In this document: one piece after another, positions 1 to 64,000 of the stretch | How the letters are laid out: every line of letters begins with the position of its first letter | Position numbering within the stretch: position 1 is the first letter of the stretch | Assembly: GCF_030681155.1 (NCBI RefSeq) | Contig: NZ_JAUXXE010000002.1 | Coordinates: forward strand, 1 to 64,000 | Origin: Phenylobacterium sp. | GTDB taxonomy: Bacteria; Pseudomonadota; Alphaproteobacteria; Caulobacterales; Caulobacteraceae | Direction of reading: 5' to 3' | DNA length: 64,000 bases | Translations under genes and position numbers: made by a program | Notes under the pieces: model-generated | Database searches by the model: none | Told to the model about the DNA's origin: nothing | What the model saw: only the letters and a program-made list of their open reading frames with translations

Positions 1-2891
1 TTGTCGAAGAGGTTGTTCACGCCAAAGCGCAGGTCGGTTTCCCAAGGCAGCTTAACGCGGCCGTTGAGGTCGAAGGCGTGGTAGGCCTTCACACCGCGCG
101 TGGTGCTGGTGGCGGTCACGACGCGAGCGGAGTTCTCCATCTCGCTGATGTAACGCCAGCGCAAACCGACGCTCGCCGGGCCGTTGGTGTAGGTCAGATT
201 AGTGACCGACTTCCATTCCGGGTGAGCCTGACCGGCGCTGGTTTCAACCGCAGTGCCCCAGGTGCCGGCGTAGTCGTAGGTGGCGGCGCCGGGCAGGTTC
301 TGGACCTTGAAGCTTTCCAGCCAGCCGACCGCGACGTTCACGGCCAGCGAACCGGCGTTCTCGCCCAGACCGGCGTCCATCAGGTCAACGGTCCAGTCGA
401 ACTGGACGTCGATCCCGCTGGTTTCGAACTGACCCAGGTTCAGCAGGGGCTGGACCGGGTTCAACGGCACGCCGCTGGCCGGGTTACGCGTCAGAAGCTG
501 GCAGTAGTAGTTGTTCGGGTCGTAGGTCGGGTTGGAGCCGCCGGCGTTGAAGCAGAACTGGAAGGCGTTCTTGATCGGCAGCTGACCAACGGCGTCCTTC
601 ACCTTGATGCTGTACCAGTCGATCGAGGCCGACATCCGGCTGAACAGCGGTGACTCGAACGGCGACTGGATGACGGCGCCGAACGAGAAGGTGTCGGCGG
701 TTTCTTCCTGCAGGTCCGGGTTGCCGCCGGTCAGGGCGAACACCTGGGCGGTGCCGAGCTGGTAGCTGTCGATGATGTTCGCCGGCACACCTTGCGCGAG
801 GCAGAGGGCGGCGACTTGAGCACCGCTCGAACCCCGGCGGAACGACGAGCGGACATCGCAGGGATCGCCGTCGGTGTTGGTCGGGCCGGCGGTGCCGACC
901 GCGACGCTGCCCGTCGAGATAGGGGCGAACAGTTCGCCGACGCTCGGGGCGCGGACGGCGCGGTTGTAGCCGCCGCGCAGACGCACGTTGTCCACGACCT
1001 TCCAGTCGAAGTCAGCCTTGTAGGTGCTGATGGCGCCGACCGAGCTGTAGTCGGAGAACCGGTAGCCAAGGTTGGTGCTGAACTCCTGGATGAACGGCAG
1101 GTCCTTCAGGATCGGAACCAGGACTTCGCCGAACAGCTCGTAGGTGTCCACCGCGCCGCCAGCATTGCGCAGCACGCTATAGCCCAGCACGTCGCTGGTG
1201 CCGTCGGGCTGGTTCAGCTGGGTGTCGGGGGTGAAGGTGTACTCGTTGCTGCGGTAGTCGGCGCCGATGGCGAAGCGGACTTCACCGGCCGGCAGTTCGA
1301 AGGCGCCGCCCTGGACGCTGGCTTCAACCGTGCGCTGTTCCAGGGTGTTCTGGTTCAGGGTGCGACGGCTGATGTAGCGGATGCAGTCGCCCGACGGGGT
1401 CAGGTTGCCGAACGGGTTGAAGCCGCCCGCGCAATATTCCGTGCCGCCCGTGGGGCTGTTCAGCAGACGCGCGACGGCGGAGGCGCTGGCCCCGCCGAAT
1501 TGCTCGTTGTCGAACTTGGCGCGGCTGAACGAGGCGTAGCCGTCCCAGGTCCAGTCCTTGAAGCCGACGTCGCCCGAGAGGCCCGAGGTGAGCTGATAGA
1601 CGGTGTAGCTGTACTTCTGGATCCGCGGACCCAGGATGTCGAACGCCTTATAGAAGGTGAAGCCGGCGTTCGGGTTCGGGCGCGAGGCCAGGATGTTGCG
1701 GAAATCGGTCGAAATGTAAGGGTTCGAAACCGGAACCGTCAGGCCATAGACGTTCGAGGCCAGGGTCGGATTGCTGATGCCCGTCGACTCATAGTCGGTG
1801 AACGAGAACTGCGTGAACATGCGCAGGTTGTCGCTCAGCTCGTAGTCGATCTTGCCGAACACCGAGTAGCGGTCGAGGTCCGACTGCATCGAGGCGCCGT
1901 TGTAGCCGAAATTGACCTGCTGCTGGGTGCCCGAAGCGTTCGAGTTGACGATGTAGGCCTGATCGGTTTCCGGATCGCGGAAGTTCAGAACCGGGACGCC
2001 AGCCGTCGAGAACAGTGTCTGGTCGGTGTTGAAGCCGATCTGGCCGGTGTACTTGCCCGCCGCGTTGCCGGTCAGAGCGCGCGTGCCGTACTGGCCCACG
2101 AACACGTTGTTGACCGAAGCCAGCGTCGGCAGGTTGGCGCCGAACAGTACAGTCCCTTGAGGGATAGTGCTGAGGCCTGGGGTCGAGGTGCGGAAGACGT
2201 AGTAGTCGCGGGCGCTCTGCAGAGCGATGTCGCGATTGGTGTAGTCGACCGAGATGACGGCGCTGCCCTTGCCTTCGTCGAAACGAGCGCCGGCGGTCAT
2301 GGCGATCTTGAAGGATTCGCCGTCGCCCTTTTCCGTGATGCCGTACTGGCTGTCTAGGACGATGCCTTCGAAGTTCCGCTTCAGGCGGAAGTTCACGACG
2401 CCGGCCGTGGCGTCCGAGCCGTAGGCCGTCGAGGCGCCGCCGGTGATGACTTCGACGTTGTCGATCAGGGCTTCAGGAATGGTGTTGAGGTCGACCGAGC
2501 CGTCCGGGTTGGAAGGCTGAAGGCGACGGCCGTCGAGCAGGATCAGGGTGCGCTTGGCGCCCAGACCGCGGAGCGAGGCGTACGACTGGCCGCCGTTCAG
2601 GCCGGTCGAGGTCGAGCCGGTGTTGCCTTGGCCGAAAGAGCCCGAGAACTGCGGCATCTGCGACAGCGACTTCTCGACCGTCACCTGCCCGGTGTTTTCG
2701 ATGGCCGCCTGGCCAACCGAGACGATGGGGCTGTTGGCGACGTAGTCAGGCCGGGCGATGCGCGAACCGGTGACGACGACTTCTTCAACAGCGACCTCGG
2801 CCTCGGTCGTCTGCGCCTGCGCAGCGCCTGCGAGCAACGCGCCAATGGCGCAGCTACCCGCCATAAGCCACTTCAACGAACTGGAATTCAT
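1..2891 (-). CDS. TonB-dependent outer-membrane receptor (3' end beyond window)
   Basis: This is an outer-membrane active transporter driven by TonB-ExbBD; its substrate cannot be read from the sequence. The reading frame stays open from the ATG at 2891 to the left edge, about 963 codons. It starts with a signal peptide (hydrophobic stretch ending GAAQAQ), then EEVVVTGSRI, a typical start of the plug domain. The plug contains SLRGLGAKRTLILLDGRRL and TGGASTAYGSDATAGVVNFR, both hallmark plug motifs. The last visible residues read GVNNLFD, the usual penultimate strand of the barrel, so probably only about 40-50 residues are missing. It is transcribed away from the neighbouring repeat-protein gene. 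The family is certain; a sugar or siderophore role would be guesswork. Confidence 0.93.
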   Translation of the reverse strand, partial: MNSSSLKWLMAGSCAIGALLAGAAQAQTTEAEVAVEEVVVTGSRIARPDYVANSPIVSVGQAAIENTGQVTVEKSLSQMPQFSGSFGQGNTGSTSTGLNGGQSYASLRGLGAKRTLILLDGRRLQPSNPDGSVDLNTIPEALIDNVEVITGGASTAYGSDATAGVVNFRLKRNFEGIVLDSQYGITEKGDGESFKIAMTAGARFDEGKGSAVISVDYTNRDIALQSARDYYVFRTSTPGLSTIPQGTVLFGANLPTLASVNNVFVGQYGTRALTGNAAGKYTGQIGFNTDQTLFSTAGVPVLNFRDPETDQAYIVNSNASGTQQQVNFGYNGASMQSDLDRYSVFGKIDYELSDNLRMFTQFSFTDYESTGISNPTLASNVYGLTVPVSNPYISTDFRNILASRPNPNAGFTFYKAFDILGPRIQKYSYTVYQLTSGLSGDVGFKDWTWDGYASFSRAKFDNEQFGGASASAVARLLNSPTGGTEYCAGGFNPFGNLTPSGDCIRYISRRTLNQNTLEQRTVEASVQGGAFELPAGEVRFAIGADYRSNEYTFTPDTQLNQPDGTSDVLGYSVLRNAGGAVDTYELFGEVLVPILKDLPFIQEFSTNLGYRFSDYSSVGAISTYKADFDWKVVDNVRLRGGYNRAVRAPSVGELFAPISTGSVAVGTAGPTNTDGDPCDVRSSFRRGSSGAQVAALCLAQGVPANIIDSYQLGTAQVFALTGGNPDLQEETADTFSFGAVIQSPFESPLFSRMSASIDWYSIKVKDAVGQLPIKNAFQFCFNAGGSNPTYDPNNYYCQLLTRNPASGVPLNPVQPLLNLGQFETSGIDVQFDWTVDLMDAGLGENAGSLAVNVAVGWLESFKVQNLPGAATYDYAGTWGTAVETSAGQAHPEWKSVTNLTYTNGPASVGLRWRYISEMENSARVVTATSTTRGVKAYHAFDLNGRVKLPWETDLRFGVNNLFD

Positions 2892-3366
2892 CCGACCGCC
2901 CTTGGTAATTTTTACGACACGCCCCTCGCGCGTCCGGTTCCAAGACGCAGGCGTTTCCAAGAGCCACATGTCCGATCTGCAATTCTTCGCAGATGCGGCG
3001 CCGACGTGAGCAGGTGCGGCATCGCCGGGCGTTTCACATGACGCTGATCAGGGCCAGGGCTGAAGCTTAGCCTCCAGAAATCCTAGAAATATCGATATCC
3101 GGCACAACAACCTTCACCACCAGAGCGCGACTATTCGCACATATTTGGTCGAACGTTCATCCTATGGACGAATTTTTGCTCCAATTTGAGGCGAGCGTTG
3201 CTCCGTTCTCGCACACATTTGCCTAAATCAAGCTCGGCCATATTCAAGTTCACACTCAAGTCTAAGTGTCGAGAACAGCAAACACCGCCAAGACTCCACA
3301 ACGGCGCCAACTAATACTCAAAGGCGCTGCTTCGCCCCGCTTCAACGCATGTGAGGGAAACGCGAA
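2892..3366. other. 475-bp divergent intergenic region
   Basis: This stretch separates the receptor gene (minus strand) from the repeat-protein gene (plus strand) and must hold both promoters. It is more AT-rich than its surroundings, especially around 3080-3260. I found no convincing open reading frame, RNA gene, Fur/Zur-like palindrome or strong hairpin in it. GAGGGAA just before 3367 is the ribosome binding site of the plus-strand gene. Confidence 0.5.
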
Positions 3367-4167
3367 ATGACCAGAGATCTATTCGTCGCCTCCTGGAACA
3401 AGGGCGCGCCTGACGCCTGGGTGGTCCGCCTGGGACTGACCTCCCTGGACTACCAAACGGCCTTCGACGACTTCACCGCGAAAGGCTATCGCCTTCGATC
3501 CCTTAGCGGGTACGAGTCCGGAGGACAGGATCGGTACGCCGCGATCTGGGACAAGCGCCCGGGCGGCGCCTGGACGTCTCGTCATGACCTGTCATCGGCT
3601 GAGTATCAGCAAGCTTTCCAAGACTTCACCCGCGCCGGATACCGTCCCCGTTTCGTCAGCGGCTACACGGTGCGCGGCCAGGACCGCTATGCGGCCTTCT
3701 GGGAGAAGACCGACGGGCCGCCCTGGTCGGCGTGCCACGGACTGAGCGCCAAGAGCTACCAACGGGCGTTCGACGAGTTCGTGGAGCGCGGCTATCGGCC
3801 CACCTGGATCAGCATCTATGCGGTCAGCGGCCAGGATCGGTACGCCGCGATCTGGGAGAAAAGCGAAGGGCCGGCCTGGGTCGCCCATCACCACCAAAGC
3901 GAGCCAGACTTCCGCGAGGCCTGCAAGGACTTGGCCGCCCAAGGCTATGACCTGGTTTGCGCCGGGGCCGCGGCCGTGGGCGGGCAGGATGTCTATGCCG
4001 GCCTTTGGGAAAAGCACACCGCCGACTCGGTGGTGATCCATGGCATGACCGCGCCGACCTATCGGCTCAAGTTCGAGCAATTGGCCGCGCAGGGCTATCA
4101 ACCGCAGTTCCTGAGCGGCTGGGCCGGCGAAGAGCCGGTGGACGCGCCTCCGGCCACCCGCCAGTAG
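3367..4167 (+). CDS. Five-repeat protein, BTRD1-like (bacterial tandem repeat domain)
   Basis: The 266-residue protein is built from five tandem copies of a unit of about 51 residues. Each unit runs roughly as DRYAAIWEK, a short Gly/Trp linker, an H-x-LS-x-x-x-Y-x-x-AF-x-x-F helix, GYRP, and an SGY strand ending in GQ. The copies start near residues 3, 53, 104, 155 and 206; copies 4 and 5 are the most diverged. The pattern matches the BTRD1 repeats (Pfam, from memory) found in the N-terminal part of polyglycine hydrolases and in many uncharacterised bacterial proteins. There is no protease domain, signal peptide or membrane segment here, so the repeats stand alone. GAGGGAA precedes the ATG. 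Function is unknown; binding of protein or glycan would be a guess. Confidence 0.85.
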   Translation: MTRDLFVASWNKGAPDAWVVRLGLTSLDYQTAFDDFTAKGYRLRSLSGYESGGQDRYAAIWDKRPGGAWTSRHDLSSAEYQQAFQDFTRAGYRPRFVSGYTVRGQDRYAAFWEKTDGPPWSACHGLSAKSYQRAFDEFVERGYRPTWISIYAVSGQDRYAAIWEKSEGPAWVAHHHQSEPDFREACKDLAAQGYDLVCAGAAAVGGQDVYAGLWEKHTADSVVIHGMTAPTYRLKFEQLAAQGYQPQFLSGWAGEEPVDAPPATRQ

Positions 4168-4327
4168 GCATTATCGGGGTGCGGGTCGGCCATCTGATCC
4201 CCACCGGGCTCTATCGACCTCGGTGAGAAAAACAACGCTCTAGTGAGGCACGGCCTCGCTGCTGCGTCTTGTGGATGAGTGGTGCGCTCACGCCGCGCCT
4301 GCCGCCTCTCCCTCGCCGAGTATCGCC

Positions 4328-5605
4328 ATGAACCGCCGCTTCGCCCTGCTGATCGTCCTGTCCATGGTGCTCGGGGTGGGAGTGGGCTGGGCGTGCAACC
4401 AATTCCTCGATCCCGGCCAGGCCACGCAGGCGGCGGACGGCCTGTCGATCATCACCGACGTATTCCTGCGGCTGATCAAGATGATCATCGCCCCGCTGGT
4501 GTTCACGACCCTGGTCGCCGGTATCGCCCACATGGAAGACGCCGCCGCCGTCGGCCGGATCGGCGCCAAGACCATGGGCTGGTTCATCTGCGCCTCGATC
4601 GTCTCGCTGCTGATCGGCCTGATGATGGTGCATCTGCTTCAGCCGGGGGCCGGGCTGCACATGCAGACCGCCGCGGCCGCCGCCGCGCCGGGCGTGGCTA
4701 GCACCGACGCCTTCACCCTGAAGGGCTTCATCACCCACCTGGTGCCGACCTCGATCGTCGACGCCATGGCCAAGAACGAGATCCTGCAGATCGTCGTCTT
4801 CTCGCTGTTCGTCGGCACCGCCGTGGCGGCGCTCGACAACAAGGCCCCCGCCATCCTGCTGCTGGTCGAGCAAGGTGCTCAGATCATGCTCAAGGTCACC
4901 GAGTTCGTAATGAAATTGGCCCCCTTGGCCATATTCGCCGCGCTCGCCTCGACCATCGCGACCCAGGGCATGTCGATGCTGGCGGTCTATGGGAAGTTCG
5001 TGCTGGGCTTCTACGCCACCATGGGTCTGCTGTGGCTCGTGCTGTTCGCCGCCGCCTTCGTCGTGCTTGGCAAGCGCGCCGTGCCGCTGTTCGGGGTGAT
5101 CCGCACCCCGGCCCTGCTGGCGTTCTCGACCGCCAGTTCGGAGGCCGCCTATCCTCGCATCCTCGACGCCCTGCCGAAGGTCGGGGTTCGCCGCCGCATC
5201 GTCTCGTTCGTTCTGCCGCTGGGATACTCGTTCAATCTCGACGGCTCGATGCTCTATTGCACCTTCGCCACCATCTTCATCACCCAGGCGCACGGCGTCC
5301 ATCTTACCGTCCAGCAGCAGATCTTCATGCTCCTGCTGCTGATGGTGACGTCGAAGGGCATCGCCGGCGTGCCGCGCGCCTCCCTGGTGGTGATCATGGC
5401 CACCCTCACCTATTTCGGCCTGCCGGAGGCCTGGATCGCCCTGGTGCTGGGCGTCGACCACCTGCTGGACATGGGCCGCTCGGCCACCAACGTCGTAGGC
5501 AACTCCGTCGCCGCCGCCGTGGTCGCCAAGTGGGAAGGTGAGCTGGACGACATCGAGGACCAGGACCCCGACCTGGGCGGCGAGCCCGCCAAGCTGCCCG
5601 CCTAG
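4328..5605 (+). CDS. Dicarboxylate/amino acid:cation symporter (DAACS family)
   Basis: This inner-membrane secondary transporter imports C4-dicarboxylates or acidic amino acids with Na+ or H+. It is 425 residues from the ATG at 4328, the usual length for DctA/GltP proteins; an in-frame ATG at 4271 would add 19 non-hydrophobic residues and is less likely. Family motifs are present: the serine-rich hairpin STASSEAAYP (about 267-276), PLGYSFNLDGS (about 297-307), the MVTSKGIAGVPRA hairpin (about 339-351) and DMGRSATNVVGN (about 381-392). These build the substrate and cation sites in this fold. It appears monocistronic with a hairpin just downstream. DctA itself cannot be told from a glutamate carrier by sequence alone. 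Confidence 0.92.
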   Translation: MNRRFALLIVLSMVLGVGVGWACNQFLDPGQATQAADGLSIITDVFLRLIKMIIAPLVFTTLVAGIAHMEDAAAVGRIGAKTMGWFICASIVSLLIGLMMVHLLQPGAGLHMQTAAAAAAPGVASTDAFTLKGFITHLVPTSIVDAMAKNEILQIVVFSLFVGTAVAALDNKAPAILLLVEQGAQIMLKVTEFVMKLAPLAIFAALASTIATQGMSMLAVYGKFVLGFYATMGLLWLVLFAAAFVVLGKRAVPLFGVIRTPALLAFSTASSEAAYPRILDALPKVGVRRRIVSFVLPLGYSFNLDGSMLYCTFATIFITQAHGVHLTVQQQIFMLLLLMVTSKGIAGVPRASLVVIMATLTYFGLPEAWIALVLGVDHLLDMGRSATNVVGNSVAAAVVAKWEGELDDIEDQDPDLGGEPAKLPA

Positions 5606-5613
5606 CGGGCGGA

Positions 5614-5655
5614 GGCCGGCGCTCTCCAGGCGCAAGTCCCAGCGTCGCGCCGGCC
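5614..5655 (+). terminator. Hairpin downstream of the DAACS transporter
   Basis: GGCCGGCGC at 5614-5622 pairs perfectly with GCGCCGGCC at 5647-5655 across a 24-base loop. It starts nine bases after the stop codon. There is no T-run, so it may end transcription inefficiently or only protect the mRNA 3' end. Confidence 0.4.
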
Positions 5656-5708
5656 AACATGTGAACCGAGATCAACCGTTGCGGCATCCAGGGGAGATCA
5701 GGGCGCCG

Positions 5709-6686
5709 CTACGGCATGATCCGCATTCGCCGCAGCACCCAATAGGCGCCAGCCACCACCGCTAGGCACAGGCCGCAAGCGGCGACAAAACCGCCCGCCG
5801 AACCAGCGAACGGGATGCCCGAGAGGTTCATGCCGAACGCCCCGACGATCAGGGTCGGCGGGATCAGCAGGCTCGACATCACGGTCAGGGCTCGCATGCT
5901 GCGGTTGGTGGCGCTGGTGATCTGGGTGTCCAGCTCCTCATGCAGCAGGCGCGCCCGTTCCTGCAGGCTGGCGGCCTCGCGATCCAGATCCTCGGCCTCC
6001 TGAGCCAGCCGCGACAAATGCTGCGGCAGCAGCGCCACCTGGTGGTCCTCACGCGGAACACAGGCGCGATGCAGCGCGCTGCGCAGGCCCAGATACTCCC
6101 GATGATCGCGCGAAAGCCCGCGACGCGTGGGGCCTAGTTTCAGGTTCTCGACCTCGCCATGGTCGCCCAGCATTCGGTCTTCGACCCGGTCTAGCGCCTG
6201 GGCGGCATCGTGAAGACGCTGCTCGGAGACGTCCACATAGCGCTCGATAAGCCGCACTATGGCCTCGGCCGGGCTGGCGATCAGAGCCCCACCCTCCGCC
6301 TCGCGCCTTACCTCGTCCACCACCCGCAGGGCCTGACGGCGCGCCGTCACCAGCCTGGCGCCGTCAAAGGCGAACAGCAGCCGCCCGGAGCCGACAGGCC
6401 GTCCGTCCAGATCGCGCTCAAGATCGGGCAGCACGCCGAAGGCCCAGTGACCGCTGAACTGGATTTGCACGCGCTGTTCGGTCCGCAGGATCAGGGCGCG
6501 AGCAGCCGCCGGCAACTCGTCCAGTCCCTCAAGGTAGAGCCGCGAGCGCTGGTCGCTCAGGGGGAAATGGACCCAGGTCCACGCCTCGGGGCTTTCGGAC
6601 GCCGCCTCAAAGGCCTGGTCGGTCAGGGCGTGCGCCACGCCGCCATGGAAGACGTAGGCCCATAGAAACGCGCTGGCTTGCCCCAT
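5709..6686 (-). CDS. CorA-family divalent cation transporter, ZntB-like
   Basis: The 325-residue protein has the CorA/ZntB layout: a large soluble N-terminal domain, a long helical stalk (about 150-260), then two C-terminal membrane helices. The signature GMN lies at about 285-287 within GAFGMNLSGIPF at the end of the first membrane helix. The charged YGFMN-MPEL loop typical of CorA proper is replaced by a hydrophobic SGIPFAGSAGG, which favours the ZntB subgroup (Zn2+ transport). Expected to be a homopentamer in the inner membrane. It lies close to a DmeRF metal-efflux pair, but on the opposite strand and with its own promoter. Ion specificity is inferred. Confidence 0.9.
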   Translation of the reverse strand: MGQASAFLWAYVFHGGVAHALTDQAFEAASESPEAWTWVHFPLSDQRSRLYLEGLDELPAAARALILRTEQRVQIQFSGHWAFGVLPDLERDLDGRPVGSGRLLFAFDGARLVTARRQALRVVDEVRREAEGGALIASPAEAIVRLIERYVDVSEQRLHDAAQALDRVEDRMLGDHGEVENLKLGPTRRGLSRDHREYLGLRSALHRACVPREDHQVALLPQHLSRLAQEAEDLDREAASLQERARLLHEELDTQITSATNRSMRALTVMSSLLIPPTLIVGAFGMNLSGIPFAGSAGGFVAACGLCLAVVAGAYWVLRRMRIMP

Positions 6687-6760
6687 GGTCGTTCCGGTTC
6701 CCAGGCCCTGCTGGGATCGGTGATGCGACCTTTAGATGACAGGGCGATGACGCCGCGTGG

Positions 6761-6913
6761 CTAGCTGCTCATGCCGCGCAAGAAAGCGATGGTTTCGACC
6801 GCCGCATAGACCATCACCCCGATCACGATCATGTCGAACGCACGCCGCGCCCAAAGCAGGATGACGCTGCGCCGAGGAGGCGCGACGGCAGTCGGTGCGA
6901 ACGTAAACCGCAT
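6761..6913 (-). CDS. Small single-span membrane protein, 50 residues, unknown
   Basis: This short gene has a strong Shine-Dalgarno sequence (GGAGG, five bases before the ATG at 6913). The product begins MRFTFAPTAVAPPRRSV, then has one hydrophobic segment (about residues 26-45) and ends in RGMSS. The basic N-terminus followed by a hydrophobic stretch suggests a single membrane helix. It follows another tiny membrane protein (6993-7133) in the same direction and may be co-transcribed with it. I do not recognise a family. Confidence 0.6.
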   Translation of the reverse strand: MRFTFAPTAVAPPRRSVILLWARRAFDMIVIGVMVYAAVETIAFLRGMSS

Positions 6914-6992
6914 CTTGTCCTCCGCTGGGACGATCTGACTTCTGTTGGGGCGTCACCCGCAAAAGCCAAGCCAGTCGTTCAGCGGAGAGGAG

Positions 6993-7133
6993 TCAGGCGG
7001 CCAGCATCGACCAGCACCACAGCACGGCGCCCGCCAGGAGCAGAGTCCAGATGAAGACCCGAACGGCGACCCAACCGTTGATGGGCGGCTTCCGCGGCGC
7101 GGGGTCCCTGATCTGAATAGAGAAGCGCGACAT
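6993..7133 (-). CDS. Small single-span membrane protein, 46 residues, unknown
   Basis: This short frame encodes MSRFSIQIRDPAPRKPP, then a strongly hydrophobic segment (WVAVRVFIWTLLLAGAVLWC, about residues 21-40) and a short tail. No clear Shine-Dalgarno sequence precedes the ATG, which lowers confidence. Like its neighbour at 6761-6913, it looks like a basic, proline-containing tail joined to one membrane helix. It is transcribed divergently from the dmeR gene. No function can be assigned. Confidence 0.45.
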   Translation of the reverse strand: MSRFSIQIRDPAPRKPPINGWVAVRVFIWTLLLAGAVLWCWSMLAA

Positions 7134-7260
7134 ACGCACACAGATAACGACGTTCCATCAAATATCCGTAAACGGGCTTGGTTAGTTTCGGCGCCGGTCA
7201 GCCATACGCGCCGAATTTGACCAAGCCGGCAAACGACGGCCTACCTTGCAGCGCTCGGAA

Positions 7261-7284
7261 ATATACCATAGGGGGGTATCCTAT
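7261..7284. promoter_or_regulatory. Candidate DmeR/RcnR operator overlapping the dmeR start
   Basis: An inverted repeat surrounds a run of six G: ATACCATA-GGGGGG-TATCCTAT. This is the architecture of RcnR/DmeR-class operators, which are a G/C tract flanked by AT-rich inverted arms. The right arm runs into the ATG at 7283. The G-tract lies six bases before that ATG and is the only Shine-Dalgarno-like element there, so bound repressor would cover the translation start. Inference from sequence only. Confidence 0.7.
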
Positions 7285-7558
7285 GGCACACCTATCCTCC
7301 CACAATGACGCCCTGCTGAAACGCGTGCGCCGCATCGCAGGCCAGGTGGAGGCTATCGAACGCTCCATCGCCGGCCACGCCGATTGCGCGTCCACGCTCC
7401 ATCTCGTGGCCGCCACGCGTGGCGCGATCAACGGGCTGCTTGATGAGGTGCTCGAGGCCCATCTGCGGGAACATGTCGCCAAGCCCGGTCTGGATGACGC
7501 CGCGAGGGCGCAGGCCGCCGAAGAAGTCATCGAAGCCATTCGCCGCTACTCGAAGTGA
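7283..7558 (+). CDS. dmeR: Metal-sensing repressor, CsoR/RcnR family (DmeR-like)
   Basis: This 91-residue all-helical repressor of the CsoR/RcnR/FrmR family begins at the ATG at 7283, which lies at the edge of its own operator. Residues His3, Cys35, His60 and His64 all fall at the positions used by RcnR to bind Ni(II)/Co(II), which argues for a cobalt/nickel sensor. FrmR-type sensors also keep Cys35, so His3 and His64 are the informative residues. The core VRRIAGQVEAIERSI is the usual DNA-contact helix. Its stop codon is eight bases before the start of the CDF efflux gene, so the two form an operon like rhizobial dmeRF. Metal binding should release the operator and switch on efflux. Confidence 0.88.
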   Translation: MAHLSSHNDALLKRVRRIAGQVEAIERSIAGHADCASTLHLVAATRGAINGLLDEVLEAHLREHVAKPGLDDAARAQAAEEVIEAIRRYSK

Positions 7559-7566
7559 GACAATCC

Positions 7567-8496
7567 ATGAGCTCGCATGACGACTTGGCCACGCTGTCCC
7601 ACGAACATATCTTTCTGGGCGCGGCGCATGACGCAAACGCCCGACGCACCCTGTGGGTGGTGGGCCTGACCGCACTGATGATGGTCGGCGAGATCATCGC
7701 CGGCTACTGGACCGGATCGATGGCGCTACTGGCCGACGGCTTCCACATGGCGACCCACGCGGGGGCGCTAAGCGTGACCGCCATCGCCTACGCCTATGCC
7801 CGCAAACACGCCATGAGCGCGAGGTTCAGCTTCGGCACGGGCAAGGTCGGAGATCTCGCCGGTTTCGCCTCGGCCCTGGCCCTTGGCCTCGTGGCGCTGG
7901 GCATTGGCATCGAGTCCGTAAAGCGCCTGTTTGAACCGACCAACGTCGCCTTTGGCGAGGCGACAATCGTGGCCGTCGTCGGCCTTGGCGTAAACATCAT
8001 CAGCGCCGTGCTGCTGGGCGCTGGCCATCATCACCACGGACATGGCCACGACCACCACCACGATCTCGCAGCCCACGGCGCCCATCATAGCGGCGACAAC
8101 AATCTGCGGTCGGCCTACCTGCACGTCCTCGCCGACGCCCTGACCTCGATCTTGGCGATCGCCGCCTTGGTCGCCGGACGCCTTCTGGGCTGGGTCTGGC
8201 TGGACCCTGTGATGGGCATGGTCGGCGCGGTGGTCATCGGCCGATGGTCCTGGACCCTGATGCGCGACACCGCCGCCGTGCTGCTCGACACCACCGACGA
8301 GCATGTCGCCGAGGAAATCCGCGAGCTTGTCGAAGGACCAGGCGACAGCCGCATCTGCGACCTCCACGTCTGGCGGGTCGGCCCCGAGGCCCACGCGGCG
8401 ATCGTCAGCGTCGTGGGCGGGCTAGATGCGCAGGAAGTCCGACGCCGGCTGCGGCCGGTCCATGAGCTCCGCCACCTGACGGTGGAAGTGGCCTAG
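7567..8496 (+). CDS. dmeF: Cation diffusion facilitator, Co/Ni efflux (DmeF-like)
   Basis: The 309-residue inner-membrane CDF antiporter exports divalent metal, most likely Co2+ and Ni2+, given the RcnR-type repressor encoded just upstream. Membrane helices occupy about residues 28-210, followed by a short cytosolic C-terminal domain. Metal-site motifs are ADGFHMATH in helix 2 (HxxxH rather than the zinc-type HxxxD) and HVLAD in helix 5. The loop between helices 4 and 5 (about 154-174) is a histidine cluster, GHHHHGHGHDHHHD, typical of DmeF. A GTG at 7555 overlapping the dmeR stop is an alternative start four codons upstream; coupling to dmeR is expected in either case. Confidence 0.9.
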   Translation: MSSHDDLATLSHEHIFLGAAHDANARRTLWVVGLTALMMVGEIIAGYWTGSMALLADGFHMATHAGALSVTAIAYAYARKHAMSARFSFGTGKVGDLAGFASALALGLVALGIGIESVKRLFEPTNVAFGEATIVAVVGLGVNIISAVLLGAGHHHHGHGHDHHHDLAAHGAHHSGDNNLRSAYLHVLADALTSILAIAALVAGRLLGWVWLDPVMGMVGAVVIGRWSWTLMRDTAAVLLDTTDEHVAEEIRELVEGPGDSRICDLHVWRVGPEAHAAIVSVVGGLDAQEVRRRLRPVHELRHLTVEVA

Positions 8497-8595
8497 GCCG
8501 GCGCTCGCGCCACATCGCCAAATAGCCGGACGTCTTTCCTTTGGCTGGCCGAGCCGGCGCGATATATCGGGCCAAACCGATAGCCCGGAGATCAC

Positions 8596-8997
8596 ATGCA
8601 CACCGGTTCCTGCCATTGCCGCGCCGTCCGCTTTGAGATCGAGGGCGACCTCGCGCCGATCCAGGTGTGCCATTGCGGCGATTGCCGCAAGGCGCAGGGC
8701 GGGCCGTTCGGCACGAATATCCCGGTGGAGACCAGCAAGTTCCACCAGCTGTCAGGCGCAGACGACCTCAGGATCTATGACTCAACGCCGGACAAGGAGC
8801 GGGTGTTCTGCGGTCGGTGCGGCGGCCCGCTGTTCAGCCGCCTCAAGAGCAAGCCCGAGGTGATGCGGATCCGCGCCGGCACACTGGACGGCGTCGTCGA
8901 AAGCGAGATCGGCTTCCACTTCTACACGGCGTCAAAAGCCAACTGGTGGCCGATCACCGACGACAAGCCGCAATATCCGGACGCCAGGCCGCTCTAA
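8596..8997 (+). CDS. GFA-family zinc protein (Gfa/CENP-V fold)
   Basis: This 133-residue protein carries the cysteine pattern of the glutathione-dependent formaldehyde-activating (GFA) family: GSCHCRAVRFEIEG near the N-terminus, VCHCGDCRKAQGG at about 24-36, and FCGRCGGPLFS at about 71-81. These cysteines bind two structural zinc ions in characterised members. Most family members do not have proven formaldehyde activity, so the enzymatic name should not be taken literally. It stands alone between dmeF and a convergent Nudix gene. Confidence 0.88.
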   Translation: MHTGSCHCRAVRFEIEGDLAPIQVCHCGDCRKAQGGPFGTNIPVETSKFHQLSGADDLRIYDSTPDKERVFCGRCGGPLFSRLKSKPEVMRIRAGTLDGVVESEIGFHFYTASKANWWPITDDKPQYPDARPL

Positions 8998-9001
8998 TCG
9001 C

Positions 9002-9496
9002 TCAATCGACGATGCGCACCACCGTGATTTCCAGGGGCGCGTCGGGATAGCTCCCGAGCGCAACGGGTCCGACCAATTCGCAGAAGCGTTCGGGATAGAC
9101 CCGGTCCGCCGTGGCGGCCAACTCGTCCAAGGTCCACCAGCGGATGTCGTCGATCAGGTCGGTTTCATAGTCCGCCCATCCGTCCCGCGAAGGCTCACCG
9201 CCGGCGCAGCGGGCGACGAGGTAGCTTTCCTTGAAAAGCACCCGCTCGCCTGAGACCAGAACCCCCTCGCCTTCCCGCGTCCAGACGACCGGGCCGAGGT
9301 CGACTTGAGTGAAACCTGTCTCCTCCACGATCTCGCGGATCGCAGCCTGCGCCAGGCTCTCGCCCTCCTCGACGCCGCCCCCGACCGTGAACCACGCGGC
9401 GCTGCTCGGCGGGCGGTTGGGCAACCGGCCCCTCATCAGCAGGATCCGGCCTTGCGGGTCGAACAGCAGGACACGGGCGGTCAGACGTTCACGCAA
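9002..9496 (-). CDS. Nudix hydrolase
   Basis: The Nudix box is complete: G-GVEEG-E-SLAQAAI-REIVEE-TGF, giving the GX5EX7REUXEEXGU signature that binds Mg2+ and hydrolyses a nucleoside diphosphate linked to another moiety. Substrate is unknown. I place the start at a TTG (9496) because GGAG lies seven bases upstream. This gives 164 residues, typical for the family, beginning at RERLTARVLLFDPQGRILL. An upstream ATG (9607) would add 37 residues rich in Arg/Phe and overlap the divergent EAL gene, which is less likely. It converges with the GFA gene, four bases away. Confidence 0.85.
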   Translation of the reverse strand: MRERLTARVLLFDPQGRILLMRGRLPNRPPSSAAWFTVGGGVEEGESLAQAAIREIVEETGFTQVDLGPVVWTREGEGVLVSGERVLFKESYLVARCAGGEPSRDGWADYETDLIDDIRWWTLDELAATADRVYPERFCELVGPVALGSYPDAPLEITVVRIVD

Positions 9497-9588
9497 AGGG
9501 AAGCTCCGGGAAGTTTGGCCGAATCTAGCCTGTCGAAACGCTTCAGCGAACCTCAGTCTCAATCTGAAGTTAATTGAGGCACGACAAG

Positions 9589-11247
9589 GTGTTGAGCGTA
9601 ACGACATGGAGACCCCGATTGTCGCTCGGCCCTCAACGTCTGCTCGGCTTCGCCTTTGCGAGCGCCGACCTGCTTCTGGAAATCACGCAGGATGGCCAGA
9701 TCAGCTTCGCCATCGGGGCTAGCGAAGCGCTGTCCGGCTCGGCCGAGACCGCTTTGGTGGGCCGCGCCTGGCGCGATTTCATCGACCCTCGCGACCAGAT
9801 GATGCTCGCGGCCCTGCTGGGCGGCCTGAAGGATGGAGGCCGTGGCGGGCCGCTGGTCGTCAGCCTGGCTGGCGCGGCAGACGGGATCGAGCGGGCCGCC
9901 TCGATGACCGCCTTCCGCATGCCGGGCAATGGTGGGGCGACCTCCTGCGCGCTAAGCCGCTCGGCGGCGAAGACAACCCACGGCCTGCAGGACAAGGCCG
10001 GCTTCGAAACCACCGCCGCCGCGCTGATCGAAACCGCCAAGGCGACGGGGCTTGAGCTCGAACTCGCCCTGATCGAATTCGGAGGGCTGGCCGCCCTGCG
10101 CAAGGTGCTCGGCGAGGAGGGGTCCAGGGCGCTTGAAGAAAGACTTTCCGGCGCGATCCGCTCCCAGTCGCATGGCGGCGCCGCCGCGGCCGACCTCGGC
10201 TCGGATCGGTACGCCCTGGTGCGGCAGAAAGGCGAAGCGGTCGAAGCCCTCGTCCAGCGACTGATCGCGCTTGTCTCCAGCGATCCCAACGACAACCTCA
10301 CGGCCACCGGCCGGACCATGGCTCTGAACGCTGATGTTCAGCCGGCGCAGGTTTTGCGGGCCCTGCGCTTCTCGCTCGACAACTTCATCAAGGAAGGGAT
10401 GGCGAGCGAAGCCTCGCTGACCCTGAACGAGGCGGTAAACCGCTCGGTGCAGCGCACGCTGATCGATGTCGGCGTCCTTGGCCAAGCCGTGAACGAAAAG
10501 CGCTTCCAGCTGGTCTTCCAACCCGTGGTCGATCTGAAGGTGGGTTCGGCCCTGCATCACCGCGAAGTGCTGGTGCGCTTTGGCGACAACGCCAGCCCCT
10601 ATCCGATGATCCGCATGGCCGAGGAGCTCGACATGATCGAGCCGCTGGACATCGCGGTGCTGGGCGAGACGGTGGCCCTGCTGGCCGCCTCGCCGAAACT
10701 GCGACTTGCCGCCAATGTCTCTGGTCGAACGATCGTCAGCCCCAACTTCGTGAGCGCCGTCCAGGCGATGCTGGTCAAGACGCCGCTGGCGCCGGGCCAA
10801 CTGCTGCTGGAGATCACCGAGAGCGCGGCGATCGACGATCTCGCCCTCGCCGACCGTCACCTCCAGGCGCTGCGCGCCGCCGGCTGCATCATCTGCCTGG
10901 ATGATTTCGGCGCGGGCGCCGCTTCGCTGGCCTACCTCCAGCAACTGACCCTGGATATCGTGAAGATCGACGGACGCTTCATCCGCGAGCTGCAACATGG
11001 CGGGCGCGAAAGCACGTTCATCCGCCATCTGGTCCACATGTGCACCGAACTGGGCGTTAAGACGCTCGCCGAGATGGTGGAGAACGTCCAGGCCGAGGAC
11101 GCCGTTCGCCGGGCGGGCGTCGACTACGCCCAGGGTTGGCTGTACGGCGCGCCGGGCGACCTGCCAGCCAGTGTCGAACCGGCCTCGGCGCTGGCCCCAG
11201 TGTCGCCCGCGGCCCGTCGGCGGGGCACGGTCGACACCTGGGGCTGA
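9589..11247 (+). CDS. PAS-like / degenerate GGDEF / EAL protein (c-di-GMP signalling)
   Basis: The C-terminal third (about 305-520) is an EAL phosphodiesterase domain. The signature reads EVL instead of EAL, but the expected catalytic residues are present: the Glu of EVL (about 326), Asn in LAANVSG, Glu in LEITES, Asp-Asp in CLDDFGAG, Lys in DIVKIDG, Glu in LAEMVE and Gln in YAQGW. The middle (about 135-235) resembles a GGDEF fold in which the signature is replaced by GSDRY (about 204-208), so it cannot make c-di-GMP and may be structural. The N-terminus looks PAS-like. Several starts are possible (TTG 9574, GTG 9589, TTG 9592); GAGG nine bases before 9589 favours that one. There is no membrane segment. 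Confidence 0.85.
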   Translation: MLSVTTWRPRLSLGPQRLLGFAFASADLLLEITQDGQISFAIGASEALSGSAETALVGRAWRDFIDPRDQMMLAALLGGLKDGGRGGPLVVSLAGAADGIERAASMTAFRMPGNGGATSCALSRSAAKTTHGLQDKAGFETTAAALIETAKATGLELELALIEFGGLAALRKVLGEEGSRALEERLSGAIRSQSHGGAAAADLGSDRYALVRQKGEAVEALVQRLIALVSSDPNDNLTATGRTMALNADVQPAQVLRALRFSLDNFIKEGMASEASLTLNEAVNRSVQRTLIDVGVLGQAVNEKRFQLVFQPVVDLKVGSALHHREVLVRFGDNASPYPMIRMAEELDMIEPLDIAVLGETVALLAASPKLRLAANVSGRTIVSPNFVSAVQAMLVKTPLAPGQLLLEITESAAIDDLALADRHLQALRAAGCIICLDDFGAGAASLAYLQQLTLDIVKIDGRFIRELQHGGRESTFIRHLVHMCTELGVKTLAEMVENVQAEDAVRRAGVDYAQGWLYGAPGDLPASVEPASALAPVSPAARRRGTVDTWG

Positions 11248-11254
11248 CGGCGCC

Positions 11255-13105
11255 TTAGACGCGCGCGACGTACTGATCGACGACCGACTCCAGCACTGTC
11301 AGGGGCATGGCCCCCGACAGCAGGGCCGCATCGTGGAATTGGCGGATGTCGAACTTCGGCCCCATCGCCGCCTTGGCCTTGGCCCGCAGGCGCAGCCACT
11401 CAAGCTTGCCGACCATGTAGCTGCAGGCCTGGCCTGGCCAGACGCAGTAGCGCTCGATTTCGGTGGTGGCGGCCGACTTCGGCGAGCCATCGATCGAGCT
11501 CATCGTCTCGATGGCCTTCTCGCGGCTCCAGCGCTTGGCGTGGATGCCGGTGTCGACCACCAGCCGCGCTGAGCGGAACAGCGAGGACTGGATGTAGCCG
11601 ATCTCCCCCAGCGGATCGCCGTCATAGACGCCCATCTCGCGGGCCAGCTCCTCGGAATAGAGCGCCCAGCCCTCGCCATAGGCCGAGAGGAAGGTCGCCC
11701 GCCGGATCATCGGAAGATCTGCTTCCTGTTGCAGGGACAGCTGGAGGTGATGGCCCGGGACGCCCTCGTGATAGGTCAGGGTCGGCAGCGTCCACTTCGG
11801 GTATTCAGCGGTGTCGCGCAGGTTGATCCAGTAGATCCCTGGCCGCGAGCCATCCAGGGAGGGCTGGTTGTAGTAGCCGCCCGGCGCGCCGGCCTCGATG
11901 AACTTCGGCACCCGCTTGATCTCCAGCGGCGCCTTGGGAAGCGTACCGAAGTACTGAGGCAAGCGCTTTGACATCGCGTTGACCTGCACCATCAGGTCGG
12001 CGAGCAGCTTCTCCTTGCCGGCGTCGGTGTTCGGGTAGTGGTACGTCTTGTTCTTGTAGAGCGCCTGGATCCGCGCTCCGACCGAGCCCTGTGTCATGCC
12101 CTGGGCGCGCAGCAACACCTCGGCGCGGGCGTTCAACTCCTTGGCCTGTTCCAGGCCGATGTTGTGAATTTCATCGGCGGTCAGGCGGGTGGTCGTGGAG
12201 TCGTGCAGGGCGTGTTCGTAATAGGCCTCGCCGTCGGGCTGGCGCCACACGCCGGCGTCGTGGACGGCCTTGCCCTGGGTTTCCTTGAAGAGCGCGATCT
12301 GACGCTCCAGCGCGGGCAGCACCTTGTCCGAATAGATCTTGGCCGCCTGGCCTTCATAGTCGCCGGCGATGCCCTTTTCCTTGGCGCGGCGGGTGACCGA
12401 CTTCACAAGCGGCGAGGCGTTCGGCGCGCTGCGCAGACCAGCCATCTGGCCCAGCGCCCGCTCGATCACGAAGTCCGGCGGGATCACGCCCGCGGCGATG
12501 TCGCGGCGGGCGCGCTCGGTTTCCTGGTCCATGACCGTGGCGAAATCGGCGAGCCGCGAGAGATAGGCGTCGGCGTCGTCCTTCGTCTCGATCCGGTGCT
12601 GATTGTCGAGCCAGTCGGGCGTCGACTGATAGGAGCCGTTGAGCTGGGACAGCATGTAGGGCTGGCCGGCGCCGAGATAGCCGTAGTCGAACCGCTGATT
12701 GGCCGCCTCGTTGGTCGCGCGGTTGAACATCACGCTGTCATAGTTGACCGCCGCCATGCCCGAGAGCTGCGAGCGGTCGATGGCCTTGAGTTGGCGTAGT
12801 TGCTCGGTGTTAAGCGCCTTCTGCTTGGCCTTCTCGTCGAGGGAGGCGCTGTCGAGCTTCCACTTCGCCGGGGCGCGCGCGCCGGTGTCGAGGCCAAGCC
12901 CGGTGACGAGCTGCGGCGAGTCGTCCAACGCCTGCTCGAAGACCTGATCCAGATACTTGGCCAGTTGCGCGGCGGCGTCAGGGGCGGCGGGGGGTAGCGG
13001 GACAGCAGGCGCCGTCGTCATCGCCACAGGCTCGGCGGTGCTGGCGCAGCCGGCCAGGGCGGCCATGGCGCCGGCGGACAGAAGAAGTTGACGGCGGCTT
13101 TGCAT
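11255..13105 (-). CDS. DUF885 family lipoprotein (putative metalloprotease-like)
   Basis: The 616-residue protein starts with a lipoprotein signal (RRQLLLSAGAMAALAGCAS), so it should be anchored in the envelope by the Cys at residue 19. It belongs to the DUF885 family, helical proteins that resemble zinc carboxypeptidases. The likely metal site is TYHEGVPGHHLQLS (an HExxxGHH motif) in the C-terminal half. Other family features include the conserved YGEGWALYSEEL motif. It converges with the EAL gene, with seven bases between the stop codons. No substrate is known. Confidence 0.88.
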   Translation of the reverse strand: MQSRRQLLLSAGAMAALAGCASTAEPVAMTTAPAVPLPPAAPDAAAQLAKYLDQVFEQALDDSPQLVTGLGLDTGARAPAKWKLDSASLDEKAKQKALNTEQLRQLKAIDRSQLSGMAAVNYDSVMFNRATNEAANQRFDYGYLGAGQPYMLSQLNGSYQSTPDWLDNQHRIETKDDADAYLSRLADFATVMDQETERARRDIAAGVIPPDFVIERALGQMAGLRSAPNASPLVKSVTRRAKEKGIAGDYEGQAAKIYSDKVLPALERQIALFKETQGKAVHDAGVWRQPDGEAYYEHALHDSTTTRLTADEIHNIGLEQAKELNARAEVLLRAQGMTQGSVGARIQALYKNKTYHYPNTDAGKEKLLADLMVQVNAMSKRLPQYFGTLPKAPLEIKRVPKFIEAGAPGGYYNQPSLDGSRPGIYWINLRDTAEYPKWTLPTLTYHEGVPGHHLQLSLQQEADLPMIRRATFLSAYGEGWALYSEELAREMGVYDGDPLGEIGYIQSSLFRSARLVVDTGIHAKRWSREKAIETMSSIDGSPKSAATTEIERYCVWPGQACSYMVGKLEWLRLRAKAKAAMGPKFDIRQFHDAALLSGAMPLTVLESVVDQYVARV

Positions 13106-13297
13106 GTAGCACCCTCCCCGAACTCGTTACATTTGTGACGCCCACCTATTTCGGAGCTGGCGGAGCGCTGCAACAACGCGTCGTGGCGCAAATTGTTAAT
13201 TCGCCGTAATGCAGGCGCGCGGTCGTTATCGCCCTGTCGCAGAAGAACCCCATTCTACGAGTAGGTGAGATCTATCCCCTTTTGGAAGCCTACCCAC

Positions 13298-14308
13298 GTG
13301 CCTGACACCAAGCCCGCTGACTGGAGCCGCAAGCTCGCCGACTACAAGCGTCCCGTTCTGGCGCGCAGCATCTTTGAATTGGCGCTCACCGCCTCGGCCC
13401 TGGCGACCCTATGGGCGCTCGGTTGGGCGGCCATGTATTTCGGCCTGTGGTGGCTGGCCCTGCTGCTCACAGTACCGGCCGCCGTCTTCCTCGTGCGGCT
13501 GTTCATGATCCAGCACGACTGCGGGCATGGCTCGTTCTTCGAGGCCAAGGCCGCCAACGATTGGGTCGGCCGCTCGATCAGCCTGCTGACCCTGACGCCC
13601 TACGACTATTGGCGCCGGACCCATGCGATGCACCACGCCACATCCGGCAACCTGGATCGCCGCGGCCTGGGCGTCATCGAGATGCTGACGGTGGACGAGT
13701 ATCTCGCCCTGCCCCCGCTCAAGCGGCTGGGCTACCGGCTCTACCGCAATCCGGCGGTGATGTTCGGCATCGGCCCCACCTTCGTGTTCTTCCTGCAGCA
13801 GCGGGTGCCGGTCGGCATGATGAAGGACTGGCGGACCTGGGTCTCGACCCTCGGCAACACCGCGATCATCGCGGTCGGCGTCGGGATCATGATGTGGCTG
13901 ATCGGCGTCGCGCCGGTCGTGCTGGTGAATTTCACCACCCTGGTGATCGCCGCGACCATCGGCGTCTGGCTATTCTTCGTGCAGCATCAGTACGAAGGCG
14001 TTTCCTGGTCGCGCAACAAGACCTGGAAGCGGGATCAAGCCGCCCTGCACGGCTCCTCGCACTACGACCTGCCCCAGCCGCTGCGCTGGCTGACGGCCAA
14101 TATCGGCATCCACCACGTCCACCACCTGTCGAGCCGCATCCCGTTCTACCGGCTGCCGCAGGTGCTCCACGACCATCCTGAACTCCAGGACGTCAGCCGC
14201 ATCGGCCTTTTGGACAGCTTCAAGAACGCCCGCCTCGCCCTCTGGGATGAGGCGGCCGAACGGCTGGTGTCGTTCCGCGAGATCCGCGGCCGCGAACGGT
14301 TGGCGTAG
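13298..14308 (+). CDS. Membrane fatty acid desaturase
   Basis: This di-iron membrane enzyme introduces double bonds into acyl chains. All three histidine boxes are present: HDCGH, HAMHH and, near the C-terminus, HHVHH in NIGIHHVHHLSSRIP. Four or more hydrophobic segments surround them. The start is uncertain: a GTG at 13298 preceded by GGAAG at nine bases gives a protein starting PDTKPADWSRKLADYKRP, which fits the family; an upstream GTG at 13265 would add 11 residues. It stands alone, with a hairpin downstream. The exact acyl substrate and regiospecificity are unknown. Confidence 0.9.
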   Translation: MPDTKPADWSRKLADYKRPVLARSIFELALTASALATLWALGWAAMYFGLWWLALLLTVPAAVFLVRLFMIQHDCGHGSFFEAKAANDWVGRSISLLTLTPYDYWRRTHAMHHATSGNLDRRGLGVIEMLTVDEYLALPPLKRLGYRLYRNPAVMFGIGPTFVFFLQQRVPVGMMKDWRTWVSTLGNTAIIAVGVGIMMWLIGVAPVVLVNFTTLVIAATIGVWLFFVQHQYEGVSWSRNKTWKRDQAALHGSSHYDLPQPLRWLTANIGIHHVHHLSSRIPFYRLPQVLHDHPELQDVSRIGLLDSFKNARLALWDEAAERLVSFREIRGRERLA

Positions 14309-14342
14309 CGCGGCGCGCGCCTCTCCACCCGCGGAGGGAAAT

Positions 14343-14362
14343 GCGGGGGCTCCTGCCCCCGC
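14343..14362 (+). terminator. Hairpin after the desaturase gene
   Basis: GCGGGGGC and GCCCCCGC form a perfect eight-base-pair stem with a TCCT loop, 35 bases after the desaturase stop. No T-run follows. It could also sit in the leader of the acyl-CoA synthetase gene that starts at 14436. Confidence 0.45.
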
Positions 14363-14435
14363 GTCAGAGTTGACACCCCGCCGCTGCTGCCCCCCACTTC
14401 TCTCCATAAAAAGAAGAGCATGTGGGAGAGAGACC

Positions 14436-16064
14436 GTGAGCGCATGGACATTCGCTGACGTCTGGGAGGCCATCGCCGCCCGTCAGCCCGACAAACCGGC
14501 CCTCATCCAGGGCGACCGCATCGTCACCTGGGGCCAGTTCGACGCCCACGCCGACGCCCTGGCAGCCCACCTGGTCGCCAGCGGGCTGACCTCGGACGCC
14601 AAGGTCGCAGCCTATCTCTACAACGGCCCCGAATACCTCGAGACCTACTACGCCGCCTTCAAGGCCGGCATGGCCCCGATCAACACCAATTACCGGTATG
14701 GCGGCGATGAGCTGACCTATCTGTTCGACAACGCCGACGCCCAGGCGGTGGTGTTCCACGCCGGCTTCGCTGAGACGCTTGAGCCGCTGCGCGCCAAGCT
14801 GCCGCAAGTGAAGCGCTGGATTTCGGTCGCAGAGCCGGGCCATCCCGCGCCAGCTTGGGCCGACGACTACGAAACGATTGTCGCGACGCAGTCGCCTCAT
14901 CCGTTCAAGGCGCCCTGGGGCCGCACGCCCGACGATCTGGTGTTGCTCTACACCGGCGGCACCACCGGCATGCCCAAGGGGGTGATGTGGCGACAGGACG
15001 ACCTGTTCAACGTCATCGGCGCTGGCGGTCACGCAATGATGGGCCTGCCCCCGCTCGAACGGCCGGAGGATGTCGGCGACCGGCTCCCCACCTATGAGCA
15101 GCCGACGACCCTGGTCTGCTGCCCGCTGATGCACGGCACCGGGCAGTTCTCGGCCTTCATCACCTTGAACATCGGCGGCGCGGTCGCGTCCCTGCCCTCG
15201 AGGCAATTCAGCGCCATGGAGCTGTGGGACGAGGCTGTGCGGCTGCACGCCGACAACATCGTCATCGTCGGCCTAGCCTTCTCCACCCCGATGCTGGAGG
15301 CTCTGGAAGCCAACCCCGACCGCTGGGACCTTTCTCACGTCAAGGCGATGAGCTCGTCCGGTTCGATGTGGAGCCAGGAGAACAAGCGCGGCCTGCTGTC
15401 CTACGCCCGCAATGCGATGATCATGGACAGCTTCGGCTCGTCCGAGGCCGTCGGCCTGGGCGCCTCGGCCTCCGCGCCCGGCGCGGAGGCCGCGACTGCG
15501 GCCTTCATGCTCGGTCCCAACTGCTCGGTGTTCACCGAGGACGGCCGCCGGGTCGAGCCGGGCTCGGGCGAGCGCGGCCTGGTCGCGGTCTGCGGCTTCC
15601 TGCCGACCGGCTACTACAAGGACCCCGAGAAGAGCGCCAAGACCTTCCGCAATATGGACGGGCAGCGATGGAGCGTCCCGGGCGACTGGGCCGAGGTCAA
15701 TCTGGACGGCACCTTGAAACTGCTGGGCCGAGGCAGCCAGTGCATCAACACCGGCGGCGAGAAGGTCTTCCCCGAGGAGGTCGAGGAGGCCCTGAAGACC
15801 CACCCTTCAGTCCGCGACGCCGTGGTGGTCGGCATCCCCGACGCCCGGTTTGGAGAGCGCATCTGCGCGGTGGTCGAGCCCGACCCCTCCGTCCCGGCCC
15901 CCACCCTGGAAGAGATGTCCGGTCACGTGAAGACCAGGCTCGCGGCCTACAAGGCCCCCCGCGAATTAGTGGTGGTGGAAAGCATCGGCCGCGCACCCAA
16001 CGGCAAGGTCGACTACAAGGCCTCCCGCGAGCGCGCCTTGGCTGCGCTTGGGGTGAGCGCCTAG
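14436..16064 (+). CDS. Acyl-CoA synthetase (AMP-forming), FadD-like
   Basis: This ANL-superfamily ligase activates a carboxylic acid with ATP and CoA. The ATP-binding P-loop reads LLYTGGTTGMPKGVM; the hinge and C-terminal region reads LLGRGSQCINTGGEKVFPEE, and the catalytic lysine lies in APNGKVDYK near the end. I chose the GTG at 14436 (542 residues, starting SAWTFADVWEA) because GGAGAG precedes it and the upstream frame shows no family similarity. The protein resembles the FadD3/FadD17-type subgroup acting on bulky acids, but this is a tentative assignment. It is followed at 57 bases by a small conserved-looking gene that may be co-transcribed. Confidence 0.92.
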   Translation: MSAWTFADVWEAIAARQPDKPALIQGDRIVTWGQFDAHADALAAHLVASGLTSDAKVAAYLYNGPEYLETYYAAFKAGMAPINTNYRYGGDELTYLFDNADAQAVVFHAGFAETLEPLRAKLPQVKRWISVAEPGHPAPAWADDYETIVATQSPHPFKAPWGRTPDDLVLLYTGGTTGMPKGVMWRQDDLFNVIGAGGHAMMGLPPLERPEDVGDRLPTYEQPTTLVCCPLMHGTGQFSAFITLNIGGAVASLPSRQFSAMELWDEAVRLHADNIVIVGLAFSTPMLEALEANPDRWDLSHVKAMSSSGSMWSQENKRGLLSYARNAMIMDSFGSSEAVGLGASASAPGAEAATAAFMLGPNCSVFTEDGRRVEPGSGERGLVAVCGFLPTGYYKDPEKSAKTFRNMDGQRWSVPGDWAEVNLDGTLKLLGRGSQCINTGGEKVFPEEVEEALKTHPSVRDAVVVGIPDARFGERICAVVEPDPSVPAPTLEEMSGHVKTRLAAYKAPRELVVVESIGRAPNGKVDYKASRERALAALGVSA

Positions 16065-16120
16065 GCTCGGCCAATTCCTTCATGTCTTGGGACCAGGTTC
16101 GCCTGAGACAAGGAAACCCC

Positions 16121-16315
16121 ATGGCCGACACACCGCAGACACCGGAAGCGGTGGCCTACCAGCTCATGCGCGACGTCCTCGCGGCCGAGGGCGGCGCGCT
16201 GGCGGGCGACGGGCCGAGCCGAGCCTGGCTGCTCACCACCTATGCCGAATGCCTGAAGACCGTCCGCCCTGAGGTCGCCAAGGCTAGCCCGACCCATGGC
16301 CGCAGCAGCTTCTAG
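16121..16315 (+). CDS. Hypothetical protein, 64 residues
   Basis: This small soluble protein (MADTPQTPEAVAYQLMRDVL...) has a Shine-Dalgarno-like AAGGAAA before the ATG. It is predicted helical, with a central LLTTYAECLKTVRPE segment. It lies 57 bases after the acyl-CoA synthetase gene in the same direction, so they could share a transcript. No family recognised; codon use looks normal for this genome. Confidence 0.6.
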   Translation: MADTPQTPEAVAYQLMRDVLAAEGGALAGDGPSRAWLLTTYAECLKTVRPEVAKASPTHGRSSF

Positions 16316-16502
16316 GACGCGGACCAGGCTTGACGCTCCACCGGCGCCGGCCTATCGACGTTCTCCCGGTCCGCAGTTCACCGAGGCATCGCCGCCCGCG
16401 AGGGCAAGCTAAACCTGCTCAGACTTCCTCGACTGACACCTCTTTCCCGTGCCAGCTCGGAATGGCGATCACCGTTCATCCCTCGGCACGCAGGGAGAGA
16501 TC

Positions 16503-17054
16503 ATGTCTAGAACCGCGATACCGTTTCAAACCTCCGACATCTCCGGCCTGGCGCGTTCGTTGCGCGCCCAACTCGCCAACCACGACGCTGTGCCCGGCCA
16601 CGTCGAACTGCTGAACATGCTGGCCCGGTCGATTGGCTGCCGGAACTTCCAGCAGCTCCGGGCGCAGGCCGACGCCGCGCCAACGACGGTCATCGTCGCC
16701 GCGGAGGCGTCGCCACCCGTGGATCTGCGTGCGGTCGAACGGACTGGACGTTGCTTCGCCCGGGACGGCCGCCTGATGCGGTGGCCCGCCAAACGCGGCG
16801 ATCAGGTGCTGGCGCTCTGGGGGCTGTGGTCACAGTTGCCGCCACGGCAGATGTTCACCGAGCGCGAAATCAGCGAAGTCCTGCGCGGCCTGCATGACTT
16901 TGGCGATCACGCCCTGCTGCGGCGTGAACTCTATGAAGCGCGGCTTGTCACCCGCACGCTCGATGGACGCGATTACCAACGCATCGAACGACCACCGACA
17001 GTCGACGCCGCCGCGGTGATCGCCCAACTGAAAGTCGGTCAGCCCGCCCGCTGA
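16503..17054 (+). CDS. DUF2087 domain protein
   Basis: The 183-residue protein starts at the ATG at 16503, preceded by AGGGAGAG. The C-terminal part (about 75-165) matches DUF2087: MRWPAKRGDQVLALWGLWSQ, then FTEREISEVL and DHALLRRELYEARLVTRTLDG. This is a winged-helix-like domain seen in ArsR-type and other regulators. The N-terminal part (about 1-60) contains a second helical unit, SRTAIPFQTSDISGLARSLR ... GCRNFQQLRA, of a kind found in small toxin-antitoxin-like or glyoxalase-associated proteins. A DNA-binding role is plausible but not proven. Confidence 0.8.
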   Translation: MSRTAIPFQTSDISGLARSLRAQLANHDAVPGHVELLNMLARSIGCRNFQQLRAQADAAPTTVIVAAEASPPVDLRAVERTGRCFARDGRLMRWPAKRGDQVLALWGLWSQLPPRQMFTEREISEVLRGLHDFGDHALLRRELYEARLVTRTLDGRDYQRIERPPTVDAAAVIAQLKVGQPAR

Positions 17055-17061
17055 GCGCCGT

Positions 17062-17093
17062 CGCGTGTCCGCCTAGGGTTCGGCGGACACGCG
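17062..17093. terminator. 12-bp perfect hairpin between convergent genes
   Basis: CGCGTGTCCGCC at 17062-17073 pairs perfectly with GGCGGACACGCG at 17082-17093 around an eight-base loop. It sits between the convergent DUF2087 and MDR genes and overlaps the last codons of the MDR gene, whose stop is at 17073-17075. It can act in both directions. There is no T-run on either strand. Confidence 0.6.
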
Positions 17094-18089
17094 AACCAGC
17101 AGCTTGCCGTCATGATCACCGGTGAACAGCCGGTCCAAGGCCGACACGGCGTTCTCCAGCCCATCCTCGACATGCGCTTTCCACTTGATCTGACCCGAGG
17201 CGACCCACGGGGCCAGCTCCGCCATCGCCTCGGCGGCGCGCGGCAGGTAGTCGATGACGATGAAGCCCTGGATGTGGATGCGGTGCATCAGCACGCGGGC
17301 GAAGTCGGACGGCCCTGGCACTGGCCCTTCGGTGTTGTAGGTCGAGATCATCCCGCAAAGCGGCATGCGGCTGTGGTTGTTCATATGGCCGATGACGGCG
17401 TCCATGACCTTGCCGCCGACGTTCTCGAAATTGATGTCGACGCCGTTGGGCGCGAGACGGCCCAGCGCCTCGCTGACATCCTCGGACTTGTAGTCGATGG
17501 CTCCGTCGAACCCGAGGTCCTGGGTGATCCAGCGGCATTTCTCCGCGCCGCCAGCGATCCCGATGACCCGGCATCCCTTCAGCTTGGCGATCTGTCCGAC
17601 GATGGAGCCGACGGCGCCAGCCGCGGCCGACACCACGACCGTCTCGCCCGGCTTCGGTTTGCCGATGTCCATCAGGCCGAAATAGGCGGTGAGCCCTGTC
17701 GCGCCGAGCACGCTCATATAGGCGGTCAGCGGAACCCCGGGGATGTGCGGCGTGCGCCGGGCCATGGCCTCGGGGGCCACGGTGTAGTCCTGCCAGCCGC
17801 CGAGGCCGGGATTGACGACCGCGCCGACCGGCAGGCTCGCCGAGCGCGACTGTTCGACCACCCCGATCACGCCCCCGCGCATGACCTCGCCGATCTGTAC
17901 GGGCGGCAGGTACTGGTCCTGATCGCTCATCCAGATCCGGTTGGTGGGATCGAGGGACAGATAGATGTTCCGGACCAGCACCTCGCCGTCCTTGAGCTCG
18001 GGCGTGACGCTCTCGATCAGCTCCAGGTCGTCTGGTCCGATGGCGCCAGTCGGACGATGGCGCAGCACCCATTGGCGATTGATCGGCAT
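17073..18089 (-). CDS. NADP-dependent oxidoreductase, MDR superfamily (leukotriene B4 dehydrogenase type)
   Basis: The 338-residue zinc-independent medium-chain reductase resembles prostaglandin reductase/CurA-type enzymes that reduce alkenal or enone double bonds with NADPH. The cofactor-binding stretch reads ETVVVSAAAGAVGSIVGQIA (AxxGxxG at about 155-161), with GIAGGAEKC following. The N-terminal MPINRQWVLRHRPTGAIG is typical of this subgroup. No catalytic or structural zinc cysteines are present, as expected. It is monocistronic; the true substrate is unknown. Confidence 0.88.
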   Translation of the reverse strand: MPINRQWVLRHRPTGAIGPDDLELIESVTPELKDGEVLVRNIYLSLDPTNRIWMSDQDQYLPPVQIGEVMRGGVIGVVEQSRSASLPVGAVVNPGLGGWQDYTVAPEAMARRTPHIPGVPLTAYMSVLGATGLTAYFGLMDIGKPKPGETVVVSAAAGAVGSIVGQIAKLKGCRVIGIAGGAEKCRWITQDLGFDGAIDYKSEDVSEALGRLAPNGVDINFENVGGKVMDAVIGHMNNHSRMPLCGMISTYNTEGPVPGPSDFARVLMHRIHIQGFIVIDYLPRAAEAMAELAPWVASGQIKWKAHVEDGLENAVSALDRLFTGDHDGKLLVRVSAEP

Positions 18090-18150
18090 GACGTTCCCTT
18101 CCTTAAGCGGCCGGGATCATGCGGCCGCGGCGTAGGGGAAGTCGAGGGCC

Positions 18151-18903
18151 CTAAGCGATGCGCCCCGTACGCTCGCGCCGACTGAAGCGCGCCGCCAGCA
18201 ACGAAATCACCATCAGCGCGGCCAGCGGCCAGGCGATATCGGGCGTCAGGAAAATCGCGGCGGTCGGCGTGCGGCTGGCCAGGAACGCCTCGCCCAGCCC
18301 ATCGCCCAGATAGCTGTAGATCAGCGAATACGGAATGGCCCCGACCACCGTCGCCGCGACATAGGCGCGGAACGGCGCACGCGCGCAGCCGGCGGCGACA
18401 TTCACCAGGCCGAACGGACTGAGCGGCACCAGCCGCAAGGTCAGAAGATAGCCGAAGGGCGCGCGCTCGAAGCCCTCGACCAGCTTTCGCAACCGCCCGA
18501 TGGCCAAGCGATTACGGATGTGGTCGCCCGCCGCGAAACGCGCAGCGAGGTAGGCCATGATCGCCCCGCCCGTCGATCCGACGACGGTTGCGAACGTGCC
18601 GATCAGTGGGCCGAACAGGAAGCCGCCGGCCAGCATCATGACTAGGCCCACCGGTACAAACGCCGCCGTCGCCACGGCATAGAGCGCGGTGAACACCGCC
18701 AGGGCCAGCAGCGGGTTGGCCGCCACCTCCGCGCGCAACCGCATTTCGTGGGCCTGGAGATTGTCCAGCGAGATGTCAGTCGCCATGCCGCTGGCGTAGA
18801 GCCAGGCCGTTGCGGCGATCAACAGGAGCGCGGGCGCCCAACGCGCGAAGGCCCGCAGGATTTTGCGGCCTTGTGTCTCAACCTCGGTCGTCTGGCGTGC
18901 CAC
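18151..18903 (-). CDS. VTT-domain (TVP38/TMEM64, DedA-like) membrane protein
   Basis: This 250-residue protein has about five or six hydrophobic segments. The VTT (SNARE-associated) domain spans about 70-200, with GGFLFGPLIGTFATVVGSTG and, later, RLVPLSPFGLVNVAAG, the characteristic re-entrant loop that carries a conserved Arg and Pro. Related DedA/VTT proteins act as lipid scramblases or flippases for the envelope, but the substrate is not known here. Start ATG at 18903 gives a basic cytosolic N-terminus before the first helix. Confidence 0.87.
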   Translation of the reverse strand: MARQTTEVETQGRKILRAFARWAPALLLIAATAWLYASGMATDISLDNLQAHEMRLRAEVAANPLLALAVFTALYAVATAAFVPVGLVMMLAGGFLFGPLIGTFATVVGSTGGAIMAYLAARFAAGDHIRNRLAIGRLRKLVEGFERAPFGYLLTLRLVPLSPFGLVNVAAGCARAPFRAYVAATVVGAIPYSLIYSYLGDGLGEAFLASRTPTAAIFLTPDIAWPLAALMVISLLAARFSRRERTGRIA

Positions 18904-18963
18904 GTCGCCATGTCCCCTGATTGCAGACCTTGAGGCTCCGAAGACTGGCGCGAATCACAACGC

Positions 18964-18992
18964 AGGATCGCCGCGGAAACCGCAGCGATCCT
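18964..18992 (-). terminator. Hairpin downstream of the DEAD-box helicase gene
   Basis: AGGATCGC (18964-18971) pairs with GCGATCCT (18985-18992), and inside it GCGG pairs with CCGC around an AAA loop, with one C/A mismatch. It lies about 30 bases past the helicase stop codon. Strong stem, no T-run. Confidence 0.5.
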
Positions 18993-19022
18993 AGCTATGA
19001 GTTTGTGACCGGACGAAGACGC

Positions 19023-20933
19023 CTAGCGGCGTTCGTCGTTGCCCTTTTTCTTCCACGGCGGCTTGCCGGCCTTGGGGCCAGGTGCGCCTGGAGGGCCCTT
19101 GAAGGCCGGCTTGGCGCCGTCGCGCGGCGGACCCTTGCGGAAGGGCGGACGATCCTCACCGGGCGGGCCTTTGCGGAACGCCGGCTTGCCTTCGCCCGGA
19201 GGTCCCTTGCGGAACGGACGGTCGCCGCTTGGCGGACCCTTGCGGTTCGGGCCGCCACGCGGCGGCGAGGTCGGACCGCCCGGAGGCGACGAAGGTTCGA
19301 TCTTGATCTCGTCGGCCACGGTCGCCTTCACGGCCGCCGCGAACTTCGGCTCGGCTTCCTTGGAGATCTCGAACTTCGTCTCGCGATCAAAGATCTTGAT
19401 CGAGCCAATGTCCTTCTTAGTGACATGGCCCAGACGGCAAATCATCGGGATCAGCCACTTCGGGTCAGCGTTCTTGTCGCGGCCGACGCTGATGCGGAAC
19501 CAGGAGACGTCCTCCGGCGCGAGGCGCGGCGGACGGCCGACCGGGCCGCCCTCGCGGTCGCTGGGGTCATAGCGGTCGCGCTGCGGACGCTCGCGATCGC
19601 GGCTCTGGGAGTCGCGCATACGCGCATCGTCGTAGAGCTCTTCCGCCGCGGGCAGGCGCTGACGGTGCAGACGGATCAGGGCCGCCGCGACCTCTTCGGC
19701 GCTGCGGTTCTCCAGCACCAGCTTGGCCAGGGCGAGGTCTTCCTCCGCCATTGGTTCGGTCAGGATCGGGTCTTCCAGCAGGCGCGCCTGATCCTTGGCG
19801 CGGATTTCGTCGGCGGTCGGCGGACCTTGCCAATGGGCGTCGACGCCGGCCGAGGCCAGCAGTTGCTCGGCCTTGCGGCGACGAGTGTAGGAGACCAGCA
19901 GGACGGAAATGCCCTTCTTGCCGGCGCGGCCCGTCCGGCCCGAACGGTGCAGCAGGCCCGGCTTGTTGATCGGAATGTCGGCGTGGATGACCAGGCCGAG
20001 GTCGGGCAGGTCGAGGCCACGGGCGGCGACGTCGGTGGCGACGCACACCCGGGCGTGACCGTCGCGCAGCGCTTGCAGGGCCTCCGAACGTTCACGCTGG
20101 CCAAGTTCGCCGGACAGACCGACTACGGCGAAGCCGCGCTCACGCAGCGCGGCGTGCATATGGCGCACGCCTTCACGCGTGTTGCAGAACACCAGGGCGC
20201 GGGCGGATTCGTAGAAGCGCAGCACGTTGACGACGGCCAACTCGATCTCGTTCGGCGCCACGCGGATGGCGCGGTATTCGATGTCGCCGTGCGGCTCGTC
20301 GCGACGCACGGTGTCGACGCGCAGGGCGTTTTTCTGGTAGCGCTTGGCCAGGGCCGCGATGTCCTTGGCGATGGTGGCCGAGAACAGCAGGGTGCGACGG
20401 TCGACCGGCGAGGAATCGAGGATCTCCTCCAGGTCTTCGCGGAAGCCCATGTCGAGCATCTCGTCGGCCTCGTCGAGGACGAGGACGCGCAGCGAGCCCA
20501 GATCGAGGTTGCCGCGCTCAAGGTGGTCCTTCAGACGGCCCGGCGTACCGACCAGGATGTGGACGCCGTCCTGAAGCGCGAACTTCTCGCGGCGCGGATC
20601 CATGCCGCCGACGCAGGTTTCCACCTTCGCGCCGGAGTCGGCGTAGAGCCATGTCAGCTCGCGGCTGACCTGGATGGCCAGTTCGCGGGTCGGGGCGATC
20701 ACCAGGGCCAGCGGGGCGCCCGGCTTGCCGAAGCGGGCTTCGTCGCCCAGCAGGGTCGGGCCAGCGGCGAGGCCGAAGGCCACCGTCTTGCCCGAGCCGG
20801 TCTGGGCCGAGACCAGCAGGTCGCGGCCGGCGGCCTCTTCGGTGAGCACCGCCTCTTGAACGGGGGTGGGTTCGGCGTAGCCCTGGCTCGCGAGCGCGCG
20901 CGCCAAGGCGGGGTGGATGTCGGGGAAGGCCAT
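19023..20933 (-). CDS. DEAD-box RNA helicase with DbpA-type RNA-binding domain and basic repeat tail
   Basis: This ATP-dependent RNA helicase has the standard order: Q motif region (GYAEPTPVQEAVL), SAQTGSGKT (motif I), PTRELA (Ia), DEAD in VLVLDEADEMLD (II), FSATI (III) and HRSGRTGRAGKKG (VI). A DbpA/CsdA-like RNA-recognition domain follows (about 475-560, containing WFRISVGRD and IGSIKIFDRETKFEIS). The last roughly 80 residues are a low-complexity tail of FRKGPPGE-type repeats rich in Gly, Pro, Lys and Arg. The ATG at 20933 has AGGA upstream and gives 636 residues. Likely role in ribosome assembly or cold-associated RNA remodelling; the precise ortholog (DbpA, DeaD or RhlE) is not settled. 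Confidence 0.92.
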   Translation of the reverse strand: MAFPDIHPALARALASQGYAEPTPVQEAVLTEEAAGRDLLVSAQTGSGKTVAFGLAAGPTLLGDEARFGKPGAPLALVIAPTRELAIQVSRELTWLYADSGAKVETCVGGMDPRREKFALQDGVHILVGTPGRLKDHLERGNLDLGSLRVLVLDEADEMLDMGFREDLEEILDSSPVDRRTLLFSATIAKDIAALAKRYQKNALRVDTVRRDEPHGDIEYRAIRVAPNEIELAVVNVLRFYESARALVFCNTREGVRHMHAALRERGFAVVGLSGELGQRERSEALQALRDGHARVCVATDVAARGLDLPDLGLVIHADIPINKPGLLHRSGRTGRAGKKGISVLLVSYTRRRKAEQLLASAGVDAHWQGPPTADEIRAKDQARLLEDPILTEPMAEEDLALAKLVLENRSAEEVAAALIRLHRQRLPAAEELYDDARMRDSQSRDRERPQRDRYDPSDREGGPVGRPPRLAPEDVSWFRISVGRDKNADPKWLIPMICRLGHVTKKDIGSIKIFDRETKFEISKEAEPKFAAAVKATVADEIKIEPSSPPGGPTSPPRGGPNRKGPPSGDRPFRKGPPGEGKPAFRKGPPGEDRPPFRKGPPRDGAKPAFKGPPGAPGPKAGKPPWKKKGNDERR

Positions 20934-21115
20934 AGTCGTCCTGTCGGTTCGCGCCACACACAAAGAACGCGCGGGCGCGCCTTAGAGGCCAAGCAAGACG
21001 TTACGGCAAGCCTTGCAGCAAGGAATTCATTAACTGGTGCGGAAGAGCCGCAGGGCGGAAACCGCTGTTTTTACCCGCACCGAGCATGGCAAGCTGGCTC
21101 AAAAAGGGAGTTCAG

Positions 21116-21499
21116 ATGCCTGCCTACGAGACCGAGATCGCCGCGGCCCTGGCCGTGACCGACGCCTTCATGACCGCCTTCAACGCTCGCGACCTGCCGG
21201 CCTTCGAAGCGACCTTCAACTTTCCCAGCATCCGCCTGGCCTCCAACACCCTGGCGGTGATCGAGCCCGGCTATCATCAGCCGCAGATGTTCGAGCGCGG
21301 CCCGCTGTCGGACTGGGACCACTCGGCCTGGGAGCGCCGCGAGGTGATCCACGCGGGCGCCGACAAGGTTCACCTGGACACCCGCTTCACCCGCTACCGC
21401 AAGGACGGATCGGTGATCGGCGGCTTCGACTCCATCTATGTGATCACCTGTGAAAACGGCCACTGGGGTGTGAAGGCCAGATCGAGCTTCGCGCCCTAA
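21116..21499 (+). CDS. Small SnoaL/NTF2-like protein
   Basis: The 127-residue product starts at an ATG (21116) with GGGAG seven bases upstream. The pattern (helix ALAVTDAFMTAFNARDLPAFEATFNFPSIRLAS, then strands with HLDTRFTRYRKDGSVIGGF and a final ENGHWGVKARSSFAP) resembles the cone-shaped NTF2-like/SnoaL fold. Such proteins are small-molecule enzymes or binding proteins. It sits 42 bases before the flavoprotein gene in the same direction and could be co-transcribed. No substrate can be inferred. Confidence 0.78.
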   Translation: MPAYETEIAAALAVTDAFMTAFNARDLPAFEATFNFPSIRLASNTLAVIEPGYHQPQMFERGPLSDWDHSAWERREVIHAGADKVHLDTRFTRYRKDGSVIGGFDSIYVITCENGHWGVKARSSFAP

Positions 21500-21541
21500 T
21501 CGCTGGACATTCATGGCGGAATAGGCGCGTGACCTGCCGCC

Positions 21542-22756
21542 ATGACCCAACGAATTGAAAATGTCGCCGTCATTGGCGGCGGCCCGGCTGGCCTCATGGC
21601 CGCCGAGGTGCTGAGCGCCGCTGGCCTGGCCGTCACGGTCTACGATCGGATGCTGACGCTCGGCCGCAAGTTCCTGATGGCTGGCCGCGGCGGCCTGAAC
21701 CTGACCCACTCCGAAGACTTCGAGACCTTCATCACCCGCTACGGCGCGCAGGCGCAGCAGCTTCGGCCGGTGCTTGAGGCCTTCACCCCGGCCGACCTGA
21801 TCGCCTGGGCCGAGGGCCTGGGCCAGGAAACCTTCATGGGCTCCAGCGGCCGCATCTTCCCGCGCGCCCTGAAAGCCTCGCCCCTCTTGCGGGCCTGGCT
21901 GGCGCGGCTGACCGCCCAGGGCGTGGAGTTCCGCACCCGGCGCGACTGGCGCGGCTGGAACGAGGCCGGCGATCTGATCTTCGCGCTCGACGACGCCAGC
22001 ATCGAGACCGCGCGCCCGGATGCGACCATCCTGGCGCTCGGCGGCGCAAGCTGGCCTCGCCTGGGTTCGAACGGCGCGTGGACACAGGCCCTGGCCGAGC
22101 GCGGCGTCGAACTTGCGCCGTTCCAGCCCGCCAATAGCGGCTTCGACGTCGCCTGGAGCGAGGTGTTCCGCACCCGCTTCGCAGGCCATCCGCTGAAGAA
22201 CATCGCGCTCACCTTCGGCGAACGTACGGTCCGTGGCGAGGCTATGATCGCCGACTATGGGATCGAGGGGGGCGCAATCTATGCTCTGTCGGCCGATCTG
22301 CGCGCCGCGATTTCGCGGGACGGATCTGCGGTCCTCCACGTCGACCTGCGTCCCGATGTCAGCCGCCCCAAGCTGGCTGACCGATTGCACAAGGTGGTCA
22401 GCGGCCAGTCGACGACCAATCTTCTGCGCAAGACCGCCAGCCTGACGCCGGCGGAGATCAATCTGCTGCGTGAAGGCCACGGGGTCGAACTGCCGAAAGA
22501 CGCTGGCGCCCTGGCCCGCGCGATCAAATCGACGCCGATCACGCTCAAGGCCGTGCGCCCCATCGACCGGGCGATCTCGACCGCCGGCGGCGTGAGCCTG
22601 CCTGGCCTGGACGAAGGTTTGATGCTTCGCGCCATCCCCGGCGTCTACGTCGTGGGGGAGATGCTGGACTGGGAGGCGCCGACCGGCGGCTATCTCCTGC
22701 AAGGCGCCTTCGCGAGCGGCGTGGCCGCCGCCCGAGCGGTGCTCGCTACTCGTTAG
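21542..22756 (+). CDS. FAD-dependent oxidoreductase, HI0933/TIGR03862-like
   Basis: This 404-residue flavoprotein opens with a dinucleotide-binding fold: VAVIGGGPAGLMAAEVLSAAG (GxGxxG near residue 12) followed by VTVYDRM. The family motif GRKFLMAGRGGLNLTHSED (about 41-59) is diagnostic of the HI0933-like group. The end reads VVGEMLDWEAPTGGYLLQGA, a second FAD-contact segment typical of this group. No member of the TIGR03862 group that I know of has a proven substrate. Its 3' end overlaps the convergent MscS gene by 11 bases. Confidence 0.88.
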   Translation: MTQRIENVAVIGGGPAGLMAAEVLSAAGLAVTVYDRMLTLGRKFLMAGRGGLNLTHSEDFETFITRYGAQAQQLRPVLEAFTPADLIAWAEGLGQETFMGSSGRIFPRALKASPLLRAWLARLTAQGVEFRTRRDWRGWNEAGDLIFALDDASIETARPDATILALGGASWPRLGSNGAWTQALAERGVELAPFQPANSGFDVAWSEVFRTRFAGHPLKNIALTFGERTVRGEAMIADYGIEGGAIYALSADLRAAISRDGSAVLHVDLRPDVSRPKLADRLHKVVSGQSTTNLLRKTASLTPAEINLLREGHGVELPKDAGALARAIKSTPITLKAVRPIDRAISTAGGVSLPGLDEGLMLRAIPGVYVVGEMLDWEAPTGGYLLQGAFASGVAAARAVLATR

Positions 22757-23672
22757 AATGCTTCAGGCGGTCACGGATCGAGGGGCGCTTCTTCCGCGGT
22801 GCGGGGGGCCCCTTCACGTGCGCCTTAGGCAGGGGCGGCAGCGCCTCATCCGCGCCGTCGGCCAATAGGCGGGCAGCTAGCAGAAGGTCGCCCTTCACAA
22901 CGCCGAAGTCGCCGCTTTCCACCCAAGCTCGGACAGCGCCCTCGACAAAGGCCTCCGACAGGCCGGTCACCTCGACGGTAGGCGCGGGGTCCTTGAGCAC
23001 CAGCGGGTTGGCCTCGGCTCGCGCCTTGAGGCCGGCCAACAGCGCCGGGACATCGCGCTTGTTGTCGACGCGGAACACAGCGTCGACCCGGCGACGGCTG
23101 TGATAACTGGTGTTGACGATGACATCGCCGAACACCTTGCCGTTCGGCAGCACGACCTTGAGATTATCGGGGGTCGCGAGCTCGGTGACGAAGAGGTCGA
23201 GCATCTTCACCGTTCCGGTGCGACCGCCGATCTCGACCGTGTCGCCGACGCGATAGGGGCGGAACAGCAGCAGCATGACGCCGGCGGCGACGTTGCTGAG
23301 CGTGCCTTGCAGGGCTAGGCCCACAGCCAGCGAAGCCGCGCCCAGGACCGCCAGGATCGACGTGGTCTGAACGCCAAGTTGCTGCAACACCGCGACGAAG
23401 CCGACGACGATGACGAAATAGCGCGCCATCGAGCCGGCGAAGCTCTGCAGGGTGACGTCGGGGGGGCCGCCCCCGTGGACGCGAGCGATAAGGCGCCGCA
23501 CCAGCCGCGAAGCCCAGCCCGCCGCCCACCATGTGACGGTCATGATGATGACCGCGACGACGAGGTTTACGGCCAGGTCGCCCGCAGCGTTAATGAACTT
23601 GTGGAGGACGTCCTCGTCCGTCGTCACCGTCTGGCGCAGACGTTCAGTAAGCTCGGTTTCAAATCCCTGCAT
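22746..23672 (-). CDS. Small-conductance mechanosensitive channel (MscS family)
   Basis: The 308-residue inner-membrane channel has three N-terminal membrane segments and a beta-rich cytosolic domain. The pore-lining third helix and following turn are visible as AVLGAASLAVGLALQGTLSNVAAGVMLL, which keeps the small-residue spacing of MscS TM3. The next segment, FRPYRVGDTVEIGGRTGTV, is the conserved start of the middle beta domain. The C-terminus ends in a basic tail. It releases solutes during osmotic downshock in related bacteria. It is the last gene in the minus-strand direction after cckA but is separated from it by 49 bases. Confidence 0.93.
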   Translation of the reverse strand: MQGFETELTERLRQTVTTDEDVLHKFINAAGDLAVNLVVAVIIMTVTWWAAGWASRLVRRLIARVHGGGPPDVTLQSFAGSMARYFVIVVGFVAVLQQLGVQTTSILAVLGAASLAVGLALQGTLSNVAAGVMLLLFRPYRVGDTVEIGGRTGTVKMLDLFVTELATPDNLKVVLPNGKVFGDVIVNTSYHSRRRVDAVFRVDNKRDVPALLAGLKARAEANPLVLKDPAPTVEVTGLSEAFVEGAVRAWVESGDFGVVKGDLLLAARLLADGADEALPPLPKAHVKGPPAPRKKRPSIRDRLKHSNE

Positions 23673-23721
23673 GAAGCTCGCTTAGCACTCCTCGGCGGCC
23701 CAAGGCCAATCGGTGAATACG

Positions 23722-25788
23722 TCAGGCGGCCTTCTGGAGTTCCTGCTTCACGCGCTCAGCCAACGTCTTGATGTCAATCGGCTTGGGCAGGAATGAGACG
23801 TTCTCCTCGCCTTCCAGCAGGTTGGAGAACTCCGCCTCGGCATAGCCGGAAATGAACATCACCGGCGCGCCGGCCAGATAGATCCGGGCGTGCTTCAGCA
23901 GGTCGGGGCCCTGCATGCCGGGCATGACCACGTCGGAGATCATGAGGTCGATCTTGCCGGCATATTCCTCGGCCAGTTCCAGAGCTTCCTCGCCCGAAGC
24001 GGCCTCGATCACCTCATAACCGCGGGCCCGCAACAGCTTGGCCGCCACGCCGCGCACGGCGTCCTCGTCCTCGACAAACAGGATGCGGCCGGCGCCCGAA
24101 AGGTCGCGGGCCTTGGGCGGCGCCTTGACCACTGGCACCAGGGCCGGAGCCGAGGCGCTGGGCACATGCACCGGCAGGAAGATACGGAAAGCCGCGCCTT
24201 CGCCGGCCTTGGAGGCAACGCTGATCCAGCCGTCCGACTGTTTGACGATGCCATAGACGGTGGCCAGACCCAGGCCCGTGCCCTCGCCCACCGGCTTGGT
24301 GGTGAAGAAGGGGTCGAAGATCTTGTCGATGACGTCAGGCGCGATGCCGGGCCCGTCGTCGGACACCTCGATCAGCGCCTGGTCGCCCTGGGCGGCGGGA
24401 TAGCCGTGTGCGACGGCCTCGTCCTGGGTCAGGCGCGCGAGACGGATGCGGACAACCCCGCCGCCATGCGCGCGCACGGCGTCGCGGGCGTTGACGGCCA
24501 GGTTCATCACCGCCGTCTCGATCTGGCTACGATCGGCTCGGACGTGCGGCAGGTTACGGCCGTATTCGGTCTCGAGCTTCACGTCCTCGTAAAGCACGCG
24601 GCGCAGCAGCACCTCGGACTCGCTGATCAGTTCGCCCAGGTCGAGGGTCTCGCGCTGGACGGTCTGCTTGCGCGAGAAGGCCAGCAGCTTGCGAACCAGA
24701 TCGGCCGCGCGGGCCGAGGTCGAACGGATCTCGTTCAGCCCCTCGTAGGAAGGATCCCCGACGGGATGGCGCTGAGCCAGCACGTCGAGCTGCATGAAGA
24801 TCGCGGTCAGCAGGTTGTTGAAGTCGTGCGCGACGCCGCCGGCGAGCTGGCCGATGGCCTGCATCTTCTGGCTCTGCGATAGCTGCAGTTCGATCTGCTT
24901 CTGCTCGGAAACGTCGACCAGATAGGCCACCCAGCGCCCGTCAGTCTTGGATAGGTAAAGGTGAGCGACCTTGGCCTGATCGCAGGCGAGGCGGACTTCC
25001 AGGGCGCCGACGTGACCATCGGCCAGCTTCTGGGTCGCATCGGCGCGTGACGCCGCATCGATCAGGTCGCCGAACACCGTGCCCGCCGCGCCGCCGCCGG
25101 CCACGGCCGACAGCGTCGGATTGGCCTCGACGATGGTCGCGGCGAAGGGGTCTTCGCCATCCAGCAACGCCGCGCCAAACGGCGAGGCGGCGGCGAATGC
25201 GTCCAGCACCTTGGGCGGCGGCGGCTTGGCGGTGTTGAAGGCGTCCAGGACCTCGGCCGCGGCGCGCGGCAGGGCCAGGGGCGCGGGCTCGGCCAGGCGA
25301 ACCAGGAAGCGACGCTCGCCCAGCGGGGCGACAGTGGCCGAATGCTCCGATCCATTGTTGCGGATCGAGGCCTGGGCGGTTTCGCCACGGCGCGCAGCGG
25401 TCAGGGCCGAGAACAGGCTGGCCGCCGAGGGACCGCCCTTTGGCAGGCGCGAGGCGGCGCCCAGGACCAGCCGCCACGAAGCGTTGGCGGCATGGATGCG
25501 GCCATCTGCGGCGGCGATCGCCGCCGGCTCCGACAGCGCGTCGATAAGCTTGTCGGCGCCGGGCTCGGCCGCGGGCGCCGGCGCGGCCGAATTGCGCACG
25601 GCGAACAGCCCCAGGCACGCCACGCCGGCCAGGCCGATCAGCAGCATCAAGCCGGCGCGTGTCGAAGGACCTGCGTGGATAGCGGGCACGGCCGCGAAGC
25701 CCACGGCGGCGACGAAGCACAGGGCCGCGAACACCGTCAGCAGGTCGAAACGGCGGCGAGCGCCCTCAGAGTTCGACGACTTGGCCAT
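23722..25788 (-). CDS. cckA: Hybrid histidine kinase CckA, cell-cycle regulator
   Basis: CckA starts the phosphorelay (through ChpT) that activates the master regulator CtrA and stabilises it through CpdR. From the ATG at 25788 (GAGG upstream) it is 688 residues. Two N-terminal membrane segments (about 15-65) precede PAS-like regions. The phosphoacceptor helix follows, with GGVAHDFNN placing the active histidine at residue 321, one off the H322 known in C. crescentus. The ATPase domain has NLAVNARDA and DDGPGIA, and the receiver domain has the phosphoacceptor Asp at about 619 in MISDVVMPG. An upstream ATG at 25845 is less likely. It is the last gene of a fliQ-fliR-flhB-cckA run; the gap from flhB is 76 bases. 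Confidence 0.95.
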
Positions 25789-25864
25789 AGGGAGGCCTCG
25801 GTTGATGCCAGACGGAGAGGCGATGGCCTCCGGCGAATCAGTCACGCAATCTTCTCACGATTTC

Positions 25865-26953
25865 TCAGCGACCACGGGCATTTGCGACTACGCGGGCGCT
25901 GTTGCTCATGATGAAGCCGATCAGCTTGGCTACGGCTTCGTAGTGGGCGGGCGGAATGAACTCGTCGAGTTCGACGGCGGCGTAGAGGGCCCGGGCGAGC
26001 GGCGGGTCCTCGATGACCGGCACGCCATGCTCTTCGGCGAGCGCGCGGATCTTCAGGGCGATGGCGTCCATGCCCTTTGCGACGCACTGCGGAGCCGCCG
26101 TTTCGCCAGCTTCGTACTTGAGCGCGACCGCGAAGTGAGTGGGGTTCATCACCACCATGGTCGCGTTCGGAACCGCCGCCATCATCCGGCTTCGCGAGCG
26201 CTGGATGGCGATCTGGCGACGCTTGGCCTTGAAGTGCGGGTCGCCTTCCGAGTTCTTGTATTCTTCCTTCTGCTCTTCCTTGGTCATCCGCATGCGCTTC
26301 AGGAAGCGCTGGCGCTGCCAGAACCAGTCGAGCCCGGCGATGGCCAACATCAGGGCGGCGGTGGCGAAGACCAGCTTGCGAAGGATCTCCGACAGCAGCG
26401 GCAGCATCGCCGCCGGGTCCATCGCCGCCAGCTCGCGCAGCGGGTGGAGGTAGGGCTTCATCACCACCCATCCGACCCAGCCGACCATAACGATCTTGGC
26501 CACCGACTTGACGAACTGCATCAGGCTGTCGAGCCCGACCAGACGCTTCAGCCCAGCCATCGGCGAGACCTTCTTCCAGTCCGGCTTCACCTTGTCCGGG
26601 CTGTACATGAACCCGGTCTGGATCAGGTTTCCGCCAACCCCCATCACAGCGGCGACGACCAGGACGGTGATCAGCAGCGGCGCGGCCGCGCGGGCCGCGA
26701 CGCGGGCGACCTCGATGGCCCCGTGCCCCTCCAGGCTCATGCTTTCGGGATGGGCTATGAAGGGCAGCAGCGCGCTGGCCAGGTTCTGCGACATCCAGCC
26801 GCCGGCGATGGCGATGACCGCCGCGGCGCCGGAGAACGAGGCCAGGGTGGCGAGGTCCGGGGTCTTGGCGACATCGCCCTTCTCCCGCGCCTTCTGGAGC
26901 TTGGTGGGTGTCGCCTCTTCTGTTTTAGAGGCTGCGTCCTGTTCGTCGGCCAT
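25865..26953 (-). CDS. flhB: Flagellar type III export switch protein FlhB
   Basis: FlhB is the export-gate component that switches substrate class from rod/hook to filament. The 362-residue protein has four membrane segments (about 35-210) and a cytosolic C-terminal domain. The autocleavage motif NPTH is present at about residues 270-273. The N-terminus is charged and ends in KAREKGDVAKTPDL, as expected. It follows fliR by four bases and is followed by cckA, so export and cell-cycle genes are co-directional and likely co-transcribed. Confidence 0.96.
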   Translation of the reverse strand: MADEQDAASKTEEATPTKLQKAREKGDVAKTPDLATLASFSGAAAVIAIAGGWMSQNLASALLPFIAHPESMSLEGHGAIEVARVAARAAAPLLITVLVVAAVMGVGGNLIQTGFMYSPDKVKPDWKKVSPMAGLKRLVGLDSLMQFVKSVAKIVMVGWVGWVVMKPYLHPLRELAAMDPAAMLPLLSEILRKLVFATAALMLAIAGLDWFWQRQRFLKRMRMTKEEQKEEYKNSEGDPHFKAKRRQIAIQRSRSRMMAAVPNATMVVMNPTHFAVALKYEAGETAAPQCVAKGMDAIALKIRALAEEHGVPVIEDPPLARALYAAVELDEFIPPAHYEAVAKLIGFIMSNSARVVANARGR

Positions 26954-26957
26954 CGCT

Positions 26958-27713
26958 CTAGCCTAGGAACAGCGAGGTGAGCTCGCGATAGCGGTTGAGC
27001 CAGACCATGCCGATGGTCCCAAGGCTGAGGGCGAAGATCGAAAGTCCGAGCAGCACGATCAGCGGCGTGGCGACGAAGAACACCTGGAACTGCGGCATCA
27101 CCCGCCCGACCAGACCGGCGGCGATGTTGAAGACCAGCGAGAAGACCACAACCGGGGCGGCCAGCTGCAAGCCCAGCTTGAACGACCCGGCGACCGTCTG
27201 CACCGCGAGTTGGGCGCTGTCGGCGATCGGGATTTCGCGCCCGAACGGGAAGATGGCGTAGGACCGCACGATGGCGGTCAGGAACATGTGGTGCAGGTCG
27301 GTCGCCATGATCAGCGTGATGCCGATGAGGCCCAGGAAGGTGCCAATGGTGGTCGAGGGCGAGGCCTGGCCCGGTGCGGCGGTCTGGGCGAAGGCCAGCG
27401 TGGTCTGGATGGAGATGATCTCGCCCGTCGTGCTCAGCGACGACAGGAAGATCTTCAGGATCCCGCCGATCATCAGGCCGATCATCAGTTCCTTGATCAC
27501 CGCGCCGGCGACGCCGGACACGTCGGGCGGAACCGCCATGCCACGCGCGACCACCGGCATCAGCATCAGGGCCATCAGGAAGGCGAAGGCGAGCCGGACC
27601 CGCGGCGGCACGCTGGTATCGCCAATGCCGGGCAACAGCATGACGATCGCCGCGACGCGGGCGAAGATCAGGCCTCCTGCATAGACCTGGGATGCGGCTG
27701 CAAAGCTTTCCAT
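26958..27713 (-). CDS. fliR: Flagellar export protein FliR
   Basis: FliR is an integral membrane part of the type III export gate together with FliP and FliQ. The 251-residue sequence has about six hydrophobic segments, and conserved family patterns such as MLLPGIGDTSVPPRVRLAFA near residue 25 and the C-terminal TPLIVLLGLSIFALSLG. It begins 18 bases after fliQ ends and ends four bases before flhB starts, so the three are one transcription unit. Confidence 0.95.
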   Translation of the reverse strand: MESFAAASQVYAGGLIFARVAAIVMLLPGIGDTSVPPRVRLAFAFLMALMLMPVVARGMAVPPDVSGVAGAVIKELMIGLMIGGILKIFLSSLSTTGEIISIQTTLAFAQTAAPGQASPSTTIGTFLGLIGITLIMATDLHHMFLTAIVRSYAIFPFGREIPIADSAQLAVQTVAGSFKLGLQLAAPVVVFSLVFNIAAGLVGRVMPQFQVFFVATPLIVLLGLSIFALSLGTIGMVWLNRYRELTSLFLG

Positions 27714-27731
27714 GAACCGGCCGAACGGCCG

Positions 27732-27995
27732 CTACATCGCTGCGATGCGGGCGGCGATCTCGCGCATGAAGCCGCTCATCAGAGCGCCCATCATCGGCAG
27801 GAACAGCAGCAGCGAAAGGAAAATGGCCACGATCTTCGGCGCATAGACCAGGGTGGCTTCCTGGATCTGGGTCAGGGCCTGCAACAGGCCGATCCCCACC
27901 CCGACCACCAAACCGACGATCAGCACCGGCGCCGAAAGCTGGATGGTGAGCCAGATGGCGTCGCGACCGATGTCGAGAACCTCGGCGCCGTTCAT
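27732..27995 (-). CDS. fliQ: Flagellar export protein FliQ
   Basis: FliQ is a small export-gate protein with two membrane helices. The 87-residue sequence includes the family pattern PVLIVGLVVGVGIGLLQALT followed by IQEATLVYAPKIVA. The ATG at 27995 has AAGAGG upstream. It is the first gene of the fliQ-fliR-flhB-cckA run, and a CtrA-like element lies about 56 bases upstream. Confidence 0.95.
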   Translation of the reverse strand: MNGAEVLDIGRDAIWLTIQLSAPVLIVGLVVGVGIGLLQALTQIQEATLVYAPKIVAIFLSLLLFLPMMGALMSGFMREIAARIAAM

Positions 27996-28050
27996 CTTTG
28001 GCCTCTTGGGTACGCGTGGAGCCGGGAAATCAAGCTAGGCGGAATTTGCC

Positions 28051-28063
28051 TAGTTATGGTTAA
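28051..28063 (-). promoter_or_regulatory. Candidate CtrA binding site upstream of fliQ
   Basis: On the minus strand this reads TTAACCATAACTA, i.e. one perfect TTAA half-site with the preferred CCAT spacer, followed by an imperfect second half (TAGG in place of TTAA). It lies 56-68 bases before the fliQ start. The fliQ promoter is a known CtrA target in C. crescentus, so this assignment rests on both sequence and precedent. The match is imperfect. Confidence 0.5.
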
Positions 28064-28081
28064 CGAACGACTACCTGACGT

Positions 28082-29620
28082 TTACGGATGCAGCGCCCTC
28101 GCGGCCTCGGCGGGGCTCACCTTGCCCTGGTCCCGGTCGACGGCGTAGTTGGCCGAACGCATCGCCTCCACCGAGATCGAGCCGATCAGCGGCCGCAGCG
28201 CCGCCAGCAATCGCTCGTCGCCCGCGCGTTTCGGCGAGATCAGGATCACCGCGTCATAGGGCGGCAGCGCGCCCTTCGGGTCGGTCAGCACCACCAGCTT
28301 GTCAGCCGATATCCGGCCATCGGAGGAGAAGGCCGAAATCACATCGGCTTCGCCGCCCGACAGCGCGCGGTACATGAAGGTCGGCTGGAAGGAGCGCTCC
28401 TTCTTGAAGTTGAAGTCATAGGCCGCGTCGACCGCCTTCCACTCCGGCCGCGACAGGAACTCCAGGTCAGACCCCAGGGTCAGGCGCGGCGCCTGGCGTG
28501 CCAGATCGGTCAGGCTGACAATGCCCAACGCCTTGGCGCGGTCGGCGCGCATGGCGAAGGCGTAGGCGTTCTCGAAGCCAAGCGAGCCGAGCACCACGAC
28601 CCCGTCGCGCTTCTTCAGTTCGGTTGTGAGTTCGGCCAGGACTTGGGCCCGGCCCGGATTGTCCTCGCGCTTCAGAACGTTGGTCCAAAGGGTGCCCGAA
28701 TAGTCGACATAGACATCGAGTTCGCCGGCGGCCAGGGCGCGGTAGGCGACGGCGGAGCCCAGGTCTTCCTTGCGCGAGACATGGGCGCCCGAGCGCTCCA
28801 GGCGTTCGGCCATCACCTCGGCCAGGATGTACTGTTCGGAGAAGTTCTTGGCCCCGACCACATAGCTCGACGGCTTGCCCAGTGCGGCGAGCGGCGTCAG
28901 GGTGGCCAGCACGCCGACGACCAGCAACGCGGCGCCGGCGATCATCAGGCCGCGCTTGCGGCGAGCCGCGCCGGTTTCGATCAGGCCCAGCAACTGGTCG
29001 ACGGTCATGGCAAGCGCCGCCGAGGCCGCGCAACCAAACAGCACGAAGACCCAGTTCTCGGTCTGCAGACCCGCGAAAATGTAGTTGCCAAGACTGGTCT
29101 GCCCGACCGGCGTCGAGAGCGTCGCCGCCCCGATGGTCCAGACCGCGGCCGTGCGGACGCCGGCCATGATGACCGGCATGGCCAGCGGCAATTCGACCTG
29201 GAACAGCCGCTGGCGCGGGGTCATGCCCACCCCATCGGCCGCCTCGCGCACGGCCGGATCGACGCCGAGAATGCCGGCGGTCCCAGTCCGCAGGATCGGC
29301 AGCATCGAATAGAGCGTCAGGGCCAACAGCGACGGCAGAAAGCCCAAGGCTGAGAATCCTTGGCCGAAGACGGTCTGGCTCAAGGCCGACAGCGCCAGCA
29401 GCAAGGGATAGAACAGGGCCAGCAGGGCCAGGCTGGGAATGGTCTGGATCAAGCCCGCGAAGGCCAGGACCGGCCAGCGGAGCCGCGCGCTACGACTTGC
29501 CGCCACCGCCAGCGGCAGGCTGATCAGCAGGCCGAGCACCAGGGCGCTGGCGCTCAGGAGAACGTGCCAGGCGAGATATTCGGGTAGCAGGCCCCAGGCC
29601 TGAGCGACGCGACCGCTCAC
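28082..29620 (-). CDS. ABC transporter permease fused to substrate-binding domain (osmoprotectant/EgtU class)
   Basis: This 512-residue fusion joins an ABC permease (residues about 1-240, five or six membrane helices) to a periplasmic substrate-binding domain (about 250-505). The permease has the coupling-helix motif EAADGVGMTPRQRLFQVELP at about 126-145. The binding domain begins YVVGAKNFSEQYILAEVMAERLE, the usual start of glycine-betaine/choline/carnitine-type OpuCC domains, and has DVYVDYSGTLW. The same arrangement occurs in the betaine transporter BusAB/BilEB and the ergothioneine transporter EgtUC. Its GTG start overlaps the stop of the ATPase gene (GTGA). Ligand is not determined. Confidence 0.9.
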   Translation of the reverse strand: MSGRVAQAWGLLPEYLAWHVLLSASALVLGLLISLPLAVAASRSARLRWPVLAFAGLIQTIPSLALLALFYPLLLALSALSQTVFGQGFSALGFLPSLLALTLYSMLPILRTGTAGILGVDPAVREAADGVGMTPRQRLFQVELPLAMPVIMAGVRTAAVWTIGAATLSTPVGQTSLGNYIFAGLQTENWVFVLFGCAASAALAMTVDQLLGLIETGAARRKRGLMIAGAALLVVGVLATLTPLAALGKPSSYVVGAKNFSEQYILAEVMAERLERSGAHVSRKEDLGSAVAYRALAAGELDVYVDYSGTLWTNVLKREDNPGRAQVLAELTTELKKRDGVVVLGSLGFENAYAFAMRADRAKALGIVSLTDLARQAPRLTLGSDLEFLSRPEWKAVDAAYDFNFKKERSFQPTFMYRALSGGEADVISAFSSDGRISADKLVVLTDPKGALPPYDAVILISPKRAGDERLLAALRPLIGSISVEAMRSANYAVDRDQGKVSPAEAARALHP

Positions 29621-30390
29621 TGCGCGGCCTCCAGGCGCTGGCGTAGTCGCTCGGCCTGGCGACGCGGGGCCTCTAGCAAAGCGCGGACCTCGGGATTGTC
29701 GGTCGAGGCCAGGAGTTCGCCGGGCTGGCCGTCGGCGACGATAGAGCCGGACTCCAGGACGACGATCCGGTCGGCGAGCAACACCGCCTCGGTCATGTCA
29801 TGCGTGACCATCACCGTCGTCAGACCAAGCTTTTCGTGCAGGGCGCGGTAGTCTGTTCCCAGCGCGTCGCGGGTCAGGGGGTCCAACGCGCCGAACGGCT
29901 CGTCCATCAGCATGATCTTCGGCTCGGCGGCGAGCGCGCGGGCCACACCGACGCGCTGGCGCTGGCCGCCGGACAGCTCCGACGGCGCGCGGGTCGCAAC
30001 CTCCCGCGGCAGCGCCACCAGATCGAGCAGGTCATCCACCCGGCCGGTCATGCGCGTGCGCTCCCAGCCGAGCAGCTTCGGCGTGATGGCGATGTTCTCG
30101 GCGATGCTCAAGTGCGGGAAGAGGCCGATTTCCTGGAACACATATCCGATGCGGCGACGGAGCTGGTGCGCCGGAACGCCGCCGGTATCCGCTCCGGCGA
30201 CGCGGACCTCCCCAGCATCGGGGACGATGAGGCGATTGATCGTCTTCAGAAGCGTGGTCTTGCCCGAGCCGGACGCCCCGACCAGAGCCACGAACTGGCC
30301 GGCAGGTATCTCAAGCGACACGCGCGCCAACGCCTCGTGCCCGGCGTAGCGCTTTTCAATACCGATGAGTTCAATCGCCGGTTGGATCAT
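29617..30390 (-). CDS. ABC transporter ATPase (osmoprotectant-type)
   Basis: This 257-residue nucleotide-binding subunit has Walker A GASGSGKTT, signature LSGGQRQRVGVARAL, Walker B IMLMDEPFGALD and an H-loop in VMVTHDMTEA. It resembles OpuCA/ProV-class ATPases but lacks the C-terminal CBS domains. It is encoded first, overlapping the permease/binding-domain fusion by four bases, so the two products together make a full importer. It lies between fliQ and fliE in the same direction as its flagellar neighbours. Confidence 0.93.
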   Translation of the reverse strand: MIQPAIELIGIEKRYAGHEALARVSLEIPAGQFVALVGASGSGKTTLLKTINRLIVPDAGEVRVAGADTGGVPAHQLRRRIGYVFQEIGLFPHLSIAENIAITPKLLGWERTRMTGRVDDLLDLVALPREVATRAPSELSGGQRQRVGVARALAAEPKIMLMDEPFGALDPLTRDALGTDYRALHEKLGLTTVMVTHDMTEAVLLADRIVVLESGSIVADGQPGELLASTDNPEVRALLEAPRRQAERLRQRLEAAQ

Positions 30391-30503
30391 AGCTCAGGCG
30401 TAACACGGTCGGGCCAAACTGGCTCCACCTCTGATCGTCATCCTCGGCTGAAGAGCAGCAGAACGGCCGGGACAAGCTCGACAATGACGAAGGCGCAGAG
30501 CCG

Positions 30504-30809
30504 TCAGATCGGCATCCGCATGATTTCTTGATAGGCGTTGATGACCTGGTCGCGGACGGCCATCACCGTCTCCAGGCTGGCCTCCGCCGCCGAGATGGCC
30601 GTGACGACGTCGATCAGTTCGGCCTTGCCCTGGACCTGCGCCGTGATCTTGCTCTCGGCGGCCTTGGTGTTGTGCATCACGTCGTTCAGCGCCGACTTCA
30701 CCATCGAGCCGAAGTCGAGGCCGGCCACATCCTGGCCGGCGGACGGCTTGAGGACCGCGGTGTTCTGGGTGGCGGCGTAGGCCTTGGCGGCGGCGAGCGC
30801 GGTCATCAT
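30504..30809 (-). CDS. fliE: Flagellar hook-basal body complex protein FliE
   Basis: FliE links the MS ring to the proximal rod. The 101-residue sequence shows the family ending: [35 protein letters not shown], with the conserved VR-x-Kx-x-xA-x-x-EI-x-xM-x-I pattern. The middle [12 protein letters not shown] is also typical. It follows flgC by ten bases and ends the flgB-flgC-fliE operon. Two successive ATGs begin the gene; the first is used here. Confidence 0.94.
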
Positions 30810-30819
30810 GGCTCAGCCC

Positions 30820-31239
30820 CTACTTCTTGAGGATGTCGAGGGTGCGCATTTCCATCGCGCGCGCCGTCTCGATCACGTTCAGGTTCGCTTCGTAGGCCCG
30901 TTGGGCCTCCTTCATGTCGAGCGCCTCGACCAGGGTGTCGACGTTCGGCAGCTTCACATAGCCCGCCGCGTCGGCCGACGGATGGCCGGGGTCGTAGACG
31001 TTGCGGAAGTCCTTGCGGTCCGGCTCGACCCTGGCGACCCGCACGCCCTGCCCGCCGTCGGTGCGGATCGGGGTGAAGACCGGCACCTGCCGGCGGTAGG
31101 GATCGCCACCGGCTTCGCGGGACACCGAATTGGCGTTGGCCATATTCTCGGCGATCACTCGCATCCGCGCCTGCTGGGCGCGAAGGGCGGTGGCGGCGAT
31201 GGCCTGGGTGGCCCCGCTCATGGGTTTGATGTCGGCCAT
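30820..31239 (-). CDS. flgC: Flagellar proximal rod protein FlgC
   Basis: FlgC is one of the rod subunits exported through the type III apparatus. The 139-residue protein has the rod/hook N-terminal pattern (QQARMRVIAENMANANS), a short middle domain and a C-terminal helix (VDTLVEALDMKEAQRAYEAN, ETARAMEMRTLDILKK). It is the second gene of flgB-flgC-fliE, with ten to eleven bases to each neighbour. Confidence 0.95.
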   Translation of the reverse strand: MADIKPMSGATQAIAATALRAQQARMRVIAENMANANSVSREAGGDPYRRQVPVFTPIRTDGGQGVRVARVEPDRKDFRNVYDPGHPSADAAGYVKLPNVDTLVEALDMKEAQRAYEANLNVIETARAMEMRTLDILKK

Positions 31240-31249
31240 CTAAGAGATC

Positions 31250-31663
31250 CTAACCGCGACCGGGCGCGCGGCTGGCCATGCGCAGCATGCCCAGCGACTT
31301 CTGGTAGAAGCTGATGGCGGCGTCGTAGTTCATCCGCGCCTCGGCCATCTTCATCATCTCTTCCTCGAGCACGACCGAGTTCCCATCAAGGGTGGTTTCG
31401 GAGTCTTTGGCCTGGACCGTCCGGAACGCGGTGTTGTGACGCGCGGCCGGCGCCATGTGGCCGGGCTGGGTCACCGCCTGGGTGGCCACGGGGGTCATCT
31501 GCGTCTTCATCTGGGCCTGGAAGCTGAAGGCCTGGACGTCGGTGGGTGTATAGCCGGGCGTGTCGGAGTTCGCGACGTTCTGCGAGATCAGCCGCTGGCG
31601 CTCGCCGAGGTGCCCGAACCGGCCCTTCAACATCGAAAACAGCGGAATCTCGGCGAGGTTCAT
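31250..31663 (-). CDS. flgB: Flagellar proximal rod protein FlgB
   Basis: The 137-residue rod subunit shows LGERQRLISQNVANSDTPGYTPTDV near residue 20, the standard FlgB/FlgC N-terminal motif. The C-terminal helix EEMMKMAEARMNYDAAISFYQKSLGMLRMA is also family-typical. It is the first gene of flgB-flgC-fliE. A perfect CtrA-type site lies 26-40 bases upstream in the short divergent region shared with fliO-fliP. Confidence 0.95.
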   Translation of the reverse strand: MNLAEIPLFSMLKGRFGHLGERQRLISQNVANSDTPGYTPTDVQAFSFQAQMKTQMTPVATQAVTQPGHMAPAARHNTAFRTVQAKDSETTLDGNSVVLEEEMMKMAEARMNYDAAISFYQKSLGMLRMASRAPGRG

Positions 31664-31688
31664 AAGGGAATATGGTGAATAAATAGGG

Positions 31689-31703
31689 TTAACCGCGCCT
31701 TAA
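31689..31703. promoter_or_regulatory. Perfect CtrA box between flgB and fliO
   Basis: The sequence is TTAA-CCGCGCC-TTAA, an exact match to the CtrA consensus TTAA-N7-TTAA. It lies in the 105-base region between the divergent flgB and fliO starts, 26 bases from flgB and 66 from fliO. CtrA controls these class II flagellar operons in C. crescentus, so one site may serve one or both directions. Confidence 0.8.
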
Positions 31704-31768
31704 GACAGTGCAGGGCAAACCCAGGACCAACGGCGATTTCACGCCCCCTGACCCTGTTCGAACACCCC

Positions 31769-32056
31769 ATGGCATTCGCCGATTTCCTTCGCGCCTTCTT
31801 CGCCCTGGCGCTCACCCTGGGGCTTGTCGGACTTGCGGCCGTCGCCTTGCGGCGGTTCGGGCCCGACGCGCTGGCCCGCTTCACCCCGACTCGCAAGGAA
31901 CGCCGGCTGGCGATTGTCGAGACGCTGGTGCTCGATCCGTCCCGACGCCTCGTCGTGGTCTCCCTCGACGGCGAGGAACGCCTGCTGCTGCTGGGCGAGG
32001 GACAATTGCTTCCCACCGCCGCCAAGCCCGCCCGCAAACCCAAGACGGCCGCCTGA
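31769..32056 (+). CDS. fliO: FliO-like flagellar export protein
   Basis: The 95-residue protein has one N-terminal membrane segment (about 4-27) followed by a basic cytosolic part: RKERRLAIVETLVLDPSRRLVVVSLDGEERLLLLGEG. This order (single helix, then the LDPSRRLVVV-type strand pair) is the FliO pattern. FliO assists FliP assembly in the export gate. Its stop overlaps the fliP start (TGATG), which supports coupling. No good Shine-Dalgarno sequence is visible. Confidence 0.85.
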   Translation: MAFADFLRAFFALALTLGLVGLAAVALRRFGPDALARFTPTRKERRLAIVETLVLDPSRRLVVVSLDGEERLLLLGEGQLLPTAAKPARKPKTAA

Positions 32057-32853
32057 TGCGCAAGTTCTTTTCCGCCCTCACCCATCTCGACGCCGCCGAC
32101 TGGCGCCGCGCGGCCGGGCTTTCGGCGTTGGCGACCCTGATCAGCCTGGTCTTCCCGGCGGTGGCCGCCGCCCAGGCGCTGAACATCGACCTTGGCACCG
32201 GCGCGGGCCTCTCCGAGCGCGTCGTCCAGATGGTCGGCCTGCTGACCGTGCTGTCGCTGGCGCCGTCCATCGTGATCATGACCACGTCGTTCGTGCGGAT
32301 CGTGGTGGTGCTGGGCCTGCTGCGAACGGCCCTGGGCCTGCAGCAAAGTCCGCCCAATGCGGTGCTGATCAGCCTGGCCCTGTTCCTCACCGCCATCGTC
32401 ATGGGTCCGACACTGCAGAAGTCCTACGAAGACGGCATCCGGCCGCTGATGGACCAGCAGATCGAGCTTCCCCAGGCGTTCGACGCGGCCGGGGCGCCGG
32501 TTAAAACCTTCATGCTGAGCCAGGTCGATCAAGAAGACTTGGCCCTGTTCATCCGCCTTTCGAAGATCGAAAAGCCCGCCACCATCCAGGACACGCCCCT
32601 GCACGTGGTCACGCCGGCCTTCATGATCTCGGAGCTGAAGCGCGCCTTCGAGATCGGCTTCCTGCTGTTCATCCCGTTCCTGGTCATCGACCTGGTCGTA
32701 GCCAGCGTGCTGATGAGCATGGGTATGATGATGCTGCCGCCGGTGGTGGTGTCCCTGCCCTTCAAGCTGATCTTCTTCGTCCTGGTGGACGGCTGGCGGC
32801 TCGTGGCGGGGTCGCTGGTCGAGAGCTTCCAGCGCGGCGCAGGCGGCGGCTAG
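32056..32853 (+). CDS. fliP: Flagellar export protein FliP
   Basis: FliP forms the core of the export gate. The 265-residue protein begins with a signal peptide ending near AAAQA, then shows SIVIMTTSFVRIVVVLGLLR, LGLQQSPPNAVLISLALFLT and, near the C-terminus, GMMMLPPVVVSLPFKLIFFV, all highly conserved. The ATG at 32056 shares a base with the fliO stop. Its 3' end overlaps a convergent outer-membrane protein gene by four bases. Confidence 0.96.
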   Translation: MRKFFSALTHLDAADWRRAAGLSALATLISLVFPAVAAAQALNIDLGTGAGLSERVVQMVGLLTVLSLAPSIVIMTTSFVRIVVVLGLLRTALGLQQSPPNAVLISLALFLTAIVMGPTLQKSYEDGIRPLMDQQIELPQAFDAAGAPVKTFMLSQVDQEDLALFIRLSKIEKPATIQDTPLHVVTPAFMISELKRAFEIGFLLFIPFLVIDLVVASVLMSMGMMMLPPVVVSLPFKLIFFVLVDGWRLVAGSLVESFQRGAGGG

Positions 32854-33671
32854 AACCGGCGCGACAGGCCGATCCCGACGGCCAGGTCGGGAGTTTCCTT
32901 GGTCAGGCCGCCATAGAGGCCGGCGTCGAACTGCAGGTCTTCGTGACCGGCGGGAGTCCAGGCCAGGGTCAGATCTAGCGAAGCCTGGGTGACGCGGCCG
33001 GCGGGATCGTCACCGACCGCAGCCCATAGTTCCAGACCCCACGTCACGGCGCCGAAGGGCTTGCTCAGCCCCGCCGCCCCGGCCCACCCCCAATGGGTCC
33101 CGTGGCCGTCGCCGTCCGCCAGCAAGTCGAGCTGCGGCGCCAGGCCTAGCGACAGGTCGCCGCCAAGCGGGATCGATATCGGCGCGACCAGCCCGCCCTG
33201 CCATCCGCCCGCGCCAATTCCGGACTTGCCGGTCGGGGCCGAAACGAACGGCTGGAGCGCGACGGAGAACCCGGATCCGTCGGGGTTTTTCAACGACCGG
33301 CGCAGGGCGAACGTGACGTCGCCAACCCCTTCGGTTCGCTCAGTCTGACCGTCCGCGCGCTCGCGTATCTGGGTATAGGGCGTCCACAGGACCTGCCCCT
33401 CCATCATCGGCGTCAGGCCAAACCGAACCTGGATGTCGCTGACGGCGTAGGTGTCGGTCGAGCCGGGGCCGGAGCGCTGGAAACTGGCGTCGAAAACGCC
33501 CAGTTCGGCCTGAACGACACCGACATCGACGATGCAGGACGGCGAACCCTTGCCCGGTCGGTCGGGACAGAAGTCGCGGCGCTCGGCAGGCGTTTGGGCT
33601 TGGGCGGACGTGGCCAGCGCAAGGCCCGCCAAGACCGGGCCGAACGATGCGCAGGACAGAAGATGACGCAT
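32850..33671 (-). CDS. Predicted outer-membrane beta-barrel (Phenol_MetA_deg/transporter-like)
   Basis: The 273-residue protein begins with a signal peptide (cleavage near ATSAQA) and has many alternating strands with GxG turns. It ends in IGLSRRF, a terminal Phe typical of outer-membrane barrels recognised by BamA. The composition and strand pattern resemble the MetA-pathway phenol degradation family often annotated as 'transporter'. There is one Cys pair near the mature N-terminus (DFCPDRPGKGSPSCI). It lies between fliP and the large TPR gene with no evident functional link. Confidence 0.75.
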   Translation of the reverse strand: MRHLLSCASFGPVLAGLALATSAQAQTPAERRDFCPDRPGKGSPSCIVDVGVVQAELGVFDASFQRSGPGSTDTYAVSDIQVRFGLTPMMEGQVLWTPYTQIRERADGQTERTEGVGDVTFALRRSLKNPDGSGFSVALQPFVSAPTGKSGIGAGGWQGGLVAPISIPLGGDLSLGLAPQLDLLADGDGHGTHWGWAGAAGLSKPFGAVTWGLELWAAVGDDPAGRVTQASLDLTLAWTPAGHEDLQFDAGLYGGLTKETPDLAVGIGLSRRF

Positions 33672-33700
33672 GAAAACTCTCCAGGGCGCGGTGACCAGCC

Positions 33701-36634
33701 CTAGCCCTTGGCCGCCGTCGTCGCCGCCGCCGCCTGTTTGGCCGGAGCCGCCGCTGGAGCCTTGGCCGTTCCTACTGGAGCCGGCTTTTCGCGGAACCGC
33801 GCCTTCATCTTGTCGACCCAGCCGGCGAAGGCCTCGTTGTCGGCCGTGACGCGGCCGAAGTCGGCCACGCTGAGTTGGCCCGACTGCACGCCCGACAGAG
33901 CCACGCGCAGGGCCTCGGGATTGCGGGCCTGATCATAGAAGCCGCCATAGCGCTGCTGGAGACGGGTAAGCGCCGCCTCGTTGCCCGACAGGCTGTAGGC
34001 GACGCCGGTGCGAAGAAGTTTGCCCTCGTCCTCCGCCGACAGCGGTCCGCCGGCCTTCCAGCGATCCCCGAGGCTCTTTTCGAACAGGCCCGCCGAGGCG
34101 TCCCAATTCTTCTGCTTCCAGAACACCTCGGCGCGAAGGTCCTGCCCCTCGCGGCTGGTGTCGCGCTCGATGACTTCCAGCGCATGATCGTAACGGCCCA
34201 GCCCCATCAGCGCCCGGCCTTCGACCAGGCGGCGCTCGGCGTTCAGGGCGGTCGGCAGGACCGTTGTCCGCGAACCGTTGATGGCCTGCAAAGCCTGCTC
34301 AGGCTTGCGATCCATCAGGTAGATCACCGCCAGGTCGGTGGCGACCTGGGCGCGCGGCACGCCGTCGAGGCGGTTTTCGGCCTGGTACTTCAGCAACCCC
34401 GCGGCCTGGTCGAGCAGGTCGACATCGACCAACCGGCGCACCAGCTTGCGGACCATCAGGTCGCCATCGGCGCCCAGCGGCGTCAGCTCCTGGAAATCGT
34501 AGAACATGGCCAGGGCCTGAACCGGCTCCAGCCCGTCGGCGGCCCCGTCCAGGAACAGCGCCCGGAATGCGGCGCCGAGGTCGGCCTGGAGTTGCACGGC
34601 TTCAGGCAGGTCGGGCAGGCTGCGCCCGGCCGACCGCAAGGCCTCCAACGCCTCGCGATATCGCCCCTGGCTGAGATAGAGGTGCCCCAGCGCCCGGATG
34701 GTCTCGAGCTCGGTGGAGTCGCCACGCCAGCGATAGCGCAACCCCGCAAAAGTGTTGGCCGCCTGAACCGGCGTGATCTTGCCGGTCTCGAGCCTGATCT
34801 TGGTCGCGTGCAGGGTGGCCGGAGCTGAGAGCCCCTCGGTCGGCGCGCCGGCGACGGCGGCGTAGATCCGCAAGGCGCGGTCCTTGAAGCCCTGAGCTTC
34901 CACCACCTGGGCCTGGACCAGGCGGGTGGCGAGTTCTTCCAGCGGGTCGGTCTTGTCCAGCAAGGCGAGCTTGATGCGGGCGTCGGCGCCGTTGACGTCG
35001 CCCAGCGCCAGGGCGGCCTGGGCGTCGGAGCGGGCGAAGCGCGCTTTCCAGACTGGCGAGAACTGGTTGAACGCCTCAGCGCCGGCTCCGAACTGGTTGC
35101 GCGCCTCGGGCCACTGCGCCAGTTGCGCGGCGATGTAGGAGCGCCACAGGGCCGCGGCCGGATTGTCGGATAGGATGGCGACCGAGAAGTCGGCCTGCGC
35201 CTCCTTGTAGCGACGCGCCATCACCCGAGCCATGCCCCGCAAGGCCCGGAACTCCGGATCCTCCATGATGGCCGGATTGCGCCGGGCCGCCTCGTTCAGG
35301 ACGCCGATCGCCTCAAAGGACAGTTCCGACCCGACCAGGAACCGGGCCAGCGCCATCCGGGCGCCGACCGGTGCGTCGCGGCCGAGCGCGGCTTCCTCAT
35401 TGGAGGCCGCCAGCAGGGCGTTGTAGCGCGACAGGAAGCCGCCCGACCCGGTCTTCGGCCAATCTTCATAGTCGATCAGGCCCGGCATCGTAGCCGCCTG
35501 GGGCGCGCCGAGATTGGCCTCGATCCGCTCGGCGGCGGCAGAGGCCGGCGACAGCATAAGACCGGCGGGACGGCCGAACTGCACCAGGTCGCCGGCATGC
35601 CGAACGCCGAGGTCCTCGATATAGGACTCGACCGCCAGGCCCTGGGCCGACGGCAACAGGGCCATCTGCACGAATTCCCGTCGCGAGGGCAGCCCCTTGG
35701 CTGGACCAAGCGCGGTGACCACTGACAGCGTATCGCCGACCGCCGGATCGGCGACCTTCACGACCCGCGTCGTGCCGGCGACGGCAGCCCGCAGGGCGGC
35801 CGGACCGCCGGCCTGATCGCGGATCACCTTGATCTGGCCGGGCTGGGCGACCTGAGCTCCTGGACCAAGCGTCACGGTCCAGACCGCGCCCTCGCTTGAG
35901 GCGAAGAACGGTGTGCCGGGCGGAGATTCGATACGGACGGCGGTGTAGTCGTCGCCGCGAACCGCACTGAGCCCGCTCATCTGGCGCAGGCCGCGCGGGG
36001 CCTTGGAAACGTCGATGGCGGCGGGGGCGTCGAACACCACCCAGACTGCCCCGCCCCGCCGGAACACCGCCGCGCCGTTTGGGTTGGCCCAGGGGAAGGT
36101 CAGTTGCACCTGACCGGCCCCGATCTTGGTCTCCATCCGCACGACGCCGCCGGCCGGGACCGGATTGGGTCGCGGCGGCGCGGGAGCGGTCTCGGGCGCC
36201 TCGGCCAGAGCCGCCGGCGGAGCCACTGGCTTTGCGACCGGAGGGCGCTCGAACAAATTGACGTAGGTGACCCCGTCGGCGACCCCGACCTTGGCGTCGG
36301 CCGTGTCGGTAAGGGTCAGCACCAGTTCCAGGCCGCCGGCCGCGCGCCGCGCTTCAGTGGTCTTCAGCCACTTGGGCGGCGAGACCCGTAGGCGCGAGAT
36401 GTCCGGATTGGCGTCCCGGCTGAACTTCAGGACCAGGGTCTGGCCATCGCGCCGAGCAACGGCACGCGCGCCCTTGAACTCGATGCGGGAAAAGTCGCGG
36501 GCCTGGGCGACGCGCACCTCCAACCCGCCCCCAGCCGCGGCGGTCGCCGCGGGAGCCGCCATCCCTGCAGGCGCGGCGAGGCTGGCGATGGTGATCGCCG
36601 CCACGCTGGACCGGAGAGTTTGGCGCAGGCTCAC
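33701..36634 (-). CDS. Large periplasmic TPR-rich protein in the fliL operon
   Basis: The 977-residue protein begins with a signal peptide (hydrophobic stretch near residues 8-33), so it should act in the periplasm. Residues about 35-130 form a beta-rich domain (RIEFKGARAVARRDGQTLVLKF, then YVNLFERPP), reminiscent of AMIN-type envelope-binding domains. From about 390 onward it is mostly alpha-helical, with TPR-like pairs such as GHLYLSQGRYREALEALRSA. The C-terminus is a low-complexity Ala/Lys/Pro tail. It is the last gene of fliL-fliM-DUF6468-MotE-like-TPR, seven bases after the MotE-like gene. The role is unknown; context suggests motor or envelope assembly. Confidence 0.85.
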   Translation of the reverse strand: MSLRQTLRSSVAAITIASLAAPAGMAAPAATAAAGGGLEVRVAQARDFSRIEFKGARAVARRDGQTLVLKFSRDANPDISRLRVSPPKWLKTTEARRAAGGLELVLTLTDTADAKVGVADGVTYVNLFERPPVAKPVAPPAALAEAPETAPAPPRPNPVPAGGVVRMETKIGAGQVQLTFPWANPNGAAVFRRGGAVWVVFDAPAAIDVSKAPRGLRQMSGLSAVRGDDYTAVRIESPPGTPFFASSEGAVWTVTLGPGAQVAQPGQIKVIRDQAGGPAALRAAVAGTTRVVKVADPAVGDTLSVVTALGPAKGLPSRREFVQMALLPSAQGLAVESYIEDLGVRHAGDLVQFGRPAGLMLSPASAAAERIEANLGAPQAATMPGLIDYEDWPKTGSGGFLSRYNALLAASNEEAALGRDAPVGARMALARFLVGSELSFEAIGVLNEAARRNPAIMEDPEFRALRGMARVMARRYKEAQADFSVAILSDNPAAALWRSYIAAQLAQWPEARNQFGAGAEAFNQFSPVWKARFARSDAQAALALGDVNGADARIKLALLDKTDPLEELATRLVQAQVVEAQGFKDRALRIYAAVAGAPTEGLSAPATLHATKIRLETGKITPVQAANTFAGLRYRWRGDSTELETIRALGHLYLSQGRYREALEALRSAGRSLPDLPEAVQLQADLGAAFRALFLDGAADGLEPVQALAMFYDFQELTPLGADGDLMVRKLVRRLVDVDLLDQAAGLLKYQAENRLDGVPRAQVATDLAVIYLMDRKPEQALQAINGSRTTVLPTALNAERRLVEGRALMGLGRYDHALEVIERDTSREGQDLRAEVFWKQKNWDASAGLFEKSLGDRWKAGGPLSAEDEGKLLRTGVAYSLSGNEAALTRLQQRYGGFYDQARNPEALRVALSGVQSGQLSVADFGRVTADNEAFAGWVDKMKARFREKPAPVGTAKAPAAAPAKQAAAATTAAKG

Positions 36635-36640
36635 GGGCTA

Positions 36641-37414
36641 TCAGGCCTTGGGCGCGGGGGGCTTGGCGGCGGCCTGACCAGGCGCGGGCGGCGTGGCGAC
36701 GGCGGCGTTGGCGGCGGCCGCGACGCGCTTGACGTCCGCAAACCGGCCGGCCAGCGCTTCGGTCAGCTTCTTGGCCTCCATCGGCGGCATGGCCGCGATG
36801 ATCGGCGACAGCGCCCGCTCCTTCATCTTGGCGGCGATCGGCAGGCGCACCGAGTCATCCAGCAGGACCATGCGCGGCGCGGCGTCCTTCGGCTTCATGC
36901 CTTCGAACACCTTCACCAGGCGATCGATCTCGGCCTGTTCCTTGGCGTCGGCGTCCACCATCAGCTTGGCGATATCGCCCTTCATGCCGGTCAGCGCCTT
37001 GATCTTGGCGTCCAGCTTGGCTTCAGCGGCGGCCATCAAGGCAAGTTGGACATCCATGTCCTGCTCGCGCTTGTCGAGTTGGCCCCGACGCGCGCCCAGG
37101 CTTTGCAGGACCTGGAGTTCGGCAGGCGAGAGCCCGGCTTCCTTGGCAAGTTCGGCGGCCGTCGGCGCGCAGACCGCGGCAGGCTTTGCGGCCGGCGGCA
37201 GGACGGCGGTGGCCACCGCGTCCTTGGCGGCGCCAGTGGCGGCCTTCGCATCGGGCTTTGCGCCCGGCTTGACGCTATTGGCGGCTTCCTCGGCGAAGGC
37301 GCGCGCGCCCGACACCATGTCCGGCAGCGACTGGGCGCCCGACAGCGCATTGATCCCCATGACGCCGACGATGGCGACGCCGACCAGGGGCAGGATGCGG
37401 GGCATGTTCTTCAT
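36641..37414 (-). CDS. MotE-like protein (MgtE_N-type, envelope-anchored)
   Basis: The 257-residue protein has one N-terminal membrane segment (about 5-27), an Ala/Lys/Pro linker, a coiled-coil region (about 110-170, SLGARRGQLDKREQDMDVQL), then a helical domain similar to the MgtE N-terminal fold and to rhizobial MotE (RMVLLDDSVRLPIAAKMKER, PPMEAKKLTEALAGRF). In Sinorhizobium meliloti, MotE chaperones the periplasmic motility protein MotC; here the next gene encodes a large periplasmic TPR protein. It overlaps the DUF6468 gene by four bases. The MotE name is tentative. Confidence 0.78.
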   Translation of the reverse strand: MKNMPRILPLVGVAIVGVMGINALSGAQSLPDMVSGARAFAEEAANSVKPGAKPDAKAATGAAKDAVATAVLPPAAKPAAVCAPTAAELAKEAGLSPAELQVLQSLGARRGQLDKREQDMDVQLALMAAAEAKLDAKIKALTGMKGDIAKLMVDADAKEQAEIDRLVKVFEGMKPKDAAPRMVLLDDSVRLPIAAKMKERALSPIIAAMPPMEAKKLTEALAGRFADVKRVAAAANAAVATPPAPGQAAAKPPAPKA

Positions 37415-37932
37415 CGGCGGGTTCCGGCGCGCGGCGTCTGGCGCTCAGCGGGTTGTTCGAAAAGGTCGTCGTCGAAATTGACAGCCGGCCGGGCCGGCGG
37501 CGCTTCACGCGGGACGCGCGGCGGCGCGCGCTCGGGGCGAGGATCGCGGGCGCCCGACAACAGCGCGCCAAGTCGATGGGTGACACGCTCGACGTCATCG
37601 TCCTGGGCCGGCTCCTCGCGGCGAGCCCTTGGGGCTTGCGCGGAAGCTTGCGGCGAAGATTGAATTTGACGGTCGAGCTTGGCGGTCAGGGCGCGGGCCT
37701 TCTCGATGCGGTCGGCCAGGGCGTCGTGCGCCTCGTCGGTCGCGGCGCGCAGGTCGGCGAGACCTTGTTCGGCGCGGGCCGCGGCGGCGTCCAGATCTGC
37801 GACCGCCTTGGCGAAGCCCTCGTGGCTCTCGCGCAGCGCCTTAAGCCGAGCATTGAGCCGGTAGCCCATCAGCAGGGCCACGACCAGCAGACCGGCCAAC
37901 ATCAGGTTCATGCCGATGGCGACGATGCTCAT
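37411..37932 (-). CDS. DUF6468-type membrane-anchored coiled-coil protein
   Basis: The 173-residue protein starts with a membrane helix (MSIVAIGMNLMLAGLLVVAL), followed by a coiled coil (about 25-90: LNARLKALRESHEGFAKAVA ... ARAEQGLADLRAA) and a disordered, Pro/Arg-rich C-terminus. The family is associated with alphaproteobacterial flagellar operons but has no assigned function to my knowledge. It overlaps fliM by four bases at its start and the MotE-like gene by four bases at its end, indicating tight translational coupling. Confidence 0.75.
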   Translation of the reverse strand: MSIVAIGMNLMLAGLLVVALLMGYRLNARLKALRESHEGFAKAVADLDAAAARAEQGLADLRAATDEAHDALADRIEKARALTAKLDRQIQSSPQASAQAPRARREEPAQDDDVERVTHRLGALLSGARDPRPERAPPRVPREAPPARPAVNFDDDLFEQPAERQTPRAGTRR

Positions 37933-39026
37933 TTGACCCTCGAGATCGCCTTCTTCGCGTGCGGCGACAGCGGACCGTCGACGCGCACGGCGATGTGGTG
38001 ATTGCGGCGGCCCATACGGCCGCGGGTGAGCGGGATCGATCCGGCGCGCAGCTCGACCTGGCTGTCGGGCGTGGCGTTCAGCATGATGGTGTCGCCGACC
38101 TTGAAGTCGAGCACTTCGCGCAGGCTCATCTGCTGCTCGTCCAGAACGGCGCGAACCTCCATCTGGGTAGTCCAGAGCTCGGTCGCCAAGTGGCCCTCCC
38201 AGATATTGTCGCGGCCGAACTTCTCGCCCATGAACTGCTGCAGCAGCATCTTCCGGATGGGCTCGAGGGTCGCATAGGGCAGCAGCAGCTCGATGCGCCC
38301 GCCGCGGTCTTCCATATCGATCCGCAGCTTCACCAGGATCGCGGCGTTGGCCGGGCGGGCGATGGCGGCGAAACGCGGATTGGTTTCCAGGCGGTCGAGC
38401 GTGAAGGTCACCGGCGTCAGCGGCTCAAAGGCGGCGCGGGCGTCGGCCAGCACCACCTCGACCATCCGCTGGACCAGCACCCGTTCGATGGTGGTGTAGG
38501 GCCGCCCCTCGATCCGCATGGCCGCGGTGCCGCGACGGCCGCCCAGCAACACGTCGACGATCGAATAGATCAGGTTGGAATCGACCGTCAGCAGGCCGTA
38601 GTTCTCGAGCTCTTCGGCCTTGAAGACAGAGAGGATGGCCGGCAGCGGAATCGAGTTCAGATAGTCGCCGAAACGGATCGACGAGATGTTGTCGAGGCTG
38701 ACCTCGACGTTGTCCGAGGTGAAGTTCCGCAAGCTGGTGGTCATCAACCGCACCAGGCGGTCGAAGACGATCTCCAGCATCGGAAGGCGTTCGTAGCAAA
38801 CCAGCGCGGAGTTGATGATCGCCCGGATGCCCGAACGCTCGGCCGCCTCTTCATCCGACAGGTCGAAGCCCAGCAGGCTGTCGATCTCGTCCTGATTGAG
38901 GATCCGCTCGGCGCCGCCGCCCAGGCCATCGCTGGCCCCGGCGTTGTCCCAGGTCGATGGGTCGTCAGGGTTCATCGCGCCCTGCATCCCGCCGATGATT
39001 TGAGGTTCGTCTTCCATGCGGTGCAC
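37929..39026 (-). CDS. fliM: Flagellar motor switch protein FliM
   Basis: FliM is the C-ring protein that binds CheY-type regulators and sets rotation. The N-terminus contains the motif ILNQDEIDSLLGFD (LSQxEIDxLL type; about 42-55), the predicted CheY-P-binding segment. The middle domain has SLRNFTSDNVEVSLDNISSI and LLGGRRGT, and the C-terminal part is a SpoA-like domain (LREVLDFKVGDTIML). A GTG at 39026 with AAGGA ten bases upstream is taken as start; ATG at 39017 is possible. It follows fliL by 22 bases. Confidence 0.95.
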   Translation of the reverse strand: MHRMEDEPQIIGGMQGAMNPDDPSTWDNAGASDGLGGGAERILNQDEIDSLLGFDLSDEEAAERSGIRAIINSALVCYERLPMLEIVFDRLVRLMTTSLRNFTSDNVEVSLDNISSIRFGDYLNSIPLPAILSVFKAEELENYGLLTVDSNLIYSIVDVLLGGRRGTAAMRIEGRPYTTIERVLVQRMVEVVLADARAAFEPLTPVTFTLDRLETNPRFAAIARPANAAILVKLRIDMEDRGGRIELLLPYATLEPIRKMLLQQFMGEKFGRDNIWEGHLATELWTTQMEVRAVLDEQQMSLREVLDFKVGDTIMLNATPDSQVELRAGSIPLTRGRMGRRNHHIAVRVDGPLSPHAKKAISRVK

Positions 39027-39048
39027 GCTGGCCAGGTCCTTGAGGGAC

Positions 39049-39639
39049 CTAGTTGATCAGCATCTCCTCGATGAGCACGGCGTTCACCTTCGAAGGCGCG
39101 ATCACCAGATTGACCCGGCGCTGGATCTCCATCCGAAGCTGGTAGGAGCCCTGGCTGCCTTGCAGGTCTTCGGGGCGCAGTTCGCGCAGGAAGGTCTGGA
39201 ACATGTCCTGCAGCCTAGGCATGTTCGGCTCAAGAAGATCCACCGTCGCTTGATCGGGCACTTCCAGGGTCAACTTCAACTTCAGGAAGGTGGCGCGGCC
39301 GTCGGCCGTCTGCATGTTCACGACCACATTCGGCATGGTGTAGAACAAGATGCCGTCGGGTCCTTCGCGGACCTCGCCCAGCGTCTTGGCGCCTTCCTTG
39401 TCGCCCTTCTTTTCTTTCTCTTTTTTCTTGTCCGGCTTCTTGCCGGCGTGGGCCTCGTCGGGCTTCGGCTTCAGCATCAGGAAGCCGGCGGTCCCGCCGC
39501 CGCCCAGAACCAGCACAGCCGCGACGCCGGCGATGATCATCATCTTCGGCGTGAACTTCTTTTTGGCGGGCGCGCCTTCGCCTTCCTCGCCTTCGGCGGG
39601 TTCGCCCGCAGGGGCTTCCTTGACCTTGTCCTTGGCCAC
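39049..39639 (-). CDS. fliL: Flagellar basal body-associated protein FliL
   Basis: FliL is an inner-membrane protein that surrounds the stator and supports torque. The 196-residue sequence has an acidic/basic cytosolic N-terminus, one membrane helix (about 30-52), a Lys/Glu-rich linker (about 62-85: GKKPDKKKEKEKKGDKEG) and a periplasmic domain with the stomatin-like pattern. It ends VNAVLIEEMLIN. The GTG at 39639 is preceded by AAGGAG. It is the first gene of a five-gene operon. Confidence 0.94.
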   Translation of the reverse strand: MAKDKVKEAPAGEPAEGEEGEGAPAKKKFTPKMMIIAGVAAVLVLGGGGTAGFLMLKPKPDEAHAGKKPDKKKEKEKKGDKEGAKTLGEVREGPDGILFYTMPNVVVNMQTADGRATFLKLKLTLEVPDQATVDLLEPNMPRLQDMFQTFLRELRPEDLQGSQGSYQLRMEIQRRVNLVIAPSKVNAVLIEEMLIN

Positions 39640-39687
39640 GCGCGCGCGCTCCTTAGAATCTATACCCGTCTCATCGCCTGCGCATGG

Positions 39688-39766
39688 TTAAGGATCAGTT
39701 TTTAACAGGTGTTAACGCGGGCGATTTCCGTGCCGGGCAATTTTGGCCGACCGGTCGGCGTTAACT
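39688..39766. promoter_or_regulatory. Cluster of CtrA half-sites between fliL and flgF
   Basis: Four TTAA elements occur in the 216-base divergent region: GGTTAAGG near 39688, TTTTTAAC near 39703, TGTTAAC near 39712 and CGTTAAC near 39762. None pair is at the exact N7 spacing (gaps of about 9 and 6), so this is a cluster of imperfect CtrA sites, not a clean box. On the minus strand the TTAACCAT form faces fliL, a known CtrA-dependent operon. A GANTC (CcrM) site, GAATC, lies at 39656-39660. Confidence 0.45.
39733..39757. promoter_or_regulatory. Candidate FlbD (ftr) enhancer site for flgF
   Basis: CCGGGCAATTTTGGCCGACC resembles the ftr elements bound by FlbD in C. crescentus flagellar promoters. 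It lies about 70-90 bases upstream of the transcription start predicted from the sigma-54 promoter at 39800-39814, a normal enhancer distance. Recognition is by eye from memory of the consensus, so this is tentative. Confidence 0.35.
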
Positions 39767-39799
39767 TTATTTCTTGTTGTTTTTATTCGTGTTTTAGGT

Positions 39800-39814
39800 T
39801 GGCCCAAACCTTGC
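39800..39814 (+). promoter_or_regulatory. Sigma-54 promoter of flgF-flgG-flgA-flgH
   Basis: TGGCCCAAACCTTGC matches the -24/-12 consensus TGGCAC-N5-TTGC with one mismatch. The invariant GG (39801-39802) and GC (39813-39814) are separated by exactly ten bases. Transcription would begin near 39826, about 30 bases before flgF. Sigma-54 control of this operon matches C. crescentus. Confidence 0.8.
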
Positions 39815-39855
39815 TTCCCTGACAGCGACAAATTCGCCGCAGGTTAAGCCTAGCC

Positions 39856-40593
39856 ATGGACAACGCCCTCTACGTCGGACTCTCGCGTCAGATGACGCTG
39901 CGCCGCGAACTCGACATCGTGGCCAACAACATCGCCAACGCCGACACCACCGGGTTCAAGGTCGAGAGCCTGATGGTCGAGACCGAGCCTATGGCCCCGG
40001 CCCACACCGCCGGCGCGCCGCGTCCGGTAAAGTTCGTGATCGACCGCAGCGTCGGCCGTGACTTCGGCCAGGGCGGTCTGCGCTCGACCGGCGCGACCTT
40101 CGACCTGGGCCTCGACGGCAACGGCTTCTTCAAGGTCGGCGCGCCGGACGGCGAGCAGTACACCCGCGACGGTCGCTTCCGGCTGGACGACGCCGGACGC
40201 ATCACCACCCAGGATGGCCTGCCGCTGCTGGACGAAGGCGGCGGTCCGATCGTCATCGACCCGAAGGATGGGGCAGTGAGCATCGCCCAGGACGGCACCG
40301 TCAGCCAGGGCGAGGAAATTCTGGGCAAGGTTGGCGTTGCGCGCTTCGACAACCTGACCGTCCTCGAGAAGGTCGGCGACAACCGCTACCGCAACACCTC
40401 AAACGAGCAGCCCGTCGCCGCCCCCGAGGTGGTGATGCACCAGGGCATGCTGGAAGGCTCCAACGTCAAGCCGATCTCCGAGATCACCCGGATGATCCAG
40501 GTCACCCGCGCCTATGAGTCCATGGCCAAGATGATGGACGCCAACGCCGAACTGTCCCGCCGCTCGATCGAGCGGATGGGAAAGCTGAACTAA
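39856..40593 (+). CDS. flgF: Flagellar rod protein FlgF
   Basis: FlgF is a proximal rod subunit. The 245-residue protein shows the rod/hook N-terminus LRRELDIVANNIANADTTGFK, the central LGLDGNGFFKVGAPDGEQYTRDGRF and the C-terminal EGSNVKPISEITRMIQVTRAYESM, all typical. It is the first gene after the sigma-54 promoter and precedes flgG by 14 bases. Confidence 0.96.
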   Translation: MDNALYVGLSRQMTLRRELDIVANNIANADTTGFKVESLMVETEPMAPAHTAGAPRPVKFVIDRSVGRDFGQGGLRSTGATFDLGLDGNGFFKVGAPDGEQYTRDGRFRLDDAGRITTQDGLPLLDEGGGPIVIDPKDGAVSIAQDGTVSQGEEILGKVGVARFDNLTVLEKVGDNRYRNTSNEQPVAAPEVVMHQGMLEGSNVKPISEITRMIQVTRAYESMAKMMDANAELSRRSIERMGKLN

Positions 40594-40607
40594 GGAAAGT
40601 CTAGTCG

Positions 40608-41396
40608 ATGCAAGCGCTTCGCACCGCGGCGACCGGCATGGCCGCCCAACAGCTGAACGTCGAGGTCATCTCGAACAACATCGCCAACATGAACACTGTT
40701 GGCTTCAAGAAGCAGCGCGCCGAATTCCAGGACCTGCTCTACCAGACCATCGAACGGGCCGGCGCGCAGTCGTCCGATCAAGGGACCGTGGTCCCCACCG
40801 GCGTTCAGGTCGGCGGCGGGGTGAAGGCCGGTTCGGTCTACCGCATCACCCAGCAAGGAACGATGAACTCCACGGGCAACAAGCTCGATATGGCGATCTC
40901 GGGCCGGGGCTACTTCCAGGTGCTGATGCCGACCGGCGAGACCGCCTACACCCGGGCCGGCAACTTCTCGCCCAACGACCAGGGCCAGCTGGTGACCGAA
41001 GACGGTTACCTGGTCCAGCCGGCCATCACCATTCCCGAAGACGCCACGGACATCTCGATCTCGAAGAGCGGGCAGGTCCAGGCGGTTCGTTCCGGCCAGA
41101 CCACGCCGGAGGTGATCGGCAACATCGAACTGGCCACCTTCATCAACGAGGGCGGCCTGGACGCCATCGGCGACAACCTGCTGCTGGAAAGCGCCGCCTC
41201 GGGCGCGCCGACCGTCGGCACGCCGGGCACCGAAGGAATTGGCGGCATCAATCAAGGCTATACGGAAGCCTCGAACGTTGACGCCGTGACCGAGATCACC
41301 GCCCTGATCGTCGCGCAGCGCGCCTACGAGATGAACTCGAAGGTGATCACCTCGGCCGACGAAATGCTGCGCACCGCCAGCAACATCAGGTCCTAG
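40608..41396 (+). CDS. flgG: Flagellar distal rod protein FlgG
   Basis: FlgG forms the distal rod. The 262-residue length is typical. The N-terminus reads MQALRTAATGMAAQQLNVEV, followed by SNNIANMNTVGFKKQRAEFQDLLYQT, and the C-terminus EASNVDAVTEITALIVAQRAYEMNSKVI. It is the second gene in the operon; flgA begins two bases after its stop. Confidence 0.97.
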   Translation: MQALRTAATGMAAQQLNVEVISNNIANMNTVGFKKQRAEFQDLLYQTIERAGAQSSDQGTVVPTGVQVGGGVKAGSVYRITQQGTMNSTGNKLDMAISGRGYFQVLMPTGETAYTRAGNFSPNDQGQLVTEDGYLVQPAITIPEDATDISISKSGQVQAVRSGQTTPEVIGNIELATFINEGGLDAIGDNLLLESAASGAPTVGTPGTEGIGGINQGYTEASNVDAVTEITALIVAQRAYEMNSKVITSADEMLRTASNIRS

Positions 41397-41398
41397 TC

Positions 41399-42145
41399 AT
41401 GAAGCGCCTCCTGATCGCCGCCGCCGCCTTCCTCATCGCCAGCCCCGCCCTGGCCGGGCAGGCCGTGACGCTGAAGGCCCAGACGCTCGACGCCGACGGG
41501 ATCGTCACCCTGTCGGATCTGTTCGATGGCGCAGGCGCCGCCGGCAAGGTCGTCGTCGCCGCCAAGCCAGGCGTCTCCACCGTGCTCGACGCCGCCGCCG
41601 TCCAGACCCTGGCCCGCCGCGCCGGCCTGGATTGGCCCAACGCCGAGGGCCTGCGTCGCATCGTCGTGCGCTCGGGCGCCGATGGCGCCGGCGGTGGTGG
41701 AGCTGTCGCCTCGCGCGGCAATGTCGAGGTCCTCACCTATGCCCGCAGCCTCTCGGCTGGCGAGATCGTCCAGCCGCAGGACCTGGTCTGGGGCAAGGCC
41801 GCCGTCGCGCCCAGCGACGCACCCGGCGACGCCGATGTCGTCATCGGCTTGGCCGCCCGCCGCCCGCTGCGCGCCGGCGCCGCGGTCTCAGCTCGCGATG
41901 TCTCGGCTCCGCAGGTCATCAAGGCCGGCGAACTGATCGTCGTGAACTACCAGGATGGCGGGATCTCGCTGTCGCTCCAGGGCAAGGCGATGGCCGCCGC
42001 GGGCCTGGGCGAGACGGTCAGCGTCCAAAACACCACCTCCAAGAAGATCATTCAGGCCGTCGCCAGCGGCCCGGGCGAGGCCGTGGTCGGCCCCGCCGCC
42101 GAACAATTCCGCGCCGCGCGCCGCACCCAACTCGCGCTTCGTTAG
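41399..42145 (+). CDS. flgA: P-ring assembly chaperone FlgA
   Basis: FlgA is a periplasmic chaperone for P-ring (FlgI) formation. The 248-residue protein begins with a signal peptide (cleavage after ALAGQA-type region near residue 20). The SAF domain is recognisable at about 110-175 (VEVLTYARSLSAGEIVQPQDL, then RRPLRAGAAVSARDVSAPQV), and the C-terminus has VSVQNTTSKKIIQAVASGPG. It begins two bases after flgG and ends 12 bases before flgH. Confidence 0.94.
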   Translation: MKRLLIAAAAFLIASPALAGQAVTLKAQTLDADGIVTLSDLFDGAGAAGKVVVAAKPGVSTVLDAAAVQTLARRAGLDWPNAEGLRRIVVRSGADGAGGGGAVASRGNVEVLTYARSLSAGEIVQPQDLVWGKAAVAPSDAPGDADVVIGLAARRPLRAGAAVSARDVSAPQVIKAGELIVVNYQDGGISLSLQGKAMAAAGLGETVSVQNTTSKKIIQAVASGPGEAVVGPAAEQFRAARRTQLALR

Positions 42146-42157
42146 AGAGCCAGTCCC

Positions 42158-42889
42158 ATGCGCCTTTCGATCCTCGCTCTTCTCGCCCTGGCCCCGCTGG
42201 CCGCCTGCTCCACCGTCACCGAGGCGGTGGTGGGCCCCACGCTCGCGCCGGTCGGCTATCCCGCCACCTTGGTCGCCCGCGACCAGCCGACCTTCGTATC
42301 GGCACGCGAACCGATGCCCCAGGCGGCGTCGGCCAACTCGCTGTGGCGCACGGGTGCCCGCGCCTTCTTCATCGACCAGCGCGCCAATCGCGTCGGCGAC
42401 ATCCTGACCGTCCAGATCGACATCAACGACAGCGCCCAGACCTCCAACGCCTCCAACAGCAGCCGCACCGCGGGCATGAGTTCGGGCGTCGACAACTTCC
42501 TGGGCCTGGAGACGAGCCTGGGTCGCTTCTTCCCCGGCGCCTTCGATCCTTCGAACGCGATCAACACCAACTCGCAGTCGAGCAACCAAGGCTCGGGCGC
42601 CGTCACGCGCTCGGAACGGATCTCACTGACCATCGCCGCGGTCGTCACCAACGTCCTGCCGAACGGCAACATGGTGATCCAAGGCACCCAGGAAGTCCGC
42701 ACCAACGCCGAACTGCGCCAGCTCACCGTGGCCGGCATCGTGCGCCCGGAAGACATCTCCTCGGCCAATACCATCAGGCACACACAGATCGCCGAAGCCC
42801 GCATCAGCTATGGCGGCCGGGGCGATATCAGCCGCGTCCAAAAGACCCCCGCCGGCCAGTCGCTGGTGGAGCGCTTCCAGCCGTTCTAA
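42158..42889 (+). CDS. flgH: L-ring lipoprotein FlgH
   Basis: FlgH forms the outer-membrane L-ring. The signal LLALAPLAAC is a lipobox with the lipidated Cys at about residue 17. The conserved block FFIDQRANRVGDILTVQIDI (about 69-88) and the C-terminal pattern NLPNGNM-type (VLPNGNMVIQGTQEV) plus VAGIVRPEDIS identify the family. Last clearly flagellar gene of the operon; two small secreted proteins follow in the same direction. Confidence 0.96.
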   Translation: MRLSILALLALAPLAACSTVTEAVVGPTLAPVGYPATLVARDQPTFVSAREPMPQAASANSLWRTGARAFFIDQRANRVGDILTVQIDINDSAQTSNASNSSRTAGMSSGVDNFLGLETSLGRFFPGAFDPSNAINTNSQSSNQGSGAVTRSERISLTIAAVVTNVLPNGNMVIQGTQEVRTNAELRQLTVAGIVRPEDISSANTIRHTQIAEARISYGGRGDISRVQKTPAGQSLVERFQPF

Positions 42890-42947
42890 CGGCGGAGTTG
42901 GATCATTTGGCGCGCGCGGGGGTTCTCCATTCGAAAGGAGCGTCGTC

Positions 42948-43421
42948 ATGCGTCGTCGCGCGATCATCGGACTGGGACTTTCTTGCCTACTCACCGCCTG
43001 CACCCACGGGGGCTATGGCGCGGTGGATCTAGGCTGGTCGCTGCACCACGCCGAGGGTGAAGGCGCAAAGCTCGCCTATGGACAGCCCGACAGCGACAAC
43101 GTCTTGCTGATGATGACCTGCCAGCCCAGGTCCGGTCAGGTGCTGGTCTCCCTGACCGCCCCCGACTCCGTGGGCGTTGAGGCGATTGAGATCGCGTCGA
43201 AGGGCCATTCCAGCCGTCTTCCGGGCGCATCTGCCCCCGCCATGACTGAGGGCTCGTCATGGGTCGAAGCCATCACGCCGGCCACCGATCCGGCCCTGCA
43301 GAGCTTCGCCCGCACCGGCGACATCGCCGTGATGGAGAACGGCCGCGCCGCGCGCATGCCGGTGCGCCAGGCCGAACGCGCAACGGTCGCTGACTTCTTC
43401 GCCGAGTGCCGAGCCGCCTAG
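42948..43421 (+). CDS. Secreted lipoprotein-like protein, paralog 1 behind flgH
   Basis: The 157-residue protein starts at an ATG (42948) with AAAGGAG upstream. The signal LGLSCLLTAC is a lipobox. The mature part has WSLHHAEGEGAKLAYGQPDSDN, then MMTCQPRSGQV and a C-terminal VADFFAECRAA. It shares this layout with the next gene: a W-start, an L-x-Y-x-x-PD-x-D turn, a Cys followed by SGQV, and a final Cys. The two conserved Cys could form a disulfide. It follows flgH by 59 bases and may be co-transcribed. No known family. Confidence 0.8.
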   Translation: MRRRAIIGLGLSCLLTACTHGGYGAVDLGWSLHHAEGEGAKLAYGQPDSDNVLLMMTCQPRSGQVLVSLTAPDSVGVEAIEIASKGHSSRLPGASAPAMTEGSSWVEAITPATDPALQSFARTGDIAVMENGRAARMPVRQAERATVADFFAECRAA

Positions 43422-43453
43422 AGCCGCCGGAAAGGTGATGCTAGCTTGACGGC

Positions 43454-43954
43454 ATGAAGTTCGCCGTCGCCGCCGCCCTCGCTTCTTTCGTCACCCCGGC
43501 CGCCGCCCAAGAGGCCATGGTCTGGGCGGTCGAGACGCCCAAGGACGCTGATGCGGCCTTGCGCTACGCGATCCCCGACACCGACGCTCAACCCATCGCC
43601 TTCGCCTGCGTTCGCGGCTCGGGCCAAGTTAAGGTGTTCGCCCAGTTGGCGCGGGAGATCGGCGTGAAAATGGACGCAGGCGGCGCCTGGGTCGACAAGG
43701 CTGGGGTGCGTGGTCCCTGGCCGATGAGCGTCGCGCTGAACTCGGAAGGCGCCAACGCGACCCTGCGCGGCCAGATCCATGTCGATGAGGCGACCGGCGG
43801 GTCCTTGGCGATCGCCGAATTCTCCACCGCAGCGCCGCTGGCGACGGCGTTCCGCAAGACAGGGCTTGTCACACTGACGGCGGCCGGCGAGACGGTCCAA
43901 CCCCCGCCCGCGCCAAAGTCGATGGTCCGAAAGTTCCTCGGGGCTTGCAAATAG
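43454..43954 (+). CDS. Secreted protein, paralog 2 behind flgH
   Basis: The 166-residue protein has a signal peptide (cleavage near AAAQE) but no lipobox. It resembles the preceding gene: WAVETPKDADAALRYAIPDTDA, FACVRGSGQVKV, and an ending VRKFLGACK. The central part has a beta-rich appearance. Lying 33 bases after the first paralog, it probably arose by tandem duplication. It converges with dxs, with a hairpin between them. Function unknown. Confidence 0.8.
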   Translation: MKFAVAAALASFVTPAAAQEAMVWAVETPKDADAALRYAIPDTDAQPIAFACVRGSGQVKVFAQLAREIGVKMDAGGAWVDKAGVRGPWPMSVALNSEGANATLRGQIHVDEATGGSLAIAEFSTAAPLATAFRKTGLVTLTAAGETVQPPPAPKSMVRKFLGACK

Positions 43955-43959
43955 ACTCA

Positions 43960-43986
43960 GCCGAAACGCGCCTTAGGCGCGTCGGC
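43960..43986. terminator. Hairpin between convergent paralog 2 and dxs
   Basis: The stem GCCGA-CGCGCC pairs with GGCGCG-TCGGC around a TTA loop, with a two-base AA bulge. It overlaps the dxs stop codon at 43973-43975 and lies five bases after the stop of the plus-strand gene. It can end transcription from both sides. Confidence 0.5.
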
Positions 43987-45889
43987 CAGCCATCGAGTGG
44001 TTGTCAACGCCCAGCGCCGACAAGGCGCCATGCACGATGCCTTCGGCGTCGAGGCCAGCATCGGCGTACATGATCTCGGGCTTGTCGTGGTCCTGGAAGA
44101 TGTCCGGCAGGTTCAGCGTGCGCACCTTCAACCCACGATCAAGCGCGCCGTGCTGGGCCAGGGCCTGAAGTACGAAGGCGCCGAAGCCGCCCATGGCGCC
44201 CTCTTCCACCGTGATCAGCGCCTCATGGTCGCGGGCCAGGCGCAGCAGCATGTCGATATCAAGCGGCTTGGCGAAGCGAGCATCGGCGACAGTGGCTGAC
44301 AGGCCACGCGCGGCCAGCAGGTCAGCGGCCTTCAGGCACTCGGCCAGGCGGGTGCCGAACGACAGGATGGCCACGGCCGTGCCTTCGCGGACGATGCGGC
44401 CCTTTCCGATCTCCAGAGGCTCGGCGATCTCGGGGATGGCCACGCCGACGCCCTCGCCACGCGGATAGCGGAAGGCCGAGGGGCGGTCGTCGATGGCCAC
44501 AGCGGTCGCGACCATGCGCGCCAGATCCGCCTCGTCGGCGGCGGCCATCAGAACCATGCCGGGCAGAGCCCCCATGAAGCCGATGTCGAAGGAGCCGGCG
44601 TGGGTCGCGCCATCGGCGCCCACCAGACCCGCGCGGTCCATCGCGAAGCGCACAGGCAGGCCCTGGATCGCCACATCGTGGACGACCTGGTCGTAGCCGC
44701 GCTGGAGGAAGGTCGAATAGATCGCGCAGAACGGCTTCATGCCGTCGGCGGCGAGGCCGGCCGCAAAGGTCACGGCGTGCTGCTCGGCGATGCCGACGTC
44801 GAACGTGCGCTGCGGGAAGCGTTGGGCGAACAGGTCCAGGCCGGTGCCGGACGGCATGGCGGCGGTCACGGCGATGATCCGTTCGTCGCGCTCGGCCTGC
44901 TTGATCAGTTCCTGGGCGAAGACCTTGGTGTACTGCGGGGCGGCCGGCTGGCTCTTGGCTTGCTGGCCGGTGACGACGTCGAACTTGGCCACCGCGTGCA
45001 GCTTGTCGGCGGCGCTCTCGGCTGGCGCGTAGCCCTTGCCCTTCTGCGTCACCACATGGACCAGGACCGGTTTGTCCTTGATCTCACGGACATTTTTCAG
45101 GATCGGCACCAGGGCTTCGAGGTCATGACCATCGATCGGGCCGACATAGTAGAAGCCCAACTCCTCAAACAGTGTGCCGCCGGTGACCATGCCCCGAGCG
45201 TATTCCTCGGCCTTGCGGGCAGCTTCCTGCAGCGGCTTGGGCAACACCTTGGCGACCGACTTGCCGACCTTGCGCAGCGACTGATAACCGCCGCCGGACA
45301 CCAGCCGGGCCATATAGGCGCTCATCCCGCCGACCGGCGGGGCGATCGACATGTCGTTGTCGTTGAGGATGACGGTGAGTTGGCCTGTGGTCTCGCAGGC
45401 GTTGTTCATGGCCTCATAGGCCATGCCGGCGCTCATCGAGCCGTCGCCGATCACCGCAACCACGCTGTTGTGCTTGCCATGCGCGTCGCGCGCCGCGGCG
45501 AAGCCGAGCGCCGCGGAAATCGAAGTCGCCGCGTGGGCCGCACCGAACGGGTCGTATTCGCTCTCGCTGCGCTTGGTGAAGCCGGAGAGACCGCCGCCCT
45601 GGCGCAGGGTGCGGATACGGTCGCGCCGACCGGTCAGAATCTTGTGCGGATAGGCCTGGTGGCCGACATCCCAGATCAGGATGTCGTCAGGCGTTTCATA
45701 TACATGGTGCAGCGCCACGGTCAGTTCGACCACGCCCAGGCCCGCGCCGAAGTGGCCACCGGTCTGCGAGACGGCGTCGATCATTTCGGCGCGCACTTCG
45801 TCAGCGAGCTGCCGAAGTTCAGCGGAATTGAACCCGCGCATGTCCCGGGGATACGAGACCTTGTCGAGCAGAGGCGTGACTGGCGGCAT
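43973..45889 (-). CDS. dxs: 1-deoxy-D-xylulose-5-phosphate synthase
   Basis: Dxs makes deoxyxylulose 5-phosphate from pyruvate and glyceraldehyde 3-phosphate, the first step of the MEP isoprenoid pathway, using thiamine diphosphate. The 638-residue length is typical. Motifs include [16 protein letters not shown] (about 75-90), the thiamine-diphosphate motif [17 protein letters not shown] (about 147-163) and, in the second half, [17 protein letters not shown]. It lies next to the prenyl synthase gene in the same direction, 27 bases after it. Confidence 0.97.
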
Positions 45890-45916
45890 GTCTAAACGAA
45901 TGTTGCTGCTTTGAAT

Positions 45917-46795
45917 TTAGTTTCGGCGATCTAGCACGAAATCCACGCTGGCCCGCAGGAATTCGGCCCTTGAGCCGAAAGGGTCCAGGTGTGCTTTGGT
46001 CTGCTCGGCCAGAAGACTTAGGCGCTCGCGCGCGGCTTCCGCCCCCAGCAGGGTGACATAGTTGGCCTTGCCCTTGTCAGCGTCCTTGCCGGCTTTCTTG
46101 CCAAGCGCGGCGCTGTCACCCTCGGCGTCCAGCAGGTCGTCCACGATCTGATAGGCCAGGCCGATGTCCTGGGCGAAGGCCATCAGGGCGTGGCGTTCGG
46201 CCTCGCCCGCATGGGCCATGATCAGCGGCAGTTCGAAAGACACTGCGATCAAGGCGCCGGTCTTCAATCGCTGCATGCGCGCGACCGCGCCGAGGTCATC
46301 GCGCACGCCCAGCATGTCGATCATCTGCCCCCCGCACATGCCCCGAGCGCCGGAGGCCAGGGCCAGGCGCAGCACCATCTCAGCCCGGACATTGCCGTCC
46401 TTGTGGGTGTCGGGATGAGCGAGGATCTCGAAAGCCACAGTCTGCAGAGCGTCGCCGACGAGCACGGCGGTCGCCTCGTCATAGGCCTTGTGGACGGTCG
46501 GCCGGCCACGGCGCATGTCGTCGTCGTCCATACAGGGCAGGTCGTCATGGACCAGGCTGTAGGCTTGGATGCACTCCAGCGCGCAGGCGGCGCGCAGCAC
46601 TGCGCGCTCGTCCAGGTCGAACATCCTGCCGGTTTCGATGGCGAAGAACGGGCGCAGGCGCTTGCCGGGCCCCAGCGCCGCATAGCGCATGGCTTCGGTC
46701 AGGCGGGCCTCCGGTCCCTCGGCGCGATGCAGCAACTCGTCGAGCGCCACCGTCACCAGATCGGCGGCCTCGGCTACACGCTGTGCAAGGGCCAT
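45917..46795 (-). CDS. ispA: Polyprenyl (farnesyl/geranyl) diphosphate synthase
   Basis: This trans-prenyltransferase condenses IPP with allylic diphosphates. From the ATG at 46795 it is 292 residues. The first aspartate-rich motif is DDLPCMD (84-90), in the context [18 protein letters not shown]; the second is in [13 protein letters not shown] near the C-terminus. Short-chain specificity is expected for an IspA homolog, since bulky residues precede the first motif, but chain length is not proven. It begins one base after the xseB stop and is followed by dxs, a conserved alphaproteobacterial operon. Confidence 0.93.
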
Positions 46796-46796
46796 C

Positions 46797-47039
46797 TCAG
46801 TTGAACTCGGCCGGCTCGACGCCCACCTGGCCACCGGCTCCCACCACGATCTTCTCGACCCGCAGGCGCGCGGCCTCCAGGCGCTTCTCGCAATGCGCCT
46901 TCAGCAGGGCGCCGCGTTCATAGAGTTCGATGGACTGCTCCAGCGGGGCCTGGCCGGATTCCAGTTGACCGACAATGCGTTCCAACTCCGCGAGAGCCTG
47001 TTCGAAGGACAGGGCATCGATGTCGGCGACGTCGGCCAT
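46797..47039 (-). CDS. xseB: Exodeoxyribonuclease VII small subunit
   Basis: The 80-residue helical protein shows [32 protein letters not shown] and [19 protein letters not shown], the family's characteristic pattern. XseB pairs with XseA to degrade single-stranded DNA. It is the first gene of xseB-ispA-dxs, an order common in proteobacteria. Confidence 0.95.
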
Positions 47040-47106
47040 TTGGAAAAATCCTTAAGAAGCAAGCACGTTAGAGACGGGGATCGGCAGCCGCAACGCCCGA
47101 AAGGCG

Positions 47107-47769
47107 TCAGCTGCGCTCGAAACGGCGGGTGGACCAGTACTTCCAGCCCTGGTTGGCCGTCAGTCGCCAACCCCGCTTACGCAGCGATCGACCGACCATG
47201 AAATTGAAGAAGCCATGCGCCAGCACCACGACGTCCTGCCCCTGTTCCGCCAATTCGACGATCAGGTCGGCGGCCTGGTCGGCGCGGGCTTCGGCCTCGG
47301 CGCGGGTCTCCTGGCCGGCGTGGTGATTGAAGAACCACCACCAGAAGCGGGCCGTGAACCCCCACACCTTGGGCGACATCTTCAGGAAGCCAGGGAAGCC
47401 CGGCGCGGGCAGCGGCGCCTCGACGAAGATCGGATTACGGGCGAACTCGCGGCCCCCCACCAGGGCCTGGGTGCTTTCGATCGAGCGCCTGCGCACCGAA
47501 GAGATGATGACGTCGGCCTTGGCGGCCTGCTCCAGCAACTCGCGCGGCGGCGTCTGGCCCGGCCGGATTCCCAGTTCCTCGTAGCGTCCCCAATAGTCCT
47601 CATAGCCACGCGCGTTCAGCATCACGTCGCGCGCGATGTCGGGCTCGCCATGGCGCGCCAGGATAATCGAGCCCGGACGGGTGGCTACGGTTTTTGGAAG
47701 GTCGGCGGTCAAAGCGTCGGCCATATCATTCGAAGGCCCAGATTCGAGCAACCCGGACTCGCCCTTCAC
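47107..47769 (-). CDS. Histidine phosphatase (phosphoglycerate mutase-like) family protein
   Basis: The core RHG motif is [10 protein letters not shown] (about 35-44), giving the catalytic His; a second His lies in [14 protein letters not shown] near the C-terminus. The protein has a segment with an unusually aromatic stretch ([15 protein letters not shown]). The GTG at 47769 overlaps the stop of the upstream deacetylase gene (GTGA), supporting that start; an ATG at 47724 would remove 15 residues. Substrate is unknown for this branch. Confidence 0.87.
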
Positions 47770-48689
47770 CCCTGCGAGAGAGCCTGAACGTGCGCGAGTG
47801 CAGAACGGCCTAGAGCTTCCAGGTCGTAACCGCCCTCGAGCGAGGAAACAACCCGGCCGCTGCTATGAGCCTGCGCAACACTCATGATCGCCCGCGTCGC
47901 CCAGGCGAAATCCTCCGCCTCCAGGCTTTGACTGGAATCGCCGATCGGGTCGCGCACATGGGCGTCGAAGCCGGCCGAAACGATGATCAGGTCAGGGGCG
48001 AAGGCGTCGACATGCGACATCAAGCCCTCGAATTCCTTGCGCCATGCTTCGCGCGGCGCGCCGGGCGCCACCACGGCGTTCCTGATGTTGCCGGGAACCG
48101 GCTCGGACGGATGGCCCGTACCCGGCCACATCGGCCACTGCTGGACCGAGGCGAAGAACAGATCCTCGCGCCCGCCGAACACCGCCTGGGTGCCATTGCC
48201 GTGATGGACATCGAAATCGACGACGGCGACCCGTTGCAGTCCCGCCTCCTGCGCGGCCCGCGCGGCGATGGCGACATTGGAGAAAATGCAAAAACCCATC
48301 GGCAGGGCCGGCTCGGCATGGTGCCCGGGCGGCCGCACGGCGCAAAAGGCGCGCTGCACCTGGCCCGAGGCGACATCCCGCACCGCTTGGACGACCGCGC
48401 CCGCGGCGCGGCGGGCCGCGATGAGACTGCCGGGCGACATATAGGTGTCGTCGTCAAGCCGGAGGGTCCCGGCGCGGGGCGCGGCGTCAAATATCCCGTC
48501 GACGTAGCTACCCCTGTGGGCCAGCTCCAGATCCGCGCGGGTCACCAACGGCGCGTCATGCGGGGCCAGCCGCAGGTCGCTGTCAGCCAGGGCGTCCAGA
48601 ACCGCCGTCAGCCGCGCCGGCCGCTCGTGATGGCCCTGCCCTGGACGATGGTCCAGCATGTCGGGATGGGTGTAGAGGGCGGTGTCCAT
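47766..48689 (-). CDS. Histone deacetylase-family amidohydrolase (acetylpolyamine type)
   Basis: The 307-residue zinc hydrolase shows [18 protein letters not shown] (catalytic His pair), [18 protein letters not shown] (zinc ligands Asp and His), and [19 protein letters not shown] (third ligand Asp). Bacterial members deacetylate polyamines or other small acetyl-amines. It overlaps the downstream phosphatase gene by four bases. It is divergent from the GNAT gene, and an acetyltransferase beside a deacetylase is noteworthy but not proof of a shared substrate. Confidence 0.92.
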
Positions 48690-48726
48690 GGAATCTCACC
48701 CTAACCTACCGAGGCCGCTAAGCCGA

Positions 48727-49266
48727 ATGCAGGAACCTGTGATCCGCCGCGCCGACGTCACCGATGCTCGAGCTGTCGCCCAAATCGGCGCGCGAACCTT
48801 CAGCGAGACGTTCGCTCATCTTTATCCGCCCGAAGACCTCGCCGGGTTCCTGGCCGAAGCCTATGGCCTCGAGCAGACGAAAGCCGATCTGGCCGATCCC
48901 AAAAAGGCGATTTGGCTGGTCGAAACCGGCGGACACGTCGTCGGTTATGCGCTGGCCGGCCCTTGCGCCCTCCCCCACGCCGAGGTCACTCCCGCATGCG
49001 GCGAACTCAAGCGGTTCTACTTGTTGAAGTCCTCGCAGAATGGCGGTGTCGGCGGTCGCTTATTTGCCGAAGTCATGGCGTGGCTGGAGCGAGACGGGCC
49101 GCGCGACCTGTGGATCGGCGTCTGGTCTGAGAACCTCGGGGCCCAGAGATTCTATGCTCGGCATGGCTTCGCCAAGGTTGGGGAGTACGGCTTCAAGGTG
49201 GGCTCGACCGTCGATCACGAGTTCATTCTGAGGCGTGTTGCGCAAACAAATTCCACCATTGCGTGA
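48727..49266 (+). CDS. GNAT family N-acetyltransferase
   Basis: The 179-residue protein (from the ATG at 48727) has the GNAT order: IRRADVTDARAVAQIGARTF, a central strand, ELKRFYLLKSSQNGGVGGRLF with the acetyl-CoA pyrophosphate loop (Q-x-x-G-x-G), and WSENLGAQRFYARHGFAKVG. A GTG at 48682 would extend it by 15 residues and overlap the divergent deacetylase start. Substrate unknown; polyamine or protein acetylation cannot be told apart. Confidence 0.9.
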   Translation: MQEPVIRRADVTDARAVAQIGARTFSETFAHLYPPEDLAGFLAEAYGLEQTKADLADPKKAIWLVETGGHVVGYALAGPCALPHAEVTPACGELKRFYLLKSSQNGGVGGRLFAEVMAWLERDGPRDLWIGVWSENLGAQRFYARHGFAKVGEYGFKVGSTVDHEFILRRVAQTNSTIA

Positions 49267-49414
49267 GCTTCGCACTTCCGGTTGCAGGATTTGTTGAATA
49301 ATTGAAGGCAATTAGAGAAATATTGCTGCGATTTAACAACCTAGACTTTGACGTTGACGTTACATTTTGTCAGGTTCCCGCCAATCATCGCAGTAGCTTG
49401 TGGCGACGGGTGGG

Positions 49415-49909
49415 ATGCTGAAAATTGGTTATGTGCGCCTGCGCGACGAGCGCTCGGCGCAAGACACGGCAGTACTGAAAACGATCGGGTGTCATGTGGT
49501 CCGGGCTGAAGAGCCCGCCGGGCCGGTGGCGGACGGGGCGGCAGTGCTGACTTCGATTCTGGACTTCATCGGCGAAGGCGATCAGCTCGTCGTCACCCGC
49601 CTGAATCACCTTGCGGCCTCCAGCCGTGATCTTCTCGACGTCATCGATAGGCTTGAGGCGCGTTGCGCGACCCTTTTCGTCGTTGAATCCGAAATCTGCA
49701 GCCAAGGCGAAGGCGGCCGCGCGCTGCGCGCGGCGCTGGAGGCGGTAGCTTCAGTCGAGCCTCCGGGCGGCGCTCGTCGCCGCAAAGAGGCTCCGACGGA
49801 CGATATCCGGGCCTTGCAGGCCGCCGGCGTCGGCCCGGTGGAGATCGCACGGCGCCTTGGCGTGTCGCGCATGACGGTTTGGCGCAAGTTGAAGGCGATG
49901 CCGGCCTAA
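49415..49909 (+). CDS. Serine-recombinase-like protein lacking the catalytic serine
   Basis: The 164-residue protein looks like a resolvase/invertase N-terminal domain with a Hin-type helix-turn-helix at the end (VGPVEIARRLGVSRMTVWRKLKA). The N-terminus reads MLKIGYVRLRDERSAQD, where active enzymes have YxRVS: the catalytic Ser is replaced by Arg. The segment GDQLVVTRLNHLAASSRDLL keeps the usual fold. It cannot cut DNA by the known mechanism, so a DNA-binding or regulatory role is more likely. The 148 bases upstream are AT-rich. It converges with LysR with a four-base overlap. The ATG at 49415 is chosen over a GTG at 49400 because it matches the family start. Confidence 0.82.
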   Translation: MLKIGYVRLRDERSAQDTAVLKTIGCHVVRAEEPAGPVADGAAVLTSILDFIGEGDQLVVTRLNHLAASSRDLLDVIDRLEARCATLFVVESEICSQGEGGRALRAALEAVASVEPPGGARRRKEAPTDDIRALQAAGVGPVEIARRLGVSRMTVWRKLKAMPA

Positions 49910-50787
49910 GACGCCCGCTGCTTCATGAAATCGATGAACGCGCGCAACGCGCTCGGCACGTCGCGGCTGGGATAATAGAGGAACGGCGCGGGGAATGGCG
50001 GCAGCCAATCCTCCATGACGCTCACCAGTCGACCCGCCGCAATATGTTCGCGCACCTGACCTTCAAAGGCCGAGCAGAACCCTACGCCGTCCAACGCCGC
50101 CCGCAGGAGTAGCGACAGGCTAGTGGTCACCAGCCGCGCCTCCGGTTCGATCTTGGTGGTCACCCCGTCTCGCTCGAAATCCCACGCTGGCATGACCCCG
50201 CTCGGGAAACGTATTCTCACACACGGCTTGGTCAGCAGGTCGCGGGGCGCGGACGGCGCGCCGTACTGGGCGATCACCTCCGGGGCCGCGACCAAGGCGT
50301 AACGTTGCGGCGCGCCGAGCGAGATGGCGATCATATCCTGCGCCAGGCTTTCGTCCCATCGCACCCCGGCGTCGAAGCCCGCCTTGACGATGTCGACAAA
50401 GGCCGCTTCGGCGACGATCTCCAGCCGGACCTTCGGGTACGTCGCCAGGAATTCGGCGACCAGCGGCGCAAGGATCAGTTCGACCGCCGGCTCCGGCGCG
50501 TTGATCCGGACGGTTCCCGCCGGCTCTCCGGGTTCATCGGCGACCTGATCGACCGCCGCGGCGATCTCCAAAAGGGCCGGCGACAACCGGTCCAGCAGGC
50601 GCTGGCCCGCCGCGGTGGGCGCGACGCTGCGTGTGGTCCTGTTCAGCAGCCTCACGCCGAGCCGCGCCTCGAGATCTCGCACGCTCTTCGACATGCTGGA
50701 GGGCGCGACGCCACGCTTGGCCGCCGCCCGGCGAAAGCTGCGATGACGGGCGACAGCGGCGAAGGCGTCGAGATCGGCCAAATTCAT
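49906..50787 (-). CDS. LysR family transcriptional regulator
   Basis: The 293-residue regulator has the LysR winged-helix N-terminus: LDAFAAVARHRSFRRAAAKR, GVAPSSMSKSVRDLEARLGV and RLLNRTTRSVAPTAAG, followed by an effector-binding domain (EPAVELILAPLVAEFLATYP, then a periplasmic-binding-like pattern). It is divergent from an aldo/keto reductase, and the region between the starts holds palindromes fitting a LysR operator. It probably controls the reductase and itself. Effector unknown. Confidence 0.93.
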   Translation of the reverse strand: MNLADLDAFAAVARHRSFRRAAAKRGVAPSSMSKSVRDLEARLGVRLLNRTTRSVAPTAAGQRLLDRLSPALLEIAAAVDQVADEPGEPAGTVRINAPEPAVELILAPLVAEFLATYPKVRLEIVAEAAFVDIVKAGFDAGVRWDESLAQDMIAISLGAPQRYALVAAPEVIAQYGAPSAPRDLLTKPCVRIRFPSGVMPAWDFERDGVTTKIEPEARLVTTSLSLLLRAALDGVGFCSAFEGQVREHIAAGRLVSVMEDWLPPFPAPFLYYPSRDVPSALRAFIDFMKQRAS

Positions 50788-50836
50788 TGTGCGAAATCCC
50801 GAACAGTTTGTTCTGAACTATGCAGATTATCGCACA
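50788..50836. promoter_or_regulatory. Candidate LysR operator between divergent genes
   Basis: The interval holds two nested dyads. The outer one is TGTGCGA (50788-50794) with TCGCACA (50830-50836), perfect seven-base arms. The inner one is GAACA-GTT-TGTTC (50801-50813), a perfect 13-base palindrome. The outer arm begins directly at the LysR start, so binding would block its own transcription start. The remaining 46 bases to the reductase start have no other clear signal. Confidence 0.65.
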
Positions 50837-50882
50837 GCCAACGGGGCGCCACCTTCTCCTCAGCTTCGTGAAGGATCACCCG

Positions 50883-51878
50883 ATGAACATTCGCAAACTG
50901 GGCGCCGCCGGCCCCGCCACCTCCGCCCTCGGCCTCGGCTGCATGGGCATGTCCGACCTCTACGGCCCCTCTGATCGCCAAGAGAGCCTCGCCACGATGG
51001 CGGCGGCCATGGACGCCGGGATCACCCTGCTCGACACCGGCGACTTCTATGGAATGGGCCACAATGAGATGCTGATCGCCGAAGGCCTCAAGGGCCACCG
51101 GCGGGAGGACCTCATCATCAGCGTCAAGTTCGGCGCTCAACGCGGGCCGGACGGAATGTGGCTCGGCTACGACGCCAGCCCCAAGGCGCTGAAGGCCGCG
51201 GCCGCCTACAGCCTGAAACGGCTGGGGGTCGACTATATCGACGTCTACCGCCCCGCGCGCCTGGACCCGGCGGTTCCCATTGAGGACACGGTGGGAGCCA
51301 TCGCAGACCTGGTGAAGGCTGGCTACGTCCGCCATATCGGTCTCTCTGAGGTCGGCGCCGACACCATTCGCCGCGCCGCAGCCGTCCACCCGATCGTCGA
51401 CCTGCAGATCGAATACTCGTTGATCTCACGCGGGATCGAGGACGGGATCCTCGCGACCTGCCGCGAGCTGGGCGTCGGGATCACCGCCTATGGGGTCCTA
51501 GCCCGCGGCCTGATCAGCGGTCACTGGACAAAGGACCAACCTGCGGCGGGAGATTTCCGCAGCATGAGCCCGCGGTTCCAGGGCGAAAATCTCGATCACA
51601 ACCTGAGCCTGGTCGAGGCTCTGCGTAGCGTCGCCGCAGACAAGGGCGTCACCGTCGCGCAGATCGCCATCGCCTGGGTGCTGGCGCAGGGCGACGACAT
51701 CATCCCGCTGGTCGGGGCCCGCCGCCGCGATCGCCTGACCGAAGCCCTTGGGGCGCGGACCTTCGAACTTACCCCCACCGACCTGGCGGCTATTGAGGCG
51801 GCGGCTCCGAAGGGCGCGGCGGCCGGCGAGCGCTACCCAGCTCCCCAGATGGCGACCCTGGACAGCGAAAAGTCATGA
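50883..51878 (+). CDS. Aldo/keto reductase with altered catalytic His position
   Basis: The 331-residue AKR-fold oxidoreductase shows the NADPH-binding pattern and DTGDFYGMGHNEMLIAEGLK (catalytic Asp and Tyr) with the Lys in ISVKFG. The tetrad His region reads YIDVYRPARLDPAVPIEDTV, where most subgroup members have YxQHR; the His is replaced by Ala. GAAGGATCA precedes the ATG at 50883. Whether the enzyme is active is uncertain. It is under probable control of the divergent LysR protein. Confidence 0.9.
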   Translation: MNIRKLGAAGPATSALGLGCMGMSDLYGPSDRQESLATMAAAMDAGITLLDTGDFYGMGHNEMLIAEGLKGHRREDLIISVKFGAQRGPDGMWLGYDASPKALKAAAAYSLKRLGVDYIDVYRPARLDPAVPIEDTVGAIADLVKAGYVRHIGLSEVGADTIRRAAAVHPIVDLQIEYSLISRGIEDGILATCRELGVGITAYGVLARGLISGHWTKDQPAAGDFRSMSPRFQGENLDHNLSLVEALRSVAADKGVTVAQIAIAWVLAQGDDIIPLVGARRRDRLTEALGARTFELTPTDLAAIEAAAPKGAAAGERYPAPQMATLDSEKS

Positions 51879-51897
51879 CGGCTGGTTGACGCGATAC

Positions 51898-51910
51898 GTT
51901 ATAATATTAC
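51898..51910 (+). promoter_or_regulatory. Candidate Zur-like palindrome upstream of MerC
   Basis: GTTATAATATTAC is an imperfect AT-rich palindrome, 45 bases before the merC-like gene. It resembles the GTTATATTATAAC-type Zur boxes known in alphaproteobacteria, with mismatches. The surrounding DNA is otherwise GC-rich. This could equally be a -10 region (TATAAT is contained in it). Confidence 0.3.
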
Positions 51911-51954
51911 ATAAGACTGGCCGCGACGATGACGGCTAGCCGAGTGAGGGACTT

Positions 51955-52311
51955 TTGAAGACCGCTTCCACGTCTCTCCTCGATGCTTCAGCCATCAGCC
52001 TGTCGGGCCTCTGCCTGGCTCACTGCCTGGCCCTCCCCCTGGTCGCCGCCTTCTCCCCCCTCCTGGCGGCCTGGGCGGAGGCCGAGTGGGTCCATGTCGC
52101 GGTGATTGTCATGGCGGCGCCGCTTTCGGCCATGGCCCTCTGGCGACGCGGCCAACGGCCGGCGGTGATCGCGCTGGCGCTCGGCGGCCTGTCTCTGATG
52201 GGCCTCGGGATCTGGCCGTTCCATGCCCATGAGACCGCGCTGACCGTGTCCGGCAGCCTGCTGCTGGCCCTCGCCCACGTCTTCAACTGGAAGCGGCGGC
52301 ACGCGCACTAA
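51955..52311 (+). CDS. MerC domain membrane protein
   Basis: The 118-residue protein has four membrane helices, as in MerC. The start is TTG with GAGGGAC upstream. The first helix contains SGLCLAHCLALP, where the CxxxC pair lies where MerC binds Hg(II). The cytosolic end is basic and histidine-containing (WKRRHAH). There is no mer operon nearby, so mercury transport is not indicated; metal handling linked to zinc is a possibility because of the Zur-like site. Confidence 0.8.
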   Translation: MKTASTSLLDASAISLSGLCLAHCLALPLVAAFSPLLAAWAEAEWVHVAVIVMAAPLSAMALWRRGQRPAVIALALGGLSLMGLGIWPFHAHETALTVSGSLLLALAHVFNWKRRHAH

Positions 52312-52430
52312 TCACTGGGCGACATGCGGCGAAAGCCAGCGGTCCGCAAGGCGTGCTGGACAACGGCGGTCGGCGGCTTCATCTTCGGAAGTCAAACACC
52401 TGTTCGTCCCCCTATTTGGGAAGCCTGCCC

Positions 52431-53621
52431 ATGTTTATGCGCTTTTTCACCGAGCTGCGCGAAGCCAAGGTCCCGGTGTCGCTGAAAGAGTACCTCATGC
52501 TGATGGAGGCGCTCGATAAGGTCGTCATCGATCGCAACGTGGAAGACTTCTACTACCTCGCCCGCTCGGCGCTGGTGAAGGATGAGAAGAACCTCGACAA
52601 GTTCGACCAGGTGTTCGGCCAGGTCTTCAAGGGCCTGGACAAGACCCAGGGCGTCGGGACGGCCGATATTCCCGCCGAATGGCTGAAGCGAATTTCCGAT
52701 CAGTTCCTCACTGACGAGGAAAAGGCCCAGATCGAGGCCATGGGCGGCTTCGACAAACTGATGGAGGCCCTCGCCGAACAAATGCGCAAGCAGCGCGAAG
52801 AGGGCGATGGCGACGGTGAAGGCAAGGGCCAGAACGGCCAGAAGGGCGACGGCAGCTCACCGTTCGGCGCCAATGGCTATCACCCTGAAGGTATCCGCAT
52901 CGGCCAGGACAAGGGCCGTCACGGCAAGGCCGTGAAGGTCTGGGACAAGCGCGAATACAAGAACCTCGACGACAGCGTCGAGCTCGGCACCCGCAACATC
53001 AAGGTCGCCCTGCGCCGACTGCGCAAATGGGTCCGCGAAGGCGCCGCCGAGGAACTGGATATGAACGGCACCATCCGCGGCACCGCGGAAAAGGGCTATC
53101 TGGATATCCATCTGCGCCCGGAACGCCGCAATAAGATCAGCGTGCTGATCTTCTTCGACATTGGCGGCTCGATGGATAGCCACATCAAAATTTGTGAGGA
53201 GCTGTTCTCGGCCGCGCGAAGCGAGTTCAAGAACATGGAGTTCTACTACTTCCACAACTGCCTCTATGAGAATGTGTGGAAGGACAATCGGCGCCGTCAC
53301 GCCGAGAAGCTGAACACCTGGGACATCCTCCACAAATATTCCAGCGATTACAAAGTCATATTCGTTGGCGACGCGACCATGAGCCCCTACGAAATCACCT
53401 ATCCGGGTGGTTCGGTGGAGCACTGGAATGAAGAGGCCGGCGCGATTTGGATGGATCGGGTCGCGGGCATCTACGAAAACATGATCTGGCTGAACCCCAC
53501 CGCCGAACGGCATTGGGACTACACCCCCTCCATCGAGGTCATGAAGCAACTGGTCGGCGACCGCATGTTCCCCCTGACCATTGAAGGGTTGGACAAGGCC
53601 ATGCGGGAACTGTCGCGCTAG
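52431..53621 (+). CDS. VWA-domain protein (CoxE/YehP-like)
   Basis: The 396-residue protein starts at an ATG (52431) with GGGAAG upstream. The N-terminal part is helical (MFMRFFTELREAKVPVSLKE ...); a Gly/Asn/Asp-rich linker lies at about 120-170. The C-terminal VWA domain has FFDIGGSMDSHI, giving a MIDAS-like DxGxS, and the later Thr/Asp position. Such proteins often partner with MoxR-type AAA+ ATPases, but none lies in this window. Cytosolic by prediction. Role unknown. Confidence 0.87.
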   Translation: MFMRFFTELREAKVPVSLKEYLMLMEALDKVVIDRNVEDFYYLARSALVKDEKNLDKFDQVFGQVFKGLDKTQGVGTADIPAEWLKRISDQFLTDEEKAQIEAMGGFDKLMEALAEQMRKQREEGDGDGEGKGQNGQKGDGSSPFGANGYHPEGIRIGQDKGRHGKAVKVWDKREYKNLDDSVELGTRNIKVALRRLRKWVREGAAEELDMNGTIRGTAEKGYLDIHLRPERRNKISVLIFFDIGGSMDSHIKICEELFSAARSEFKNMEFYYFHNCLYENVWKDNRRRHAEKLNTWDILHKYSSDYKVIFVGDATMSPYEITYPGGSVEHWNEEAGAIWMDRVAGIYENMIWLNPTAERHWDYTPSIEVMKQLVGDRMFPLTIEGLDKAMRELSR

Positions 53622-53640
53622 CGCGCCGCATCGCGGTTTG

Positions 53641-53667
53641 TGTCACACCTGCTAAGCTGATGTGACA
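53641..53667. promoter_or_regulatory. Inverted repeat upstream of TetR gene
   Basis: TGTCACA (53641-53647) and TGTGACA (53661-53667) are perfect seven-base arms with a 13-base spacer, ending 16 bases before the TetR start. Probable autoregulatory operator. A CRP/FNR-type site has similar half-sites, so that alternative is open. Confidence 0.45.
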
Positions 53668-53683
53668 TTTGAGAGATTCGCCA

Positions 53684-54337
53684 GTGGACACCGTCAAGGT
53701 CGACGATACCGGAGAGGCCCACGAGGCCGCCACCAAGGCGGCGGTCTTCTGCGCGGCTGAACGGCTGTTCGCGCTGCACGGCTTCCAGAACGTCTCGGTC
53801 CGCGACATCACCGCCGACGCGGGCGTGAATCTCGCCTCGGTGAACTACCACTTCGGGTCAAAAGACGCGCTGTTGTTCGAGATCTTCCGCCGGCGCACGG
53901 CGGAGCTGAACCGCGAACGTGCCCGGATGCTGCACGAGGCAAATGACCGCAACGCCGGCAAGCCGCCGGTGCGCGAAATCCTTGAGGCCCTGTTCGCCCC
54001 GCCGTTGAAATGGGCCTCCCCCGACAACGACCGGCGGATCTCGGTGCAGTTCATCATTCGCTCGCGCAGCGAAGGCACCGCCGAAATGCGCGAGGCTCTG
54101 ACCAACGACGTCAGCCATCTGGCGCGGTTCTCCGACGCCCTCATCGCGGCCTGCCCCGACCTGCCGCGCGAGACCGTCTACTGGCGGCTGCACTTCTGCC
54201 TTGGCATGGTCCACAACAACCGCTTCGCCGAGTTCGACCGCCTGCATGTGCTGTCGGACGGCGCGACCCGGGAGGGCGATGTAGACGCCCTGCTCAAACG
54301 AATGCTCGACTTCGCCGAGGCTGGCTTCCAGGCCTGA
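53684..54337 (+). CDS. TetR family transcriptional regulator
   Basis: The 217-residue regulator (GTG start at 53684 with GAGAG upstream; TTG at 53669 is possible) has the TetR helix-turn-helix: AAVFCAAERLFALHGFQNVS, VRDITADAGVNLASVNYHFG and SKDALLFEIFRRR. The C-terminal ligand domain is helical. It is downstream of the VWA gene and convergent with the UdgX gene. A neighbouring inverted repeat suggests self-regulation. Ligand unknown. Confidence 0.92.
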   Translation: MDTVKVDDTGEAHEAATKAAVFCAAERLFALHGFQNVSVRDITADAGVNLASVNYHFGSKDALLFEIFRRRTAELNRERARMLHEANDRNAGKPPVREILEALFAPPLKWASPDNDRRISVQFIIRSRSEGTAEMREALTNDVSHLARFSDALIAACPDLPRETVYWRLHFCLGMVHNNRFAEFDRLHVLSDGATREGDVDALLKRMLDFAEAGFQA

Positions 54338-54352
54338 CTCTTCGCCTCGCGG

Positions 54353-55780
54353 CTAGGCGGCGAGATTCCAAGCAAACTTCAGATCCTCGACGAAGGCCGC
54401 ATAGGCCCTGGCTTTTTCCTGCGCGTCAGGGACCCGCAGTAGAAACGACGGATGATAGGTGACCACGCCCTGGGCCTGGTCGGCGAGTTGAAACGCATGG
54501 CCGCGCGCCTTGCCGATCGGAGTGGGCTTCCCGCACACCGCCAACGCCGCCGTGGCCCCCAGCGCGACAATCACCCGCGGCCGTACGATCCGGCGCTCGG
54601 CGTCCAGCCACCAGCGGCACGCCGTGACCTCCGATGTCTTGGGCGTCTGGTGAATACGGCGCTTACCCCGCAACTCGTGCCGGAAGTGTTTCACGGCGTT
54701 CGTCACATAGAGCTCGGCCCGCGGAACGCCCGCCTCAGCCAGAGCCTGGTCCAGAACCTTGCCGGCCGGGCCGACAAAAGGTTGACCGGCCAGATCTTCC
54801 TGGTCGCCGGGCTGCTCGCCCACGATCATCAGCCTGGCCTTGGCAGGCCCCTCCCCGGCCACGCCCTGAGTCGCATCGCGCCACAGGTCGCAGCGGCGGC
54901 AGAAATCGACGCCCGCCACAACCTCTTCCAGGGACGTCGGCGCGCCTTCCTCAAATGACGCATCCCGCGACAGGCGCTGGGCCTGACGCACCACACGGCG
55001 ATTGGGTTCGGATGGCATTTGCCTGACCATGGCCGAGGTACGGTCCTCTGCGGCTTTGACCAGTTCGGGAATGAGCCCGGCCTCGGGCAGGTTCCGCCAA
55101 TAGCGCTTGGGCATCTCGCGCTGCATAGCGCCCACCTTCAGACGAGCAGGGTTGAAGGTGGAGGCGTAATAGGTGCGCCAATAATCCTCCAGGGCGTCCT
55201 CGCTTGGAGCATCCGCTGGGTCGGCGCCCGGCGTAAACGTCAGCAGCACCTTGTCCCAGTGGGCGCAGCGATCAGGCGTCAGAATGGACCAGTTCATGTT
55301 GGCGTAGCGGCGGGCAAAGAAGGGCGCGGCGGCCTCGGCCACTCGGTGGGCCGGCTCGAACCAGGCCACATAGGTATCCTCGTCCGCGCCCTTGACCTGC
55401 CGAAAACGGACAAAGGCCTTCATCTTGTGGATCGCCTTCGACACCGCGCCGGCCATGTCCCGGGCGCGGGCGACGTCGGGATCCGAAGCGATATGCATCA
55501 GGTTAGGCTCGTTCGCGAGCCGCCACAGCAAGCGATACAACAGAGCGAACCGCTCGCCCGAGCTATGCAGAACCACCTGTTCGGCGACCTCGACGAACTC
55601 TCGCGGAACGGTGAAGCTTGCTGCAGCGGTTGCCGGCTCCGTGGTCTGACCAAACAGATCCCCGCCGCCGTCCACGGTCCAAAGCGCGTCCTCCGGCGAC
55701 ACATCAGCCCCGCGAAGAAGTCGCGCGGCTCGCCGCCAACCATCGAAGTCAGTTTCCGAGGCGAGGCGTACGACCTGCAT
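54353..55780 (-). CDS. UdgX-type uracil-DNA glycosylase fused to DUF4130 domain
   Basis: The N-terminal part (about 1-245) matches the DUF4130/TIGR03915-type domain (DSDP-like segments, MHIASDPDVARARDMA). The C-terminal part (about 290-475) is UdgX, a family 4-related uracil-DNA glycosylase. It keeps GEQPGDQEDLAGQPFVGPAG at 321-340 and the diagnostic KRRIH loop at 373-377. In mycobacterial UdgX the His of that loop (here His377) forms a covalent bond with the excised uracil. FCRRC (Cys294/Cys297) provides two of the Fe-S cluster ligands. The ATG at 55780 shares a base with the upstream radical SAM stop, so they are one operon. Confidence 0.92.
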   Translation of the reverse strand: MQVVRLASETDFDGWRRAARLLRGADVSPEDALWTVDGGGDLFGQTTEPATAAASFTVPREFVEVAEQVVLHSSGERFALLYRLLWRLANEPNLMHIASDPDVARARDMAGAVSKAIHKMKAFVRFRQVKGADEDTYVAWFEPAHRVAEAAAPFFARRYANMNWSILTPDRCAHWDKVLLTFTPGADPADAPSEDALEDYWRTYYASTFNPARLKVGAMQREMPKRYWRNLPEAGLIPELVKAAEDRTSAMVRQMPSEPNRRVVRQAQRLSRDASFEEGAPTSLEEVVAGVDFCRRCDLWRDATQGVAGEGPAKARLMIVGEQPGDQEDLAGQPFVGPAGKVLDQALAEAGVPRAELYVTNAVKHFRHELRGKRRIHQTPKTSEVTACRWWLDAERRIVRPRVIVALGATAALAVCGKPTPIGKARGHAFQLADQAQGVVTYHPSFLLRVPDAQEKARAYAAFVEDLKFAWNLAA

Positions 55781-57000
55781 CAGAACAGGCTCAACTGCTG
55801 GGGCGCGATATGGGTCCGCAAGTCGGCGCGGTCGGTCAGCGAACCTGGACGCCAGTCGTCGGTGATGATGAAGGGCCGCACCTTGTCGAGGCCGCGCGTC
55901 AGGCGCTTCACATCCTCAAGGGTCAAGCGCTTGTAGCGGCGGATCTCGATCATCCGATCGACGCTTTTGACGCCCAGCCCCGGCACCCGCAGCATCGGCT
56001 CGCGATCGGCCTTGTTCAGATCTACCGGGAACCGCGCCCGGTTTTTCAGGGCCCAGGCCAGCTTGGGGTCAATGGCCAGGTCCAGGTTTTCATCGCCGCT
56101 GGCGATTTCAAGCGCCTCGAAACCGTAGAACCGCATCAGCCAATCGGCCTGATAGAGCCTATGCTCGCGCATCAACGGCGGCCGGACGGGAGGCAGGCGC
56201 GACGTGGTGTCCGGGATCGGACTGTAGGCGGAATAGTAGACCCGTCGCATGCCGTAGGCCCCGTAGAGGCCGGCGCTGCGTGACAGGATTTCGCCGTCGC
56301 TAGCGGCGTCGGCGCCGACGATCATCTGGGTCGACTGGCCCGCGGGCGCGAACTTCGGCGGCTTGGCCTTGATCGCCTTGTCGGTGGTTTCCTCGATCCC
56401 CAAGCGCACAGAGCCCATGGCTTTGCGAATGCCCTTGGCGTCCTTTTCCGGCGCGAGGTCGGCCAGGCTGTCGTCCCGAGGTAGCTCGATATTGATCGAC
56501 ACCCGATCGGCATAAAGCGCGGCCTGGTTGACCAGGGCGGGCGAAGCTTCTGGGATGACCTTGAGGTGGATATAGCCGCGAAAGTCGTGGTCGAGCCGCA
56601 GCGACTTGGCCACGCGCACCATCTCTTCCATCGTGTAGTCGGCGTTGCGGATGATCCCCGAGGACAGGAACAACCCCTCGATGTAGTTCCGCTTGTAGAA
56701 GCCGAGGGTGAGGTCGACGACCTCCTTAACGGTGAAGCGGGCGCGGCGCGTGTTCGAAGTCACCCGGTTCACGCAATAGACGCAGTCATAGACACAGAAG
56801 TTGGTCAGCAGAATCTTCAGAAGGCTGATGCAACGGCCATCGGGAGCATAGGCGTGGCAGATACCCATCCCCTCGGTCGAGCCGACGCCCTTACCGCCCA
56901 CCGAGTCGCGCTTGGTCGTGCCTGAGGACGCGCAGGAGGCGTCGTATTTCGCGGCGTCCGATAGGATCGCGAGCTTCTGCTTGAGGTCCAGGCTTGCCAT
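55780..57000 (-). CDS. Putative DNA modification/repair radical SAM protein (TIGR03916-like)
   Basis: The 406-residue protein has the radical SAM cluster LLTNFCVYDCVYCVNRV, i.e. CxxxCxxC at Cys69, Cys73 and Cys76. Extra Cys residues occur earlier (Cys23, Cys48, Cys57). The C-terminus has a helix-hairpin-helix-like segment, MLRVPGLGVKSVDRMIEIRR, consistent with DNA binding. This family co-occurs with UdgX/DUF4130 proteins. It is the first gene of a two-gene operon with a perfect LexA box 14 bases upstream of its ATG. Its reaction is unknown. Confidence 0.9.
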   Translation of the reverse strand: MASLDLKQKLAILSDAAKYDASCASSGTTKRDSVGGKGVGSTEGMGICHAYAPDGRCISLLKILLTNFCVYDCVYCVNRVTSNTRRARFTVKEVVDLTLGFYKRNYIEGLFLSSGIIRNADYTMEEMVRVAKSLRLDHDFRGYIHLKVIPEASPALVNQAALYADRVSINIELPRDDSLADLAPEKDAKGIRKAMGSVRLGIEETTDKAIKAKPPKFAPAGQSTQMIVGADAASDGEILSRSAGLYGAYGMRRVYYSAYSPIPDTTSRLPPVRPPLMREHRLYQADWLMRFYGFEALEIASGDENLDLAIDPKLAWALKNRARFPVDLNKADREPMLRVPGLGVKSVDRMIEIRRYKRLTLEDVKRLTRGLDKVRPFIITDDWRPGSLTDRADLRTHIAPQQLSLF

Positions 57001-57013
57001 GCCTCAAGCTAAT

Positions 57014-57028
57014 GTTCTCATTCTGTTC
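57014..57028 (-). promoter_or_regulatory. LexA (SOS) box in front of the radical SAM-UdgX operon
   Basis: GTTC-TCATTCT-GTTC is an exact match to the alphaproteobacterial LexA site GTTC-N7-GTTC (read here on the plus strand). It lies 14-28 bases upstream of the radical SAM start codon, where bound LexA would repress transcription. Only one such site is visible here. Confidence 0.8.
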
Positions 57029-57050
57029 CGTCCAGTCCCCATCCGGGGAT

Positions 57051-57079
57051 GGGACCGAGGAGCCCAGCCCCTCGGTCCC
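57051..57079 (-). terminator. Hairpin downstream of the DUF1993 gene
   Basis: GGGACCGAGG (57051-57060) and CCTCGGTCCC (57070-57079) form a perfect ten-base-pair stem with a nine-base loop, starting eight bases beyond the DUF1993 stop. A second dyad, CCCATCC/GGATGGG, overlaps it. No T-run. It separates DUF1993 from the SOS-controlled operon. Confidence 0.6.
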
Positions 57080-57087
57080 TCAGACCG

Positions 57088-57594
57088 CTAGGCCGCACCC
57101 AGGAAGACGCGCTTGCCGACCTCGACGCCGTTGTGGCGCTGGATCGCGTAGGCGGTGGTGATGTGGAAGTAGAAGTTCGGCATCGCCTGCTCAAGCAGGT
57201 AGGCCTGCCCCTTCACGATGCTGGTCTCACCGCGGCGCACCAGGCTGATGTCGCGCTCTTCGGAGCCGTCGATCTGAGCCGCGTCGAGGGTGCGGAGGAA
57301 GGCGATGGTCTTGTCGACCCGGGCCTTCAATTCCTCAAAGCTGGTTTCGCTGTCCTCATAAGCAGGGAACTCGACGCCAGCCAGACGCGCGGCGCCGCCC
57401 TTGGCGAAGTCGGTGGCGATCTGAACCTGACGGGCGAAGGGGAACATGTCCGGATAGAGCCGCGCCTGCAGCAGGGCGGCCGGGTCGATCTTGCGTTCAG
57501 CGGCGTGGGCCGCGGCCTTGTCGATCACCCCGCCAAGACCGGTGAGGCCCTGGATGAAGACGGGGACCGAGGCCTGATACATGGAAAGGGTCAT
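57088..57594 (-). CDS. DUF1993 family protein (DinB-like fold)
   Basis: The 168-residue helical protein shows the family pattern: MTLSMYQASVPVFIQGLTGL, then LYPDMFPFARQVQIATDFAK and a C-terminal PNFYFHITTAYAIQRHNGVEVGK. DUF1993 proteins have a DinB/YfiT-like four-helix bundle. Function is not established. It stands alone, with its own hairpin terminator and a divergent protease-like gene upstream. Confidence 0.88.
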   Translation of the reverse strand: MTLSMYQASVPVFIQGLTGLGGVIDKAAAHAAERKIDPAALLQARLYPDMFPFARQVQIATDFAKGGAARLAGVEFPAYEDSETSFEELKARVDKTIAFLRTLDAAQIDGSEERDISLVRRGETSIVKGQAYLLEQAMPNFYFHITTAYAIQRHNGVEVGKRVFLGAA

Positions 57595-57720
57595 GACTGC
57601 TCCAGCGGGTCCAAGCGACTCGCGAGCCGGTTCTATAGGCGCGGCCGCGCGACGTCCCCTGCGATGCGCCGCAGATCAACGCTCGACGCCGGGCGCCGCG
57701 GGGTCGTAGCGTGACCATCG

Positions 57721-58452
57721 ATGGACCTTCTCGACCCGTTCGCGCTCGCCACGCCACGCCTCGTCACCCGCCTCAAGAACGGCGAGCCCCACCAGGTGTT
57801 TTCCGGCTTCCTCTACCATGTGGGCGAAGACCGCTACATCGTGCTGACCGCCCTGCACTGCCTGCTGCGGCCCAATACTTTCTACTTCAAGAACCGCGGG
57901 ACCGAGGCGACTTGGCCCGAGACCTACGGCCACGATCTGGACTGCGAGACGCTAGGCTTCAGCGCGCCTCTCTATGACGGAACAGCGCCCCGGTTCCGTT
58001 GGCATCAGGACCCGCACAACGCCTCGATCGACGTGGCCGGCGTTCCGGTGCGCCTGCCTTCCCGCCCGCAGGCGATCAATATGGCAGGCGCCTTCGGCGA
58101 CTACGACGTGGTGACCCAAGGCTTGCCGCTCACCGCCGGGTCGGCGGGGCTGATCTACGGCTTCCCCGGCGGGGCGGCGATCCTGCGCAGCGCGCCGATC
58201 GCCCGAGGTTTCACCCTGGCCACAGACTACCGGCTCAATCCGTTCGCCTTTCATGTCGACGGCATCGGCGGGGCTGGCTGCTCCGGCGGCCCTGTCGCCC
58301 TGCGCGCCGAACGCGGCGACAGAACGCTGCTGCAATGGATCGGCATCTATGTCGCCACCCACGAGGCGGAGCGCCTGGGCCGCTGCATCCCGCTGGCGCA
58401 GGTGATGGAGCTGGTGGCGACGATGACCGCCGAGCCGGGGCTGTGGACCTAG
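57721..58452 (+). CDS. Cytosolic trypsin-like serine protease (putative)
   Basis: The 243-residue protein shows the chymotrypsin-fold triad: His46 in VLTALHCLL, Asp104 in NASIDVAGVP and Ser188 in GGAGCSGGPV. There is no signal peptide, membrane segment or PDZ domain, so it should stay in the cytosol. The length is close to a bare protease domain. It does not resemble DegP or Lon-type proteases. No obvious inhibitor or partner lies next to it. Its ATG at 57721 lacks a clear Shine-Dalgarno sequence, so the start is less certain. Confidence 0.75.
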   Translation: MDLLDPFALATPRLVTRLKNGEPHQVFSGFLYHVGEDRYIVLTALHCLLRPNTFYFKNRGTEATWPETYGHDLDCETLGFSAPLYDGTAPRFRWHQDPHNASIDVAGVPVRLPSRPQAINMAGAFGDYDVVTQGLPLTAGSAGLIYGFPGGAAILRSAPIARGFTLATDYRLNPFAFHVDGIGGAGCSGGPVALRAERGDRTLLQWIGIYVATHEAERLGRCIPLAQVMELVATMTAEPGLWT

Positions 58453-58459
58453 CCTAGCT

Positions 58460-58942
58460 TCAAAGCTTAGCCGCCACCTCGGCCAATTGGTCGGCGCAGA
58501 TGCCCCAGCCCTCCATGAAACCCATCTGCTCATGGGTTTCGCGGTCCGCCACGCTCCAGTGGCGAGCGCGGGCGATGTACTTGGTGCGCCCGTCCCCAAG
58601 ATCCTCGAAGGTTATGATCGCGGTCATGAAGGGCTTGTCCGACGGAGCCCACGCCTCGGTGAAGGCGTCGGTGAAAACGATCTTCTCGTTAGGCACGACC
58701 TCCAGATAGACCCCGGCGTTCGGGTAGTCGTTCCCCTCGGCGTCTCGCATCACGATCCGATTGGCGCCGCCGGTGCGCACGTCGAGTTCGGCGATCGGGG
58801 TGGTGAACGGTTTGGGCGCGAACCACTGCTTCAGCACTTCGGCGTCGGTCCAGGCGCGATAGAGCTTCTCGCGCGGTACGTCGATGATGCGGGTGAGCAC
58901 CAGTTCACGGTCATGGGCGGGCGGCGTTTGCGTCGTCGTCAT
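58460..58942 (-). CDS. SRPBCC/AHSA1 family protein
   Basis: The 160-residue protein (ATG at 58942 with GGAG six bases upstream) has the START/AHSA1 signature: [33 protein letters not shown] and, at the end, [19 protein letters not shown]. These proteins bind hydrophobic ligands or act as small chaperone-like enzymes. No specific ligand is suggested. It converges with the protease gene. Confidence 0.9.
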
Positions 58943-59115
58943 CGCGATCTCCAATCACAGGGGTTCGAAGCAAGGACGATGCTGGTGAATGCGATCCTAC
59001 AGCCCGCAGCAGGTTTTTCCTCCTGGCGTGCGCCTCGCGAAAAATGAGTTGCGCGGCGGCCAAGGTTGGCGTCCGCTCTCACTGGAGAGTTGCACCGTCT
59101 GGAGGCTTGAGCCGT

Positions 59116-59583
59116 ATGACGACGACGTTCGAGATCAACGGCCGCAAGGTCACGATCAAGGCCCCCGACGACTCTCCGCTACTCTGGGCGATCCGTGACG
59201 AGGTCGGGCTGACGGGCTCCAAGTTCGGTTGCGGCATCGGCGCTTGCGGCGCCTGCACCGTGCACCTGAACGGCGAAGCGGTGCGCTCCTGCGTGACCCC
59301 GGTCAACGCGGCCGCGGGCGCCAAGGTGACCACCATCGAGGGCCTGGATCCAAAAGGCGCCCACCCATTGCAGGTGGCCTGGATCAAGGCCCAGGCCCCG
59401 CAGTGCGGCTACTGCCAGTCGGGTCAGATAATGCAGGCCGCCGCCCTGCTGAAGACCACGCCCAATCCCACCGACGCACAGATCAATGACGCCATGAACG
59501 GCAATCTCTGCCGCTGCATGGCCTATGTCCGGATCAAACAGGCGATCAAGCTCGCCGCCGGATCGCAAGGGAGCAGGGCATGA
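59116..59583 (+). CDS. (2Fe-2S) subunit of an aldehyde/isoquinoline-type molybdenum hydroxylase
   Basis: The 155-residue small subunit carries two [2Fe-2S] clusters. The plant-ferredoxin cluster is [17 protein letters not shown] (CxxxxCxxC) plus a later Cys at about 59. The second is [10 protein letters not shown] with CRC near the end. It resembles IorA of isoquinoline 1-oxidoreductase. The ATG at 59116 has GGAGG ten bases upstream. It overlaps the next gene by four bases, so the two subunits are translated together. Confidence 0.93.
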
Positions 59584-61841
59584 ACGCCATGCCGATCCCG
59601 TCGCCCACGGCGACCACCCGCCGCGGCTTCATGATCACCGTGGCCGCCGCCGGCGCGATGATGGGCCTGGCCGCCCCGATTGGGGCCGAGGCCGCCGAGG
59701 GATTCGAGCCGACCATCTGGTATCGCATCGGTCGCGACGGCACGGTGACCGTCAATGTCATCCGCGCCGAGATGGGCCAGCATGTCGGTACGGCCATCGC
59801 TCGCATCGTCGCCGACGAGCTCGAGGCGGACTGGTCGAAAGTGAAGATCGATCACGTCGATTCCGCCGCCAAGTGGGGCCTGATGGTCACAGGCGGCAGT
59901 TGGTCGGTCTGGCAAAGCTATCCGCTGATGAGCCAGGCCGGGGCGGCCGGGCGCATCACCCTGATTGAGGAAGGCGCCAAGTTGCTCGGCCTCGATCCGA
60001 AGGCCTGCACGGCGCGGAACGGCGCAGTCAGCGGGGGCGGCAAGTCGATATCCTATGGCGACATCGTCGCCCGCGGGAACATGGGCCGGACCTTCACCGC
60101 CGACGAGCTCGGCAAGCTGCCGATCAAGCCAGCCTCCGAACGCCGCCTGATCGGCAAGGCGTCGACGCAGCTCGACATCCCGGCCAAGGTCGACGGCACG
60201 GCGCTCTACGGCCTCGACGCCAAGGTCCCGGGCATGGTCTTCGCGCGCCCCAAGATCCCCCCGACCCGCAACCAGTCCAAGGTCGTCTCAATCGACGACT
60301 CCGCCGCCAAGGCGGTGCCCGGCTACATCAGCAGCCTGGCGCTGGACGACCCGTCGAACACTGTGCCGGGCTGGGTGATGGTGTTCGCCGACAGCTTTGT
60401 CGCCGCCAACAACGCCTGCGATCTGGTCAAGGTGAACTGGACCTCGGGCGAGACCGCCAAGACCTCCGAGGCCGATCTTCAGAAGCGTTCGGCCGAGCTG
60501 ATCGCCGATCCGAAGGCGGGGTCTCTGGTGGTCGAGGATCCCGGCGTCGACGCCGCCTTCGCCGCCGCCAAGTCGAAGTTGGAGCGGACCTACACCACCG
60601 CCAGCGCCCTTCACTTCCAGATGGAGCCGGTCAACGCCCTGGCCTTCGAGAAGGACGGGGTGATGGAGATCCACACCGGCAACCAGTGGCAATCGCTGGC
60701 GCTGCCCTGGCTGTCCAAGGCGCTGGGCCGGCCCGAGGACAAGATCGTCCTGAAGTCCTACATGCTAGGCGGCGGGTTCGGCCGGCGTCTGAACGGCGAC
60801 TATGCGGTGCCCGCGGCCCTGGCGGCCAAGGCCATCGGCAAGCCGGTGAAGATGGTCTGCACCCGGTCCGACGACACCCTGTTCGACTCGTTCCGCTCGC
60901 CCTCGGTCCAGGTCGTGAAGATGGCCTTTGGCGAGGGCGGCAAGGTCACCGCCATGGATCACGCCGCCGCCGCCGGCTGGCCGACCCAGGTAATGGCCCC
61001 GTTCTTCATGCCCAAGGGCGCGAACGACGTCGCCTATGACCCCTTCGCAATCAGCGGCGCGAACCATTGGTACAGCGTCGGCGCCCAGCGGGTTCGCGCG
61101 GTCCCGAACGACCTCGCCAACATCGCCTTCCGTCCGGGCTGGCTGCGCTCGGTCGGACCCGGTTGGACCAACTGGGCGGTCGAGAGCTTCATGGACGAGG
61201 CGGCTTTGGCGGCCGGCAAGGATCCGCTGGCCTTCCGGCTGGCCATGCTGGACGGGGCCGGCCGCAACGCCGGCTCGGCGCCCAACGCAGTCGGCGGCGC
61301 CAAGCGGCAGGCGGCGGTGCTGGCGCGGCTGGCCAAGAAGGTCGGCTGGGGTCAAGCCCTTCCCAAGAACACCGGCCTTGGCCTGGCCACCACCTTTGGC
61401 CAGGAACGCGACATGCCGACCTGGGTCGCCTGCGCCGCCAGGGTCAATGTGGACCCCGTCACCGGCGCGGTGAAGGTCGAGAAGCTGACCCTGGTGGTCG
61501 ACGCCGGAACCATCGTCTCGCCGGACGGCGCCCTGGCCCAGATGGAAGGGGCGGCGCTGTGGGGCATGAGCCTGGCGCTGTTCGAGGGAACCCAGTTCGC
61601 CGACGGCCAGGTGCAGGACACCAATCTCGATTCCTACACGCCCCTACGCATGGCGGACGTGCCGGAAATCGAGGTGGAGTTCATCGAAAGCACCGAGGCG
61701 CCGGTCGGATTGGGCGAGCCTGCGACCACCGTGGTCGGCCCCGCCATCGGCAACGCCATCTTCCGCGCCAGCGGCGCGCGGGTTCGGCATTTGCCGATCC
61801 GTCCGGACGCTGTCCTGACGGCGCTGAAGACACGCGCCTGA
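59580..61841 (+). CDS. Molybdopterin-binding large subunit (IorB-like), Tat-exported
   Basis: The 753-residue large subunit binds molybdopterin cytosine dinucleotide in the xanthine dehydrogenase superfamily. A twin-arginine signal is present: [20 protein letters not shown] (about 12-31), so the complex likely works in the periplasm. Conserved segments include [14 protein letters not shown] and [19 protein letters not shown]. There is no FAD subunit gene alongside, as in IorAB-type enzymes that pass electrons to a cytochrome. Substrate is unknown (aldehyde or N-heterocycle). Confidence 0.93.
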
Positions 61842-62006
61842 GAAAGATCGGCGCGAGGCGCCGGGCCACTTCCCCCGCGTCACAAGACTCTGCTACGACG
61901 GTCGGCATTAAATTAAGCCGTCATAATTAGGGAGTCGCCCGCGCGACCCTTTTGCGATCCGCGCGCGGACGGAACGCTGTTGGAAACAAAATTTGAGGAG
62001 GAGGGC

Positions 62007-63314
62007 GTGGCTGAGGCTGCGCCCGAAGCTATCGGCGCGACAGAGCCGACCCTGGCGGAAAAAGAGGCCGCCTACGAAAAGTTCGTCTGGGCCAATCTGA
62101 AGCGCAACTATATCGGCCACTATCTGCACGGCATGCTGGGCATGACCGGCTTCCGGCTGATCAACGCTCCGACCTTCCTGCCCGCCTATCTGCACATGCT
62201 GTCGGGCTCGAACACGATCGTCGGCTTGGGCTTGGCGCTCCAGCAACTCGGCGGGGTGCTCAGCCCCATCGTCGGCGCCAACCAAGTCGAGCACCGCACC
62301 AAGGTGATGCCCGCCGCGCTATGGATGGGCGGCCTTGCCCGCCTGCAGATCATCGGCATGGCGCTCGCCGGCTGGTTCCTGTCGGGCCAGAGCCGGGTCG
62401 TCGCCATCATCGGCTTCATGTTCCTGTTCGGCCTGTTCATGGGCACCCAGCGGGTGGTGTTCTCCATGCTGCTGGCCAAGGTGATCCCTATCAGCCGACG
62501 CGGTCGATTACAGGCCTGGCGCAACGCCACCGGGGGCCTGATCGCCGCAGGCCTAGCCTATCTGGCCGGGCGCTACTTCATCGACGCGAACCTGTTCGGC
62601 AACGGCTACTCAACGACCTTCATCTTCGCCTTCGCCTTGACCAGCCTGGGCCTGACGGCGTTGCGGTTGCTGATGATCGAGCCGGAACCGCCGACCGTGC
62701 GAGCCCGCTCGCGCCTGATCGACCGGTTCAAGGACTTCCCGGCTCTACTGGCCGAGAAAGGCTTCCTCTACTTCATGATCGTGCAGATGCTGGCGATCAC
62801 GGCGCGGATGGCGGTGCCTTTCTACGTGCTGTTCGCCTCGTCCACCATCGAGCTGAACGGTAAGAACCTCGGCCTGCTCTCGCTGGCGTTCCTGGGCGCC
62901 GACACCATCTCGAACTTGGTCTGGGGCTATCTTGGCGACAAGACCGGCTTCCGGCTGATCATGCTGATCTCCCTGCTGCTGTGGGTCGGCTCGACCGTCC
63001 TGCTGATGGGCGCGCACGACTTCCTGCCGATCTTCCTGGCCTTCTCGGGTCTAGGCGCGGCGCAGTCGGGCTACATGATGAGCGCCGGCACCATGATCCT
63101 GGAGTTCGGCGACCGCGACGAAATGCCGATGCGCATCGCCTTCTCGGCCACCGCCGAGGGCATCATGGGCTCCATCGGACCGCTGCTGGGGGGCGTGATC
63201 TCCTCGACCCTCGGCTACGGCCCGATGTTCTCGATCTCGATCGCCTTCCTGATCGCCGCGCTGATCGTGCTGATCACGCTGGTCAAGGAGCCGAGAACCG
63301 CCCGGCACTCCTAG
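62007..63314 (+). CDS. MFS transporter
   Basis: The 435-residue major facilitator has about 12 membrane helices. I chose the GTG at 62007 because a GAGGAGGAGG Shine-Dalgarno sequence lies just before it; a TTG at 61980 would add nine residues. The motif RRGRLQAWRNATGGLIAAGL after the sixth helix region and the central SRLIDRFKDFPALLAEKGF linker are family-like. It is immediately convergent with the LanC-like gene (nine bases apart). Substrate cannot be told. Confidence 0.88.
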   Translation: MAEAAPEAIGATEPTLAEKEAAYEKFVWANLKRNYIGHYLHGMLGMTGFRLINAPTFLPAYLHMLSGSNTIVGLGLALQQLGGVLSPIVGANQVEHRTKVMPAALWMGGLARLQIIGMALAGWFLSGQSRVVAIIGFMFLFGLFMGTQRVVFSMLLAKVIPISRRGRLQAWRNATGGLIAAGLAYLAGRYFIDANLFGNGYSTTFIFAFALTSLGLTALRLLMIEPEPPTVRARSRLIDRFKDFPALLAEKGFLYFMIVQMLAITARMAVPFYVLFASSTIELNGKNLGLLSLAFLGADTISNLVWGYLGDKTGFRLIMLISLLLWVGSTVLLMGAHDFLPIFLAFSGLGAAQSGYMMSAGTMILEFGDRDEMPMRIAFSATAEGIMGSIGPLLGGVISSTLGYGPMFSISIAFLIAALIVLITLVKEPRTARHS

Positions 63315-63323
63315 CCCCGGTTC

Positions 63324-64000
63324 TTAGCCAACCTCTTGCGGCCAGTCGGGAAGTGCGATCTTCACCGGCTGGCCCGCCAAGGCCGTGTCCAGATGGATCA
63401 GGAAGCTGGCGATGCCGGCCGCGCCCTGCATGTAGCCGGTCTGGGCCTGCAGGAACTCCGGCCGGTCGCGATGCTCGGCCTGGATCCAGCGGCGGCGATC
63501 ACCGTCCATGGTGCTGTTCTCCAAAATCACCGCCGCGCAACGCCGGGCCAGGTCGAGATAAGCCTCGTCGCCCGTGCGCCGCGCCATCAGCAGGGCGTAT
63601 TCCCCCACGCCAGCGTCACCGCAGCATTGACCGTGATTGTTCCAGAAGCCCTTCGAACGGGTCTCCGGCGCGCCCAAGCTCAGCAGCCCCTTCGTCAGGG
63701 CCTTCGCCTCCTCCAGCCACTGGGCCTCGCCGGTGATCTTGTAGAGCTCGAGGAACAGCCGGCCCGTGCCTGCCGGTCCATGGCAGGCGCCCAGGTAGAA
63801 GATGGGATTGCGCGCCTCCTCGGTGTGACAGACGAGGCGGCCGTCGCCGACCGAACTGGAGCGGCTAAGCACATAGCGCGCGCCCTCCTTGGCCGCGGCC
63901 AGGAAACGTTCGTCGCCGGTTGACTTGTAAAGCTCGGCCAGGAAGTAGGCCACGCCCGCGCCACCATGGGCGAAATTGGGAGCGGTGAAGGCGAACGGCA
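63324..64000 (-). CDS. LanC-like protein (5' end beyond window)
   Basis: The frame is open to the right edge, so only the C-terminal part is seen (about 225 residues). It shows the LanC-like toroid repeats: APNFAHGGAGVAYFLAELYK, FYLGACHGPAGTGRLFLELY, and GQCCGDAGVGEYALLMARRT. These Cys/His positions (CHG and CCG) lie where LanC proteins bind zinc. No precursor peptide or dehydratase gene is visible, so it is probably a LanC-like protein outside a lantibiotic cluster. It converges with the MFS gene. Confidence 0.85.
   Translation of the reverse strand, partial: PFAFTAPNFAHGGAGVAYFLAELYKSTGDERFLAAAKEGARYVLSRSSSVGDGRLVCHTEEARNPIFYLGACHGPAGTGRLFLELYKITGEAQWLEEAKALTKGLLSLGAPETRSKGFWNNHGQCCGDAGVGEYALLMARRTGDEAYLDLARRCAAVILENSTMDGDRRRWIQAEHRDRPEFLQAQTGYMQGAAGIASFLIHLDTALAGQPVKIALPDWPQEVG

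What the first reader, a model, noticed from the sequence alone, without database searches (positions are those of the whole stretch)
55780..57028. Perfect LexA box controls a radical SAM-UdgX operon
GTTC-N7-GTTC lies 14 bases before the radical SAM start, and the radical SAM and UdgX/DUF4130 genes share a TGATG junction. UdgX keeps the KRRIH loop that forms a covalent uracil link in known members, and the radical SAM protein has an HhH-like DNA-binding segment. An SOS-induced pair of this kind points to a DNA repair or base-modification pathway whose radical SAM step is not characterised.
Basis: partly seen in the sequence, partly recalled or inferred. Interest (0 to 1): 0.75.

Follow-up and report, generated by a model that had tools for sequence, protein, structure and literature searches.

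The report
SOS-controlled radical SAM–DUF4130 repair operon
A bacterial DNA-damage switch sits in front of a two-gene operon whose constant core is a radical enzyme plus a protein of unknown function, with a uracil-trapping domain fused on as an optional extra; the switch was already known in related bacteria, but what the enzyme does to DNA is still unknown.

Summary
GTTC-N7-GTTC lies at 57014-57028, 13 bases before a TIGR03916 radical SAM gene that overlaps, by TGATG, a DUF4130-UdgX fusion gene (TIGR03915, TIGR03914). The bare motif is near chance genome-wide, but its place is conserved: perfect in 122 of 126 other alphaproteobacterial loci. In 24 loci from other classes of the phylum it is replaced by CTGT-N8-ACAG (15 perfect, 20 within one mismatch). 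LexA control is very likely real. It is not new: PMC8565304 reports it for Bacteroidetes and cites it for Verrucomicrobia and Alphaproteobacteria.

The "radical SAM–UdgX pair" needs correcting. In 299 Pseudomonadota genomes all 77 with the radical SAM gene also have DUF4130, while UdgX (over cut-off) is missing in 18 of 77 and occurs without the radical SAM gene in 14 of 73. The radical SAM protein has six invariant cysteines, three outside the SAM motif, which suggests a second metal site. Best reading: an SOS-induced radical SAM–DUF4130 DNA-lesion enzyme, with a covalent uracil trap as optional module. Its substrate is unknown.

The parts
57014..57028 (.). LexA (SOS) box GTTC-N7-GTTC; reads GAAC-N7-GAAC on the gene strand
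   Evidence: perfect in 122 of 126 other alphaproteobacterial loci; same motif class before lexA, ssb and an imuA-like gene of the same genome
55780..57000 (-). radical SAM gene, TIGR03916 (rSAM_link_UDG), 406 aa
   Evidence: 552.4 bits, cut-off 343.5; PF04055; AF2 mean pLDDT 83.4 with Foldseek hits to radical SAM barrels
56773..56796 (-). CxxxCxxC SAM-cluster motif, C69/C73/C76
   Evidence: present in 159 of 159 rows
56830..56934 (-). stretch with three further invariant cysteines C23/C48/C57, possible second Fe-S or metal site
   Evidence: each present in 158 of 159 rows; the site itself is inferred
55867..56040 (-). HhH-like segment, residues 321-378
   Evidence: phmmer to 2duy (ComEA-related) E 0.0032; L337, R338, P340, G341, G343 invariant in A1, 74 rows; the A1 profile gave no PDB hit at E 0.01
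55778..55782 (-). TGATG stop/start overlap of the two genes
   Evidence: same junction in 62 of 127 alphaproteobacterial loci, the window's own included
54353..55780 (-). DUF4130-UdgX fusion gene, 475 aa
55079..55759 (-). DUF4130 domain (TIGR03915), the constant partner of the radical SAM protein
   Evidence: 211 bits; PF13566
54374..55075 (-). UdgX domain (TIGR03914)
   Evidence: 327.2 bits; aligned to solved UdgX chains at E 5e-53
54650..54664 (-). UdgX R-loop KRRIH, residues 373-377, nucleophile His377
   Evidence: His present in 147 of 147 rows picked by a UdgX profile

Best explanation
LexA represses the operon through a box 13 bases before the first start codon, and DNA damage induces it together with lexA, ssb and the imuA-like gene (inferred from sequence, not measured). 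The working core is the radical SAM protein plus DUF4130. I infer that they form one DNA-lesion enzyme: the radical SAM protein binds damaged or gapped DNA through its HhH segment and does radical chemistry on a base or sugar, possibly helped by a second cluster held by C23/C48/C57, while DUF4130 supplies an essential second activity or docks the substrate. UdgX, fused to DUF4130 in most members, is an add-on that cuts out uracil and stays bound to the abasic site through its loop histidine, which would shield or mark the site and hold DUF4130 there. Shown here: the box and its conservation, the domain make-up, the co-occurrence, and the conserved residues. Inferred: damage induction in this organism, DNA as substrate, the second cluster, and tethering. 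The lesion is unknown.
For: Perfect box in 122 of 126 other alphaproteobacterial loci; the 11 permuted direct repeats reach at most 10 of 127 (own locus included). In 24 loci from other classes CTGT-N8-ACAG is perfect in 15 and within one mismatch in 20; permuted palindromes reach 0 and at most 5. Radical SAM and DUF4130 co-occur in 77 of 77 radical SAM genomes (77 of 80 DUF4130 genomes), on one contig in all 77 and within 1 kb in 75. Of 80 named loci, 77 have the DUF4130 gene in the fetched stretch, and the genomes of the other three have it elsewhere. UdgX is above its cut-off in 59 of the 77. LexA-type boxes persist before UdgX-less operons: 10 of 17 fetched perfect, 5 with one mismatch, 2 none; the eighteenth, G339, was not fetched. 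Of three genomes with DUF4130 but no radical SAM match, all keep a perfect LexA box upstream and two have lost the conserved C-terminal end of DUF4130. The UdgX nucleophile His is in 147 of 147 rows.
Against: No substrate, product or phenotype is known. No solved structure matches DUF4130 convincingly. G217 keeps a full DUF4130-UdgX gene without a radical SAM match, so the dependence is not absolute, though it is a draft in about 180 contigs. The HhH call is weak (E 0.0032; no profile hit). The operon is patchy: 15 of 35 other genomes of the genus have a match, several of the 35 being incomplete. No induction data for this organism. Four of the 24 non-alpha loci have no CTGT-N8-ACAG box within one mismatch. 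Of six copies looked at outside these sets, none of six LexA patterns was found in the Bacteroides, Fusobacterium, Acinetobacter and Gemmatirosa copies. With one mismatch allowed the alpha box is in 127 of 127, but permuted controls then reach 7 to 52, so only the perfect matches carry weight.
Confidence: 0.55

Rival explanations
1. The radical SAM protein exists to undo or process the covalent UdgX-DNA link; the operon is a trap-and-release system.
For: Same operon in most members, and the cross-linking His is never lost in the rows looked at (147 of 147). How UdgX-DNA complexes are resolved is open in print: RecA-dependent pathways or proteases are proposed (PMC10359453, passages).
Against: 18 of 77 radical SAM-DUF4130 genomes have no UdgX above cut-off, and 14 of 73 UdgX genomes have no radical SAM gene above cut-off.
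Confidence: 0.12
2. The radical SAM protein is a direct lesion-reversal enzyme of the spore-photoproduct-lyase kind.
For: SOS control beside other repair genes, and PMC3765255 calls the radical SAM proteins associated with DUF4130 SplB-like (figure legend passage).
Against: No SplB family at E 0.001 in NCBIfam. No photoproduct lyase among the 50 best folds shown of 1,065. All six invariant cysteines lie at or before the SAM motif; the H-donor cysteine of that lyase lies after it (recalled).
Confidence: 0.15
3. The radical SAM protein makes a DNA base modification, or modifies the DUF4130 protein itself, rather than repairing a lesion.
For: NCBIfam names it DNA modification/repair. Strict pairing with DUF4130 would also suit an enzyme-substrate pair.
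Against: LexA control and the fused uracil-DNA trap point to damage. Neither chemistry was tested here.
Confidence: 0.15
4. The box is a chance match and the operon is not under LexA.
For: The bare motif is not rare: 133 in the genome against 114 reversed; 5 of 100 window shuffles reach the observed 4.
Against: Conservation of place in 122 of 126 other alphaproteobacterial loci and the motif switch in other classes. 0 of 508 coding windows of the same loci carry the motif.
Confidence: 0.03

Closest known systems
COG1573-COG4277 operon in SOS regulons (PMC8565304; by citation there Erill 2016 and da Rocha 2008)
   Same: The paper describes the COG1573-COG4277 operon as a uracil-DNA glycosylase-based SOS repair system (passages). 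That COG4277 is this radical SAM family is recalled, not tested.
   Different: That account treats it as a uracil-glycosylase repair system; the co-occurrence here makes DUF4130 the constant partner and UdgX optional.
NCBIfam TIGR03916 / TIGR03915 / TIGR03914
   Same: All three models pass their cut-offs; the model names already say that they are linked.
   Different: No function is assigned; the added points here are the loss patterns and the six cysteines.
UdgX of Mycobacterium smegmatis
   Same: Motif A GEQPG, KRRIH loop and HPS motif aligned to solved UdgX chains; residue roles from PMC10359453 (passages).
   Different: Here it is fused behind DUF4130 in a LexA-type operon; the solved UdgX chains are 205-229 aa and match only the UdgX part.
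Spore photoproduct lyase / SplB
   Same: Radical SAM fold and a proposed SOS-linked repair role.
   Different: No family or fold match seen here, and a different cysteine pattern (the lyase pattern is recalled).

Membership tests
TIGR03916 radical SAM family | score over the curated cut-off, with CxxxCxxC | tested here: met
   552.4 against 343.5 bits; C69, C73, C76 in 159 of 159 rows
TIGR03915 / DUF4130 | score over the curated cut-off | tested here: met
   211 against 112.25 bits; PF13566 138 against 27
UdgX (TIGR03914) | motif A GEQPG, R-loop with R107 and H109, motif B HPS | tested here: met
   residue roles from PMC10359453 passages
UdgX (TIGR03914) | covalent cross-link to uracil DNA | not testable with these tools
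   needs protein
Alphaproteobacterial LexA regulon | GTTC-N7-GTTC operator near the start, conserved in orthologues, with lexA in the genome | tested here: met
   lexA found with its own box; motif named in PMC8565304
Alphaproteobacterial LexA regulon | LexA binding and damage induction | not testable with these tools
   no expression or binding data for this organism
Spore photoproduct lyase (SplB) | match to the family or its fold | tested here: not met
   absent from NCBIfam hits at E 0.001 and from the 50 Foldseek hits shown of 1,065; substrate not testable
DHH/RecJ phosphoesterase (for DUF4130) | profile match and conserved DxDG motif | tested here: not met
   weak Foldseek hits only, E 0.024 and up; hhalign probability 0.05% to RecJ; D11 and D13 not among positions conserved at 90% in 151 rows
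Anti-phage defence systems (PADLOC-DB) | match to a PADLOC model | tested here: not met
   0 families at E 0.001 for both proteins

The most novel reading that the evidence does not exclude
The radical SAM protein and DUF4130 form a previously undescribed DNA-lesion enzyme with two metal clusters, distinct from spore photoproduct lyase, induced by SOS in Pseudomonadota and (from print) Bacteroidetes. UdgX is a covalent tether recruited by fusion, which pins the enzyme to uracil or abasic sites.
Probability: 0.35. Interest if true: 0.8.

Novelty: new member of a known kind. Interest (0 to 1): 0.42.

Why it matters
Few radical SAM enzymes are known to repair DNA (recalled). This one is widespread in Pseudomonadota, kept under damage control while the LexA motif itself changed, and came with DUF4130 in every radical SAM genome that was checked for it (77 of 299; three more). 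Naming DUF4130 as the constant partner, and UdgX as removable, tells an experimenter which two proteins to purify together and which deletions to compare. It also bears on the open physiological role of UdgX.

Tried and rejected
DUF4130 as a DHH/RecJ-like nuclease: many of the 50 Foldseek hits shown (of 154) are of that superfamily (membership partly recalled), but the best E is 0.024 and query TM-scores are 0.11-0.32. hhalign to RecJ DHH domains of 12 genomes gave nothing, and the DxDG-like start is not conserved. Rejected for now.

Radical SAM protein as SplB: not supported. Defence system: no PADLOC match. PHROGs: only one weak match in the UdgX part. Five loci with other genes or a gap between radical SAM and DUF4130 were looked at by eye, with no family search; nothing recurrent was seen. 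Two more (L080, L093) have no DUF4130 in the fetched stretch and one (L112) ends just after the radical SAM gene; the genomes of all three hold DUF4130 elsewhere.

Corrections on the way. The first census was wrong for minus-strand loci, which were not turned; replace it. In one search some non-alpha start codons were placed badly (11 of 20 perfect); anchors on the aligned start and adds four loci (15 of 24). A first motif count for the R-loop missed KRRLH and similar forms; one search replaces it. Rows are not de-duplicated, were picked by profiles of this family, and hold the window's own locus twice. Rows left out of the genome counts because they were under the cut-off: 10 of 87 radical SAM, 1 of 81 DUF4130 (a remnant in G130) and 151 of 224 UdgX genomes, the last probably ordinary family-4 glycosylases. 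One of the 80 named loci (L090) is titled only Pseudomonadota and was counted as alphaproteobacterial. The structure alignments used 74 rows (A1) and 76 rows (A2), not every locus.

Papers: PMC8565304, PMC3765255, PMC10359453, PMC1839093, PMC9380542, PMC10776899, PMC13130816, PMC9611098, PMC9848294 and PMC12700426: passages only. PMC13384398, PMC12907096 and PMC9578287: term look-up, no hit. PMC3828012: listing only. Erill 2016 and da Rocha 2008: not held, known only through citation in PMC8565304.

Full report
What is there. The minus strand carries a 406-aa radical SAM gene (55780-57000) and, overlapping it by TGATG, a 475-aa gene (54353-55780). The first is TIGR03916; the second is DUF4130 (TIGR03915) followed by UdgX (TIGR03914), all over their curated cut-offs. 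GTTCTCATTCTGTTC lies at 57014-57028, 13 bases before the radical SAM start. The nearest named relative of the radical SAM gene is from Phenylobacterium (80% identity), so the genome is probably of that genus.

Is the box more than chance? Alone, barely: 4 in the window against 1.35 expected, reached in 5 of 100 shuffles, and 133 in the genome against 114 for the reversed motif. In its T-flanked form it is enriched, 18 against 5 reversed. I looked at the genes beside all 18 sites by eye and ran eight of the products through NCBIfam: lexA, ssb, a YifB/comM gene, a PA0069-family radical SAM gene, coaBC, and an imuA-like gene under that family's cut-off; two gave nothing. The window's box therefore looks like the operators of this genome's own SOS genes.

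Conservation settles it. I took radical SAM loci from 80 named contigs, from relatives and from a phylum sample, turned them all to the gene strand and removed one duplicate. Anchored on the aligned start, 123 of 127 alphaproteobacterial loci (122 of 126 without the window's own) have a perfect box within 200 bases upstream to 20 downstream; 11 permuted half-sites reach 0 to 10 of 127. The four others have a box with one mismatch, which says little alone, since permuted half-sites with one mismatch reach 7 to 52. None of 508 coding windows of the same loci has the motif. In 24 loci of other classes the perfect alpha box is absent. There CTGT-N8-ACAG, the LexA motif of the beta/gamma group (recalled), is perfect in 15 and within one mismatch in 20, while permuted palindromes reach 0 of 24, or at most 5 with one mismatch. 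Four of the 24 (L164-L167) lack it even with one mismatch. The control has followed the change of LexA motif, which is hard to explain without selection for SOS control.

This control is not new. PMC8565304 (passages) reports the COG1573-COG4277 operon under LexA motifs in Bacteroidetes. It says that a uracil-glycosylase repair system was reported before in Verrucomicrobia and Alphaproteobacteria, citing a Verrucomicrobia paper and the Caulobacter SOS paper, neither of which is held. PMC3765255 (figure legend passage) already calls DUF4130 a predicted mutagenesis-related enzyme associated with radical SAM proteins and uracil glycosylases. Searches of an open-licence library for DUF4130, TIGR03916, TIGR03915, COG4277, the NCBI product name and UdgX with radical SAM turned up no test of the function in what I opened; one of the four papers was seen as a listing only. 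An Acinetobacter gene of this product name is up-regulated at 8% humidity (PMC13130816, passage).

The pair is radical SAM plus DUF4130. Across 299 Pseudomonadota genomes, the window's included, 77 have the radical SAM gene, 80 DUF4130 and 73 UdgX over cut-off. All 77 radical SAM genomes have DUF4130, on the same contig, within 1 kb in 75. Of the 80 named loci, 77 show the DUF4130 gene in the fetched stretch; the other three have it elsewhere in the genome, so in at least two of them (the third stretch is cut off) the genes go together without being close neighbours. UdgX over cut-off is missing in 18 of the 77, and 14 of 73 UdgX genomes lack the radical SAM gene. Of the 18 UdgX-less operons, 17 were fetched: 10 have a perfect LexA-type box, 5 one with a single mismatch, 2 none.

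Losses point the same way. In three genomes (G217, G228, G274) a promoter like that of intact operons of the same genus stands in place with a perfect box, no radical SAM match is found, and DUF4130 follows (promoters compared by eye). In two of the three, DUF4130 has lost its conserved C-terminal end. In G217, a draft genome, it is full length, which is against a strict dependence. In G130 a perfect box stands just before a C-terminal remnant of DUF4130 and an uninterrupted UdgX; G110 also keeps such a remnant before UdgX, without a perfect box. UdgX thus survives without the other two.

Residues. In UdgX the loop histidine is present in 147 of 147 rows, motif A Glu in 146, motif A Gln in 145, and the second loop Arg in 146 (rows picked by a UdgX profile). 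These are the residues that PMC10359453 (passages) ties to cross-linking. The radical SAM protein has six invariant cysteines: C69, C73, C76 of the SAM motif in 159 of 159 rows, and C23, C48, C57 in 158 of 159 each. The N-terminal stretch is poorly modelled (pLDDT about 51-59 over residues 21-60), so a second cluster is an inference from conservation. The fold is a radical SAM barrel; the best hits are HydE and MiaB. DUF4130 is modelled well (mean pLDDT 86.5) but has no convincing relative in the PDB.

How it most likely works. Damage removes LexA and the operon is made. Radical SAM and DUF4130 act together on a DNA lesion; UdgX, where fused, captures uracil sites covalently and may hold the pair there. 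This whole sequence is inferred. Against it: no substrate is known, the HhH match is weak, no LexA pattern tried was found before the Bacteroides, Fusobacterium, Acinetobacter and Gemmatirosa copies, and the operon is patchy even within the genus, 15 of 35 other genomes.

Verdict. The unknown chemistry is the real open question.

Noticed in passing
L231:395-1477 (same genome): A second radical SAM gene, PA0069 family, has a LexA-type box 23 bases before its start.
   Followed up: partly
L189, L190, L191: Three genomes keep a LexA promoter like that of this operon but show no radical SAM match; DUF4130 is shortened in two.
   Followed up: yes
L080, L093: Two named loci have the radical SAM gene without DUF4130 in about 4 kb downstream; their genomes hold DUF4130 elsewhere.
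   Followed up: partly
L204:2526-4009: A second, divergent DUF4130-UdgX copy without a radical SAM gene beside it, with CTGTATGGATATACAG just upstream.
   Followed up: partly
L163:5001-6239: An IMG/VR viral contig encodes this radical SAM protein with an alpha LexA box just upstream.
   Followed up: no
L188:3780-4001: A faecal phage-labelled clone has two near matches to a Gram-positive-type LexA motif (recalled) upstream of the radical SAM gene; seen by eye, no control was run.
   Followed up: no
L184:5989-8051: Radical SAM and DUF4130 with no UdgX gene annotated beside them on an Acinetobacter baumannii plasmid; a similar gene is in records labelled Acinetobacter phage.
   Followed up: no
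L232:237-1430 (same genome): A T-flanked LexA-type box lies 70 bases before coaBC, not an obvious SOS gene.
   Followed up: no
G010:C1:2323542-2324728: The radical SAM gene of one relative is split over three adjoining matches, either broken or an assembly error.
   Followed up: no
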